Assembly: GCA_021432635.1 (NCBI GenBank)
Contig: MU270058.1
Coordinates: forward strand, 310,001-374,000
Length of the DNA stretch: 64,000 nt
Origin: Thozetella sp. PMI_491
Taxonomy: Eukaryota > Ascomycota > Sordariomycetes > Chaetosphaeriales > Chaetosphaeriaceae
Reading direction: 5' to 3'
Below the pieces are notes generated by a model. That model was not told the origin of the DNA. It did no database searches and saw only the letters and a program-made list of their open reading frames with translations. Shown here one piece after another: positions 1 to 64,000 of the stretch (position 1 is its first letter; each line of letters starts with the position of its first letter). Both the position numbers and the translations under genes were made by a program.

Positions 1-1000
1 ACGAATGCTGATTGGGATAGAGTCGGCGTGAATAAACTCTGCAATACTGACTATTCCGCCTTGAAGCCGCCCGGAGAGCGGTTTAGGCCAAATTCGTCCT
101 CGGGGTGAATGTGTACTCGCGGCGAGAGACCAGAATATTTATCTCGCAAGCTCCGCAGCTCACTGGCGGACCTACGGGATAGAGGTTTGCCTCCATTACT
201 TATATGCAGGACTTTCTGTCATAGAAGCCTTAAGAGCTAAGAGAAAATACTCGCCGGGTCTAATGGTTAAATTTCTTTTTATTTCTCTCACTAGATAATT
301 AGTTAGCCTACGTGGTCTACTAGTTTGGACTGTAAGGCGGCCTTATCCCTCCATGGACAACTTACCTGGCTGATCTAAGAAATTGGTGGTAGTATTGTTG
401 GCCGAGAAAGGATTGAAGTGCCTAGCTTAGCAACCTATGTGGAAAACCATGTTAGAATGTCGACACGATGTTCCTTGGGGCCATGACACATTCTCTCGGC
501 ACTCCTCCGGTATCAAATTCGGTGGATACTCGGAGGCTCCGTCGGCCTGTTGCCCTATCCGTCCCGACCCGCCTCGGCGCATCCGACCCGCTAAGCCTCC
601 AAGGGGTCTAATATTTGAAAATCACGAAAATTATTTGATCCGAAAAATGTCGTGGCGAGTATTTGTCTGCTAGTGATGAGGCTGAGCAACATTTTGTAAA
701 CTGATGAACGGCGGCAAGAAGGCCGCAAAAGACAGCACGACTAGAAGAAACGATAGCGGCTTCTTAACTCGACAACGCCGGATGACGACAGATAGATACA
801 TCGTGGTCATGAGCCTTAGTGAGACTATCTAATGCAACTCCTCGGGAGTCCTAACTAGTCGCCGCGGTGATCTAAAGCCCCACTGATAAGATGTATTCGG
901 CGGGGGGCAAAGCTTGGTCGGTACTAGGCTAGGAGTAGTATCTATTATATCACAAGCTTGCTGTTGGGTATAAATTTGCTGTCCCGTACCGAGCCACTCG
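1..1000. other. intergenic, no gene recognised
   Basis: Only short open frames without family resemblance are present. No tRNA, repeat or terminal repeat was recognised. It forms the upstream flank of a decayed amidase gene. Confidence 0.5.
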
Positions 1001-2695
1001 ATGTGCTCCCTGCAGCTAGAGTTGGGTTGGTCGTCTCATCTACCGTGGTTCCAACTGCCGAACTGCATGATGCCTTCCTTCAACCGCCTTGTCAAGGCAT
1101 CCATCTCACTTGGATCACTGAAGTCAGGCCTCCCGGACTCTATCTCTATTACCGACTCGAACGGAGTCCAATTGCTTGGATACTTCTCCGGTTGGACCTC
1201 TCAGCTTTCAGTCCAGACAAGCGACTGCCACCAGCTCCCCGAAGCCACCTTCATCACGCCCCTGACCGTCTTCTCGCCCCCCGAGGGCCTGGTTACTTGT
1301 GATTGGGTCCAACAGGAAGTGCAGGCGTATTTTACTGAAGATGACGTCTTAGAGGACTCATTCCTTCAAGGTGGAACAGCGTTGATCATGCCAAGTTGCG
1401 CAGAATGTTAATTGAATCTTGTAGCTATCTATCTACAAGGCGCGAGCTCCTTCTCGGAGGACCTCCTTTCATGCCTAGGCGCCAAGTATGGCACTGAATT
1501 GCTCCTTGGAGGGCAAGCCACGGGACAAACGTTTGCCGCCACTGCATTTAACCCTCGCGGTGACGGGTATCAGGACACTGGCGTCTCGTCCGCCGGGGCA
1601 GGTGCCGCGACAGCCGCGTATGACTGGGTGGATGTCTCCATTTGCACCGACACCGGTGGTAGCATCCGCATTCCTGCCTCTAAAGCCGGCGTGTTCGCCC
1701 TTCGACCTAGCTTTGGTGCACTGTCGAATGAGGGAGTCATGCTCGAAGGCGAGTACTTCGATGCAGTTGGTTATCACACTCGCTCCCCGTACACACTGCA
1801 GAGCTTTGGTAAGACCTGGCTCGCGGACTCGAACCTTACTACGAACTACACAAAGTATCCCAAAAAGATCATTGTCCCTAGCAATCTCTTTCCGGTTAGC
1901 AACAAGGCCAGCCAGGCCGTGTATGCGGACTGGATTGCCAAGCTTGCGACGCATCTGAACGCCACGATCGAGACAAAGTCCATTGGCGACTACTGGAACG
2001 AGACAGCCAACAAGCCCGGCACCGAATTCTTCAGTTACATGCAGATGGTGGCGTTTCATCTCAATTGGAAAAATCAAGTCAACAAGGTCATTAACCCCTT
2101 CAAGGACGACTATGCAGCTGCGAACGACGGCCGTACGCCTTTCTTCAACCCCTTCCCAGCCGCGCGATACAAGACGGCAGAGAACACAACAGAGGAGGAC
2201 ATATCCACCTCTTACGAGCGTCTCATGTTCTTCAGGCAGTGGTTTGGCGAAAATGTTGTCAAGGCCGACGCCGACGCGTGCTCGGATAGCCTGTTCATGA
2301 TTCCTATGTTTGCGGGTGACGTGGTTAGTCGCCCCCCCCCTCCGTGTTAAAGATGTCAATTGTTCCTGTAAAATAGGTGAGAATCTATCATGACTAACCC
2401 TGAAAACCAAAAATCTCAGTCATATCGCAATACGGTCTACAGTCCGCCGGATGTCGGAACCTGGGCCTCATTCTTGATGTATTATTACAGCACGCAGAGC
2501 GCTGGCCCAGAGACGGTGTTCCCCATTGGTCAGGTAAGCTACCAGAGCAACGTCACCAACCACGAGGAGAAGCTCCCTGTTAGTCTGGATGTTCTAGCCC
2601 ACCGGGGCTGCGATCTGATGCTACTTGACCTCACCAAGGACCTCGCGGATGCGGGGCTATTGAAGGAGGTTAAAACTGGGAGCACATTGTGGTGA
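1001..2695 (+). pseudogene. decayed amidase-signature (Arp1-like) gene
   Basis: The middle part matches amidase-signature enzymes, which hydrolyse amides with a Ser-cisSer-Lys triad. Visible are NPRGDGYQ, a degenerate GSSSG block (GVSSAGAG) and TDTGGSIRIPA carrying the nucleophile Ser. The C-terminal exon (from 2420) carries SYRNT, FPIGQ and a conserved tail, joined by a 96-nt intron at 2324-2419 (donor GTTAGT, branch CTAAC). The N-terminal part resembles the region before the amidase domain in fungal Arp1-like proteins. Two lesions suggest a pseudogene: an in-frame TAA at 1409-1411, and loss of the block that should hold the catalytic Lys, because LGAK runs almost straight into LLLGGQATGQTF. 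A 33-nt intron could remove the TAA but would be unusually short and would not restore the Lys block. The family assignment is firm; non-function is inferred. Confidence 0.75.
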
Positions 2696-4061
2696 ATGGC
2701 CAACTTGAGTGTCGAAGAAGAGGCACGACCGACAGCAATCAAGAGCATTATATAGTTAGTATAATTATTGGGCAAGATGGATTGAGCAGGAGCTGTGGTC
2801 AGCTAGCTGCTTTGATATTAGGGGCATGTGAAACAATGCCAGCTAGTCCCAACAGCATAACCGAGCGAGTGACTTGAAACTTGATCATAGATGTCTTTAC
2901 GAAAGCGCAGGCGCGAGAAGAGGTGTCTGTAGGATATAGTGACGGAGGGACAGCCTGGCCCACTTTAGTTGTCACGCAGTCCAATTGGAACGAGGTTGTC
3001 CGCCATTCCCCGACGTCGACTACGCCACCTCTGCGAGGCCCCTACCGTCCGCGTCATGGCTCATTTGACCTGTGGCTCTCACAATATCTAGGGCTACCGC
3101 TATGCTACTATGAGTGTTAGTGCAGTGTACCCGGGGGAGGGATCCCTTCCAGCTACGGCAGATCTTGGTGATAACAGCCGAGTTTGGCGAGGGAGCCGAG
3201 TCTAAGAGGATACCCAGGTCGCCAAGACATTTAAGATGAAGGGCGTCCGGCTGCATCAGCTTGAGTGCAGGACAGCAATCGGCGAACAAGTCTTCCAGCT
3301 GGCTCGTGGGCAAGTCTTATATCACAGCCACCCTTGCAACGGGGGTCGATGACATTTAACTCCCTCCTGATTCGTCCGAGGCCGGCCAGCTACCTGGAAA
3401 TGGAAGAGCAGACGTGGAACTGGTGGCTTCGTTTCGCCATTGTGTCCCCACAACCTTGAAAGCTTACGTTGACCTCGATGTTAGCAGCCGGTAATGGGCG
3501 AGCTAGCAACCGCAAGGCGCAGATCTGAGGAGAACGCCTTGTCACGATCTCGTTTCATTGGCTGTGGCCGTTGACGTTGGCTAGGGGGCCTGAAGCAGTT
3601 TCTTTGTTAAATTTGCACCATCCGGGATACATGCCAGTTTTGGTAAATCTCTGGGAATTTTGTGCTATCACGGAGGAGAGGACTTGAACAGTTTGGGTTG
3701 GTACAAATTCCGCGACGGTAATCTAGATCTTTCGCCACTCAAGATGAAGATTATTGAAGGATGGAGGTTACGTATGAGTTGCTAAGCCCCAGGAGCACCG
3801 GTGACGTTTCCTTCCTATGGTCGGAGCGTGCTCAATCTAGGTCCTGGTTATCATCTCAAAGAAGAAGACGAAGATAAATAATGTATAAGACGTCAATTTC
3901 GTAGCCAGCAACATTTGTTCGCATCGTCTGCAGCTCTACAGTCCGGTTTGTTCTCGCGCGTGCTCCCGCTACCTTTCCCGCTCTTTGCCCTGACACTCGT
4001 TTAAAGTCTACACGACAATTCTTGATCTGAGCCTGCCACGAGCCCAACCACCAGATTGAAG
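2696..4061. other. intergenic, no gene recognised
   Basis: About 1.4 kb between the decayed amidase and the dioxygenase. Short open frames on both strands resemble nothing I know. The last part must contain the promoter and 5' UTR of the dioxygenase gene. Confidence 0.5.
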
Positions 4062-5334
4062 ATGCATTTCCCAACCGTTGCTCGACTCGCCATCGGCGGG
4101 CTCTTCGCTGTTGCTTCCGCCCACCCAGGCGGCCATGACCATCTCAGCTCGCGCGAGCTCCATGAGAAGCGCGAGATGTACTTGAACACCAAACGAAGCC
4201 TCGGGAAGTGCGCTAAGCGTCTGGAATCAAGCGGTTTGGAGGCACGCGCCATGGCGCGCCGTCGCGCAGCTGTGGAGGTACAGCGACGCTCGTTGAAGGC
4301 GAAGAAGCGGGATGAAGAAACTGTGCTAAACACGGATCACAACCGTACCGCACTCGGCTTCAGCCCCTGTACACCGGAGGAGATTCTCTTTGCTAGCAAC
4401 GGCACCTGCATTCTCAACCCTGTGTCTGAGTTTGGTCCTTTCTGGGTCAAGGTATGTTGAAATTATACTAAAAACGTCCTCGGCACTCTGTGATACACCA
4501 TTGCGGTCGTTGACGTGCGCCGTCGTATAGGGAGAGTACGTCCGAAAGGACCTTCGTGAGGACCAGCCAGGAGTTCCCGTGATTATTGAAGGACAGTTTA
4601 TTGACGCGGAGACCTGCGAGCCCATCGAGGGCATCTACTGGGACATGTGGAACTGCAATGCTACAGGTGTGTACTCGGGCGTTGTTGCAAGCAACAACGG
4701 CAACGGGGACGACCAGAACAACATCAACGCCACGTTCCTGCGCGGCATCCAGCAGACCGACGCTGAAGGGGTTGCCACTTTCAACACACTCTTCCCCGGG
4801 CATTACGATGGCCGCGCCACCCACACGCACACCATCGCACATCTCAATGCTACACTGCTTCCTAACAACACCCTTAGTGGTGGCAATGTTGCCTGTAAGT
4901 TGTCCCGTGACAAGCTTGTGGCCATTGCTAACATGCCGGAAGACGTCGGCCACCTGTTCTGGGACCAGCAGCTTATCTATGACATCGAGGCGCTGTACCC
5001 CTACAACACGAACACCATTACCATCACCGAGAATGCTGACGACTCCATCTTCCCGAATGAGGCTGCCACTATCGACCCCGTCTTCAACTACGTGCAGCTT
5101 GGAGATTCTCTCGAGGACGGGCTGTTCGCCTGGGTCACAGTGGCGATCAACACCACTGCTACCTACACGGAGAGCTACAGCTTTGAGCTTACTCAGGACG
5201 GCGGTGAGGCTTCCGAGAACGCAGGCGATATCAACAGTGGCGGGGCTGGGGGCACCCCCGGGAACGGGACCATGCCAACCGGTGCCATGCCGTCTGGCGC
5301 TGCCCCGTCGGCTGCCGCGACAACGGCGGCGTAA
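4062..5334 (+). CDS. secreted intradiol ring-cleavage dioxygenase
   Basis: Exons 4062-4451 and 4531-5334 (intron 79 nt, GTATGT..TAG) give 397 aa. The family cleaves catechol-type aromatics between the two hydroxyls with non-haem Fe(III). The usual 2-Tyr/2-His ligand set is visible as the Tyr of GVYSG and the Tyr and His residues of PGHYDGRATHTHTIAH. The N-terminus is a signal peptide (LAIGGLFAVASA) followed by HPGGHDH and a basic, helical pro-like region (residues 35-90). Such a leader is usual in extracellular fungal members and suggests secretion. The C-terminus is a Gly/Pro/Ala/Met-rich low-complexity tail. The ATG at 4062 starts the signal peptide. A role in extracellular breakdown of lignin- or plant-phenol-derived catechols is inferred from the family. 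Confidence 0.92.
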
Positions 5335-6644
5335 GGTACTTAGCTTGAGAAAGGTTTATATTTCTCCCAGTGAATAGCCTACTAGTCACCCCAGAGAGTT
5401 CTGAGTAGCCGGTGCCATGCTCGGTCATCTCCGGGTGTGACCACGTTAGCGTTGTACACCTCCTTGGCAGCGTCGAGAGATTGATGATAAGAGGATTATA
5501 CCATGATTGTCTCAAATGAAGTTAGAAATTTGGGAATGAATGGTATCAATTGAATATCAATTGACTACAGCAGCTGCTTCTTTTCTATGCAGCTATAGGA
5601 TGGTTTCCCCATCACTAATTTTTCCCAAATTCTCGTGGAGCTTTAAATAGCCTGACGGAGCCGGGTCTTCCTGGTGCTTATGTTCTGCGCACTCGCCGCC
5701 TTCCACTGCCTATCCCAATCATGCAAGCATTGGCCCATTCGCCGCTTTTGAGCCACTAGCGGTGGTGTTCTCCGGCCCGGGTCAGGCAGGAAGGAGCCCC
5801 CGATGAATTCGCTAATGGTTGGGGCAGCGAGGAGGTAGCTGTTGAGATTCTCCAAACACATGCTCAACCTCGGTCTAATAACAGTTAGTGCGTTTCACAA
5901 ACCTTCTGCTCTGAAGCCTGCCTACCTTATGTCCTCGGTCAGTAATGCGGAAGGACCCGAGCTTACCGACATGCTTTGGATACTTGGTTCCTATTGGAGG
6001 CGGTCCTTGGCAATAGGCTGGTAGACCTTAGTTCTATGGAACCAGTAGGGCAAAAATTATCATTGAGTGCAAGACCCGAGTTGGACAGAACGGGCATTTA
6101 AACCTGTCCCTTCCATCGCATCCGTGCCTCTGGCGCGATAAAATAATACTTCTGTATGCCATACAAGACGCGGAAATGAGAGTCAGCATAGCTTTCGTAA
6201 CATCACCGACCTAGTAACGCAGAAGGCCAGCAGTGGTTTTATCATGGCACGTTTTTGCCTTTCATTATGATTGGTAGAAGGTCCCACCAACACGGTGGCC
6301 AATGGCGTGCAAAGGCATATTTGTGCCCTGCGCCCCGAAACTTTCACTGCAATATTTAGCCATCCTAAATCCATGACCGATCAAATTTCCACTGCCTCAA
6401 GCCTCACCGGATCCTGCAACTGTTACTGGAGCCGACTTCCGAGGCAGTCTACACCCCTCAAATATGCAAAATCGGGCGCAGCGGACCTCCCAGGAAGAGC
6501 CCAACCGAGCCGCGTGTTTAGAAAGACATTTTTGGCTCCGGTCCCAGCGTTCAGTAACCACGCAGCCCGCACTTCCACCCCCTCCCTGAACTGCAAATCA
6601 AGGCATTACTTCATGCCTTGTAATACAGACAGTACGTTCTGGAC
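5335..6644. other. intergenic, no gene recognised
   Basis: About 1.3 kb between the dioxygenase and the finger-protein gene. An open frame at 6271-6648 runs into the next gene's start but has no recognisable content and is probably leader sequence. Confidence 0.45.
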
Positions 6645-9600
6645 ATGATGCGACGGAGAAACCAACCTCAGGCCGAGGACAGCCGGCTGCCGTCGTTCGC
6701 GTGTCCGTTTCTGAAAAGAGACAGCTACCAATTTGCACATTGTCTCGGATCTCGACTGGCGAGCATTTGGCACGTACGAGTGCACTTGGAAAAGGACCAT
6801 GTCGCAAAACCGTGCTGTCACCGGTGTGGACAGACCTTTGAGCGCGGCCGAGCAGAGCTGGACGCCCATGTCGCCCGCCGCGAATGCCGCCCGCGATATT
6901 TTGTCCGGCCACTAGCCATGCACGAAGCTCAACTGGAAGCAATTCGAGCTATCGGCCAGAGAGACAGCTCGGAGGATCGATGGTATCTCATCTGGGATGT
7001 GCTATTCCCTGATATAAGCCCTCCAGCTTCTCCTTGGGAGGTTGCTCCTTTCCAGCGGAGGGTCGACAGATCCATCTCCCCGGCCACCGCCACTGAAATC
7101 CCTGGCTCAGTAACCAGCGGCGGCGCCCTTCATAATACCAGCAGTCATAGGGAAGGGGTTTCTCGCAATCACTTCTCTATCTTCCGTAATCATCAAATCA
7201 ACAAAGACACGAGCTCGCCTAGATTGGCCGTTCGACCGACGAACGTGGTGTACCCCAACGACTCACCAAACCAGCCCAACAGAGTGGCAGCACACAAGGG
7301 CGACAACTTTTCTTCAGCCAGATCAATGGTAAACGGGCTTACAGTGCCCTTCGATGCTCCGAATACGGATTCCGGGTATTGGTCCTCCTCTCACAACGAC
7401 AGGTCATGTCGGCCTAATCCTGGCGGTCCCGAATGCCCAGTAGATGCAAAAGAAGACGATGTCGAAACCTCCTACACGGCACCGACCCTAAACCTCGTCG
7501 AGTCTGTGCAAGCGCGGCGAGGTATATACGACGTATGCCACGACATGATCATCAAACTCACCCCTAGCCTCAGCGACATGGCGGCATCTTACACATTGAG
7601 GCGCCTTCCCGAGATTATAAAGGCCTTTTCTATCCGACTTGGGTATAGTTCCACGAGCCAAATGAGCCGAGAGGCCATGTGCTTTGTGCACAAAAATCAT
7701 CAGCAAGTTTAGCCAAGACATTCTCAAAGCAAACACAGTACTAACACCTCCAAACAGAGAGATTGCCTCTATGCTCAGAGCAGGATTGGTAACCGAAAAT
7801 GAGCAGGTATCTGAATCCCGCAAAAAAGAATCCGGGGGCATGTCTCTGGAAGACATAATGGCTCTCTGGGAACAGAAGGCGAGAGAAGGAGATCGTGAAA
7901 GGGATACTTCCGAGTATTTTGAGGGAGTGGAAGAGCAGGACAGCTCTGGGTCTTTGGATAACTCTAGATATACCGAGGTTATTCTCAACAGTGCAGCTTA
8001 CAGTTGGCTGATCAGCACTTTGCAAAAAGAGGGTTCGCTTCACTGGGGAATGAAGGATGCCCCAGAGACGATCAACAACGCGAGGGCCCAAATTTTACAC
8101 AGCCTACCGACCGGGACCATTAGCAGGATACAGCCGCTAAAGATACACCGGCTGTCCTTCAAAATCCCATTACTTCCCTTGAAGTACCGGCTCCATCACG
8201 AACAGATAATGCTTGACCCCTTTACTACTACAACCCCAGCCACCTTCCAGATTGGTGCTCTCGCCGTCCTGACTGGATCCTCTAGCGATGAGATCCAGTT
8301 GACGACTGTCAACGAATACTTGCGGCAGACGTGGTCGTCCGAAGCCCTCAGCATCCTCAGTCTACTCCAGCGAATCATGGAAAGCACGAACATTTTCACG
8401 GTGCCAAGCCCTCAGGCTTACCACGGTAAGTGGGTTAATCGACAAGGTTAAGACAAGTACTTACGGTATTTTATAGTGCCTGGAATGCCAGGGATTGCGG
8501 ATTTAGAGGCCACAGCGGACGAGAGATTTCTAACAATCACAGGGTCAGGGCTTGCATACTCTCTCGCTCAGTTAGGAGAACAGCTGACCTGGTTTGCGGC
8601 CTCGCTTCATGGCCCAATGACGAGACATAACCAATTCGCCTGCCTCCCATCGCTGGAGTACCAGAGCAGCGATGTAGTATCGGTTCACATGAGTTACGAA
8701 GTCCTCTACACCGCGCCCGAATTGACCCCGTTAAACGTGCACTACTTCACCATGGCAAAGGGATATCCGATCGCTCGTCGACCAGAGGGTTTCTTCGGGA
8801 TTGAGCTCTCCTTCTCACACCTTCTAGGCATCGTGAGCTCAAGCCTTGCGGAGGCTTCGGAGGCTGCCAGCTATTGCGTTGTCATCGAAGACTCTCGAAT
8901 CCTTCTTCGAGGCAACATATGTGAGCTTGAGATGATCAGAGAGGAAGATGGGGTATATCTTTGGCATATTGTGTCTCACCTTCGCCCTTTGTGTTCCTGT
9001 CCTCAACGCTCGTCGTTGAATCCTCATCGCCTGAGAGCTCGCGACACCAAAGACCTTCAAAGATGTCGCCATATCATCTGGTGCTGTAAAATCATCGACA
9101 GGAGCCATGAGAATATCAAAGCGGACCCAGGAAATGCACTAAAAGATGATAACCAAGAGACTAAAATGCAGGCATCAGAGCCGGAATTGTCGTCTACGCT
9201 ATCTGTTGGTAACGAAAATGCCGATAATTTGGAAGAGTCTCTGGATTCCGATTTATTTTCTATCCCAGGCCCGGACGAGTCTGATATTGAGGCATTGGAT
9301 TTAGACGAAAATGTGGATCTGGTGGTCAACGCGGTTGCTTCTCGTTTGCTTGCGGAGCACCAGGCGAGACAGATAACAACGCCAGTTTCAAAGAAAGCTT
9401 CCTTCTGGGGGTCATCCTGTGGATACAATACAAATGAGACCACGGCACCTAATGATACCTGCGAAGGGAGCTACAATGGGTCCCCCGATGAGCGGAGCAC
9501 CCATACCACAACACATGCGTCGAATAGCGGACAACATCTTTCTCTCCCAAGAATAGCGCCTAAGCGGAGTCTTGATAAGGAGGGAGAAGACGAGGATGAC

Positions 9601-10632
9601 GAGGAGAAGTCCCCAAGGCGACCGGTCAAGAAGAAGCCCAGAAGCGATATTTACGACAACCATAAGAGGTTCTCGTGCCCTTTCCTAAAGCGGGACCCGG
9701 TTAGGTACCGGCGGTGCTTCCATTACAAGCTGGGGAAGATATCGTACGTGAAGCAACATCTCGCTAATTTCCACTACCCTCTCTACTGCGAGCGCTGCTA
9801 CCTCGTCTCCCCAGACGAGGAAAGCCATGCACAGCATATGGGGGGCTCTTGTGTGCGAGACCAATCCAAGGCACTTGAAGGGATCCCCAACCCACAGCGG
9901 CGCCTGCTCGCTAAGAAGTCGAAACCTTCCCTTTCTGAGGAGAACAAGTGGTTCGACATCTGGGATATCATTTTCCCACTCATCCCAAGACCCGCTTCTC
10001 CATATATATCCGCTGGGGTGTCCGAAGAGTTATATGAGGTGCAAGAACTCCTCCAAAACCACGGCCCCGAAATCTTAGAGCAGGAGTTTACAGCCCACCG
10101 AATCATGATGCCAGGAGCGGACAACAGGCCAATATTGCGTTCTATTATGACAAGAATGACAGATATGATCTTTAATAGACTACTGGAGTCGCATGCGCCA
10201 TTATCGATTTCTATAACCTCGAGCGGCACTACAAATTCGAACGAGTATTTAAACGTTGGAAACAACCCCTCAACGCTTTCGACAATCGCCTCAGATAATT
10301 CTCTGAGAGATAGCGCTGTTATGATGCAAAGCCTGTCATCGATCAGCGGGGAGCCTCCGGAAAAACCACCCCCCGTGGAAAATGACGACGAATGCCGCCT
10401 ACCATCGGTAGGGAACGATTACCAACCTCACCTAGAGACTGCCCTGGCCACGGCGTATACAATGCCGCATTCTGTGTATCCAGCGCCACAACCCATGGGG
10501 AGAGTTACGCACGTGCATGGTTCTGGGATGTTGCCTGACGACCCCTTCGACTTTGGGGCTCCTCTCGAAGAAGGACATCCGTTCCTGAGAGAAGAGCCCG
10601 ATGAAAGAGACACGCATTGGGACTGGACTTAG
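6645..10632 (+). CDS. large protein with two C2H2-like finger modules
   Basis: Exons 6645-7706, 7762-8425 and 8477-10632 (introns 55 and 51 nt; the first has an ACTAAC branch) give 1293 aa without internal stop. Module 1 near the N-terminus has C20, C33, H47, H52 then C58, C61, H75, C81, starting with the family motif CPFLKRD and followed by WDVLFPDISPPASPW. The centre matches a helical region common in uncharacterised fungal finger proteins (MCFVHKN, NSAAYSWL, ILHSLP, GEQLTWF). An acidic linker and a basic KKKPR patch precede module 2, which begins at C976 with the same CPFLKRD, CERC and WDIIFPLIPRPASPY blocks. Nuclear location is inferred from the fingers and basic patch; function is unknown. 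A merge of two neighbouring genes cannot be excluded without transcripts, although the last exon is open across the join. Confidence 0.75.
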
Positions 10633-11547
10633 AGAAAACTTGGCTTAGCTGAGCTAGTGTAAGCTCTGGAAAGTCGAGGAAACGCAAGATGTTAATAGCA
10701 GACTATTCTACAAACGATAGAGATGAGGCTCTTGCGAGCATCCTGGAATACTGTAACCTCGTATACGAAAGTGTACCGTGGAAACTTTGACCTCTGCTCA
10801 GTTCGATCGGACGTTGTAGCTGTGAATTGTGACTGCTGGGATGTTAAAGAGTAATAACTATTTTGACAGATGCATGTAATTGCTGGAGTCATACTAATAG
10901 GTCTGGAGTAATGCGAACATAATGCTATGTAGATTCTAGAACCGTCATGTGCATCTTATTTTAAATATTAATGTACTAGGCTGCTACTTTTCGCGGAGCT
11001 GCGAGGTGGAATCATTGGTGGACTTGCCCAGAAGCTCGGCAAGCTAGCCCTTTGTACAAGGCAGAGGCACACTGAATGGTATCTTCATATATAATTTAGC
11101 CTACCCCGATGCAGCTAAGCCACTACCAGTTCACCCCATCACTGGTACGGAATGGTTCCGAGTTTGGGCGGTTGTCGGCCATCTTGACCCGACAACCTAT
11201 CTGTATATGTAGGTCGGGCCAATGGGCTGCCGCCGGAACATTAGCGTCGCTGAACAGAGCAACATATCTAGATCTGTTCAGTCAGGCGGCGTAGACTGGG
11301 CCAATTGAGCTACCGCTTCACAATTAGCGTCGAAGAATAGAGCATCGCATCGCCCCCAAATCGATAGCTAAACAAGATGGCCGAAAGTAGAAACATATGT
11401 CACGATATCGGTAGTCGGCACACGCGAGTAAGCAAGCTGGGTATCGTCCAAAAGGAAGTATTTGAGCTGTGCGACTCTCGAAACTCTTGATATCATTTCA
11501 TCGTCTTAGACATTGCATTGTTTTATCCCCTCTGACTCTCGCCTACA
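10633..11547. other. intergenic, upstream of terpene synthase
   Basis: No gene was recognised. It holds the presumed promoter of the terpene synthase and a diverged direct duplication at about 11215-11345. Confidence 0.5.
11215..11345. repeat. imperfect direct duplication upstream of terpene synthase
   Basis: Two blocks of about 50 bp, near 11215-11265 and 11296-11345, share GGGCCAATxxGCTxCCGC followed by ATTAGCGTCGxxGAAxAGAGCA. The copies are diverged and separated by about 30 bp. They lie 200-330 bp before the terpene synthase ATG, so they could be a duplicated regulatory site or old repeat debris. Confidence 0.55.
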
Positions 11548-13080
11548 ATGGGCTTTACCAAAATTTCCATCAACCAGGTTTTATATATTCCTGATACTCT
11601 CGCAAGTTGGCCGTGGCCAAGAGCCTGCAACCCGAACTACGAAATATGCAAGCAAGAGTCCTCAGTTTGGCTCGAAAGCTTCCATGCCTTCAGCCCCAAA
11701 GCCCAGAAAGCATTCAACCGCTGCGACTTCCGTGCGTTCCTCCCGAGCGTCCACCTTTACGGACCGAAGTCCGTTAGTGCCATGAGCTGACGAGTCCGAA
11801 TAGCACTCCTCGCCGCACTCGCATATCCTACTCTGAATCGAGGTTAGTTTGGCTCATGAATAGTCCCACCACCTAAGTACCCTGCACTTGTAGCCTCGAA
11901 TCGAATCTCCTGGGTTCCTAAACTAAGCTTGCGCGCGCCGATAGCCGGCTGTCGGATCGGGGCAGACCTCATGAATGTGTTCTTCGTATTCGACGAGTGG
12001 TCCGACGTTTCGGACGAAAAAGAATGCCGCCGACAAGCGGACATTATAATGGATGCTCTGCGCAACCCGCACAAGTCGCGGGAGGAGGGAGAGTGGGTGG
12101 GAGGAAGGGCCGTGCAGGAGTAAGCTACTACCTTCATAACCGACCCCTTGCTATGAAAAATTTTGTCCCTTTTCGACAACGTGGCTGTGAATTGTTCTTC
12201 GGCGCAGTGATTGGTCTGAACTGATACAATCTTTCTAGATTCTGGCTGAATGCTATTGAGACAGCAACCCGAACCGCACAGCAGCGATTCATCGATTCAT
12301 TCGAGCGCTACACTAACGCGGTAGTCCAACAAGCCCGCGACCGCGAAGACGACTGCATCAGGGATATAGAAAATTACTTCTCAATTCGTAGATTGACAAT
12401 CGGGGCGGAGCCTTCGTTTGCGATCAACGCTGTACATTATGATATACCGGACTCCATTATTAACCACCCTACCATCCAGTTCCTGACAACGCTTTGCATA
12501 GACATGCTCTTGATCGGGAACGATCTAGTGTCATACAATGTTGAGTAAGATCCCAATCCCCTCCGTTGCTATGGTCTACAAGCTATGCTCAAGTATGAAA
12601 CTGGCTAATGCAGTACTGCAGACAAAGCCGGGGCGATGATGGGCACAACCTGGTCACGGTGGTGATGCTTGAGCATAACATGAATCCCCAGGATGCGATG
12701 GACTGGATTGGAGATCTTCACACAAGTCTCGTCGAGCAATTTCTGGCAGAACACGCTCGGCTCCCCATATTTTACAACGAAGATGGCACCGTCAATCAAC
12801 AGGTCCCTCTGTATGTCGATGCTCTAGGGAACTGGGTAAGGGCCAACGACTCTTGGAGCTTTGAAGTAAGTGCTTAATTGACCGATTCATGACCTCCATC
12901 TCTGCTTCGCTCTTCTTCCCGTACTAATGCACAGTCAAGAGCGAGCGTTACTTCGCCAAAGACGGCGAAAGAGTCAGACGGGAAAGAACCGTGGCCCTGC
13001 TCCCAAAGAAAGGGGTTGAGATTGAAATCACCGGGCCACAGATCTCTCTCGGCCAGACTGCCGTTGCCGTGCGGAAGTAG
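11548..13080 (+). CDS. class I terpene synthase
   Basis: Six exons, 11548-11731, 11804-11842, 11945-12119, 12239-12544, 12622-12865 and 12940-13080, give 362 aa, a normal length for fungal sesquiterpene-type cyclases. The enzyme ionises a prenyl diphosphate with Mg2+ and cyclises the cation in the cytosol. The aspartate-rich motif is D91-E-W-S-D95. The NSE triad is complete as N227, S231 and E235 in NDLVSYNVE. Other family blocks are WPWPR near the N-terminus, the LLAALAYP segment, and GDDGHN after the NSE motif. All splice joins restore the family alignment and phase, so the gene looks intact. The 39-nt second exon is easily missed. No P450 or prenyltransferase gene lies beside it, so the product and any tailoring are unknown. 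Confidence 0.93.
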
Positions 13081-14187
13081 AAGAAGCAATTATCTTGTTG
13101 ACCAAAGGCTCATTTGGGAATGCAGCTATCAAGAACACTCTATGTTCTACAACCTCCGGTAGATAGTTGCTGAGCTCGGGTGATTTCTATTTATCCAGGA
13201 ATATCGCATAACTTACCTGAGATGCTGATGGAATACATAGCTAGCCAGCATAATTAAGTGCGTGTCAAGTCATATTAAGCTCAGTTGTGGTTCCACTGTT
13301 CCATGTTGGATCGTTAAGGCCCATTGGTTGTCAGCCTGGAGAACCCCCGCATCTAGCTAGTAACTGCGAGTCCCGTCGAAATGCATGAATCCGGTAGTCT
13401 CGCCGAGCTACTAGGAAGTGGAACTCGAGACAGGCATGCTTACCTGATTGGGCTGAATTAAGGTAGTTAGGGAGGATGAATACGAATAATGGATCCCTTC
13501 CCTCGGCCAACAAGTGAAACCACGATTCGCCAGAACAAGAAGCCGCGAAGTGGCAATTGGCAATGGAACAATAGAAATGGCACCTACCAGGCAGTGGATG
13601 GGGGTTGCCTTCGGAGGACCCGAGGCATCGCTTTCCGGTCCTGTCTTTGCGGTTATCCGCGAAGTCGGATGTTTGCACTATTCGGCCGACCAAAATTTGT
13701 CCAAACTGGGACAAAATGCCCTTTCCAGCGCCCTATATAGGAGTGGCTGACTGGCCCCGTTTGTGAGATCCGTCCCCTGATGTCACGTTAGGGTGAGCTA
13801 ACGGAGCCAACGCAATCGGTCCGCACAGTCTTGGCTTAAGCTCGTGGTTTCTTCGTCTCAATAGGTAAAATAGTCGGGGTCAACGTACTACCAAGTGGTT
13901 AAGGAACACGATATATTGGTTTGTGAAGGTTGCACGACAATTATGCCGCAGTGGCGCGGAACTCATGTCGCCGTAACATTTGTTGTTGCCTCATCTGGCG
14001 ATGCCTTGTGACACTCGCGATGATGTACGCATTTATCAATAAGTCTCTATTTGGAGACAGAAGCCTGCAGAGAGTTGCTATAAGAAGCTCGACTCACTCC
14101 ATCATCTGGCCGCTGTTTGTGACATCAACCCTCACAGAGACATCAAGCTTCAACAGTAAACTTTGAACTATAAACAAGATCAACAAA
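13081..14187. other. intergenic, promoter of PL20 gene
   Basis: No further gene was recognised. A TATAAG at 14079-14084, about 105 bp before the PL20 start codon, is a plausible TATA element. Confidence 0.45.
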
Positions 14188-14976
14188 ATGATGGTACAAG
14201 CTAGCAACCTCGTTACGGCCCTGCTCGCGGTCTTCCCGATTGCGGCAGATGCCTCGAAACTCTTCTGCAACACAGGCACCTTGGCTGGGTGGGACTATAC
14301 CAAGCCTGAGCATGACGGCACTGTCCAAGAGGTCACCAACGTCGCCTACAAGGGCGGCACTGCTCTCAAGATGACGCAAACTTACGACTCCAGCTACACC
14401 GGCCGGTATCACTCGGAAGCACGACACACCAACGGCTATAAGCGTGGCGACGAGCTGTTCTACGGCTTTATGTTCCGCCTCTCGGAGACCTGGGAGTACG
14501 ATTCTCAGTCGTACAACCTTGCGCAGTTCATCTCCGACCGTGTCGGTGCTGGCTGTGACGATGACGACTGGATGCCTTCCTCCATGCTCTGGATCCAAAA
14601 CGATCAGCTGATGTCCCGCACTGTAAGCGGGCACTACAAGCAACCGGACTGCTCCCGGAACATCACCTCGACGAAGCCACTGGCGACGGTGCCTCGTGGT
14701 GTTTGGAACAAGGTCATTATCCAAGCCCGATGGGCGAGCGATACTTCTGGATTCTATAAGATCTGGTTCAACGGGACCAAGGTGGTGGAATGGTACAATG
14801 TGGCCACGACGACCCTTGACGATTTCGAGTTTGAATTCCGGGTCGGCCTCTATGCCAACGGCTGGCACGACAACAAGCAGATGATTGGTAACCAGCCTTT
14901 CCGGCAGGTTTGGTACGACGAGGTTGCGATTGGTACCACCTTTGCGGATGTGGATCCGGACCAGTCGTCTTGCTAA
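14188..14976 (+). CDS. secreted glucuronan lyase, PL20
   Basis: A single exon gives 262 aa, the usual size of the family. It begins with a signal peptide (VTALLAVFPIAADA). The body matches polysaccharide lyase family 20, which depolymerises beta-1,4-glucuronan by beta-elimination using a beta-jelly-roll fold. Family blocks seen include GRYHSEARH, GFMFRLSETWEY, NLAQFISD, WNKVIIQARWAS and VGLYANGWHDNK. Asn-X-Ser/Thr glycosylation sites (NITST, NGTK) fit secretion. The ATG used is the first of two adjacent ATGs. The gene is probably for carbon acquisition from fungal or algal glucuronan-like polymers, which is inferred. Confidence 0.9.
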   Translation: MMVQASNLVTALLAVFPIAADASKLFCNTGTLAGWDYTKPEHDGTVQEVTNVAYKGGTALKMTQTYDSSYTGRYHSEARHTNGYKRGDELFYGFMFRLSETWEYDSQSYNLAQFISDRVGAGCDDDDWMPSSMLWIQNDQLMSRTVSGHYKQPDCSRNITSTKPLATVPRGVWNKVIIQARWASDTSGFYKIWFNGTKVVEWYNVATTTLDDFEFEFRVGLYANGWHDNKQMIGNQPFRQVWYDEVAIGTTFADVDPDQSSC

Positions 14977-15499
14977 ACGGCAGAGACACCTCCCCTCTTG
15001 TACATACACTCCCTTGCAACCTACTGCAAAGACAAATAGAAATTGCATAGCTAGACAAAGATTAGGCAACTTCTAAGCAGGTTGTCAGCTAATATTTGTT
15101 CAGTGCATATCGTGATATGCTAAGCCAAGGTACGTAAGCGTAAGGGTGCGGGGAAGTTGTACTCGCGGCGTATAAACTAGAGCCTGAATAAGCACTGGAG
15201 CAAACCAAGAGGGAAAGGGTTGCAATCACGGTCCAATACGACTAGCTCCAAATATCACCACCACATTTGACCCCAACTGGAGGAAGAATGCCGGCAATAA
15301 TAGCCTCGCTAGGTGCGGTGCCCGCCGGCGGCTGATTTTCCTCCAATGGCAGCCGGGGGTCGACTGTGAGATATCGTCAGCAGCCACAATGTCAACAATG
15401 GCCGTTGGTCTATGTTAAGAGTATCGACTAGCCAGGTGACTAAGGTTTCCAAGCGGCCAATTCGATTTTTTTCCTTGCCTCTCTCTAAGCGGACTGAAA

Positions 15500-17164
15500 A
15501 TGAAGCTCTCGCCGACATTGCTCCTTCTCTCTTGCCTTGGAAAGGCGGCTTCCGCCAGCTGTGCGGGGCCGGTGGCAGAGACACTAAATGGAACTTATCA
15601 GGGGAGGTACATCGCCGAGTGGGATCAAGATGTTTTTTTGGGCATGCCCTATGCCCAGCCGCCAATTGGCGACCTGCGCTTTCGCTGGCCACAGAGCCTC
15701 AACACCTCCTTCACCGATGTTCGCGATGCAACGCAGTATGGGCACAGTTGCATGCAGTGGAGAAATACGTTTGCTGCGAATATGTCGGAGGACTGCCTGA
15801 CACTCAATGTTATCCGACCCGCAGGCAATCATACCGGCCTTCCTGTTCTCGTCTGGATTTTCGGAGGCGGTTTGTACACTGGAGGCACAGCAGATCCTCA
15901 GTACAATCTGTCTGGAATTGTGCGCGTCAGCCAGGATATGGGACAGCCGATTATTGCTGTCGACATGGACTACCGTCTTAACCTGTATGGCTTTCTCCAG
16001 ACACCTCAACTGTTGGCAGAAGGGTCTTCCAATGCTGGCCTGCTGGACCAGCGGATGGCGCTCCGATGGATCAAAGAGAATATCGCAGCGTTTGGCGGAG
16101 ATCCCGACAACGTCGTCCTTTGGGGGGAAAGTGCAGGAGCTCAGAGCATTGCCTACCACATGTTCAGCTATGACGGGAGAGATGACAAACTCTACCGCGG
16201 CGCAATCATGGAGAGCGGAGGCCCAAAGGGTGCCCAGGTCCAAGATCTATCCTACTATGCCACCCCCGTGGAGAATCTCACGCGCGCAACTGGCTGTTTC
16301 ACCGCCAGCGATCAGCTAGGGTGTCTTCGATCGTTGAGCCAGGACACCCTCGCCGCAGTTCGACCGAGTGCAACCTGGAATCCTCTCATTGACGGGGACT
16401 TCCTCACGGGCTATCCAAGTCAGCTGATGCGAGAAGGTCGCTTCGTCCGAGTCCCTATCCTCACGGGGGCCAATACAGACGAAGGAACCGGATTTGCTAT
16501 TTCGGGCATCAAAAAAGTCAACACGGCCCAAGACATTTTCACCGACGCGATGACTTGGCGATTATACGGCTTATCCCCTCCGACAATACTGAAGCTTCTC
16601 GAGCTCTACCCAGACGACCCCTGTAATGAACCGCCTTTCTACATTTCCAACTGCTCTGTATTCCCATCTCAAGGTCTCATGTGGCGCCGAGCAGCAGCGA
16701 TAGGAGGCGACATTACTATAATCTCCGGCCGTCGCCAGATGTGTGAGCTGTACGCAGGTGCCGACCAGGCCGTGTATAGCTACCGCTTCGACACGAGACT
16801 GTGGAACAAGACAGCCCTCGCAGGCGTTCAGCATTTTGACAACGTCGCCTTCAGCTTCCAAAACATCACTGGCCTCCTTGGCCCGAGCCCTCAATTCGAT
16901 GCCGACACTCAGCTCGCCAGGGCCATTGGCATGGCCTATGTGCGGTTTGTACACAGCCTAGATCCCAACCCCCCAGGAGCTCGAGGATTGGCAGCGAAGA
17001 GCCTAGATGCAACTCCGCTGCCGTATTGGCCTCGCTATGACTTGAAAGCACCGGTGAATATGGTCTTGAATGCGTCGGGGTCATTTATCGAGGATGACAC
17101 CTTCCGAAAGGAGGGAATAGCGTATCTCAATTCTTTTGAGGTGTCGAGGGAGCTTCTCGGGTGA
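15500..17164 (+). CDS. secreted type-B carboxylesterase/lipase
   Basis: A single exon gives 554 aa. Signal peptide (LSPTLLLLSCLGKAASA), then an alpha/beta-hydrolase of the COesterase family. Visible features are the oxyanion-hole region IFGGGLYTGG, the nucleophile elbow GESAG with S211, the acid E328 in GANTDEGT, and H445 in GVQHFDN, making a complete Ser-Glu-His triad. SEDCL and several other Cys residues suggest the usual disulphides. It hydrolyses carboxylic esters outside the cell; the substrate cannot be read from sequence. It converges with the thioesterase-like gene, the two stop codons lying 81 bp apart. Confidence 0.93.
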   Translation: MKLSPTLLLLSCLGKAASASCAGPVAETLNGTYQGRYIAEWDQDVFLGMPYAQPPIGDLRFRWPQSLNTSFTDVRDATQYGHSCMQWRNTFAANMSEDCLTLNVIRPAGNHTGLPVLVWIFGGGLYTGGTADPQYNLSGIVRVSQDMGQPIIAVDMDYRLNLYGFLQTPQLLAEGSSNAGLLDQRMALRWIKENIAAFGGDPDNVVLWGESAGAQSIAYHMFSYDGRDDKLYRGAIMESGGPKGAQVQDLSYYATPVENLTRATGCFTASDQLGCLRSLSQDTLAAVRPSATWNPLIDGDFLTGYPSQLMREGRFVRVPILTGANTDEGTGFAISGIKKVNTAQDIFTDAMTWRLYGLSPPTILKLLELYPDDPCNEPPFYISNCSVFPSQGLMWRRAAAIGGDITIISGRRQMCELYAGADQAVYSYRFDTRLWNKTALAGVQHFDNVAFSFQNITGLLGPSPQFDADTQLARAIGMAYVRFVHSLDPNPPGARGLAAKSLDATPLPYWPRYDLKAPVNMVLNASGSFIEDDTFRKEGIAYLNSFEVSRELLG

Positions 17165-17245
17165 TTCTAGTACTTTCATCGCTTTTAATACGAGAGATAA
17201 GAGAATATGTCGAGGAATAGACGATTTACTATAACCACGCCCCTC

Positions 17246-18297
17246 TTACAAGCTACTGCGACTCTTATTGTTTCTCCCACCGTCGAGAATTAGGTTCACA
17301 TGATTGCTGATTGCAACCAAGTCCCCCAGTCTGTCGAGGATGAGTATTTCTAGGTCGTATCTGCCGTTGTGGATTTTCCGCGAGAGCACTCGAAGAAACA
17401 ACCACTCCTCGCCTTCCAACCCGAGGGCTTTCTTGACTTCTAGGTTCATGACGACTGTGGGGTACCACATTATCTCGTCGAATCTGAAGGGTACTTGTGT
17501 TTCGGGGCTAGAGGCTGTCTCTGCCACCTGCGGCGGTGCAGGCCGATAATTCTCCACAATATATGGCCAGGAGTCCGCGACATATGCCAGGGAGTTATTT
17601 GTGAACTTTCCGCCATTTGAGAACCGAATCCACATATCAATTCTGCTAGTTGATCGCTTCGTTTGCCTGTTGTAATAATATTCGCAGTTTCCCAAAGCCT
17701 TGTTGAAAGCGGCTACGGTGGGTGGTACTTGCATTCGATGCCAGTGCCGGTCTTTGCCTTGCACCAGTGCCTCGAAGTTGACTGGCGACGCGGCCGGCTC
17801 CAGCGAGGGGTATGTGGGTAGAGATAGCCCGCTTTCAGATGTGATGTTCCCGTTTGTTACGTACGCAGCAATTTTCTTTCGAGTGGAACCTGGCGTCACC
17901 CACGGTGCGCTGGGGACCAGGTCATCCTGGTATAATGTGACGTGGAGCACTGAAAGTTGGCGCCCAAGTTTTACGTCCTCGATGACTATGATCGCCGGGC
18001 CATCCTCCGTGCGGTTGAGGAACTCGAAGTGGGCTGTGATGGTCTCCGTCTGATCGCGTTGCTGCAGGTGCACAGCTACGGCATTAAGCATGCACGAGGC
18101 AACGTAGCCGCCGTTAGGCACTGCTCGACTATCAGCGAACACTGATGCCAACGTTTATGGGCAGGAACACTACCTGATCCAATATTGAAGCACGGAGAGA
18201 GCTCGGCTCGATATGTGTTTGCATCGAGGGCCGATACCTGTATCAAATTGATGAATGGCCCCGATCCATGCGATAGACCTCGCGTTAGTTTTGACAT
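17246..18297 (-). CDS. acyl-CoA thioesterase-like protein (hotdog fold)
   Basis: Exon 1 18297-18174 and exon 2 18120-17246 (intron 53 nt, donor GTAGTG) give 332 aa. The join restores the family block FNIGS-VPNGGYVAS, the hotdog helix start found in TesB-like fungal thioesterases. It is followed by TAHFEFLNRT and VKLGRQLSVLHVTLYQ in the first hotdog. A second hotdog-like half ends in HVNLIL. The enzyme would hydrolyse acyl-CoA or a related thioester; no signal peptide or peroxisomal SKL-type end is seen, so location is unclear. In some fungi this family sits in secondary-metabolite loci, but the nearby genes do not prove that here. Confidence 0.82.
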
Positions 18298-19705
18298 TCC
18301 GAAGGCAGTTATTGTATGGCAACCTCAGCGAATGGGTCGAGGCGGTAAAGTACTGCTGGGAGGTATTATAGAACAACTATATAGAAGAGATATGAAAGGA
18401 GATTGGTGAATTAAGAGCCAGCTTCCCTGACCGGGTACCATTAAGCAGACTACTCCTGACCTGAATACGACATTTACGAGGAAGCGGGGCTCCGCGGCTG
18501 TTTGTCGGTCAACCGAGGCAGCTCAAAAGCACCCCTCCTCGCGCCACAAACGCCATTCCCTCTCTGGCTCCTTGCTCATGTAAAATTTGGTAGGGCAGCA
18601 TGTGTGAATGCGGCACCAGGAAGGAGACCAATGGGAAGTTTGAGCAAGTGCACGCCTGGTGTCGCTGGTCATGCGTAAGCTGGAAACATCAAATTTGATC
18701 TGGAAGGCAATTAGTCAAGGAAGTTAGAAAGTGCTATACAAACTACGCTACAGTATGCTCTATAGTTATTCTAAGGGTCTGAGCAAGAAACCACTGTGTT
18801 GTGCTGCCACTGTGCTGAACCCCAAAATCGATAAAAAAATATGTCTGACTCGCGAGGGGGCGGTTAAATGATAACCCTTTTAGTTGGCTGTGGTTCGTTC
18901 AGTTATGGAGCGCACACAGCTTGGCTGGCCATACACTATACTACTTTATCAAATCACAATAATAGTCTTAATCTAGAGGATTTACAGTCAAGATATTTAC
19001 ATCTAGTACAAGGCATACCTATACAGAATAATATATAACATAAATACTTTGTTAGTATACTCGTCGTACACATAAGCAGCACAACTTAGTGGTTTCTTGC
19101 TTAGACCCTACGTCGGTCGATCTTAGACTGAGATCAAAACAATTCTTCACGTTCAACTGCTCAATCCAGGGATGGAAATTGTGGGTACCGAATCTCTAGC
19201 CATCAATCCTGTAACTCATAGAGTCGCTCCACACCAGTAAATATTTTCGAAACGCATATCTAATAACTAGAGACAGAGTATTCCCTAAAGTCAACATCTA
19301 ATGGCTTTCCTATCTGAGCGGGCGGTAAAAGTGGGTAAACGTGTTAAGCGAAGGCATTTACTACGGTAGCGCGACTATGCCACCCACCCGCAGCGACTTG
19401 CTCGCCGCCCATGGACGCCGTTTTGCTAGCCTCCTGCCTAAACAGACACAGCGCTTAGCCCGCTCGCATATATCGTTGGACAATGATGTGGACCGCCTCC
19501 TCCCCTACGCCAGACACGATGCACCTCAAATGAGGGCTTATCCAGAGTCTTCGATCCTTCACAAACTGTAGCAACTCGGCTCTGTTTGGGATAAATCCGG
19601 CCCACGTAAGACTTTTCAGGCGCGCCTATATGCTGGCAAGGATTTCAGTACCCTTTCCCTTCGCTTTGTCGCAGTCCGCGGCCCATGGAGCATATCTAGT
19701 ACCCG
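18298..19705. other. intergenic with MITE-like element
   Basis: No protein gene was recognised. An AT-rich part carries a 336-bp element with long terminal inverted repeats, listed separately. A 76-codon open frame at 19341-19571 has no signal peptide, repeats or paired basic residues and is not called. Confidence 0.5.
18774..19109. mobile_element. MITE-like element with ~41-bp terminal inverted repeats
   Basis: The left arm (18774-18814) reads AGGGTCTGAGCAAGAAACC and then GTTGTGCTGC. The right arm (19069-19109), read on the other strand, gives AGGGTCTAAGCAAGAAACC and the same GTTGTGCTGC. By eye about 35 of 41 positions match. The interior is AT-rich and has no coding frame. Length and structure fit a non-autonomous DNA transposon. 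Target duplication is not clear: a TA lies at the left border, and TA also occurs at the right end but one base out of register. The superfamily is therefore left open. Confidence 0.7.
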
Positions 19706-20702
19706 ATGAACACAACGAAATACTCTAGGTTGGAGGCTGATGAGGCCCATAATGGAGAGCATCCGCGAACAAAACATTTATATGATCTAGGCTGGGGCTC
19801 AATCACGCGCCATTACCCCAAAATCTTTGTCAGTCTGGCTACTGTAATGTTCGTCTCCTCCCTAGTGCTATTCCTCCAGCAACCGGGACAACGCCGTTTC
19901 AACGAGCCTAAAGGATATTTGGGACTTCCACTAGGTGCGTCATCCTTGGTCCTCCAGAGGGATGCTCATGCCAACTTGAAGCCCGTGGCTGATTCAACTG
20001 CTAGACCTACGGCAGCCGCCAGACGTGTTGAAGACGTTTGAGCTCGATAAGGCACTATCTGGAAGTTCAAGCGGCTCGCGCGATGCCTGGAACTCACTCA
20101 TGCCTCGTAAGTCTACCCTTCAAACGTACCAAGTGATAAATACACCGGAAAGTCCGATATTTTCTAACACTCTTGTATAGCTGGTCGCGGGTATATCCCA
20201 ATCGACAACCCATCGATGATAGGCCTCGGCCCTGGTGTTCCGGTCAGCGGGACGGTGGAGAAATTTGCCATTTCGGCGTTTCACCAACTCCACTGCTTGG
20301 TAGATGGCCAGAGACCTGTAAAACACGTTGGTATTATAGCTTACGTGGTGCTAGACAATGTTACGGGAAGCATATTACAACCTCCTCGGAGCTTCTGGTG
20401 ATGCACACGACGGAAATGCCCACGGCCATATGAAGTCGTCTGAGGCACACCAGCACCACTGGGACGCGGTTCACTTGGATCATTGCTTCGACTACCTTCG
20501 GCAGGCTATCATGTGCGCTGCAGATCCTGCTGTGGAACCGGCAAGGACTGAATTCGACGGTACAAGGTTCCAAGTAGACGGTTGGGGAGGGGAGCATCAA
20601 TGCCGCAGCTGGGAGAAGCTGGTGGACTATGCTGTAAGTCACAAGCTCGACGACGAAATGGAGCAGGTTATTCCCGATAGGTTTAAGACTGGAGGTAAAT
20701 GA
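19706..20702 (+). CDS. UstYa-like (DUF3328) protein
   Basis: Exons 19706-19934, 20023-20106, 20181-20299 and 20355-20702 give 259 aa. One membrane segment (IFVSLATVMFVSSLVLFL) lies near the N-terminus. Then follow WNSLMP and GRGYIPIDNP, and both HxxHC motifs of the family, FHQLHC and HLDHC, the second continuing FDYLRQAIMCAAD. UstYa-type proteins are type II membrane proteins that act as oxidases, for instance macrocyclising ribosomal peptides in ustiloxin-type pathways; some serve other pathways. No repeated precursor peptide with Kex2 sites was found in the window, so its substrate is unknown. A retrotransposon begins four bases after the TGA; the first base of its target duplication is the last base of that stop codon. 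The first intron (88 nt) is the least certain join. Confidence 0.83.
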
Positions 20703-20706
20703 TAAC
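20702..20706. repeat. left target-site duplication ATAAC
   Basis: The five bases directly before the 5' LTR. They match the five bases after the 3' LTR, and the first base is also the last base of the UstYa stop codon. Confidence 0.9.
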
Positions 20707-20961
20707 TGTTGGATCGTGGGTTCGTAGCGTTGCTCGATCTAGTATGGAGGATCCAGAGCTCTGACGAGCTCTGATTGGACCACAGCCGATCTAGTGCGGA
20801 GAGTCACATGATCGGCTGAGGGCCATTTAGGGGCTCGTTCGAGCAGTCAACTTAGCTTACAGAGAACACATCTAGACATATACCAATACAGAGGATCTTT
20901 TACCCAGTTGTTTTACGTTTGTTTGTTTTACAGTACCGAGATCTTGTAATACTAACCAACA
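20707..20961 (+). repeat. 5' LTR
   Basis: 255 bp starting TGTTGG and ending CCAACA, a 6-bp inverted end with TG..CA. It differs from the 3' LTR at four places only, all transitions. Confidence 0.95.
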
Positions 20962-20974
20962 CTGATTAGTGTTG
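20957..20974. other. hairpin across 5' LTR end and leader
   Basis: CAACACT, loop GATT, then AGTGTTG: a perfect 7-bp stem that uses the last five bases of the LTR. It covers the place where a primer-binding site is expected, and no clear tRNA-type primer site was recognised. Confidence 0.6.
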
Positions 20975-21019
20975 CTTTTAAAAGCAGTACAGATGAGCTA
21001 GGCGAACTTACAAACGCTA

Positions 21020-21110
21020 CTTAGGAGATTCCGTTCTTATTTGCTTCAGGGCTCCTTTGAAGTGGTGATTTTGTTGGAGGATTCTATTCTTCTTTGCTTC
21101 AGGGCTGCCA
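21020..21110 (+). repeat. direct repeat in the retroelement leader
   Basis: Two diverged copies, about 21022-21053 and 21074-21107, share GGAxxATTCxxTTCTT and TTTGCTTCAGGGCT. They lie just after the 5' LTR and before any coding remnant. Confidence 0.55.
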
Positions 21111-22889
21111 ACGATTACACAAACAACTATCTAGAGCGTATTATAAGCACCATAACCAGCGCCAGCTAACGATATAAGGCATTATTCTTACTATATCAGG
21201 ACCTCGTTAAAAAAGCACTAAAACAAACTAATACACCCACAAGCATAGTAGCTAGCACGTAAGTATATCAGCAACACACCAGAATACCGATAAGGAGTGT
21301 AAAGACACAGAGCTTACGGCGATACTTACTCGCCTAAAGCTCTAGCTCTAAGACCAAGATATTATAGATCAAGCAGTAGTCTTAAAACCACACCAGGAGA
21401 TCAATCTAGATACCACTCTAGCTAAGCTAAGGAACTCATAGGCTATATCCTAACTACTCAGCTACCACAACCTAGGGAAACCACCATATAAAAACAAACT
21501 ACTAAGCTACTTCTAAGAGGATTTTCAAAGCTAACAGATTAAAAACTTCTAAAGGCTAGATAAGCTAATTACACAAGCACTATACAGTTACCTATATAAT
21601 CATAAACTACTAGTAAAGCAAGCTACATAGCTCCCTCTAGCCATCACCCTCTTCAACTACACAATAAAGCAGTTTAAAGACAACAAGGACAAAAGAGCTG
21701 TTCCACAAATTATTCACCTAATTCTAAGGGTCACTCAAAGCTTAGCAAGCAGTAAAAGCTTAATCCTAACTAGGGACTAGTAAAGACCCCTAACAAGAAC
21801 GCCCTCGAGTCAGCTTCAACAAGAGAGCAGTTTCACACAAGACCAGGAGCAGGTACCAAACAATACAGGGGAGAGTAGAGCTCTAATTAACTAATCAGCT
21901 GCTCCAAACGTCCCTAAAAAGCCCTATAAACAACCCTTTAATAAACCAGACTAAGTTAAAATATCTATAATCTACTAGGATTAACCTGGTCGAAACAAAG
22001 GGACTAAGCATAGCTAATAGCTATTCTAAAGAGCTTAAAGATAGTAAGAAAGAGGATCTAACAAGCTTAATCCTTATAGCTAAGACTAGTTATTATACTA
22101 GACGCTTAGACAATAAGGATTCTAGAGATTGTAGAACATATATAACAGGTAGAATAACATGCCTCTAAATAACTAAGAAAGGGGTTTTAGTATATCTACA
22201 GCTATTAATAGAGACTAGTAGAACTAGGACTAGTATACTCTACCACCCCTAGTATCCCCTATTAAAGAGATTAATATAAGCTTGTTACAAGTATTTATAA
22301 AAATCTAGAAAGATAGAAATATATAGACTAATGCCTAGTATAATATCCTAGACTTTAAAGTTAGGCAGTTCTTACTATATATATAAAAGCTTAGGATCAG
22401 ACTATTATAACTCTATATAATCTTTAACTACCTATTAAAAGGAGAAGCACTATAATACTACCTATATTATATAAACCTTAAACAGCTATTTATAATACTA
22501 TATACCTAGATTAGACAACACTATAATATAAAAACTATATAAGCTTTATACTATAATAATTAAAGCTTACTAATGTTCTTAATCCTAAGAAAGAGACTAG
22601 AGATAACTAGAAAAAGTAAACTAAAGGTGTTATAAGTACTCTTTAACAAGCTATAGCTATACTAATAAGCTCTTAGCAATATATATAATATTAAATAGTA
22701 ACTAGTAGATATAACTTTAAGAGTAATCTCAAGAGTTAGAGAGCTATTAATAACACTTACAAGGCTAGAAAAGAGCTTTAAAGCACTCTATTTAACGCTT
22801 AGAAACACTCTATAGATTGCAGAGAATATATAGTTATCAACTAGGAAAAGCTTCTTTATAGATTAATAATTCTAACAGACAGGGGAGTG

Positions 22890-25800
22890 TTAAAAAGGCT
22901 ATAGAAAGAGCTTTAAGTACTTCCTACTAGACAATTAAAAATCTAGTATAAAATAAACCAGTAGATACTAGGTATGTAAAAAGAAAGGCTATTTCTTAAC
23001 AAACTATATAAAAAAGGATCAGGCAAAGGTAAAAGAGGATTAAAAGTATAACTAAGCTTTTTATAATAAGCTTAAAGAGACTTTCTAAGTATTCCTTATC
23101 CTATATAAAGACTTAATCTTAAAGACTATGTTTTACTAAGATAAAAATCACGACAAGGCTAATAGGAAAGCTAGTAATTACAATAAGCTTTTTAAGAGTA
23201 ATAAGAGTAATTAAGAAAGTAGTTAATAATATAAGATAACTATTTAACTCACTAGTATATTGTTTTAATATGTGTTACAAGCCAGAATAAGAGATACTCT
23301 GCTAATAGACTAGAACCTTAATCATAACAAGTATAAAACAAATGTTTTTACACTTGATTAATACTTTAAAGAGGTATTCTAGGGTATAATACTAGATACT
23401 GATATAGCTAAGAAATTAACCGCTAGGAGAAGCTAGTTTTAAATACTTTATAAGTAGATACTAAGGATTATACTAGATACTAGTAGAGCTAGGGAAGTAT
23501 ATATAAAGTTTAACAGTAGAGCTCTTATAAGCTTTATAGGAAGTATTAAACTAGATATACTGGTTAGCTAGGTAATATTCTATATAGTTAATATGCTAAC
23601 CCCTTTTCTTCTCTATTTAAGAGATATAGATAAGCTTAGGATAGAGCTATATAATATGTACAATAAGCTAGTAAGTGCCTTTAAAGTATATATACTAATA
23701 TATAGGAAATAAGGCTATATATAGCTTTACTTAGACAATCTAGGAGCGTAGTAAATAAATAGTCTAAATAGATTAAGTATAATATTCCTAACTAAGGCTA
23801 AGCTAAGGCATATTTATTTATAATTTAGCTACCTATCTATAGGGAAAATATATAAGTTCCTTAAGGAAGTAGGCTATAATATTAAGATAAGTACTTTTAA
23901 GCTTATAAACCACTTTTACTACTTTTACTAGACATACTAAAATATATTAAAACACTTTAAGTTCAAGCTATAAAAAAAAGCCAACTTTAACTATAAGATT
24001 TTAATAAATATAATGTATTTTAATAATAAACTAATACTCTATATAATCTATATAAATATAAGATTCTAGGCAGGGAGCTTCCTTATAGATATAATAGTTA
24101 AAACAATGTAGAAGACCTTAAAAAGGTGCTAGATAAATATATATCTAGGACTATTAGATGTCTTAACAACTAATTCAGGTACTAACTTTACAGCTAATTA
24201 TTTTAAAGCTAAGGCAAAGCTTATAGGGATTATATACTACTAAGTCCTAATAGAAGTATATAACTTAATTAGAAAGATTAAGAGGGTATATAAGATATTA
24301 AGGAGAGTATATAATATTATACTTATAAAGAGTAAAGGGAGTAGAGAAGAAGTATTATAAGCTACTCTTAGCATAGTAAATACTATGGCTAGACTAGACA
24401 GATTAATCCCAACCCTCTTAGTCTTTAAGGTATATCTATAAATCTTAATAGATTTACCCCCCTCTATAAGCTAGATTTAATACGTAAGAGCTTATAGTAA
24501 AGCCTTAATTAAGCTCTAGAAGATCTTTATAGACTATTAGATTTAGGAAGTACTTTATATATAGAATAGGCTAGATACTAAGTATATCCTGCTATAATTA
24601 TTAGCTCTTAAGAGTTTAGTACTAGTATAATATAAGGGCCTATAAGTATAGAAAGAACTATTTAAAGTACTTGTTATAACTGATAAAGACATTATTATAG
24701 AAATAATAAATAGACCTATTATATTTAAAAACACTATAATTAGGCTTTATAATATATAGAACAATTAGTTAATGCCCTAGGAGGAGAGTAAAGAAATGAT
24801 TACATTTAAGTATCTAGAATTATTAAAGCAATAAAAGCAAGGTCAACTAATAAAACAAGAGGCAGTTATACGCTAAGTAAAGGATTATAAAAACAGATAA
24901 GTTAATAAGTAGAGGACTTAAAGTAGTAAGATTGTTATAGTAGCTAACTATTAGACTAAAAAAGAGTAGTATAATTATAAAACTACTGTTAAGATATATG
25001 TAGCAGGGACTATTAAAGTATTAGGAGAGCTATTTAAGCTCTCTGATCAAGCTAAAATTAAGTCACTAATAGCTATAGGTATGATCAAGCTAATCACTCT
25101 AAGGCTAGAGCATAGTCAGGCTAGGATCTTCGGTTGCCAGCTCATTCGCAAAGTAAAAGGGCAAGGCACTAAGCGTCTATATGAAAAATCGCGTTTAGTC
25201 GCCTAGGGCTATAGCAACTATAAGAAGCATACTCTCCTTACCTAAACGCTAACAATCTTATGTTATAACTAATAACTAATCTTAGCACTTATACCAAGCC
25301 TTAGATAATAAGGACTTAAAGTCACGCTTAAAGATATTATATAAGCTTATACTTAGTCAAGGTCTAATCTCTAGTACACTATTTTACTATATTTGCCGCA
25401 CGAGCTATATAGTTAATACCCTTTAAACACTATTTTAAAAGTAATAAAACTACTTTATAGGCTTGTAAAAGTAGGGCTGTATTAATTTATAACATATAAT
25501 AAGTACTATAAAAAGCATTTAGGGATAGAAACCTTTAAATATAATCTATATCTCCTAATTATAAAAGTAGGAGAATTATTTAGTATAATTAATTTATAAA
25601 CTAATAATATTATTAATATTAATAGCTTAGAGTTTCTTAGAAAAAAGGAATTAAAGCTTTAAAGAATAGGTTTTAAAGCTAAACCAAGATCATTAATAAA
25701 TCCTAGGTTTATAAGAAACTTTAATAGTTACTACCTTAAGATTAATAAGGACTTTATAATAATTTATTAAAAGGGCTAAGTAGGTAGGCTTGAGCTGGTA

Positions 25801-26530
25801 GACTTTAGCTTAGAGAGTATAAAAAAGTAGTATATAAAATAGAGAGTATAAGGCGCTTATATCGCTTTTATCTACTAGTTAGAGGCAGTATTTAACTATA
25901 TTATAGCTACTTAGGAGCTAGAACTAGGGGAGTAGTAGATCGAGAGGCTTAATAAGTATATTACCTAGCAGATCTATAAATAGTTAAGAGGTATCTACTA
26001 TATAAGCCTTAACCTAGATACTACTAGGTTATATATTTTTATAAATAAATTATTTATTAATAATAAGGACCTTAGTTTATAGATTAGATTTATAATTATT
26101 TTAAGGAATAAGAGCTCCTTAAAGTACTTAGAGAGCTTTGAGCTAGTTAGAAATATAATACACTAGTCTTTAACTAAGTATAAGTATATAACATATAGTA
26201 TTCTTACCAGTAAGATTTACAGTATAAGTTCTAGCTTTAATATTGGCTATATACTCAACTATACACTTAAAACAATCTATAATTACCTATAGATAAAAGC
26301 TCTAGAGCTAATAGTTTATATAGATTTACACTTGCTATATTAATACTTAGTATAATTAGAAAGTATAGTAGAAAAGTACCTTATAATTAATCTTATAGCT
26401 CTGAGGCAGTCTTATAAAGCTTGTAAGATCGCTAAAATCAGATAAATAAATAGAAACAATAATCTAGCTAATACAATAACTAAAGAAGCACCCAATAGTA
26501 TATTAAAAGCATTTATATTGACAAATAAAG
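22890..26530 (+). pseudogene. copia gag-pol remnant
   Basis: Fragments can be read across many stop codons. Near 22960-23010 a nucleocapsid-like VCKKKG knuckle remains. Near 24100-24450 an integrase core reads LDVLTTNSGTNFTANYF and then IPTLLVF. Near 25180-25640 reverse transcriptase reads SRLVA.GYSNYKKHTLLT, LPHEL, and VIKLLYRLVKVGL. Near 26310-26510 RNase H reads VYIDLHLLY and LIALRQSYKACKIAKIR. Gag upstream of 22890 is too degraded to delimit. Stops arise mostly where CAG or CAA codons would be expected, in line with RIP. Confidence 0.85.
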
Positions 26531-26794
26531 CTTTATTTTATATTAAAGGCTAGGTCTAACGCTCTTAAAAAAGAAGAAAAGTCAGGGAAAGAAGTATAGG
26601 GGAGAGTATAAGGAAAGCATAGGAAAGCAGTCAGGAAAGCAGGGGAAAACATATAGAGTATATAAGATTAATTCAGGGAGATATGTCCCCCAGCGACTAG
26701 AAAAGAGTAAAACGCTACCCTAAACACTAAAAATAAAACAACAACGATCTTATAGGGGCAGGAATAACAGCACGCTAAGCCAGGCAAAGGCCCT

Positions 26795-27320
26795 TTAGCC
26801 AGCAGTAGCCCTCTCCTCCTCCGTTATAGCCTCCACAGCTACTTCCTCCTCCCCCTCCTCAGCTAAGCACAACAACCCCCTAACCATAGGGCACTAGTAG
26901 TTACTCTCCTAAGCACTAATTAACCAATCAATAAAACACTAGAGTATATAAATATATATACTACTTACTAAAGGGTCGATATCAACCACAAGCACATATA
27001 GGAACCACTTAGTAGCAGCCTAGGCAATTACTAGACTATATATATAATTAGTACACCCAATCACAGTTTAAGAGCTTAAAGGATTATACATAGTAACACA
27101 GGAGTGCCTAAAGGCATAGTAAAAGTAACAGTCGCCACCACGGCCAGGATCCTTATAGCAGCTATACCTGCCATCCTTACCCGTAAGGGCGCTCTTTAAG
27201 CAGGGCAGGCACTAGCTCTCACAAGCTAGGCCAGCCGCACTCTAATTGCATAGAGCGCGCCTAGCACCATAAGTAGAGCGCCGACCGCCCTTAGCAGTAG
27301 CCTTCTTCTTCTTAACTACT
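26795..27320 (-). pseudogene. antisense Cys-rich coding remnant in the retroelement
   Basis: On the minus strand, 3' of pol, a coding-like stretch reads a basic start (KKKKATAKGGRRSTYGARRALC), then CLPCLKSAL, and GKDGRYSCYKDPGRGGDCYFYYAFRH. It later ends in an acidic tail (AEEGEEEVAVEAITEEE). Stops interrupt it. Spaced CxxC and other Cys residues suggest a small metal-binding protein. It resembles Cys-rich proteins I associate with fungal repeat-borne genes, but I cannot name the family. This part is richer in GC than the pol region. Its start and end are approximate. Confidence 0.5.
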
Positions 27321-27810
27321 ATACTACTTATTAACACTTATAACCACACAACCAAAAGCTCGTAAGTACTTACCACGCTTGGAAGGTATGGTAAATATTG
27401 GTTTATTATCTAGTAGTGCTCTATTAGTCCTGAAAACACTAGTAACTAATCAAGTAATCTCACTGTTGTTGTTGCTGTTACTGCTGTAGTTATTGTTAAG
27501 GCTAAAAAGGAAAGGGGTAAAAATAATGCGGCAAGCTGGCAAAACAGTCCCTTATATAATCGTGGAAGCAGCTATAGCCGATTTAAGAGCGTTTTCCTAC
27601 TGTCCTTACAGCTATTATTCATTACTTATTATTCCTATTGTTCTTATTATTCCCCACTTTTCCTATAAAGCAGCTGTTTTACTATTGAGAGCTCAAAGGA
27701 GCATACAAAGAGCTGTACAACAAAGCAGTGATCACGTGAGAGCTTAGTATGCTATTTTTGGAATAAAATGCTTTCAACAAGCTGTGTTGAGTAATCTAGT
27801 TAAGCGCTAT

Positions 27811-27825
27811 GAAAAGAAAAGAGAG
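27811..27825 (+). other. polypurine tract
   Basis: GAAAAGAAAAGAGAG is an unbroken 15-nt purine run four bases before the 3' LTR, where plus-strand DNA synthesis of an LTR element is primed. Confidence 0.75.
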
Positions 27826-27829
27826 CCTG

Positions 27830-28084
27830 TGTTGGATCGTGGGTTTGTAGCGTTGCTCGATCTAGTATGGAGGATCCAGAGCTCTGACAAGCTCTGATTA
27901 GACCACAGCCGATCTAGTGCGGAGAGTCACATGATCGGCTGAGGGCCATTTAGGGGCTCGTTCGAGCAGTCAACTTAGCTTACAGAGAACACATCTAGAC
28001 ATATACCAATACAGAGGATCTTTTACCCAGTTGTTTTACGTTTGTTTGTTTTACAGTACCGAGATCTCGTAATACTAACCAACA
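27830..28084 (+). repeat. 3' LTR
   Basis: 255 bp, TGTTGG to CCAACA, same length as the 5' LTR. The four differences from it are C/T or G/A; three fall at CpG and one at a TpG/TpA site. Confidence 0.95.
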
Positions 28085-28089
28085 ATAAC
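28085..28089. repeat. right target-site duplication ATAAC
   Basis: The five bases directly after the 3' LTR, identical to the five before the 5' LTR. Confidence 0.9.
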
Positions 28090-28642
28090 GCTATATAACT
28101 TCTGCATTCAGGCAACAGTGTTGCGACTCGACATAGGCCGGAGTACGCGTATTGATGTACCTATCTCACTTCCTTTCCGCCATTTCAGTTCCTTCGCGTA
28201 TCAGCAAGCGGCATTCACCTCTTGTCATCCGACCAACAAATCTCTCCACCTTCTTAAAATCGCTTCATCTTCGGCTGCCGAGTATGATGCATGGACGGTT
28301 TGAGAGCTCTGTTAAACAACTGTATTCGTCCAGGCCGAAATAGCCATGTAGCTAAGGACGTTGACTATTCCTTGAAAGTCCATACGCAACAAGTCCCGCG
28401 TTCCCATTCCGCCATCCTCTAAGTCTAAGGTAAAATATCCAAGTAAAACGAAATACAAGCCCATAATGCATGACACAGCCATATAGTCCCCGTGGTCCGC
28501 CAAGCCAGTCTAGATAGTCCCGTATTGTCCTTCCCTCAACACCGTTATCTCATAATAATGTCGGCAATCTCGTAAACGGACTACGAGCAGCCCAAATCCC
28601 ATGGAAAATGACGATCAGAACAATGAAGTGACTGGATGAATG
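28090..28642. other. intergenic, former 3' flank of the UstYa gene
   Basis: No gene was recognised. Before the insertion this sequence lay directly downstream of the UstYa stop codon, so it probably holds that gene's original 3' UTR and terminator. Confidence 0.5.
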
Positions 28643-29725
28643 TTAAACATTTGCTCCCGCTTTGCTACGATTTCCGATAAGCTCATATGAGCTTGATGCG
28701 TCGGCATTCATCACGAGCAATGTGTTCGACCTCTTGCTCTTGCGAGGTGCGGGTTGGGCTTCCGCCCAGCGTCCACCAAAGGAGATGCCGGGATGAAACA
28801 CAGTAAGGAAGGCGCAGGCTAGAATGATCATCGGGCCTTCGAAGATCATGAAGGTCAGCTCGTGGTTCGCCAGGTATCCATTGAAGCCCTGCCATAGCTC
28901 TGCGACTCGAAAGACGCTGCGGACAAAGATAAGCACCGTGGCTGCGACGAGAGCTACACAGGGATATAGTTAGTTACCACATTAATTAAGAAACATCAGT
29001 ATCAGAGACTTACCAAAAAGGAAACCCTTGAATACAAATTTAGCACGTAGGTGGGTGAAAGAATCGTTGAGCCACTCCTGGCGCCTGCGCACTCGGAGTG
29101 CAAAGTCACAGCAAACGGCCCCGAAGACCGATAGGGCCACAACTTGGAAGATGAGGCCGGCGATCATGATATTAACACCCATCTGCGAGGTGTTACTGTC
29201 GTCAGCCATGGAAGTAATGGCTCCGCCGGCTGACTGGAGAACTAGCGACACAAAGTCGCAGCTCATGAAAATATACGTGTAGGTCCGCGGCCTGAGCCTC
29301 GAGATGCCTTGACCATATGCCACAATAATGCGTGTTAGGCAAACGTAAATGCCGGCCGTCAGGAATGCAGGTGCGATGGTGAGACAAACGAGCTGCCTTG
29401 AGTATTGGTTAGAGTCAAGCCCTTGCAGGAGGCCCAAGACTACTTACATCACGAAGGCGTTGAAGCTAAACGGATTGGAATGAAGCTGCAATCTGCCGAC
29501 ATAGCCGAGAATCTCCACCACTATGCCGCCGGCGAGGCCCGCGAGGAAGGTCCATGTCTTATGCCGAATCCCGAAGAAGATTTGTGCAATAAGTAAGAGC
29601 CCAAACGCCCCTGCATAAGCGGCGTTACCAGGAAGCGAAGGTTGGTACTGTGGGTTGGCATATTCTAGAGAGCACGTATCCAATGTGCAGTCGTCTGGAT
29701 CGAAATGGGTCGAGTTGTTGGACAT
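28643..29725 (-). CDS. RTA1-like seven-transmembrane protein
   Basis: Exons 29725-29448, 29396-29014 and 28953-28643 (introns 51 and 60 nt) give 323 aa. The joins restore NAFVMQLVCLTIAPAFLTAGIYVCLTRII and GFLFALVAATVLIFVRSVFRVAEL, both hallmark regions of the fungal RTA1 family. Hydrophobic segments fit seven membrane spans. An N-terminal region with paired Cys (DDCTLDTCSLEY) would face outside. RTA1/RSB1-type proteins are plasma-membrane proteins tied to lipid translocation and resistance to toxic amphiphiles; the exact role is not settled by sequence. A TTTATAA on the minus strand near 29870-29864 may be the TATA element. Confidence 0.92.
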
Positions 29726-32090
29726 TGTACACTGATTTCAGGAGGCAAGGCTGATAGTGGCGGTAAAAGAATGACAGTATGGGTAAGGCGAGGTCTGGAT
29801 ACTTCGGGTCTTTGGAACCCGTGGAAGTTGGTGGTAGATATACATCGTGAATGAAGTGTCAATTATAAAGCCCGGGGCATTAGCTGACGCCCTGGATATC
29901 GAGGCTGTGTCCTAATTGAACCGCATTCCTAGGTGCCAAGACTCCGGCCGTTGCGATTAGGATGCAAGCCACCACCAAGACGCCAGATCCGTCTTCATCA
30001 AACGGCGTCAGCTACCAACAGCCTCGTCAGGGCTCTGGGCTGTGGTGTGTTGAGTGACCCACTCAAACACGCGTCCAGCCTATCCTAGCTGCCAACCTAC
30101 GTGAACCCGAAGGTCGAAGGCTCCTTGATCCACCCGTGGCACAGCCTGATTTGGGGCTGCCCGTATAAATAATTGCTTGTATGCCACATACGCGGACACC
30201 CGCCCCGCACATAAGCGCGAAAATCGGCTTTTGGCCCGCAACTTCGCGATTTGCTGCGAATCTCGGCTTCCGAAGCGACAGCCCGACATCGACTTAGATA
30301 TAAGGATTCCTAACTCGGGTAGGTAAACAAGCGACTTTATGTCCAATTTGGGGCGATGCCAAATTAAGAAAAGATGGGATTTTTTTTTCTAAAAAAAATT
30401 CTATTCTTTCGAAATTTGATGTTGCAGGCGGAAGTACGCAGTTAACAGCGCAGAGCACAACTAACTGTCTTCCCTTGGGTACACCCCACACCTACAAAGT
30501 GAAGTACAAATACTATAAAATCGCCAGCTTGGGCATTTATGACCAGGGTGTAAGTGACTATACCAGGTAAACTCAGACTCAAGAATCATATCGTTGCCTG
30601 GGACAGATTACGTCGCACGCAACTCCTGTTTCGGGCGTCGAGACTGTTGACACTACACACTTTACTCTCTTATCTATTCGTTGGGTGCTGTACCTTGAAC
30701 TTTATCCACATTGTGAGGTTAGCCGTAAGCTCTCTGTAGATCAATTCAGCCAGTTCTCTTCGTACCAGACGCTCGCGGCTACCCTCCAAACACTATTGTT
30801 GTACCACATGAGGCGTGTCTTTGACCTGAGGCGTGAAACAGACCATTGCGTAGCAAAGTGCGAATATAAGAGGCGCTCAGTTAATGTGTGATAGTTCGCT
30901 CCGATAAAATGCGAAGTCAATGAATGAGGGCGGGTCGTTGTACAAGTGAAATCCCAATGCGAAAGTGAAACTCGACAAAACGGTTCAAACTAATCATGGA
31001 GTATTTCAGAGATAAAAAGCAAAGATAGGAGCAAGTTAGGCCACTAGGTCCGTATCAATAGCCCTAGACCAATCGACAAAGTCCATCTGCAACGGCGGAG
31101 CATAGCCGCGACAGGCGGCGTCATTAGGCTGGAGGAATCGCTTTTAGGAGACTGCTCTGTCTCCCCAAGCGTAGGAGAGAATGGCATATTTCGGCTTAGG
31201 ATTCCCTAGGAACTCTTCGAATTCCAGAGTCTCGGCATTAAGGAGACGCATATTGTTGGAGAATATATATAGTAGAATAGATAGTCTGGTGAGCCAAATG
31301 GTTCATGTAGCAACCAGAGGTTGTAGTCCCTTGGCGGGGATATGGTTGCGCACTGAGCCACTGGCCAGCTAAGTAGATAGTTATGCCGATTAACAGGATA
31401 CGATTAGGCAGCCTTCTGCAAGCCAATTCAACTAACCACAGGAGCACCTCTCTAGTTGCTACAAACCTATCCAGGTACATATGTACCAATAGTATGTTCC
31501 CCTGCTATTACTTACGCAACCGTTTACACTAGACGTCGAGGATCGGTATCGTATTTATATCATTAAAATAAAAGGAATGCAAATCCTCTCCCAACTGACT
31601 TGGCCTATAACCCTTTAGTAGAAATATTCTACGGGCCGTCACGGAGGCGGCCAGACAAGGCTGAGGTGGCCCAAATCGCGACCAAGAAGTGAGGGGTAGC
31701 AAAAGTATGAGGCTGACTTCGAGGCAGACTGCCCATATTCCCCACAGCTCAGAGACTTTCTCGCCAGAACATCGCTGTCCTTGTCTAACTGGATAAATGA
31801 TCTTTCCTTACATCTCATGTGGCCACCTAAATCAGAAATACAAAGGATCACCCTCCCGGCGCAACGTCTCCATAAATCAAGAGCGCAGATGAGCTTTCTT
31901 CCACTATCGACAACAAAACTGGGTCCTCCGTCGACGTAACTAGCCTTCCACGCATGCCACCTCAACACATCCGTCCCTCAGATGCCACTTCGCAAAGCTT
32001 TACGCAGCCTTAATTTGTGATGTTGCAGCGCATGTCTCCTCACTCTATCGATTAAATTGGTCGAGTCACAGTAGCCTATTGAATCTTCAG
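29726..32090. other. long intergenic region, no gene recognised
   Basis: About 2.4 kb. Several short open frames show no known family. A near-perfect palindrome lies at 30050-30066 (TTGAGTG, ACC, CACTCAA). A T-rich/A-rich run sits at about 30380-30400. Confidence 0.45.
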
Positions 32091-35000
32091 ATGGCTGAGC
32101 CTGTTGGCATCGTGTTGGGAGTGCTCGGTATCTCGGGACTCTTTACGGCGTGCATTGAAAACTTTGATATTGTCGTCAGAGCCAGGAACTTCGGGGAAGA
32201 GTTTGACTTGCTATGTACCCAGGTACGTATTGCCATTGTATGAATCTGTAAGGGTTACTGACAACCCATGAACTAGCTTTCACTCCAGAGGCTTCGCCTC
32301 GTGCTCTGGGGAGAGACGTTGGGTTTGGTTCCCGACCCGGACGGGAAACGAAAACCTTACAACAGCGCAGTCGACCGTGCCGATATACGGCCTGCCATTG
32401 GATCGACTTTGAACCACCTCCGCTTACAGCTCGAAAAGGCCGATGTCGTCACTGAGAGATACAAGCTCGGCGACATCGTATCAGGAGAGCCTTGCCAGGC
32501 TTTACAGATGTCTAATTCTACCGGTTTGAAGATTTTCAGTGAGCGATTCGAGGCTTTCACGGCCAGGATTCGAAAGAATCAGAAACAAAAGTCGGGATGG
32601 ACCGTAACAAGGTGGTCGATACACGATGCGAGCAAGTTCAAAGCTATTGTCGACAACATCAGGGATCTGATAGACGACCTAGAAAGTGTTGCGTCCACAC
32701 TTAGAGTGTTGAAAGATCAGCAGAGTCTTCTTGTTCAAGAGATAGAGTCAATATCGGACGAACAAAGCCTGCGTCTCCTACAGGACGTATTTTCAACGGC
32801 CGAGGATTCGCGTTCTTCCCGAGTCGTGTCAGATGCTGCAAGCCATCGGCTCGGTCTTTTGAAAGATTCAGCAACAATAGAGGCCAGAAGATCGAAGTTC
32901 ACTGGAGATAGCCAATCGTATTACACAGCTCCATCTCAACTATCAGAACTAGAAGAACAGCCAGGCAACCAACAAGATCAGCATCGAAGCTTGCATCCGG
33001 CTTGGAATAAATGGGATCTAAAGGTCAGGCCAACTCAGGACGGAATTAATATACAGACAGCCGAAAAGCCTCCGGAGGCGGCTCAGAAGATTAGCATGGA
33101 AGGAATAAAAAATAAGACCCAGAAACTAGAAGGGAAACTAGCCCTTGTCGACGCTACACCCCAGAATCAGCGCTACATGGCGGCGGTGATGGCTAAATCG
33201 ATGTCATCAGCACCAGAATTGCACTTCGATTCTGGTGAGTTGCTTTATGGCACTCTAATGTCCAAGGTTAAGACGAAAAATGACGAGGATTGGAGTCGCC
33301 GATCTACTTCCCTCATTGTGGCGGCTGACCAAGGAGTCTCGTTAGCTCGAAGAGTCTTCCTAGAGCTTAGGAGCATCAGGAATGCCGGGGTACCTTTTAT
33401 CAGTGCCACTACGATCGAGGATTCCCTCGATAAGATACTGGCCAGCATTGAAGGCCCCCCAGACACACCTTACGAAGGTGGAATTTTCTGGATCAGTGTC
33501 AAATATTCGGATTCGGTTTCACCACCACTTTTACATTTCGAGACAAGGATCTATCATCCAAACATCGACTGTAACGGCAACATTTGTGCTGACTATCGGC
33601 ATTGGTGGAGCGATCCAAGTCTTCAGAGATATATGCGCTCGTTTTTCGAACCCACTCGAACAGCATGGTTCTCAGAACAAGCATCGAATCATTACTCGCT
33701 TGGTGCTCTCCTCACAGCGTTGTGTGGTCTGCTCGCTAGCCCCAATGTTCAGGACCCTTTGGTGCCGGAGATAGCAGAGACGTATATTATCGACTTTCCA
33801 AGGTACTACGAGGCAGCGAAGCATTATACTCATAAATACCCCACCGGAGATAGACCCAAGGTCGAGAGTCTCAAGTCGAGGCTGATTTCTAATGATGACA
33901 ATGCCTTGATTGATCTTAAGCCATTTACCGCTAGATCATCGGAAACACCATCTTTGAAAGCCATGAACGGAGACACCAGGTCAGCTCTGGAGCAGGAACA
34001 GAAGATCGGTGGGGCTGAATCTACTCATGCCGGCTTGCCTCTGGAGAATCGCTCAAGTGAGAGGAGGGAGAACCGATTCTACGAGGAAGAGTCCAAGACT
34101 GAACGCGTGTCCCTGCGAGGGGCCACATCGCCGAGTGCTGATTCCACTGCCAGCTCTGACGAGAAACCACGCTTCACGATATTATACCGGACTGAATATC
34201 CAATGAGAAAGCGTGGTCTTTTGACAGTCGATCTCGGAGATTCACATGGACTAAGGCCATGTCGGAAGCCCGTCGCGGTTGTAAGCTTCCAAGGGAGCGA
34301 GAGACTCGTATGGGGGTCGACGGTGACTCACAGGGCACCAGCTACATCCAGACGGTTCAAGCTAAACCCTTTCCGTCGCCGCGGGGCAGTTTCACCAAAC
34401 TACCGGATTCAATGGGAATCATCAGTCACCTTGTGAGTAGCGACGACGTTCCAAAAGAACCCTAACGCTAATACTTCAATGGTGATATAGCGACGTATGT
34501 TTTCCGCCTTCTCGTCTCTCCGTCACGCTTTGGGACTTCGTCCAGCAAGACGAACATGAGGTCAGATTTATTGGATATGCCAAACTTGATCCCATATTGC
34601 AAACGGAAATGAGAACCTCCGAGTACATTCAACTCGTTGCGCACCTGAATGTGACCGAAGAAGTCACCGGTGAACTTTTCGTGGGGACTTACTACCAGGA
34701 AACAAGTCATACCGGCGATTGCCACGAGTTTCACAAGGGAGAATACGTAAACCTCCTTCCCTCAAGAAATAAAAACAGCGGTCAGATTTACGCGGTGAAA
34801 CGAATGGTGATTTCTGAAATAAAAATTCCAAGGGACCTCCAAAAAAAGACTGGCTCTCCACATCTTGAGGTAGTCCTCGGCCTCACCTCTCCATCTTCGC
34901 CTTTTGTTTTGAATATTAAGTTTGCATTCTACGTTGACCGTAACGCCTACCTATTGGCAGACTATGCACGAGATGAGTTTTCAAATTCCGTCGACGGATT

Positions 35001-35550
35001 GGGGCATTTCAATGAATTTGAAGCAGCGTTCTACACAGCAGAGCTCGCTTTGGCTCTCGAACACCTCCACAGCCACGATATCATCTATCGAGAACTCAAA
35101 CCAGAAAATATCTTCTTCAATTTAAATGGGCACTTGCGTATTAGCGACTTTGGGCTACGCCAAGCTTTCAGCGGGAAGATTTCTGAGTATGTGGCACCAG
35201 AGCTTGTAGAGGACAGCCTATATGCTGGAGAGAGTCCCGACTTTTGGTCCCTAGGATGCTTTGCCCTCCATATGCTCCTTGGTCGCTCCCCATTCGGGTC
35301 GGAACTGGAAGCGGAGCTGAGATATAACATCCTTTACCGCGATCTGCCACTGGGGGAGATCGAAATATCGAGTCTCACCCAAGATTTCATTCGGAAACTG
35401 CTGGAGCGAAGCCCGAATGACCGTCTGGGGTCGGATGGGGGGTTTGACGAAGTGAAAAAACATGCTTTTTTCCACATAATAATAAGCTGGGAAAAACTCT
35501 CCGAACAGGAATTAAGAGCCCCTTTCGCGCTCGACTACACACGGAGATAA
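32091..35550 (+). CDS. HeLo - E2 ubiquitin-conjugating - C2 - kinase-like fusion protein
   Basis: Exons 32091-32222, 32277-34432 and 34491-35550 (introns 54 and 58 nt, GTACGT and GTGAGT donors) give 1115 aa. Residues 1 to about 220 match the HeLo domain (MAEPVGIVLGVLGISGLFTACIENF, then RLRLVLWGETLGL), the membrane-active or signalling domain of fungal cell-death proteins. About 400-566 is an E2 fold: helix RRVFLELRSI, EGPPDTPYEGGIFW, then HPN at 471-473 and NGNIC with the candidate catalytic C481, and a typical end (DPLVPEIAETYI). About 676-830 is a C2 domain (GLLTVDLGDSHGL, SVTFDVCFP, RLSVTLWDF). About 840-1105 is an AGC-like kinase with K866 (YAVK), DFG at 982-984 and DFWSLG. The catalytic loop reads YRELKPEN, with E964 where Asp is expected, and the glycine loop is degraded. 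C2-kinase order recalls Sch9. The joint function is unknown. Confidence 0.88.
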
Positions 35551-36115
35551 AAGGTAGAGAATATTCTATATCTCTAGGCCGTAGGAATAAAGGTTTCGCG
35601 CGAAGACGCCGCAACATCCAACTTTAAACCAGTCAATTTAACCGTTAGTAACTCCTATCCCCATTCCTTTAAATCATACTCACTCCCATGGTTAGAGCCA
35701 TTTAATAAGCCTCGGCAGTACAAGATGTGGCATCTAAAGTCCTTCGACTTGTCCGACAAGTCGAATTGAAGACGAGCCAGCATATGCCTCAGTTCGCACT
35801 GAGATCATGACAGAGCTCATTTGGAAACTGGGCAGACTTCAAGTTTGTAGAGGTAATGGTCTTAGACGCAGGTTTGAAACGCATATCTGCTTTTGTATCG
35901 AACGGTAATTACCATATTACCTTCCTCTTTGCGGCTGACATGCACCGCCACCATCTCCATTCAGCTCTGTCGCCTTGGCATTTGCCGAGGTTGTATCTAC
36001 TGCCCGCGATCTGAAAAAATAATCATGTCCTCAAGCTCAATTGCAATTCCACCTTTAGGCGTCAGCTTGAAGACACCTTATCTCTATAGTCAATCTAGGC
36101 CGAGCTCACGCGAAT
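35551..36115. other. intergenic, no gene recognised
   Basis: 565 bp between the fusion gene and the membrane-protein gene on the same strand. A short inverted pair (CGACTTGTC, then GACAAGTCG, near 35745-35765) is present. Confidence 0.45.
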
Positions 36116-37648
36116 ATGAATGAGACGCTACTATCTGGCAGAATGATTGATGAAGCTCCATCAGGCGAGCAATTCAGTCGAGCTAGCATGATAGGCATGT
36201 TCATCACCTTGCAGCTTTGCCAGCTTACCCAGCCGTATGGAAGTCTTCTGTTCCGACGGGCCGGCGGGGCTCTCTGGCGCTGCAACCCCATCTCCTCGTT
36301 TGCAGAAGCATGCATCATCTACGGCTACATGAGTATGGCCATTTATCAGGCGCAAAGGCTCCAAAGCCATAGGACGATGTATACAATCCAGCAAGTCGCA
36401 GGAGCACTTCTGCTACTACGAGCGGCATATGCGGACGAAAACGCCGAGTCTTTGCTAAACAAATTATTGACGGGGGGCCCATTGGACGCCGACCAAGAGG
36501 GAGACCATTCTACAAGTGGTGGCCAGGTAGAAATAGATGGAGATGACACCTCGGGTCCACCAGCTTCAACGGCAACCCTTCCTCCTAACATCACGCAACA
36601 GCCACTGTTTACACCACTTTATGAGATACCATACGCAATCTCCGCTACGAGTCGCAGCCTAACACGGGCCACGACTCAGATACTCCACGCTGCTTTCGGA
36701 GACAACGGCTTAGCACGCAAAGACTTCAGAATTGATCTTTTAACAGGGTTTGCAGAGTTATGTGCCCTTGTTAAGCTACTTGCAATCCGAGGAGCCGATT
36801 GCTTCACCATAGCGGGTGTCTTTCTGGTCTTAGGTTAGTTTGCCGTCCAAGTGTTGCTTCTCTCCTTACATACAAGGGACATGAACGAGGCCGACATGAG
36901 GGAGACTGTGCTCATGGCAACAAGGTTGAATACATACATCTTGCGATGGGATCGGTGGTTCTGTACAGTCCTTCTCGCTCTCCACTTGCCCTTCTTTGGC
37001 TATGTGTGTTATCTGCCTTCTTTCCATCCATGGATCTCTCCCACGGCTGGAGGCTTTCTCCGCCTTGTCGGACTTTATGGCGCGTTATTGGAGCTTTTCG
37101 TGACAGTAGGTGTCAGTTTCGTGGCATGCATCGCCATGCTGAGCCACATAGGGACCGGTTGGAGTTACTCTATTTGGCGGCGGCCTTATTGGAAGGCCCT
37201 GATTCGCATCGTTCTTCCTCTGGTGTGGGCGTTGCTCTCCCTGGCAGCTTTTGTCCATATTCTGACCATTTTCGGCGGCTTACAATCAAAGTATGTTCTC
37301 CGCTCCCGTAATATGGGCTGATTATATAATAACACCATGTACAGCATCCTTGACGATGGCTACAATTATTTCTGCAAAACCATGTGGTTTTTATTCTTCT
37401 TGGCACTGATAACGACCTTCTATGCCATGCTACTGTTGCCCAATAATTTAGATCGGGACCTGATCAGTTCCGTGCTGGCAGATTGGGGCTGCATAAATAC
37501 CACAACAGGACATTTTAATACGATACTTAATAGCCAGAGCGCATCGATAGGCAACGCAGCTTTCGTGTTGATTGTTTTCATCGTCTATCGGGTTCAGTAC
37601 GACGCCACGCAGTCTTTCAAGCCCGACTGGACAGAATTCTTAGGATAA
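36116..37648 (+). pseudogene. multipass membrane protein interrupted by one stop codon
   Basis: Exon 36116-37290 and exon 37345-37648 (intron 54 nt, GTATGT..CAG) read as one frame of 492 codons except for a TAG at 36836-36838. The stop falls inside a hydrophobic run (FTIAGVFLVLG, stop, FAVQVLLLSL), so both sides look like one membrane span. The N-terminal half is soluble with weak hydrophobic helices; the second half has about five strong spans (VLLALHLPFFGYVCYL, LYGALLELFVTVGVSFVACIAML, VLPLVWALLSLAAFVHIL, MWFLFFLALITTFYAMLLL, AAFVLIVFIVYRV). I do not recognise a named family. A 36-nt intron could remove the stop but would be very short and would shorten the span. A single nonsense change, perhaps from TGG, is the simplest reading. 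Confidence 0.6.
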
Positions 37649-38523
37649 TCAGGGGGTTACTTGGTGTTGCAGAGAAAGTTTAGCTATCTAGTAGCTTATC
37701 CAATAGCAATTATAATGAAGGGTCGTGGGAGCGGCTTTCAATATCTAGGAAGAGCGATATAAGATGAGAAGTCTTCGTATACTGATTTCGCGACAGATTT
37801 CGTCCAAGGGAACTCGTCACTAATCGCACAGGCAACTGTGTCTCGGAACATAGTTTCTTTGACTAGTTCGACGTTACTTCAGGAAATCTACCAAAGGAAA
37901 GATCCAAGCAACGGCAATGTATTAATGGGAATGTAGGTAGTGAAATAGAAAAGTACGGTCATCAACTCTCCCATCTTGCAACGACGCCGATAATCACATC
38001 TAGGAAGACGGCTCATCCTCAAACTCTACTCTCCAGCACAGCCTTAATCGAAATCTCAGAGTGTGTACCATTCGAAACCGCCTCGGACTTAATCGCACCC
38101 AAAAAGTCAATTGGCGCGAAGCGCTGGGGATGGCGCGCGGCTCAGCCGTCTCAGAATCTTGCATATCACTCGTGAAAGTCGCTGTTGCCTTCTCTCGGGA
38201 CGGGTCAGAGCCAGCCGCGCTGCCCCCGCATTGGCACCAAGGCATACCCCTGGCCGTACATCAAACGCCCCTGGTTGTGAACCAAGAATGCAGAGAGGCA
38301 CGGTACTTCAGCCTCTGACCAATGCGGATGAAACAAGGCGATCTATTCCCCCTATATCAATTGGAGGTTCTCATGAATTCTGCATATAGACTTGGAGGTC
38401 TAGCCCCCCACGCTATACTGGCTTTCTCAAGTTTGCAAAGCCACCAACACCGCACTGCCCCGTGCTCTTGTGAGCTCACACGCCTTGAAATACTAGATCA
38501 GACAACGGCTACGACTCCCGGCC
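37649..38523. other. intergenic, no gene recognised
   Basis: About 0.9 kb. Overlapping short frames at 38000-38390 are open on both strands but have no recognisable content. Confidence 0.4.
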
Positions 38524-38880
38524 ATGCCTACCTTTCGAATGGCAGATGCTGGCAAAGCCATCTCCGCAGCCGCCCGCGCGATCGGCGATGACGGATTACA
38601 TTTACTAGACGCTAGTGAAAAGCGCAACGACGGCGGCAGTGGTACTGCACTTATGCGGGGGGCTGTAGCACGAGCTGCTGAAGCGCCAGCAACGACATCA
38701 CTGCCGCCCACGGAAGACTTGGAGAGCGGTGGTGCTACGGTGCCGGCTGCTCCCATCGCCGCCGGCGTCATTATCGGCTTTCTCATTCTTATGGTTATAG
38801 GATACTGGTTGTTCAGAAGAAACCAGAACCGGAAGATGAGCGAGAGGATGCGAAGGGCGGGGGCGTGGCCTGGAAGGTGA
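38524..38880 (+). CDS. small single-pass membrane protein, hypothetical
   Basis: 118 aa without introns. After a polar, Ala/Gly-rich stretch of about 75 residues comes one clear membrane span (PIAAGVIIGFLILMVIGYWLF) followed by a basic tail (RRNQNRKMSERMRRAG). This suggests a type I-like or signal-anchor topology with the tail in the cytosol. No signal peptide is seen and I do not recognise a family. It lies between the membrane-protein gene and the HET gene on the same strand. The open frame may be chance, but the span and basic flank look like a real protein. Confidence 0.42.
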   Translation: MPTFRMADAGKAISAAARAIGDDGLHLLDASEKRNDGGSGTALMRGAVARAAEAPATTSLPPTEDLESGGATVPAAPIAAGVIIGFLILMVIGYWLFRRNQNRKMSERMRRAGAWPGR

Positions 38881-39372
38881 TTGGAGAGGAGGTTTGAATT
38901 CGAAACGACGGAAGATGAATACCGCAAGGCAGGCGTTGGTAGATACTACCCCCCTTCATAATTCCTTCTGGCAAGGATATAGAGGGGGAGGTGCAGGCTA
39001 CGGTGCTGTTTTTTGGGAGGAGGAGGGAGGACCCGGGTAGAAACGATAGGGAGTATACATGAGCCCAGCTATCGGTATTAAAATAGAATCAGTAATCACG
39101 TCTTGTATTGCGTTCCATAGGATCCCTTCCAAGCTTAGGAAATGGTATATTAAACCAACTGAAGGTATGATGACGAACTTCTAATCACGATTGCGTGCAG
39201 CTTCCCGACGGCCCGACTGGCCAAGTGGAGGAATAGGGGACTAGCCAATAACAAGCCGGAGCCTAATGCAAGCAGTTGACAACCCCGCCCATGGGCGCAT
39301 CCGGTTGTGACCCCTTTGGCACCTGATCTAGCAGAGTCTGTAACGTCTCTTTCAAGCTCTCAATCAAGCAAA

Positions 39373-41841
39373 ATGAGGCTTATACACACTGAAGCCCTGC
39401 AGATCGAGTCATTTACTGGCTCCGTCCCCAGTTATGCCATCCTGTCGCATACCTGGGGCTACGAGGAGGTGCTGTTTGAAGATCTGCACGGCGGCAGCCT
39501 CGAAGTCGCACAGGCAAAGTATGGTTTCGCGAAACTGAAAGATAGTTGCTCACAGGCCAGAAAGGATGGATACGACTACATCTGGATCGACACCTGCTGC
39601 ATTGACAAAAGCAGCAGTGCAGAGCTTTCCGAGGCCATCAACTCCATGTTCAAATGGTACAGGGCCGCCCAGGTGTGCTATGCTTACCTCTCGGATGTCA
39701 GCGTAAACAATTCTGTCTGGGACTTTGAAAGAAGTAAATGGTTTTCCAGGGGCTGGACACTGCAGGAGCTGATTGCTCCGGACCAAGTCGAGTTCTACGA
39801 CCAGGCTTGGAACAAGATTGGAGAGCGAAATTCGATGGCCGCCCTGCTCGCCCGGATCACCAGCATCGATAAACAGGTTCTCTCCAGAGGCGGATCAGGA
39901 GACTGTGCTCACTTTATGATTCTCACGTCCGATATATCCAGGACATGTCTAGACTGCGGCGCGAACCTCTCGATCGAAGGGATTCTGGCCTCGTATAGCA
40001 TTGCTACGCGACTAGGATGGGCGGCCAGCCGAGTAACGACTCGCGAAGAAGATATCGCTTACTGTCTCCTGGGGATCCTTGACGTCAACCTGTACGTATA
40101 CACCCGATGAGAATACGCAGGAACATGAAAGACTGTAAGGCTGGGCTAAACCGCTCTACTGCGCTAACATGACGAATTCTAGGCCACTTTTGTATGGCGA
40201 AGGCAAGAAGGCTTTCATCCGACTTCAAGAAGAACTTATACGGACATCATCGGATCAGTCCATCCTCGCGTACAGCGAGCCCGGATACACCTCAACGAGC
40301 ACGTGGGTGGACCCTTCCGGCCCCTCACTAGCAACAAGCCCCGCCCAGTTCCGCCTCCCATACCAGATAGAGGCCGGTGACGGCAACTTCGCGATAAGTA
40401 TAAGCAACCAAGGCGTGACTGTAGACCTTCTCATGTGTCCCTGTATTCTCAGAGACGAGAAAGATCCTGAACCAGCTACACCTAGGTCCGATGTGGGATT
40501 CCGCGACTGGCTCGGGGTTCTTGATTGCAGTGTGGATGGAAGCCTTCTGTCTCGGCCAGCGCTCCTTCTTGAAACGACAAGTATTGGACAGAATACCTTT
40601 CAGCGAGTCAAGGGCAATGCGGTAGTCAAGTTGATGCCCCACAATATCGCGGCTAATGGGGCAGGAGGCAAAATTACGGCCTGGCATGGCTTTACGCCCC
40701 GAATGAGTAAGGATCCAAGCCTCCTTCCCGCGTCCAACTCCAATGCGCTTATGACGGAAAGCCTGAGTTCGGTACAAACACTTTACCTAACCGCTGTAAT
40801 AATTAACGGCTAATCATCTGCTTATTAGTCCATTTCTATCCGCAACTTGCAAAGCGAAAAACCATTTGTTTACGGCCCGGCGACAAGCCTGATGATCGCA
40901 AAATGTCGCCTTTTTTGCGCGTTATACAGACGTATACGCGAAGCCACAGCCACCGCCTGTTTGCCTCCTACCCGCCATTCTCGATTAACAACCTTGGAGA
41001 ATCCCAGATGGGCCGGCGAGAATACATGATATCCAGCGTTTCGCGTCCAAACAATCCCCAGATCTGTGGGGTTTTATATCTTGCCGTGGTAGCCCTTGGC
41101 CGTGTGGTATCAGGAAAGTTCGGGGTGTTCATCCTGTGGGGCTTAAAGACAGGGGCTCGAAATCAAGAGGAACTTTTGAGCTCGCCCAGTATGGACATGG
41201 ACCCCAGGGGGGTCGCAGTCCTTAACAGCAGCAACCCTGAGCTCACACCTAAGGATGCTATTGTATCCGCCTCTATTACGAAGGAAAAAGAGGAGAGTGC
41301 GGGTGACCCCGCAACGGCTGCTGACAAAGAACCAACTGGTAAAAAACCGGGCGGAAAACCGGTTGGCGAAGAACCAGTTGGTGAAGAACCGGCTGGTCAA
41401 GAACCGACTGACGAGCAGCCCGCTATTAAGGAACCGGCTGGCGGGGAGCAACCTAGCAAGGAACCAAGTAGCCAGAAACAGACTGGCAAGAAACCAGCTC
41501 GCAAGGAATCGACTGGCAAGGAGCTGGTTGGCAAGGAACAAATAAACGCGTGGTGCGCAATCGTGGAGTGGGATGACTGCCTCACAGGTACCATCGACCC
41601 AGACCATCTCAGCTCCGAGGTCTTGGGATCCCTAGCGGAGAAACTACTAAGCGTAAATGGTCCATTTATGTCGCTTCTGCCCCCGTTGGAGGAAAGAGTG
41701 CATAAAGACAACAAGGAAATTGTCTTCAAGCGGATGAAGACGCAACTGACCGTGGAAATTCGTCCTTGTAGCTTTCTTGGCAGGGATTATTATGAACTTC
41801 TCATCAATACGGACAGAAAGGAAGGCGGTACGGTTATATAA
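39373..41841 (+). CDS. HET-domain (heterokaryon incompatibility) protein with repeat tail
   Basis: Exons 39373-40091, 40183-40795 and 40888-41841 (introns 91 and 92 nt) give 761 aa. The HET domain starts at the N-terminus: MRLIHTEALQIESF, YAILSHTWG, then YIWIDTCCIDKSSSAELSEAINSMF and WFSRGWTLQELIAP, ending with LLGILDVNLPLLYGEG across the first join. HET domains are linked to programmed cell death after non-self recognition. The second join is less certain but restores the region TRSHSHRLFASYPP that HET proteins carry further on. Residues about 592-663 are 14 imperfect five-residue repeats of the type P-x-G-K/E-E. The last 100 residues return to a globular pattern. With no acceptor at 40887 the protein would stop at 40813 after 449 aa. 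Confidence 0.85.
41330..41545 (+). repeat. 15-bp coding minisatellite in the HET gene
   Basis: About 14 imperfect 15-bp units of the type GAACCGGCTGGTAAG encode charged, Pro-rich five-residue units. Third-position differences between units show it is not newly expanded throughout, though some neighbours are close to identical. Confidence 0.85.
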
Positions 41842-42088
41842 GAGACAGTTTGGGATTATCGCGCAGGCTGTTAGAGCAAGGGAGTGGGGACCGGCAGCAT
41901 TTTATGAGCTACGGCTCTAGAACACGAAATTAGACGGGCGCCTCATATAGAGGGAGACATATTATGACCTTGGTATTTAGTTAACTATCTGGGGGTTGAC
42001 CGATATCAAACGAATATGCTCAGAACTCTGGTCAATACTCTTTATCATATGTTTGTTCACTGAACCTTTCGTGCGTCATTAACTATAT

Positions 42089-43189
42089 TTAACTTTTGCT
42101 CGAATGCTCCAGGAGAAAGTTGGCAACATCGGGAGCCATGATCCGGTGAACATACGAGGTCCTTTAATTACGCGTTAGCATACTGAGCCAATCGGTATAC
42201 AGCAAAATATAGACTCACATATGTCCTGAGTTGTACCAAAAGTACTGATCCAGGGGATTGCATCCATATTTTCCAGGGTCAACAAGCACATCCAGCTGAT
42301 TGTAGGCGGGGCAGAAGCTAGTCGTGTTGACGATACCATAGTCGTCGTGATGGTCAAGTACTTTGTTCAGGAACGTATTGGCATCGTAGAGCATGGCTTT
42401 GGCACCCTGGTTGCGGGCTTCGAATAAATCGACGTGCCTGGCCAGCGTCTCGCCCCACCACGCGACCATGGTCTTGTTCGGCAGAGGTGTCGTCGATTTT
42501 AGGTTGGCTGGTGTGCGGTCTAGGGGCGGGAGATTCACGAAGAGGAAATTGGAGAACCCAGCGTCAAACAGCGTTTGCGTGGCGCTGAACTGGATCGTGA
42601 TCATATTTTCGTAGAGGGAAGGAAAGTCTGCCGCCTGCTTGCTCGTGTCGCTGATGTCGTTGATACCTATCCAGGTCGCCACCAGTGAGTCCCTCTTACG
42701 CGTGTCCGAGACACCGCCCGGGAAGAGCACCGAATCAGCATACTTAAGGTACTGCTGTGTTTGGTTGACCAGAGGTATGGTATAGTCATGATGCAGCGGC
42801 GTGTACTTCTCGCTGATGTCGGCGCCGGCAAAGGCAAAGTCCCATAGCTGGAGGCGGCATTCGGCCGGTAGATGTAATCCTTCTTCCACACCGCAGTTGG
42901 TCAAATATTCAACCCAGTTTGGCCCGCCTTCGGCAGTCCCAGTGAAGTTTTGGACGATCTGGTCGGTGAGGAGCGTCTCCGGGGAGAAGGATGTGTCGAG
43001 ATAGTCGCGGATGAAGCTGTAGTTGGCGTGGCCAGCGGTTCCTTGAACGTAGGTATAGGAATCGCCGAATGCTATCAAGTATTTCGTCGAATCCCAATCA
43101 AAGTGCGGCTTCTTGATACAACCAGCCGTGGCACGGTGGGCAAGTGCCGCAAGGGCGGCCAACGGCAGAGGATAAAGCAAGCGAGTCAT
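42089..43189 (-). CDS. secreted GDSL-type esterase (CE16-like)
   Basis: Exon 1 43189-42219 and exon 2 42161-42089 (intron 57 nt, GTGAGT donor) give 347 aa. A signal peptide (LLYPLPLAALAALAHRATA) leads into the SGNH fold: block I IAFGDSYTY with the catalytic Ser, GGPNWVEYL, block III GIND, and after the splice NSGHMTSYVH, carrying the candidate catalytic His. Several N-glycosylation sites fit secretion. The closest family by pattern is carbohydrate esterase 16, acetyl esterases that remove acetyl groups from hemicellulose oligomers; the substrate is inferred. The short last exon is needed for the catalytic His, so a model ending at 42215 would be incomplete. Confidence 0.88.
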
Positions 43190-44670
43190 GGTGCGAAGCC
43201 AAGCCGTTCTCGAACCCGACGATTCCCTACTTCCACAATCAGATCCAGGCCCAGAGCTCCATTGTTCAATTCCTTCAGTCTTAAAGGCCGGACAAAAGAC
43301 AAGACCGCTTGTGGCTGGCGGTCGGCGCTCGGTGGTATGTTCGTTGCAGACCGAGAGCCCTAGTTGTATTAAGTGATTGGTGGAATTTCAGATCCGTCGC
43401 GCAACCGAAGACCGTCCCCGCCACTAGGTTCTTTACCCCACACTGTACCCTCTCCATGCCCTTACAACACGGGGCACTAGTACAGGTGTTCAGCCTGAAT
43501 GCCAGAATAGCTGAGGAGTGATCTCCTCCCGCCGTGATTCGAGCTCTGAGAGCGGCGCTGCTAGATAGGATAGTAGTGGTGGCAATCTCATAAGAAGCCT
43601 CCCTTCAGACCGAGGTTTGACTCCAGCCTCATGAGCCCGAAAGGCCTAGAAATTGGGTCTATAGCCGTGTCACGCGAGTCATACAACCTCGGCGCTGGAT
43701 TGGAGTGCCCAGCATCAAGCAGCACAAGCACAATGCGGCTCCTGCTGGACCATCTTTCTGATCCACCTCTGTTGGATGGTTACCGATACGTGCGTCGGGG
43801 GACCATAGGATGATCACCATCTTCCCAAGCTTCTGTGACAGTATCCGAGGGACTCGCTGGTGGCGACCTGGAATTGCGGTCGATGATGTGTCTGCGAGAC
43901 GTATCTGCTCTGAAGGTAGGGTACAGCCCTTCTAACGTTTCCTGACATTGCACCTAATTGATGGTGCCATGAGAGTCGCCGCTGGTGAGCAGCACGTGGC
44001 TAAGCATGGCCGCCTCGCCTAGCCGTTGCTGAGAACTGATTTCGATGTAGATTTAGAGCGCGTCAGAAGCGTGCTCTCTTGCCCCTTGAGCGTTTAATAC
44101 GGGTGGCGCCGACGTGCTGGCCCGCACGGCCGTGAAACTCTCAAGAGGAATGCCTTTCCCATCTACAACCGGCGCTACAAGCTGAAAGCAGCCCCCTGAT
44201 CTGTGGGGTTCCCCAGAATCTCGGGGAGTGGTCGCCTGGGGAAAGTGGCGCTGGAGTGCCGGGGGCGGGGCACAAAGAATGGGGGTGGGACCGTGTAATC
44301 CAGGCCAATACCCTTCGCGTCAGCTCCGCGCTTGGCCATGCTCTTGCCATCTATTGCCGCCGGCCACGCTGGAGACTGACTCGGACGGTGGACGGTGTGC
44401 GTAAGTTTGAACAAGCATCGACAATACGATGGCCCGTAAACTTGGTTCCTTTCAGCCGGTAGGATCCCCATGGCTTGCCCAATTTTACGAAACTAGCACG
44501 CAAAGCACGGAAATTGTACAGATGACAGACCCTCCCCAGGCCCGCCAAGATCAAGGTTTTAGTTCGCTGTTGAGTAGGAGGATTTAAAACAAGCCTCTCG
44601 TCGCCTTCGAAGAATGGAAAAGTTCCCTACACTACCAGTAACAACCTTCAACACACCATAGCCTCCAAAG
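43190..44670. other. intergenic, no gene recognised
   Basis: About 1.5 kb between divergent genes (esterase minus, transporter plus). It must hold both promoters; ATTTAAAA near 44580-44588 is a plausible TATA element for the transporter. Short open frames were not recognisable. Confidence 0.45.
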
Positions 44671-46724
44671 ATGAAGCTGCTCCAGGCGATTGTCCGCAAC
44701 GATGCGGTCAAGTCGGACCCTCCAGAGATCTACAATGCGAGGGTGGTTACCGTCAGTCTCGTGGTACGTTCCCAAGCTGTGCGAACAATTTGCGATGTCA
44801 TACTGATCGTCAATAGGCGTGCGGAGGAGCCTTGATATTTGGATTTGACATGGGCATCATCGGTGGGGTTCTAACCATGGATACGTTCAAGAAGTAAGCT
44901 TCTCCGGGAGGCATCAAGCCTTGGGCAGCAGCTGCTGACAACTGTTGCTTCCAGGGACTATGGCTTGGTTGGCAAGTCCGATACCGAGCTCGCGAACCTG
45001 TCTTCCAACATCGTGTCTGTCATCCAGCTTGGTGCGCTCGGTGGCTCCCTCTTCGCGATGTGGCTGGCCAATAAGATTGGGCGGCGAATGTCTCTCATTT
45101 CCGCTTCGATCCTACTCTTTATCGGCGTCGCTATGCAGGCTGGCGCCAGCGGGCATATTGAATCACTCTATACTGGCAGGTTCGTGCACGTTCCACAGGC
45201 ATGCAGTGCCTCAATACCCCAATAAGGGCATGATTGACATCTGGAAGGTTTGTTGCGGGTGTTTCCGTCGGAATCGCCTCAACGGTTAATCCCTTGTACG
45301 TGAGCGAGAATTCTCCGAGAGGCATCCGAGGGCTCTTGACGGGGTTCTATCAGCTCAGTCTGGTCACCGGCTTGACGGTAGGCCAGCCAAGTTCCGCCTC
45401 ACAATGGTCATTCTGACATTGGAGAACAGGTTGCCTTCTGGATTAACTACGGCGCGAACCTACACATTTCTGGCCCGGCTCAGTACGCCCTTCCGCTTGC
45501 GATGCAAGCCCTCCCAGGAGTCATTTTGCTAGTGGGAATGATCTTTGCCAACGAGTCGCCGCGATACTTGGCGCAGAAGTCTGAGAAGAAAGCCCACGAG
45601 GTCCTCGCCAAGCTGCGCGGACTCCCAATGGACCATCCATACGTTCTCCAGGAAATTGAAGATATCATTCGGATTCTGGAAGAGGAAAAGGCTCTTTCAT
45701 CTGGGGCATCTCACCTGTCCCTTCTGAAGGAAGCATTTGCCACCAGGGCAAATCGACGGCGTACCATACTGATGATGGCCTTGATGATGTGGAGCAACCT
45801 CGTCGGGACGAACGCAATGACGTAAGTCAAGTTTGAGCACTCTTTCTTCATATTTGGCCCATATTAATCCCAGCCACTTCGTAGATACTACGGCCCTACC
45901 ATATTTGCTAGCGTTGGGCTTTCGGGGACCTCGGTTGGCCTGTTCGCGACTGGCATCTATGGTATCGTCAAGATGGTAGCCTGTGCAATCTTCATTTTCT
46001 TTGTTTCGGACACGCTAGGCCGACGGAAAAGCCTCCTCTGGACTGGTATCGTTCAGGTGAGTTTCTACCCCGCTGTTCTGACCTGCCGCTAGCGTCTGAC
46101 TGACCGGAATCGCATCTTGTAGGGGATTGCCCTGTTCTACGTCGGGTTCTATGTTCGATTCGATCCGCCGATTAAGGGAGAGGCTATCACGCCACCCGGA
46201 TATGTTGCCATCGTAGCAATCTACCTTTTCGCTGCTGTGTATCAGTTTGGCTGGGGTCCAGTTGTCTGGACTTACTGCTCGGTAGGCTTCGCTGCCAGCT
46301 CGTGGCCAGCTAACTGGAAGCTAACAGGTCATCAGGAAATCCCCTCCGCCAGGCTCCGCGCTTTTAACATGGGCCTAGCCACAGCTACTCAGTGGTTGTT
46401 CAACTTCGTTGTGGCAAAGGCTACTCCGAGCATGTTTGCGACCCTGGGGCAGAATGGGTTTGGGACATACTTCTTGTATGGCAGCTTCTGCTTCACTATG
46501 GTGGTTTTCGCGTGGGCGTTTGTTCCCGAGACAAAAGGTACGGCTTTCGGGACAATGACTCGAGACATGACTAACCGTATTCAGGACTATCGTTGGAACA
46601 CATGGACGAGCTATTTTCTCAGGACTCGCTGCGAAAGAAGTTTGTACCTACAGAGGTGCCAAGGACTGACATGATCTACAAACCAAACGATGGCGGAATC
46701 CACAAACACGTCGAGGAAGCTTAG
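44671..46724 (+). CDS. MFS sugar/quinate-type transporter
   Basis: Nine exons: 44671-44763, 44817-44893, 44955-45179, 45248-45377, 45430-45821, 45885-46056, 46123-46281, 46336-46537 and 46585-46724. They give 529 aa, typical of the family. Twelve membrane spans fit. Signatures seen are [10 protein letters not shown] in span 1, [42 protein letters not shown] after the seventh splice, and [16 protein letters not shown] across the last one. This places it in the fungal sugar-porter family (proton symport of hexoses, polyols or quinate at the plasma membrane); the substrate is not determined. All joins keep frame and restore motifs, so the gene looks intact. Confidence 0.93.
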
Positions 46725-47075
46725 ATGGCTAACGTCAAATGCCGCCGATCCCGTCTGCGTCTATGGATATATGAACTGAGTTTAGTGAATAACAAGCCCC
46801 AACCAAGAACTCCTGGTTCTAGTTCTATGAATATTGGAACACTAGTTCCTGTGCGCGCGCAAAGCTACGGTCTGATTAGATGTTGAGACCAATCTTGCGA
46901 GTCAGGTAACAGAAGTTCCTATTTCCCAAAATGGCATAAGTCCGATTTGGGATCGTATTCCATGAAATACCGTTACAATGGCACCACACGAGGATCCTCG
47001 GCCGAGATCCTTCACGATCTGACACGAACTGTTTAACCCTTGTTTTCGGGCTAAATCTTAAAAAATGGCCGAGGG

Positions 47076-47083
47076 TATAAATA
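47076..47083 (+). promoter_or_regulatory. TATA box
   Basis: TATAAATA lies 70 bp before the ATG of the following secreted-protein gene. Confidence 0.6.
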
Positions 47084-47152
47084 CCGCAAAGTATTCGTTC
47101 ACAATGCTCCCTAGTCGCTCAGCAAATTGCATCAGGCTACTATCCGGCAGAG

Positions 47153-48272
47153 ATGCGTTTGTCTAGTCTTCTCCTTGCCGTTGTGGCCACGGCTTGTGGT
47201 GCCTCTGCCATCGGCTTCACGTCCTACAAGGAGATCCATGAAGGGTCTGACAACTCCGGCGCTATCGCTTACAACACACTTGATAGGTCGACCACGATTT
47301 TCCTGTACATCCAGATTATTGCAGGTTGGGACCACTCGCAAATCATCAAGTACGTTACAGCTGGCTGTTCCTCATGCCTCATGTCGGGAGCATTTCGCAT
47401 TAGATGTAGTCAATCTGACTGGGCCCTGGCGCAGCGATTTCAAGACCTTGGCCCAGAACTATGGACCGAAGGGGATTGCGGTCATCCCGCGCGTTCGCTA
47501 TGGTAATGCGGATGGCTCTGTGACGGTCGAGCCGACCGATCAGTCCGTGCTCCTGAACGACGTGTCAAACTGGGCGAGCGTGTTTGCCAGTGTATCCAGC
47601 ACCATTCATATTCCAGTCATCCAGGCCGGCTTTCTCGGTCCTTGGGGCGAGTGGCATGTGAGTCTGACTGCTTGTCTATCTTCGGCAGGCCAAATAAGTC
47701 TAATAGCAACTAAATAGGATGGGCCTTTCTGCCAAGCACAAGGCACAAGTGACAGCGCCACGAACCAGCAAGTCAAGAAGCAGCTCGTCCAGAGGCTACA
47801 GGCAAGCGGCCTCAAGGTAGCTCTGCGCTATCCGAGGGACCACAGCGCTCTCTTCCCCAACGACCGCAGTGTCACGCTGCATGATGACTGCATCTTTGAC
47901 GGCGGGGCCAGCGGTACCGACGGTGGCACTTTCCCGACTGACGACCGGCAAACGTGGGTGAACTACGCCAAACAAGTTGCGGGGGGCAACACTTTTGGCG
48001 GCGAGCCTTGTGACAACGCCGGCGATGCAACCTACGACTGGTGGAACTGGGATGACTTGTGCGGCAGCAACGGGCTGGCCGCGCACATCAACAATCTTCA
48101 GCTCGCATACTTAAATGTAAGTCGGCGTGTTACCTTGAATCCTAGTTGCTGCCGGCGACGATGCTAACGACCGCAGCCCCTTACGCCGTCTGGCCTCCAA
48201 GCTCTCTTCTACGACTCAAGCAGAACAGCGTGCGTCAATGCTATCAACGCTGCGCTTCAGCAGTGGGCCTAG
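47153..48272 (+). CDS. secreted DUF4874/DUF4832-like protein
   Basis: Exons 47153-47324, 47404-47657, 47718-48116 and 48177-48272 give 306 aa. A signal peptide (LSSLLLAVVATACGASA) is followed by a barrel-like domain: GIAVIPRVRYG, VIQAGFLGPWGEWHDG, GLKVALRYPRDHSALF, LHDDCIFDGG, GNTFGGEPCDNAGDATYDWWNW and LAYLNPLTPSGL. These match secreted fungal proteins with DUF4874 and DUF4832 domains, thought to be glycoside-hydrolase-like; the reaction is unknown. It is shorter than the family members I recall and the first join (phase 1, donor GTTGGG) is the weakest, so some N-terminal sequence may be missing. Confidence 0.75.
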
Positions 48273-48782
48273 TTGATAAGAAAACCCTCTGGATTAACAT
48301 AATTGTCTTTCTTACACAGCAAGGTAGAACGGCTCTACGATAGTGGCTGAACGTATGAAATGACAGATTCCGTTGGCGTCTAAAGAGATGAAGGCTTTCC
48401 GCTGCAAAAGTAACTTGGGATAAATTGGCATTTCCGACGCCTATTTCGAGAAAATTGCCATAGATCCCAATAAACCATTCTTGGTACCCCTTCTCCCCCT
48501 CAACCGTGGCACGTTTTACTCAACTTATGTAACTAAAATTCTAGTGGCATCGCCAAGCCCGTCCACTGAAACAAACGAGTCACGTAGGAGCCACATTGTC
48601 CTGTAAGATGGCGGCTCCTCCGAATTAGGTGGTACATCCGACTAGTAGCCCGAGTGGAGCACTCACCCTTTCCCCTCTTTCAAAAGTCCTTTTCAGCGGT
48701 GTTTCGACCCCACAAGTATCCAATATTGTAACTTCAACCCTTTGTACTGTCCTATTGAAGAACGAACCACTACTCTTCCACG

Positions 48783-49568
48783 ATGTCGGAGCCGCTGCCT
48801 GTCGCCGCTCAAGGCACTGCCACAAAGGGCGACGTGCAAGTTGCAGTTGTCGACAGCGCAGAGGACTTTAATGCCCTGTTCGCCTGTGCTGCGGCTGCAT
48901 TTGGCCACCAGATCCACGATAGAATCTGGACGGGCATGAATCCAGGCTGGGACACCCCAGAAGGCCTCGCTCGCGGCGCCTCCCGGATGGAAGGCCGTTG
49001 GCGGAAAACTACTCGCAACAGCCAGGGGGACCCGAATGTGGTCTTTCTAAAGGCAACAGTGCCCGATCCAGAAGACGCAAGCCGACGATGTGTGGCCGGC
49101 ATTGCAATCTGGGCTCAAATGTCGGCGGTTGAGGGCCACGGAAAGGCTCCAGACAGTGATGCGGCTTTGCTTCAGCTTATTCGAGGATTGCACCCAGACG
49201 ACGAGCCCGAGCAGCGCTTCCTTTACCAAGGCATGCAGTCTCTGTTGCGGCGCCGCAAAGAGGTGATCCAAGAAAAGGCAACCGCAGATCTACCAGCAAC
49301 CCTGCACCTCGATCTCTGTGCTGTAGATCCAGCCTTCCAAAGAAGGGGAATCGCATTGAAGCTAGTACAATGGGGGCTGGACGAAGCGAAACGACGGGGC
49401 GGGCTTGAGGCAACGACAGAGGCCTCGAGTATGGGTCGGCACGTCTACACTCGTCTTGGATTCCACCCCGAGGGTGACGGGACAGACATTGTCTATGAAG
49501 TTGACAGCGAGTTCGCCGATCTTCCTTTACCGCCGAACCTCTTCCTACGTACTGGCCCAAGCAGCTGA
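48783..49568 (+). CDS. GNAT-family N-acetyltransferase
   Basis: A single exon gives 261 aa. The acetyl-CoA-binding region is clear: LHLDLCAVDPAFQRRGIALKLVQWGLDEA contains the Q/RxxGxA-type signature, and MGRHVYTRLGFHPEG is the usual C-terminal beta-strand region. The N-terminal third (AVVDSAEDFNALFACAAAAFG) fits the first strand and helix. No targeting signal is seen, so it is probably cytosolic. The acceptor may be a small molecule or protein; the sequence does not say. It lies between the DUF4874-like gene and a convergent SDR gene. Confidence 0.9.
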   Translation: MSEPLPVAAQGTATKGDVQVAVVDSAEDFNALFACAAAAFGHQIHDRIWTGMNPGWDTPEGLARGASRMEGRWRKTTRNSQGDPNVVFLKATVPDPEDASRRCVAGIAIWAQMSAVEGHGKAPDSDAALLQLIRGLHPDDEPEQRFLYQGMQSLLRRRKEVIQEKATADLPATLHLDLCAVDPAFQRRGIALKLVQWGLDEAKRRGGLEATTEASSMGRHVYTRLGFHPEGDGTDIVYEVDSEFADLPLPPNLFLRTGPSS

Positions 49569-49753
49569 AAGGCAAATCTTACTGTGCTCTCGGTTGCGCT
49601 GTACATGAATATAGATGAATAGACAACACGAAGTCCTATGTCAATCCTTCCCGGTACCAGATAACCAGTGTTAGACGTTCTAAATCTCTCGGGTGATAGA
49701 AGAGTACTTGGCGCTGTTCCTTTTCTTCTCTATAGCAGCAAGGTCCCGACTCT

Positions 49754-50853
49754 TCACTTCCTCGACTGAAGAATGTCGCTTACTTCGGGGAAATCCAGCT
49801 CCTGCAATGTTTCGTCCCAGAGGCGATCCATTATTACCTCCCCTTCCCGAGTATGCATAATCGGGTGGAGCCTAAGATGTTTGTCAACTTTGAGCATTCC
49901 TCACGTAGGAATACGGAGAATGTCTGAAGGTGTTGTACGTACGGGGCAATGTTCCAATCGCTCAAGAAACTCCCATGGCTCTCTTTACCTCTGTATGCTG
50001 CTGCATCCACATAAGTCCACGCTCCTTTCTCTCTTGTATTCCCCCCTAACTTGACCACCGGCCAAAAAGTCACTTTTACAAATAGGGGAAGGCTGCGGAA
50101 CAAGCTGGTGCCGTCTGTAAGTCCTGGATCGACGGTGTTGATGACAGTATCTTCGGCCTTGACGAGCTTGCTTAGCTTGAGTATAAACATTAACAGCAGT
50201 AGTTTGGTTGTATCATATCGTTGTTTGGCGACAGATGTGTTCCATCCTTCCTGTCTAGTAAACGCCGGGATCAGCGGGACTGCCTTTTGCTCCGGAAATG
50301 CCGTCGTCACGGCGGCGACAGAGGAAACGATCGTTAGCCGTCCAGGAGGTCCACCTGGGCTCCTGGCCTTCAGGGTCGGGAGCAATAGCAAGGCTAAAAG
50401 CACTGTCGACAGATAATTGATTTGAAACGTCTCCTCGTGGCCGGTAGATGGATTGGTGCGAAACTCGCTGTTCATGATCGCCGCGTTGAGTATGGCGATG
50501 TCGAAACGCGCCAGGGTACTGCACCTCTGAGCAAAAGCTCGTATTGAATCATACGAGTCCATGTCTAACGACCAGACCTCAATTGATGCTTCTGGATAGA
50601 GCTTGCGTAGGGTTCTGGCGGCGGTCTCCCCCCTTTCCCTGCTCCGAACGGCAAGAATCAGGCGGGAAAGTTTTAGGGAAAGCAGAACACGTCCACATTC
50701 TAGGCCGATTCCTGTATTGCTCCCTGTTATGACGGCAGTTTGATTATCTAGAGATAGAGAATCAAGTGATGGTCTCCGGCTTGGGAAGAACTGATGCTTG
50801 AAAAACGTCTTGTTGAAGGAGTCCTGGTGGGGCGGCAAGGCAATGGACGCCAT
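49754..50853 (-). CDS. short-chain dehydrogenase/reductase
   Basis: Exon 1 50853-49943 and exon 2 49871-49754 (intron 71 nt, GTACGT donor) give 342 aa. The Rossmann fold shows TGSNTGIG for NAD(P) binding, LDMDSYDS, ILNAAI in place of the usual NNAG, Ser in IVSSVAA and YDTTK for the catalytic Tyr-Lys. The second exon supplies the family tail with MDRLWDETLQEL. It resembles fungal retinol-dehydrogenase-like SDRs often found in secondary-metabolite or detoxification loci; the substrate is unknown. The first ATG in the frame is at 50853; the frame stays open a little further upstream without another ATG. It converges with the GNAT gene. Confidence 0.9.
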
Positions 50854-51003
50854 CGGAGGCACTGAAGAGTGAGCGAGGTCGACAAGATCCAAGGTAACTG
50901 GTGCTGAAAAAAAAATATCGAAAAAGAATTCAAGGTCCTTTCGCTTGTACCGTAGCGTACATCACTCAGGAATGCTGAAATTGAATCAGAATGGAAACCT
51001 GGG

Positions 51004-51011
51004 TATATATA
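51004..51011 (-). promoter_or_regulatory. TATA box of the SDR gene
   Basis: TATATATA on the minus strand, about 150 bp before the SDR start codon. Confidence 0.5.
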
Positions 51012-51447
51012 TAGGAAACCAGGCCGAGGCGAAGGAGTTTTCAAAGCAGGGGTGTGGGGGACCTTTGCAACTATTTATGTAGGCATATGAACAGTGGCTG
51101 GTAGCTAAATGGCTCGATATAGGCATCATTCATATAAGATATCTTCTACTAAGAACGTGCTGTCTTATTACGCGTAGGCCAAGGTGAGGGCGAAAGGCGA
51201 TCCTAGTGAGGGTTAGAACTCCACCTAAGCCTTGTCACCTTATCCCAAAACGGAACCCAATGTGGCCGGCCCACCCATTTCTTCAAAATGTGGATACCGG
51301 CAAGGACGGCGGTCATCTCACCCTGCACGGACGTCTGCAATAAGGTACCACTAAATCAAGACCGCATTGCCTCTTGTTTCCTCTTTCTATCTCCACTATG
51401 CTCGACGTGACCACACTGGCATCCTAGAAAATACCACAGCCATCCCG

Positions 51448-52987
51448 ATGCCGCAGGAGCTTGCCTTCGTGACGACCGATGGCTTTGCCAGGATCGGCTC
51501 TCCCGAGCGCTTGCTCATACGCAGCCACTGCATGCGAGGAAAAAACAAGCAATCAGGGTCCCGTCGTGTCCGGCGCGAAGCCGTTCGAGCAGAATCAGGG
51601 AAGCCAGTCAACCCAAAGAAGCAAGAGCCGGATTCGGTTGCGAAGCGAAGTCCTTCTCGCATAGGTACAGCCGCCGCCCGCAGACGACCCAACTTGATGC
51701 CCTTGCCGCCACCTTCGGATTGGGCCTTATTCAGTTTCCCAACGGAATTAGATTCCAGCTCGCAGGAGCTGATGCATAAGTGTCAGTGGAATTCCCCGAA
51801 GACAGACTCGAAACGTGGCTACTTACAGCCGCGTTAGACTTCCTCTGCAATCCGATTCGGGACCCGCTCAACCCGTTTTCGCATTTTTACATCTCGGTCG
51901 ACTTCGGCCAAGAACCGATGATATGTTTTCGAATGCTCTGCGACGAGCCTCTATCTTTTCATGCCACCTTACTCTTGGCGTCTGCTTCTGACGACATGAT
52001 CTCACACAAGCCGCTCTCGAGCACTAGCTACTACCACCTCAAGCATACTCTGCCCGTCTTGAACATGTTGCTCTCCGACGCAAAAGCACAAAAAGACGAC
52101 GTCATTATCTATGCTGTTAGCATTCTTGCTTCAGTTGCCGTGCTCTTCGGCGATTACGATGCCGCTGCCTCCCATGCAGCAGGCCTTTCGCAGCTCATCC
52201 GCCTTCGTGGCGGCTTTCGGGCTCTTGATGCAAATCCCCTAGTACAAGTCTCGCTTGACCGGTAAGACCGCCTTGTGTACGACTGATCACAATGCTCTTG
52301 CTCATCACATGTAGTCTAAACTTCTCCAACTCCCAGATCACCGACCAATGGCCAGCAATATACGACATCTCAGTCTGGGAGGAGCCCGTCTTCCCCCCCG
52401 AAGTGGCGGCACTAGGGTATTCACAGCGTGTGTTGTCTATCCATGAACTAGTCAACCCTGAGCTCGAGGGGCTCTTCCACACGCTCCAGAGCCTTGCACT
52501 TATCTTAAATCAGCATTATTACGACAAGGTCCCTATCAAGGGGGAATTTCTCCAGCAATGCCAAGGATATGCTCACCGCAGGATCTTGGAGCTTAATTCC
52601 CCTCTCGAGGACGGATTATCCGAGTGCTTTCGCCTTGGTATGGCTGCATTTTTGACAACCACGTTCCGGCTTCCAGACTCGGATATACAGCATGGCCGCA
52701 GAAGCCTAGCAAGTGACCTCCAGAACGCGTATGCAGCAACTAAAGCTACAACTTCATACATCCCCAAATCCATAGATATCTGGTTGATGATAATGTGTGT
52801 CGTGGCTGCGGGCAACACGGTCCATCCTGATGTGGGCACCAGCTGGGCGGCACTCGCTACACACGGGCTTTCCTGGAATGTGGCTCGTAGACACGCGAAG
52901 AAGATCATGTGGGTTGACTCATTTCAAGACGGCTTAGGGAAGAAAGCATTTGGTGCATTGATGAGAAAATGCAAGGTTGGAGCTTGA
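51448..52987 (+). CDS. fungal transcription-factor-like protein without Zn2Cys6 cluster
   Basis: Exons 51448-51781, 51838-52261 and 52315-52987 (introns 56 and 53 nt) give 476 aa. The start reads FVTTDGFARIGSPERLLIRSHCMRGKN and a basic stretch follows, a pattern of an abundant ascomycete family annotated as transcription-factor-like (tachykinin family or DUF3468-like). The first splice restores LMHKYF; the centre reads FHATLLLASASDDM, SYYHLKHTLPVLN and AGLSQLIRLRGGF, the family's helical regulatory core. No Cys6 zinc cluster is visible, so DNA binding is uncertain; the basic N-terminus could serve it or act as nuclear signal. No adjacent target gene set is evident. Confidence 0.85.
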
Positions 52988-53728
52988 AAGAGTGGGAGTA
53001 GAAGAACAGGAGCTTTCTCTCTCATAGCATTTGCCCACACACGGTAGTTCCAGATGATCACATGTAAATATTGAATGTCCAGCGGTGGCCAGAGCTTTTC
53101 CATGCATGGCCGAACGAGTCATTAGGTACTGGTAACTGTAGCATCCAATTTCTGTATTGAAGCTCCATGAGCCCAACCTGGGCGATGTCCGGGAGAAGGC
53201 TGCGTTACGTGATATCACAGCTGATACGTCGTATTTAACGTATTTATACTGCCGAGAGATACGTATCTCATCAGGTCAACTCTCGCTGTAGGTTGACTAT
53301 TCAAATCGCGGAATTCGTGCAAGGATTGCATACTTTTCCGCGCTGTAAGCGACAGTAGTCTCGGAGTCAGATGGGTAGTCTCATATAGATTTAGGTAATA
53401 TAGCAAATATGAACAGCGGTTGGCTAGAGGGTGGTCCATCTGCCAAGCAAATTAACGTGGTAGTTGGTCAGATTTTGCCGAGCTTCTGCCCATTTGAGAG
53501 CATACCCGTGTTAATGTCCTAAAATGAACCAAAATCTGACCCTCATGTCTGCATGTGGATAATTTTTGCGAATTCATAACCGAAGGCATCTCTCCGTAGG
53601 GAATTCGGAGAGTAGGGAAATCATCAATAGCTATAAGAGGCGTGCTGCATTTCCACGATTCCTTCTTTCTCGTGACCGGGTTCTCACTCGTTGAATCGCA
53701 AGAGTTGAATAACCTTGTCGCCACCACC
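52988..53728. other. intergenic, promoter of the following hydrolase
   Basis: No gene was recognised. It carries the TATA element listed next. Confidence 0.5.
53632..53639 (+). promoter_or_regulatory. TATA box
   Basis: TATAAGAG lies 97 bp before the ATG at 53729. Confidence 0.5.
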
Positions 53729-54862
53729 ATGAAGTTCGTGAGAGCTGCTGTGACCCTCGTTCTAGGGCTCAGTGCCCCGATAGTCGACGCTGCCTTGCTG
53801 AGTCCAAAAGTTGTCGACGCGGCTCCGGCACAACATGCGATTGCAAGTCCCCGGCGTGAAAGTTCGGTTCACGAAGGCTACATACCCTTTCAACACCCTA
53901 CTATTCCGTCCACTCTAGAGGCAAGGACATGGTACCGTGTATTCGGAAGCATCGACAACCGCCAAACATCCAAGTGTTACAAGCGCCCGCTCGTTGCCCT
54001 TCACGGTGGCCCTGGAATCCCTTCGATATATCTTTGGAAGACTTTCGAAGAATTATCAAAGAGAACTGGCCGTCCGGTGGTTGTTTACGACCAATTTGGC
54101 TGCGGTAACAGCACACGATACCGCGAGAAAAGGGGAGACGAAAGCTTTTGGACAGTCCAGCTGTTCATGGATGAGTTAAACAACGTCCTCCAGGGCCTGG
54201 GCATTGACAGCGATTATGACATTTACGGACACAGCTGGGGGGCCATGCTTGCGGCCAAACATGCTGCTGTGTCCCAGCCTCAAGGTCTTAAACACTTGAT
54301 TATTGCTAGCGGTCCGGCGAAAATAACTACCTGGGGCGAAACTTGCCAGACGTTGCTTGCTACACTCGGAAAGGACGTTCAAGATGCAGTCAACTCGCAT
54401 GAAGCCGATGGTACGACGGACGACCCAGAATATCTAGAGGCACTCACAAAGTTCTACAAGGCATTTGTATGCAGGTTGGACCCATGGCCTGCGGATTTTG
54501 AGGCCGCCCTGGGTGCAGTTGACGAGGATGACACGGTTTATTATACGATGCAAGGCCCAAGCGAGGTCAGCATTCAAGGGAGTCTGCGAGGTACGGTCCT
54601 ATGCTTCTTCAACCATATCCAGAATCCATTGCTAACCATCAATGAAGACTTTGATATGACGGAAGAATGCAAGCAGATTCGGTACAAAACCTTGGTAATG
54701 AATGGCGAGTTTGATGAAGCTCAGGATAATGTCGTCTTGCCTTGGTTGGAGGGTATTCCTGGTTCGCAGCGTGCCCATATTGATGGCGTTGCCCATCTGG
54801 CTCTTGATGAGAAGCCGGATGAGTACATCCAAATAATTTCCGACTTCTTGAACTCGCACTAG
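53729..54862 (+). CDS. secreted prolyl-aminopeptidase-like alpha/beta hydrolase
   Basis: A single exon gives 377 aa from the ATG at 53729, which opens a signal peptide (VRAAVTLVLGLSAPIVDA). The frame runs upstream of this ATG but without a better start. The body matches the proline iminopeptidase or L-amino-acid amidase group (peptidase S33): ALHGGPG for the oxyanion hole, DQFGCGNS, YGHSWGAMLA with nucleophile S169, an Asp in NGEFDEAQDN, and His in DGVAHLALDEKP. It would remove N-terminal residues from peptides or act on amino-acid amides or esters outside the cell. The secreted form differs from the cytosolic majority of this family. Confidence 0.9.
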   Translation: MKFVRAAVTLVLGLSAPIVDAALLSPKVVDAAPAQHAIASPRRESSVHEGYIPFQHPTIPSTLEARTWYRVFGSIDNRQTSKCYKRPLVALHGGPGIPSIYLWKTFEELSKRTGRPVVVYDQFGCGNSTRYREKRGDESFWTVQLFMDELNNVLQGLGIDSDYDIYGHSWGAMLAAKHAAVSQPQGLKHLIIASGPAKITTWGETCQTLLATLGKDVQDAVNSHEADGTTDDPEYLEALTKFYKAFVCRLDPWPADFEAALGAVDEDDTVYYTMQGPSEVSIQGSLRGTVLCFFNHIQNPLLTINEDFDMTEECKQIRYKTLVMNGEFDEAQDNVVLPWLEGIPGSQRAHIDGVAHLALDEKPDEYIQIISDFLNSH

Positions 54863-55036
54863 CATATAGTTCTCGAGAGGAGTTCGAGGAATCGGCTTCA
54901 CTAACTGGCTCTTTCTAAACATCACCTTGATTCTGCCTTCTATCTCTAATAACCGTGCCCCCTACAAGGCCCAAGTATCACGACAACCCGAAGCTTCTAG
55001 CAAATGAGCTTTACAAGCAAGATTATATATGCATCC

Positions 55037-58000
55037 CTACCTTAACATCTCTTCTCGCGCCCACTGGTCGTCACTGTGCCCCCGCACCGTCTTTAAGTAC
55101 TTGTTGAATGCACCAGATGTCTTTATCACCTGGCTGAGGTGCTCCCAGTCGAGCCGCTCCTTTCGATGCTTGGCCAACTGGCGCGCAGTGAGCAGAGCGT
55201 TTCGGATCTGACGACCGTTCATCTCTTCCGCAGCCAGGTCGTCGAGGCGGCGCTCCAGCTCGGCCATGTTGGCGTCCTCGTCGGTCGACTCCTCGATCAT
55301 GTCGAAGAAGTTGCGCCAAATAGCCTTACGCGACTTCTTGGTTAGGTTGTCATAGTGTATCGCCACCTGGATGCGCGACTTGAAAGCCTCGTCAAAAGTG
55401 CCCACACGGTTCGATGTTAGGATAAGAATTCCTTCGTAGTACTCCAGGACACGAAGGAACACTAGAAGCAGCGTGTGAGTAGCTCGTCATGCGTCGAGAC
55501 GGCATTGATGAAGAGGCCGTGGACTTACCCGATACCAAACTGTTCCTCTGCAGATCAGCCATAGTTCTCTCCTCCAGGAACACGTCTGCCTCGTCCAGTA
55601 ATAGAACTAATCTATTGTCAGCTATCCTCACGGTATAAATGCAAGTTTTCCACATACCGCTATCCCATGTCTTTCCGAGATACAAGACGGTTTCGAGATA
55701 CCTCTCAACATCCTCTGCCTCGGTTCCGATATCTCCACAAGTGACACGGTATAGAGGCTTCTCTGCAATTTCGGCAACGCTGTTTGTATGGCTTTAGTAC
55801 TGTTTCATTTAATCACATGTACAGAGAGGTAGAGAAGAGACGTACCTCTCTGCCGTGAGAGTCTTGCCAGTCCCTGGACTTCCATGTAGAAGGATGATCA
55901 GGCCATTCCCCTTGCCAGTGATAATATCGTCCATCTTTTTTGTTGAGGTCTGCACATTGATGAGAGCGTATATCATTTCTTTCGTTTTCGGGTCTAGCAC
56001 GAGCCGATCGAACGCCTTCTTGTTCCAGTCGACAGGATGAAACTTTTCCACCTCAAGTATCACTAAATATAAGGAGGTTAGCCATTCGCCGCATGTTGAG
56101 AAGCTGGGTAGGCCACTACATACCCCATTTCTTATCATGGAGGTTAAAGCCATGTATAGTTGTGGGGAGAAGCAATTCGGCTTTGGGAGGGAGCTCCTGA
56201 TGGCGACTGATCTTCATAGGCCACCGATCGTACTTGGCCGACTCGTTCCGTTCGAGATCGACGACGGGTGATGAGCGATGTATGAGCTGGTATGTCGCAA
56301 CGTCCACCATAAATCTCGCATTGTTCTATATGTGAAACATCGAGGTTAGTGCGCCCCATGCTAGTTCGCGGTAGAATCTGAAGATGTCACCGTACGTAGA
56401 AGTGATCATGAGCTTTGTCCCAGCCAGTGTAGCATCTTAGCGTCTGGCCTCTCATATCCCAGAACTTTTTGCCCCGTGCTTCCAGCTTCTCGATATCTTC
56501 GCTCCGTGCGTAGGCGACTGGGTGGATGGTAAGATCCGAAATCGGCTTCTCTTCCTCCACCGTTGCCATCTTCCCTTCCCAATCCCGCCTGTGCAAATCG
56601 GCGCCATTGTACTGCCAAGCCCAGCCGTACATCTCAACCTTTTCTCGTTTCGGGTATATGTAATCCTTAAGGACATACGCCTCGAGATGGTTACCATCTT
56701 TGCGGCTGATCACCATTTGGTTGGGCTTGAAAAGCTTTCCAATATGATGAGCTGTAATCTTTCCTTCTTGGAAGAGCTTTTCTGCCTCGTCGTACTCGGC
56801 CTCGTAATTTTCGTTGATAAACTTGAGTAGTGGTTCAACAACCGCTGCGTACATCTTATGCTGAGCCAATTCTGCTAGTTTCTTGCGATGATGAAAAAAG
56901 AAAGGGTAGGGGGCGTCCATCTCCTTTGGGGCATCCGCGACGTCTCCCATGCCGCTCTTGTATACCGGAAACTCGGCAATGTAGCTGAGAGCCTTTTCCA
57001 GAAGGGGAGATACAATCTGCATTCGCTCGCCCCTCTCTGAACAGCCACTTTTATCGCCCCAAACGCGACGGACTCGCGTGCTAGTCGACCTGGATGACGG
57101 CTTCATTTCGCAGTTGTGCTCTTTAAAGATGATGGTACAAACATTCGGGTGGCGATTTAGGTACGCGCCTATGTGCAGGACCCTCGTCTTCGCTGAGAGT
57201 CCCGCGGTGCTATTATTTAAAAGGTTGTGATACGTTGGCTCATCCTCGTAAATGGCCCTGTGATGCGAGTGAGAGTTGTTGGTGCAGAAAATTCGATGCA
57301 AGGTCCGGAGACTTGGAGGTTGCTCGACGACATCGTCTTCGGAATCGCTCTCGGAATCGCTGCTGTTAGAACCTGCTTTATGGTAGTTGACTTGGCCCTC
57401 CAGCATTTGAATCGTGTCAAGCAGATAGGAGATAAACCGTGAGACACCTTGGGTGTCATCGAGGACATCAATATTTAGATGCTTCTCGGCGACGGCGCTC
57501 AGTGCTTCTGCGAGACCAACTTCCATAGGGGGGTGATTTGAAGGTATGATTCCAGTATTTGCACGAAGGTCAGAAGCACTGCTGCTCGCCGCGTTGATCT
57601 CTAGGCTTTCTATGGTAGCTGAATTGGGTGCATGGGAGAGACCAGAATGCGTTTTCTGCTGCGCTGCAACATCCTCAACAATCGTAGAGGATGTCGCTTG
57701 CAGGTTGCCGGAAGGACCTTGTTTTATATACTCATGGCTGCTGTCCGGCGCGGCTTCGTAGCCGTCAGTCAACCCGCGGGGTGCAATACTAGAGCTAGAA
57801 TCGATCGACGCCGTTGTCATAGCCTGCGCTATATTCAGATCCGAAGGTGTTTCCATCTCGAATACGGCTGGTTGTTCTGCTGATGGAAGACTGTCTGTAG
57901 CGAGTCCTCCGTGGTTCTGAGTAAGCAGAGAATAACGGCGCCTCGCCATTTTCTCACGCCACGCGAAGTGTTTGGTGGCTTTCCTTGTGGGATATTTGGT

Positions 58001-58390
58001 TGTGTCCCTAGGATGGCCACCCGATACTATAACAGGGCGCGCTCCAGGACGCATTCCGGGGTGTGTCCCAGGACGCATAGCCCCCGGTGGCAGCGAGCCT
58101 GGACGTGGCGCGATCGGTGGTGTCCCAGAGGGTGAGCCCCGGCCCATCCAGCCAGGGCCAGACGGAGGCCGGGCCCCCCAGCCAGGAGGAGGCGGAGGGC
58201 CTCGACCACCTGGCATCGGGAAGGATGCCGCGACTCCCCGGCCAAGGCCAGGGTTTAGCACTGGGAGCGGTGCTTGGTTTCGAAGAGCTGGCCCCGCATT
58301 CGAATTGTTGAGACGGAGGCCTTCGACATCGTCAGCTAATCCTGCCGGGTTGGATCGTTCAATCACCGGCGCTAGGCTCACCATCCCCAT
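55037..58390 (-). CDS. DUF7025 - AAA+ ATPase
   Basis: Exons 58390-56396, 56325-56124, 56062-55846, 55779-55658, 55606-55529 and 55461-55037 give 1012 aa. The first 130 residues are Pro/Gly/Arg-rich low complexity, then a disordered acidic linker. The middle matches DUF7025 (EDEPTYHNLLNN, TRVLHIGAYLNRHP, MYGWAWQYNGADLHRR, then NNARFMVD after the splice). The AAA+ domain has Walker A GSPGTGKT, Walker B VLLLDEADVFLEER restored by the fourth splice, sensor region ILILTSNRVGTFDEAFKSR and a C-terminal lid (EMNGRQIRNALLTARQLA). Such proteins are common in filamentous fungi and uncharacterised; ATP-driven remodelling is inferred. The start is uncertain: an exon from 58676 to 58382 could join at 58341 by a 40-nt intron in matching phase, adding 82 residues with Arg-Ser-Asp repeats. 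Confidence 0.85.
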
Positions 58391-58507
58391 CAAACTGTTC
58401 TTTCATTGTCGATAGCAGTCCCCGTTGCTTGGTTCTCTTGCTAAAGGTGTCATCTTTCGAAATGGTCGAACTAATGAACAGGCGGGACATATCTCTGTGC
58501 CCACGCC

Positions 58508-58582
58508 CGTCATCGCTGCGACTGTCATCGCTGCGACCGCCATCGCTGCGGCTGCCGTCGCTGCGCCCGTCATCGCTGTGGT
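58508..58582 (-). repeat. 15-bp minisatellite upstream of the AAA gene
   Basis: Five tandem 15-bp units of the type CGTCATCGCTGCGAC. On the minus strand they encode RSDxx units if the upstream exon of the AAA gene is real; otherwise they lie in its 5' leader. Confidence 0.85.
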
Positions 58583-58676
58583 CATCATCTGAGCTGTTTC
58601 CATCAGGCTCCGGCCGTAAGGAGGATGAACCCCGAGAGACAGAAGAATCCATTGTCGCAACAATTTTCGGTGTCAC

Positions 58677-59392
58677 GCCTATGTCCGAAGTGAAGATAGT
58701 ACGAGATCAATCTGGGCGGATCTGGATGTGAGCGATGCAGATCAATGTCGGTCGTCGTGCAATGCCGATCTTAGGTCCGACATGCACGGCTGCCTGGCGG
58801 GATAATTGGCAGGGCAGGGCAAGGCTGCCTCACGGGGATGATTCTCGCGGTGCCCAATAGGCGGGGCTGTGTGTTGTCAGCCTGGCCCCAGATAGCAAGG
58901 TACTTATCCATACCCTTCATTTGTTGCGAGTCTCTCGGTCAATTGCTACGTGGCACTGCGCCTCGCTAATGCGGCCCCCAACTTGGGTTCCCTCTTCCGC
59001 TCCTCGCAGTCAGATGGGCGATGGTTGCATGATCTAGGACAGCAAACCACCTGTATCGATAAGATGATTGCCCGGAAAGAGCTCAAGTATAATTCTAATT
59101 TCTAGCTCCCGTTTTGCTTAGTCAAAAGACAGCGGCGAGTCGTCTCCATCTCAGAATCTTGTGGTCAGTGATTGGCTTCAAGCTTAGCATAAAAAGGGTG
59201 AAGTATTCCCAACCTCTACTATCACATAACATGGGATTGTCAGGTAATGTTGTATCTTTAAAGGGGTTAAAATAGAGATCAAAAATGAGGCTTGTCACGA
59301 GACTGCTTAGAGAAAAGATGTGTTATTAATCTATAATGTGGCACCGTACAGCCCGTACTGCCCACCACTACTTCGAGTACTGGCTTGCAGTC
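58677..59392. other. intergenic, no gene recognised
   Basis: About 0.7 kb between two minus-strand genes; it should hold the promoter of the AAA ATPase gene. Confidence 0.5.
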
Positions 59393-61355
59393 TTATCCTC
59401 CTGGCGGGTCCCGATCTGCTATCTGCACTGACGACCTAATCCTGTCTGTAAACTTCTGGTTTCGTTTTCGAAACGCCGACCGATATTTAGGCTGCCTCAT
59501 CAGCTTATTCATCCTGCGGCCCATATCGGTAAATATTTGCATCTCCTCAAAGAGCCCATCGGAATCAAGCCCCGTGGCCGTAGTAAACCTCCAGGATACA
59601 ATAAGGGCCTTCAGGCTCTTATTGCCTCTTCGTTCTGCCACTTCCGAGATCCACTCGACAAAATCACTTCCCCTAAATATTTCCACCTCACCATCTTCCT
59701 CCTCCAGCGTAGCCGTCTCGAAGAGGCTGATGTCAATCACAAGAAAGAGACGAGGAAGGTTCGAGATGCAGCGCTCAAAGATGCCAAGCCATTGCTTCGT
59801 GTTTGTAGCTGCTTTGAAGTGCTTTACGGTGACTGGGTTAATGCCGTCGCTCACAGCGCTGGGGTTGAGTGCCAGTGCTTGGGAGACAAGCGATTTCAGT
59901 ATGGCCTCTACAGACAAGGCAACGTTCCCGTCTTCGACCATCGATGGAAGAGCCCATATTACAGGATAGTCGTGCTCAAGCACAGCATCGAGGAAATCGG
60001 CAGCAAAGTCGAGAGAGCTGGTACGAACTCCTTTCCCTTCGGCAAGTAACAGTGAGGAAGCAGGGTCCGATATCCAGGACTTAAGCTTCGAGAGTGCCAG
60101 CACGGGCAGCTGCGTTGGCAACCTTTGCCTACGGCGGTTCCGCATAGATCTGCAGTACTCTAGGCTCTGATCTGGCGCATCTGTGTTTTCGATAAAGACC
60201 GTATTTCGGATCTCTTCTATGCGACCCTTTCGAAATACTTGTTTGTACTCGTCGTGAAGTGCCAGCAGCGATTGGCTGTGGAGCGCTTGCTGCTGCTGCT
60301 GTCCTGCGCATGCGTCAGTCTCGCGGGGAGCATGCCGAACGCGGCAAGGGAAGACTTACTAGCGACCATCTCAGTGAGCTGAACGAGGTTGCTATTTAGA
60401 CCATGGATTCGGAGATGCAGATCTCGTATCTCGGCTTTTGAAGCTGCGTTGGCTAACTCATCAACCCGTCTTGATCGCTCCTTGATTTCATCAACGATGG
60501 GCTTGAAGCTCAGCTTGAAGGGCTTGACGATGGCAGTGAGGGAATGCATGAGCTTCCCCTTTTTGTACCACTTGATCGCTATCACGACGAATTCTAAAAT
60601 CTTTGCGTAGACCGCTGCGACCGCATCCTGCATCCGTGGCGTGGGGTACAGTATCGAGTGCAGCTCCGTTCGCGGCAAGACGTCAGCAATATTCGTAGTG
60701 GCTTTGGATATCTCGACGAGCAGTTCTTCGTGGTTGAGAACCGCCTAAGATTGATCAGCGTCAAGGTTCGGATACCGGGGCCTCCAGACTATAACCCACT
60801 ATGAAGAGGAATTTCATGGCACCCCAAGCGAGGGAGACGTATTCTGGATGGTGTGACGAAAACATGTCGAAAATCGCTGCAGCAGATTATGAGCATTCTC
60901 CATCGCGTTCTCACGGTACTCTGGGTCACACCTACATCCATAGTACATGACCCGTGACGAACAGTTTGCAAGCCACGTGCGTACCTTGGTCCCCCTTGAC
61001 TTGGTTTGGTACTCCTGCAGTGCATCGGCAACGGCCTTCTGGACATCTTGCATGGAGTTCTGGCTGCGCAGCCAGATCGCCTGATACTCATCGACGGTGA
61101 GTTCTTTTTGTAGTATCTCAACCGCGCTTTCGTAGGCGCTCTTGGCCGGGTCGGATTGTCTTTGCATCGCATGATCAGCCGCGCTCACCAAGCAATTAGA
61201 TTTTAGAGGCGCATGATTATCTACCTTGTCTCCGAGCTGTCGAGATACCAGTCGGAGTACTCGCGTCCGGCTCGTGGGGCGGAGGCCGTCAGCTCAAGAG
61301 CCGGCCGGTCGGCAAGGCTGCGAAGCACTAGGCCGCCCCGCGCAGTCACCTCCAT
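59393..61355 (-). CDS. DUF7708-type protein, uncharacterised
   Basis: Exons 61355-61225, 61159-60936, 60876-60800, 60744-60360 and 60303-59393 (introns 65, 59, 55 and 56 nt) give 575 aa. The first part matches DUF7708, an N-terminal domain known from fungal NLR-type proteins: VRTWLANCSSRVMYYG, HHPEYVSLAWGAMKFLF, AVLNHEELL, MQDAVAAVYAKILEF and KPFKLSFKPIVDEI. A coiled-coil-like stretch follows. The C-terminal half (RNRRRQRLP, SLLLAEGKGVRTSSLDFA, FPRLFLVIDISLFE-like region, IYTD-type end with QKFTDRIRSS) is a domain I recall together with DUF7708 in fungi; GKGVR takes the place of a proper P-loop, so nucleotide binding is doubtful. The first exon is the least certain; ATG 61167 is the alternative start. 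Confidence 0.78.
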
Positions 61356-61915
61356 GGGATGGTTAGGTGCGCAATGAGCGAGCCTATCCCTAGACTCATA
61401 GGAGCAGCCCAAGTGAGCTTTCGCGGCGATAAAGGGAACTTGCTGCGCTGGATTGTCGGCACTGGGGCCGATCAACCAAGTTTCCCGAGGCCCGCCAGAA
61501 GCGAGAGTGTTCTCGCATCAAACGATGCTGCGGCTGGTCGCTGCAGGCAGCCGGACTGGTGGCGAATCAGCTTGGGCTCGCCATGCTAGCGGCCAATGCA
61601 ACCTGAACAGGTGTGCCCCAACCTAGTTAGCGAATGTGGCTGTGTCGAGTGCTGAGGCTTACAGGTACACCCATATGCTTAATAGCCGGATAGATTACCG
61701 TACCTTAGCACCAAAAGCCTCATGCGCCCGTCAACTGCTACTACAAGCCCCTCTGGACCTATATCGAGTCGTTCACACGAAATATATTTCAGTGGTAAAG
61801 TGGCAAACGTTTTGTGGTCAAATGTAGACAAGTGAAAGGAACCCACAGACCGGAATATGTACATAATGAAAAAAGAGAAAAGCTCGCCCGCGCTGCCCTT
61901 ATCTGGTCTTCTACT

Positions 61916-62792
61916 TCACGAGTCGCGGTAAATTTTGCCCAGGTTGGTCAGTTGCCCGTTCCCGTCCAACAAGGCGGCATTACGGCCGACGTGACCAACA
62001 TCCCGCATTGCCCCAAACCAAGCATAGCGCTCTACCCAGTCAAGAGTGTCCAGGTACTGAACGCTCTGCCTCACGAAGTCCTCCAGGTGGTCCTGGGGGA
62101 GCGGGTTGTTGTCGTCCCAGTTGGTCGAGGCGAACTCGGTGATCCAGACCGGCTTGGTGGCGCCGATTTGGTAGTATGCCGACCTGCATGTAAAAGCGCC
62201 GGTCAGCAAGCAAGGTCCCCCGCCATAGAAACTGCAGGGCTCGGATGGGGACCCAAGTTAGGAAGAGGCGAGCAAGCAGTACGTACCAGATATAGTCGTA
62301 GAACTGCCCAAGCGTCTCGCCATACCAATGGAACGCGTAGAAATCCACATCGCCGCCTCTGGCATGGATCAAAGACAGAAACTTGATCAACCAGGCGGGA
62401 CCCTCCGGCGCCGACGAGATGCCAGGGCTGCCGCATCGTATTCCGCTCTTACGCAAAGGCTCGATCCACTGCATCCAGAGGTCCGCCGCATGCTCGGGCG
62501 TCATATTGGCCTGGTCGCCCCGCTCAGGCTCGTTGAAGACGAGGACGGTCCGGGACGTCGTTTTGGCGGCCTTGGCGGCGAGAGAGCCGATGTCGTTCTC
62601 GTTCCACTGCATCGGGATAAACTCTTGGGGAGAGTTCGGCGTGGCGTTCGGAGACCAGTTGTACAGCCACGAGATCCTAGAGCTGTCAAACACGCTTGGG
62701 TTGTCTACGTTCGTGGTCGGCCAAGCGAGGCCGCGCTTCGACGCGGCGGCGAGGACTGGCAGCAGCGCTGCAGCAGCCAAGGAGAACAACAT
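61916..62792 (-). CDS. secreted GH128 glucanase-like glycoside hydrolase
   Basis: Exon 1 62792-62287 and exon 2 62183-61916 (intron 103 nt, GTACGT..CAG) give 257 aa. A signal peptide (MLFSLAAAALLPVLAAAS) leads to KRGLAWP, the family's typical mature start. The barrel shows WLYNWSP, FIPMQW, LVFNEPE with the acid/base Glu, DFYAFHWYG, and after the splice PVWITEFA with the nucleophile Glu, then YAWFGAM. GH128 enzymes (Asl1-like) cleave beta-1,3-glucan; secreted fungal forms act on cell-wall glucan. The length is normal and all key residues are present. TATAAG on the minus strand near 62910 may be its TATA element. Confidence 0.93.
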
Positions 62793-64000
62793 GATTCAAG
62801 GCAGTTGGTGGACGTAGTCCAATGTAAGGAGTGTGGTTGTCTTGTTGCAGGAGCCCGCTGGCGATCTGCTTCGTACCATCGCCGGAACTCGCAAGGTCTC
62901 TGCACTACTTATACGTATCTAGCCGCCACGATATCTCCTCGAGTCCCAGGCATATCGCTCTCCAATACCTAATCGAGAGAGCCGGCTTGAGTCGCGCCAT
63001 CCACAGGTGAACGACGCCGCCCTATTATTGATCCCGCTGCTCAAATGATTCAGTCGTGGTTAGTGCCATACAACTGCTGTCATTCCATCTGAACTATTTG
63101 GGCGTAGCGATCCCACGGGTTACGGCGTAGAGCGCCTCGGCCATATTCTACTGTTATAGTCAAGCCGAAGCGAGGCTCCTTCTCCCCAGGGGGTAGTCAA
63201 TATACACTGCTTGCGCTGTAGCCCTGCGCCTCGGCGCCGCATTGGGATTGAAATTAGTGCTACGCTTACGGCGCACGTACGAACCCGCAGACCTGGTTGG
63301 ACACATCCGACAAACGTACCGGTTTCGCTTCCTTAATGGGGCTACGGCTCCACCAATTGGGCTCTTTGGAAGTTCTATTAGACGGCGCCGGAAAACGTAC
63401 CAAACTTTCAAGATGTTTTAGGATTGTTTTATTGCTTCGTAATATTATTATATCCATCTGCAAAACATGCCTATCTATGGATATTGGAGTTTTGTGGGAG
63501 CCGCGACGTGTTGCCCCAAGTTATGCCATTTAACCTGTGACAATAGTTGCTGCTGTGCCAATGCTGTGCCAATGCAGTGCTCTTTGACAATGCTTGTTGG
63601 CCAGAGATCCTTTTGATCCGCTAGCTTTTAAGGTGATGAAAAAAAGGCAGTGCGCGGAAACCCAGCCCCACCTCCACCGCCGTAGTGAACCCACTTACGA
63701 GTGGGTGGCTTTGGATGTTGAAGCAATCAATGTCCAATTTTGGTAGATTGCAATGTGGCCATCATAAAGTCAGTTACTAAGCCTTTTTTTTTCTACAAGA
63801 CTATAGCCAGTAAGAAATAAAGATGTATGGTATAGTACCTACCCTCCCTAAAGCAATAAACCGAGGCTAACAAAGACTGTCATACAAGCAAACGCGGACC
63901 TACGGGCAGCGGTCGCCGAATCTTAAATAGTACTTTAATGTTGGGCAATGTTCTGCGGCTCCCGTATATTTCCGGCTTAGTATCTTATACGTAACTGTAA
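62793..64000. other. intergenic to window end, no gene recognised
   Basis: About 1.2 kb. A short tandem repeat (TGCTGTGCCAA twice, then TGCAGTGC) lies at about 63551-63580. Nothing else was recognised. Confidence 0.45.

Follow-up and report, generated by a model that had tools for sequence, protein, structure and literature searches.

The window analysed here, a stretch of 64,000 nucleotides from Thozetella sp. PMI_491 (C44:310001-374000 of a genome assembly with 72.3 Mb in 157 contigs), carries on its forward strand a predicted gene whose product combines a HeLo domain, an E2 ubiquitin-conjugating domain, a C2 domain and a kinase-like domain. The list below gives the parts of this gene, together with the SCH9 locus of that genome.

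32091-35550, + strand: predicted gene of three exons, with the ATG at 32091 and the stop ending at 35550; 1115 amino acids
32091..32222, + strand: exon 1, the first 44 codons, with the N-terminal hydrophobic helix of HeLo
32223..32276, + strand: intron 1, 54 bases, GTACGT...TAG, interrupting HeLo
32277..34432, + strand: exon 2, with the remaining HeLo, the linker, the E2 domain and the first half of C2
34433..34490, + strand: intron 2, 58 bases, GTGAGT...TAG, phase 2, within the C2 domain
34491..35550, + strand: exon 3, with the second half of C2, the AGC (pseudo)kinase domain and the stop
32106..32780, + strand: HeLo domain, residues 6-212 (PF14479, E 6.5e-42), with intron 1 inside
33363..33824, + strand: E2 ubiquitin-conjugating domain, residues 407-560 (UQ_con PF00179, E 4.9e-20)
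C24:884898-885845, - strand: SCH9 gene of the same genome, located by a genome search

The continuous three-exon frame with usable splice sites proposed in a preliminary description of this DNA was recovered at the same coordinates (an open frame of 1115 codons), as was the presence of all four domains in one predicted protein. The Pfam check suggested there succeeded for HeLo, UQ_con and Pkinase, all matched above their curated cut-offs, and failed for C2, which found no Pfam match in the 1115-residue protein at E<=1 and was recognised by a profile of SCH9-type C2 regions. With intron 1 fixed, and with donors at 34380-34469 and acceptors at 34440-34539 tried, 34433-34490 was the sole donor-acceptor pair that preserved the frame, and the odds of exon 3 being open for 353 codons are about 1.3e-8 at its own base composition. 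Intron 1 appears to be backed by its splice signals and by relatives that read across it, such as P0014, which continues uninterrupted at this position; a motif scan for the intron 1 stretch over the other HeLo genes of the genome gave no match.

The HeLo match reaches 144.1 bits against a curated cut-off of 23.2 and spans the whole profile (1-205 of 205). PDB chain 2wvo is matched at E 5.6e-20, and residues 1-34 align without gaps from residue 1 with the HET-S/HET-s chains 2wvo and 2wvn, which the PDB labels SMALL S PROTEIN; 2WVO is given as HET-S in PMC12881547. By this alignment, the N-terminal, putatively membrane-inserting helix of HeLo is present. According to PMC10197012, residue 33 is Pro in the inactive HET-s and His in the active HET-S (H33P). 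The window HeLo, aligned with the HET-s chains, has Asn there; therefore, the known inactivating HET-s state is not the one found here. Membrane damage is the activity reported in PMC3531502 for characterised HeLo domains.

The E2 domain was said to retain HPN and the catalytic-position C481, and both the Pfam UQ_con match and the alignment bear this out: HPN occupies residues 471-473, the Cys is residue 481, and the HPN..Cys motif is kept in all 120 relatives listed. The UBC fold is present together with these residues, and Cys481 is the putative site of a ubiquitin thioester. Beyond the active site lies an insert that is common to the family, some 20-30 residues long (about residues 487-516). 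In UBE2D, the QWSPA loop and the Phe of FKPP serve RING/HECT binding. Unlike the UBE2D/Ubc4-type E2s, the window E2 is embedded in 1115 amino acids and its docking surface is not conserved in the alignment: HWWSDP and the insert stand at the QWSPA loop, and VSPP replaces FKPP, with Val for the Phe. The structure model of exon 2 gives the E2 core blocks at pLDDT 87-97 and shows the HeLo helices well, the insert reaches pLDDT 50-70, and the first half of C2 is disordered. No HeLo match is listed for the VIA-align rows used with this model, because these rows cover mainly the E2.

The second half of the protein had been described as Sch9-like, and its origin agrees with this. Pkinase was matched at residues 846-1090 (E 1.1e-35), the best 60 of 1680 PDB matches are all AGC kinases (RSK, S6K, SGK, AKT, PKA, PKC), and C2 is followed by the AGC kinase domain, as in SCH9-type kinases. 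In a search of 119 of the 121 family tails, the window included and two tails shorter than 30 residues left out, a C2 profile found the window C2 at 1.3e-9 and the next tail at 0.39; this profile comprised 19 SCH9-type regions, namely 18 of 22 chosen rows (four were missed by the cropping pattern) and the SCH9 of the same genome. A whole SCH9 profile matches residues 756-1108 at 6.4e-66, although its 25 kinases were all retrieved with the window's own C2-kinase half, and the match is thus not independent. That retrieval, with about 8000 candidates scored, gave 573 matches, and neither HeLo nor UQ_con occurs in the precomputed Pfam annotation of the best 120 of them.

In the SCH9 gene of this genome, a phase-2 intron interrupts C2, and the codon that it splits comes six residues downstream of a Trp (KWDAEAV-F-DV). 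Intron 2 of the window gene has the same phase and the same distance of six residues from the corresponding Trp (QWESSVT-F-DV); an alternative SCH9 acceptor six bases upstream, used with the same donor, is also in frame. We treat this shared C2 intron as a mark of descent, not as a mark of the SCH9-type family at large. Compared with this SCH9, the kinase domain is 36.5% identical (260 positions) and the C2 domain 30.7% identical (140 positions). It is thus very probable that the C2-kinase half represents a captured copy of SCH9, and the coincidence of the two introns in place and phase makes copying at the level of genomic DNA, intron included, the most likely route. The same coincidence implies that exons 2 and 3 belong together: because intron 2 splits the C2 domain at the residue and phase used by SCH9, the joining of the HeLo-E2 and C2-kinase halves is well supported.

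The captured copy seems to have been disarmed. The Asp of HRD is replaced by Glu964 (YRELKPEN for YRDLKPEN), HKGEYVNL stands in place of the Gly loop GKGTFGQV, and the activation loop, which is read by PDK1-type kinases, is short by nine or ten residues, including the Thr of TFCGT. The protein stops before the AGC C-tail, so that the hydrophobic motif is gone as well (the activation-loop and hydrophobic motifs of SCH9 are tabulated in PMC10455444). VAIK Lys866, DFG and APE are retained, as are C2 and the greater part of the kinase fold; for the alphaC Glu, one alignment shows it conserved and another shows it lost. The half is probably a catalytically dead pseudokinase. The Sch9-like C2-kinase character given in the earlier reading stands. 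In view of the lost catalytic parts, a role as an active signalling kinase is unlikely, although the conserved VAIK Lys866, DFG and APE may still allow some ATP binding or catalysis.

A search with residues 400-860 (about 8000 candidates scored) retrieved 157 protein matches. Among the best 120, which are listed, the precomputed Pfam annotation gives both HeLo and UQ_con in 111 and UQ_con only in nine, and the best local alignments to the window show 43-69% identity. A fresh scan at E<=1e-4 detected both domains in 57 of 57 sampled members (56 relatives and the window exon 2). Database names of the relatives include “prion-inhibition and propagation-domain-containing protein” and “UBC core domain-containing protein”; four named hosts belong to the Sordariomycetes (two), Leotiomycetes and Eurotiomycetes, and the nearest named matches of the window protein in the protein search come from ascomycete fungi. 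Nearly fixed columns are found in the E2 (LASIEGPP.TPY.GG, HPN...G.IC, DPLVPEIA). The 57-row alignment has 31 invariant columns. One falls in HeLo, a count that is lowered by rows devoid of the HeLo start; the other 30 stand at residue 369 or beyond, and nearly all of these belong to the E2.

The database proteins share the HeLo-linker-E2 core with the window protein, but 119 of the 120 listed have no kinase domain in the precomputed Pfam annotation, and a few carry ankyrin, TPR or other domains. We take the precomputed accessions to denote ankyrin in four relatives, TPR in two and a kinase in one; a C2H2 finger, DUF7896 and DnaJ occur in single rows of the same 120. In the fresh scan (E<=1e-4), three of the 57 sampled members matched Pfam families beyond HeLo and UQ_con, with one match each to ankyrin, kinase and Rua1, the last falling below its cut-off. 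HeLo-E2 is thus the core of a widespread, apparently undescribed family with varied tails, and since so few of the sampled members matched other families, the idea of “swappable sensor tails” draws on few recognised domains. In the open-access PMC literature, we found no account of HeLo-E2 proteins and no reported function for them; PF14479 and PF00179 occur together there in one paper, as separate rows of a table. The preliminary claim that no such system had been described holds for the architecture in open-access PMC, but the HeLo-E2 core belongs to a widespread family and is not a one-off.

The only other kinase-tailed protein among the 120 relatives listed is P0004 of Echria macrotheca, deposited as a single HeLo-E2-kinase chain. 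It was also the only one of the 120 matched by the SCH9 profile (1.7e-16, the next row being at 1.5). Its kinase is more degenerate, with WNIKPGH at the HRD stretch and NFG for DFG. Identity between the window and Echria proteins is 63.9% in HeLo, 66.5% in the E2, 33.3% in the linker and 31.8% over 233 positions in the kinase, which would fit a pattern of constant core and fast tail. A C2 in P0004, P0008, P0010 or P0014 was not supported by profile or hhalign comparison (probability 0.1-0.4, against up to 1.0 in 74 control tails). The search for the same domain order in other fungi, advised in the preliminary description, thus succeeded for HeLo-E2-kinase in P0004, but the C2 of this protein is undetectable by sequence and the protein is not the window protein's sister; the absence of any such orthologue, named there as a refutation, is therefore avoided by a narrow margin. 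The two HeLo-E2 cores fall into one 20-row group without being sisters (SH-aLRT 91; the tree was a quick one and gave warnings of long branches). The closest neighbours of P0004 there are P0008 and P0010 (100*), which end in “..ITL” and “..VML”; compared by eye, window exon 2 read into its intron gives “..VTL”, and we suspect that the P0008 and P0010 gene models are cut at the same intron.

The two kinase tails may stem from one capture of SCH9 or from two. In the kinase tree, the window kinase and that of P0004 group together, but the support is weak (79/54) and the branches are very long. The two share 18 of 89 deviations from SCH9, against 5.4 after shuffling, and none of 5000 shuffles reached the observed number. 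The comparison to the window kinase took in nine other AGC kinases, and the excess is unspecific, because P0191 (12 of 57 against 3.5 shuffled, 0/5000), P0126 (15 of 84) and P0196 (15 of 75; 1/5000 each) show an excess too. The Echria kinase is no closer to the window (31.8%) than to SCH9 (30.6% over 248), so that the two tails may be separate captures. With the Echria tail as a query, only this tail itself was retrieved among 8000 scored candidates; since, in addition, a single other relative is kinase-tailed, the SCH9 tail seems to be rare or recent.

Genome-wide, HeLo was found at 22 places, some of which are exons of one gene, and E2 at 32; the window gene is the only site at which a HeLo match and an E2 match listed coincide. 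About 21-28 kb into the window there is an AT-rich island whose indices are RIP-like (TA/AT 1.70 versus 0.67 in the gene), and RIP-like composition is not seen in the gene itself. A HET-domain gene is situated 3.7 kb downstream, at 39280-40107 (PF06985, 4e-16). As a sign of a defence setting this neighbour is weak evidence, because HET genes are common in such genomes.

Several known systems resemble the window protein in part. HET-S/HET-s of Podospora anserina can be aligned with its HeLo from residue 1, with the position of the N-terminal helix kept, but HET-S consists of HeLo and a prion-forming tail (PMC10197012), whereas the E2 and the SCH9-like half form the tail here. MLKL, the plant MLKL-like Pm13 and the fungal HELL-kinase proteins are described as having an N-terminal killing domain of the HeLo/4HB type and a C-terminal kinase or pseudokinase (PMC12881547, PMC10951266), and one predicted chain likewise unites these two elements in the window. 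However, the window pseudokinase comes with a C2 and is AGC/SCH9-derived, not of the MLKL/RIPK lineage, judging by its AGC matches in the PDB and its SCH9 profile match, and an E2 stands between the two ends. In a 2025 survey (PMC12258605), CHK2-like C-terminal kinases are regarded as putative decoys in nine Sordariales NLRs. In these CHK2/PRD-4-like-kinase NLRs, too, an immunity-type protein ends in a copied version of a conserved cellular kinase; the window kinase differs in being SCH9-like and in following a HeLo-E2 core, and neither NACHT nor NB-ARC is among the four Pfam families matched at E<=1 in the 1115-residue protein. SCH9-type C2-AGC kinases, finally, have the same order of C2 and kinase, and the SCH9 of this genome shares the C2 intron and the identity given above. 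The window protein differs in that its SCH9-like half is devoid of the catalytic Asp, the Gly loop, the Thr of the activation loop and the C-tail, and is fused behind HeLo-E2.

A single chain that combines HeLo and an E2 with a disarmed growth-kinase copy fits a gated executor with its own ubiquitin step. We regard the anatomy and the SCH9 origin as highly probable and a role of the protein in cell death as likely. Our preferred reading, to which we give about even odds, is that the protein is an MLKL-like executor of cell death, belongs to the HeLo-E2 family and not to the NLRs, and is gated by its SCH9-derived pseudokinase. Killing, ubiquitin transfer and the decoy function are what we infer from this anatomy, and the division of labour suggested earlier, in which the C2-kinase half would sense, the E2 would mark and HeLo would kill, has the same standing. 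In the resting state, the SCH9-like half would keep the protein inactive, perhaps at a membrane. A change in this half, caused for example by binding of a foreign SCH9-targeting protein or by a change in SCH9 regulators, would release HeLo, which would oligomerise and harm the membrane with its N-terminal helix, as in HET-S and MLKL. The tethered E2 might ubiquitinate itself, neighbouring copies or local targets, and so set a threshold or spread the signal. In a table of PMC8817035, K63 ubiquitylation of MLKL is listed as promoting necroptosis, and multi-monoubiquitination of MLKL as perhaps lowering it.

A trigger that acts through the SCH9-like half as a decoy or bait is plausible, if somewhat short of probable. 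We favour it in view of the loss of catalytic and known regulatory sites from a fold that persists, and of the variation in tails across the family; an SCH9 copy fused to HeLo-E2 would be a decoy-type arrangement if the HeLo-E2 core acts in defence. More speculatively, HeLo-E2 may constitute an undescribed, NLR-independent class of fungal immune receptors with an invariant killing-ubiquitin core and swappable sensor tails, in which case the SCH9 pseudokinase decoy would answer an attack on TORC1-SCH9 with ubiquitin signalling and kill the hyphal compartment.

The retained C2 and most of the kinase fold would also allow SCH9 partner surfaces to persist, and the protein could accordingly be a nutrient or stress switch, in which the SCH9-like half binds TORC1-side regulators or lipids of the vacuole and plasma membrane, reports the pathway state and, on failure of growth signalling, frees HeLo or the activity of the E2; according to PMC10455444, Sch9 is enriched and activated at the vacuolar membrane. 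However, the protein here lacks the N-terminal PI(3,5)P2-binding region described in that source, as well as the hydrophobic motif and the Thr of the activation loop, and the rarity of the tail among the relatives listed better suits a fast-evolving sensor, so that we consider this switch unlikely. We hold a membrane-tethered E2, for which HeLo would merely serve as an oligomeriser or anchor while SCH9 partners or local proteins are ubiquitinated without killing, to be improbable to a similar degree. The concentration of invariant columns in the E2 (with the reservation about incomplete rows), the universal catalytic motif among the relatives listed and the insert adjoining the active site speak for it, but HeLo is conserved too, being present in all 57 sampled members and close to that of Echria, with its N-terminal helix, and membrane damage is the role of characterised HeLo domains (PMC3531502).

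The single kinase-tailed relative among 120 and the degenerate kinase half might indicate a recent non-functional fusion or a decaying gene. Against this stand the long open frame with usable splice sites, the intact HeLo and E2 motifs, the low chance of an open exon 3, the kept VAIK, DFG and APE, and a composition free of RIP-like traces despite the island nearby, which together make decay very improbable. Least probable of all is the merging of two adjoining genes in the gene model. The splicing evidence comes from sequence alone and the P0008 and P0010 models stop near the junction, but intron 2 lies within a single C2 domain, at the SCH9 intron position and phase, and the deposited Echria protein is also one HeLo-E2-kinase chain.

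The data suggest that a widespread, apparently undescribed HeLo-E2 core is joined here to an SCH9-derived pseudokinase. If this anatomy works as suggested, a fungal executor would unite a killing domain, a ubiquitin enzyme and a sensor in one polypeptide, and it would resemble necroptosis in a compact form, given that in necroptosis MLKL is one part and its ubiquitylation another. Kinase capture, described for fungal NLRs in PMC12258605, would be extended to a non-NLR protein. The wide HeLo-E2 family represents a ready natural set of tail variants, and the SCH9 tail indicates a specific, testable guarded pathway.

Among the relatives of the HeLo-E2 protein listed from the protein search, one HeLo-E2 core is followed by a tail with a C2H2 finger, DUF7896, DnaJ, ankyrin or TPR; such domain-bearing tails occur in P0040, P0060, P0099, P0013, P0018, P0071, P0107, P0085 and P0101. 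The C-termini of two further HeLo-E2 proteins, P0010 and P0008, lie close to the start point of the C2 intron of the window gene. It is possible that both are truncated gene models with a kinase exon located further on; profile tests on the two proteins did not support this reading.

Three other features of the window are the following:

about 21000-28000, AT-rich island (GC 0.32, TA/AT 1.70, (CA+TG)/(AC+GT) 0.61)
39280-40107, + strand, gene with a HET domain (PF06985, E 4e-16), lying downstream of the HeLo-E2 gene at a distance of 3.7 kb
56390-58402, - strand, DUF7025 gene (E 1.6e-11)

The island has a composition typical of RIP-mutated repeats.

Elsewhere in the same genome, E2 (PF00179) matches are found within long open frames:

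C4:1248068-1248337, frame of 1208 aa
C27:627067-627309, frame of 709 aa
C3:740263-740454, frame of 702 aa

These frames may represent other E2 fusions.
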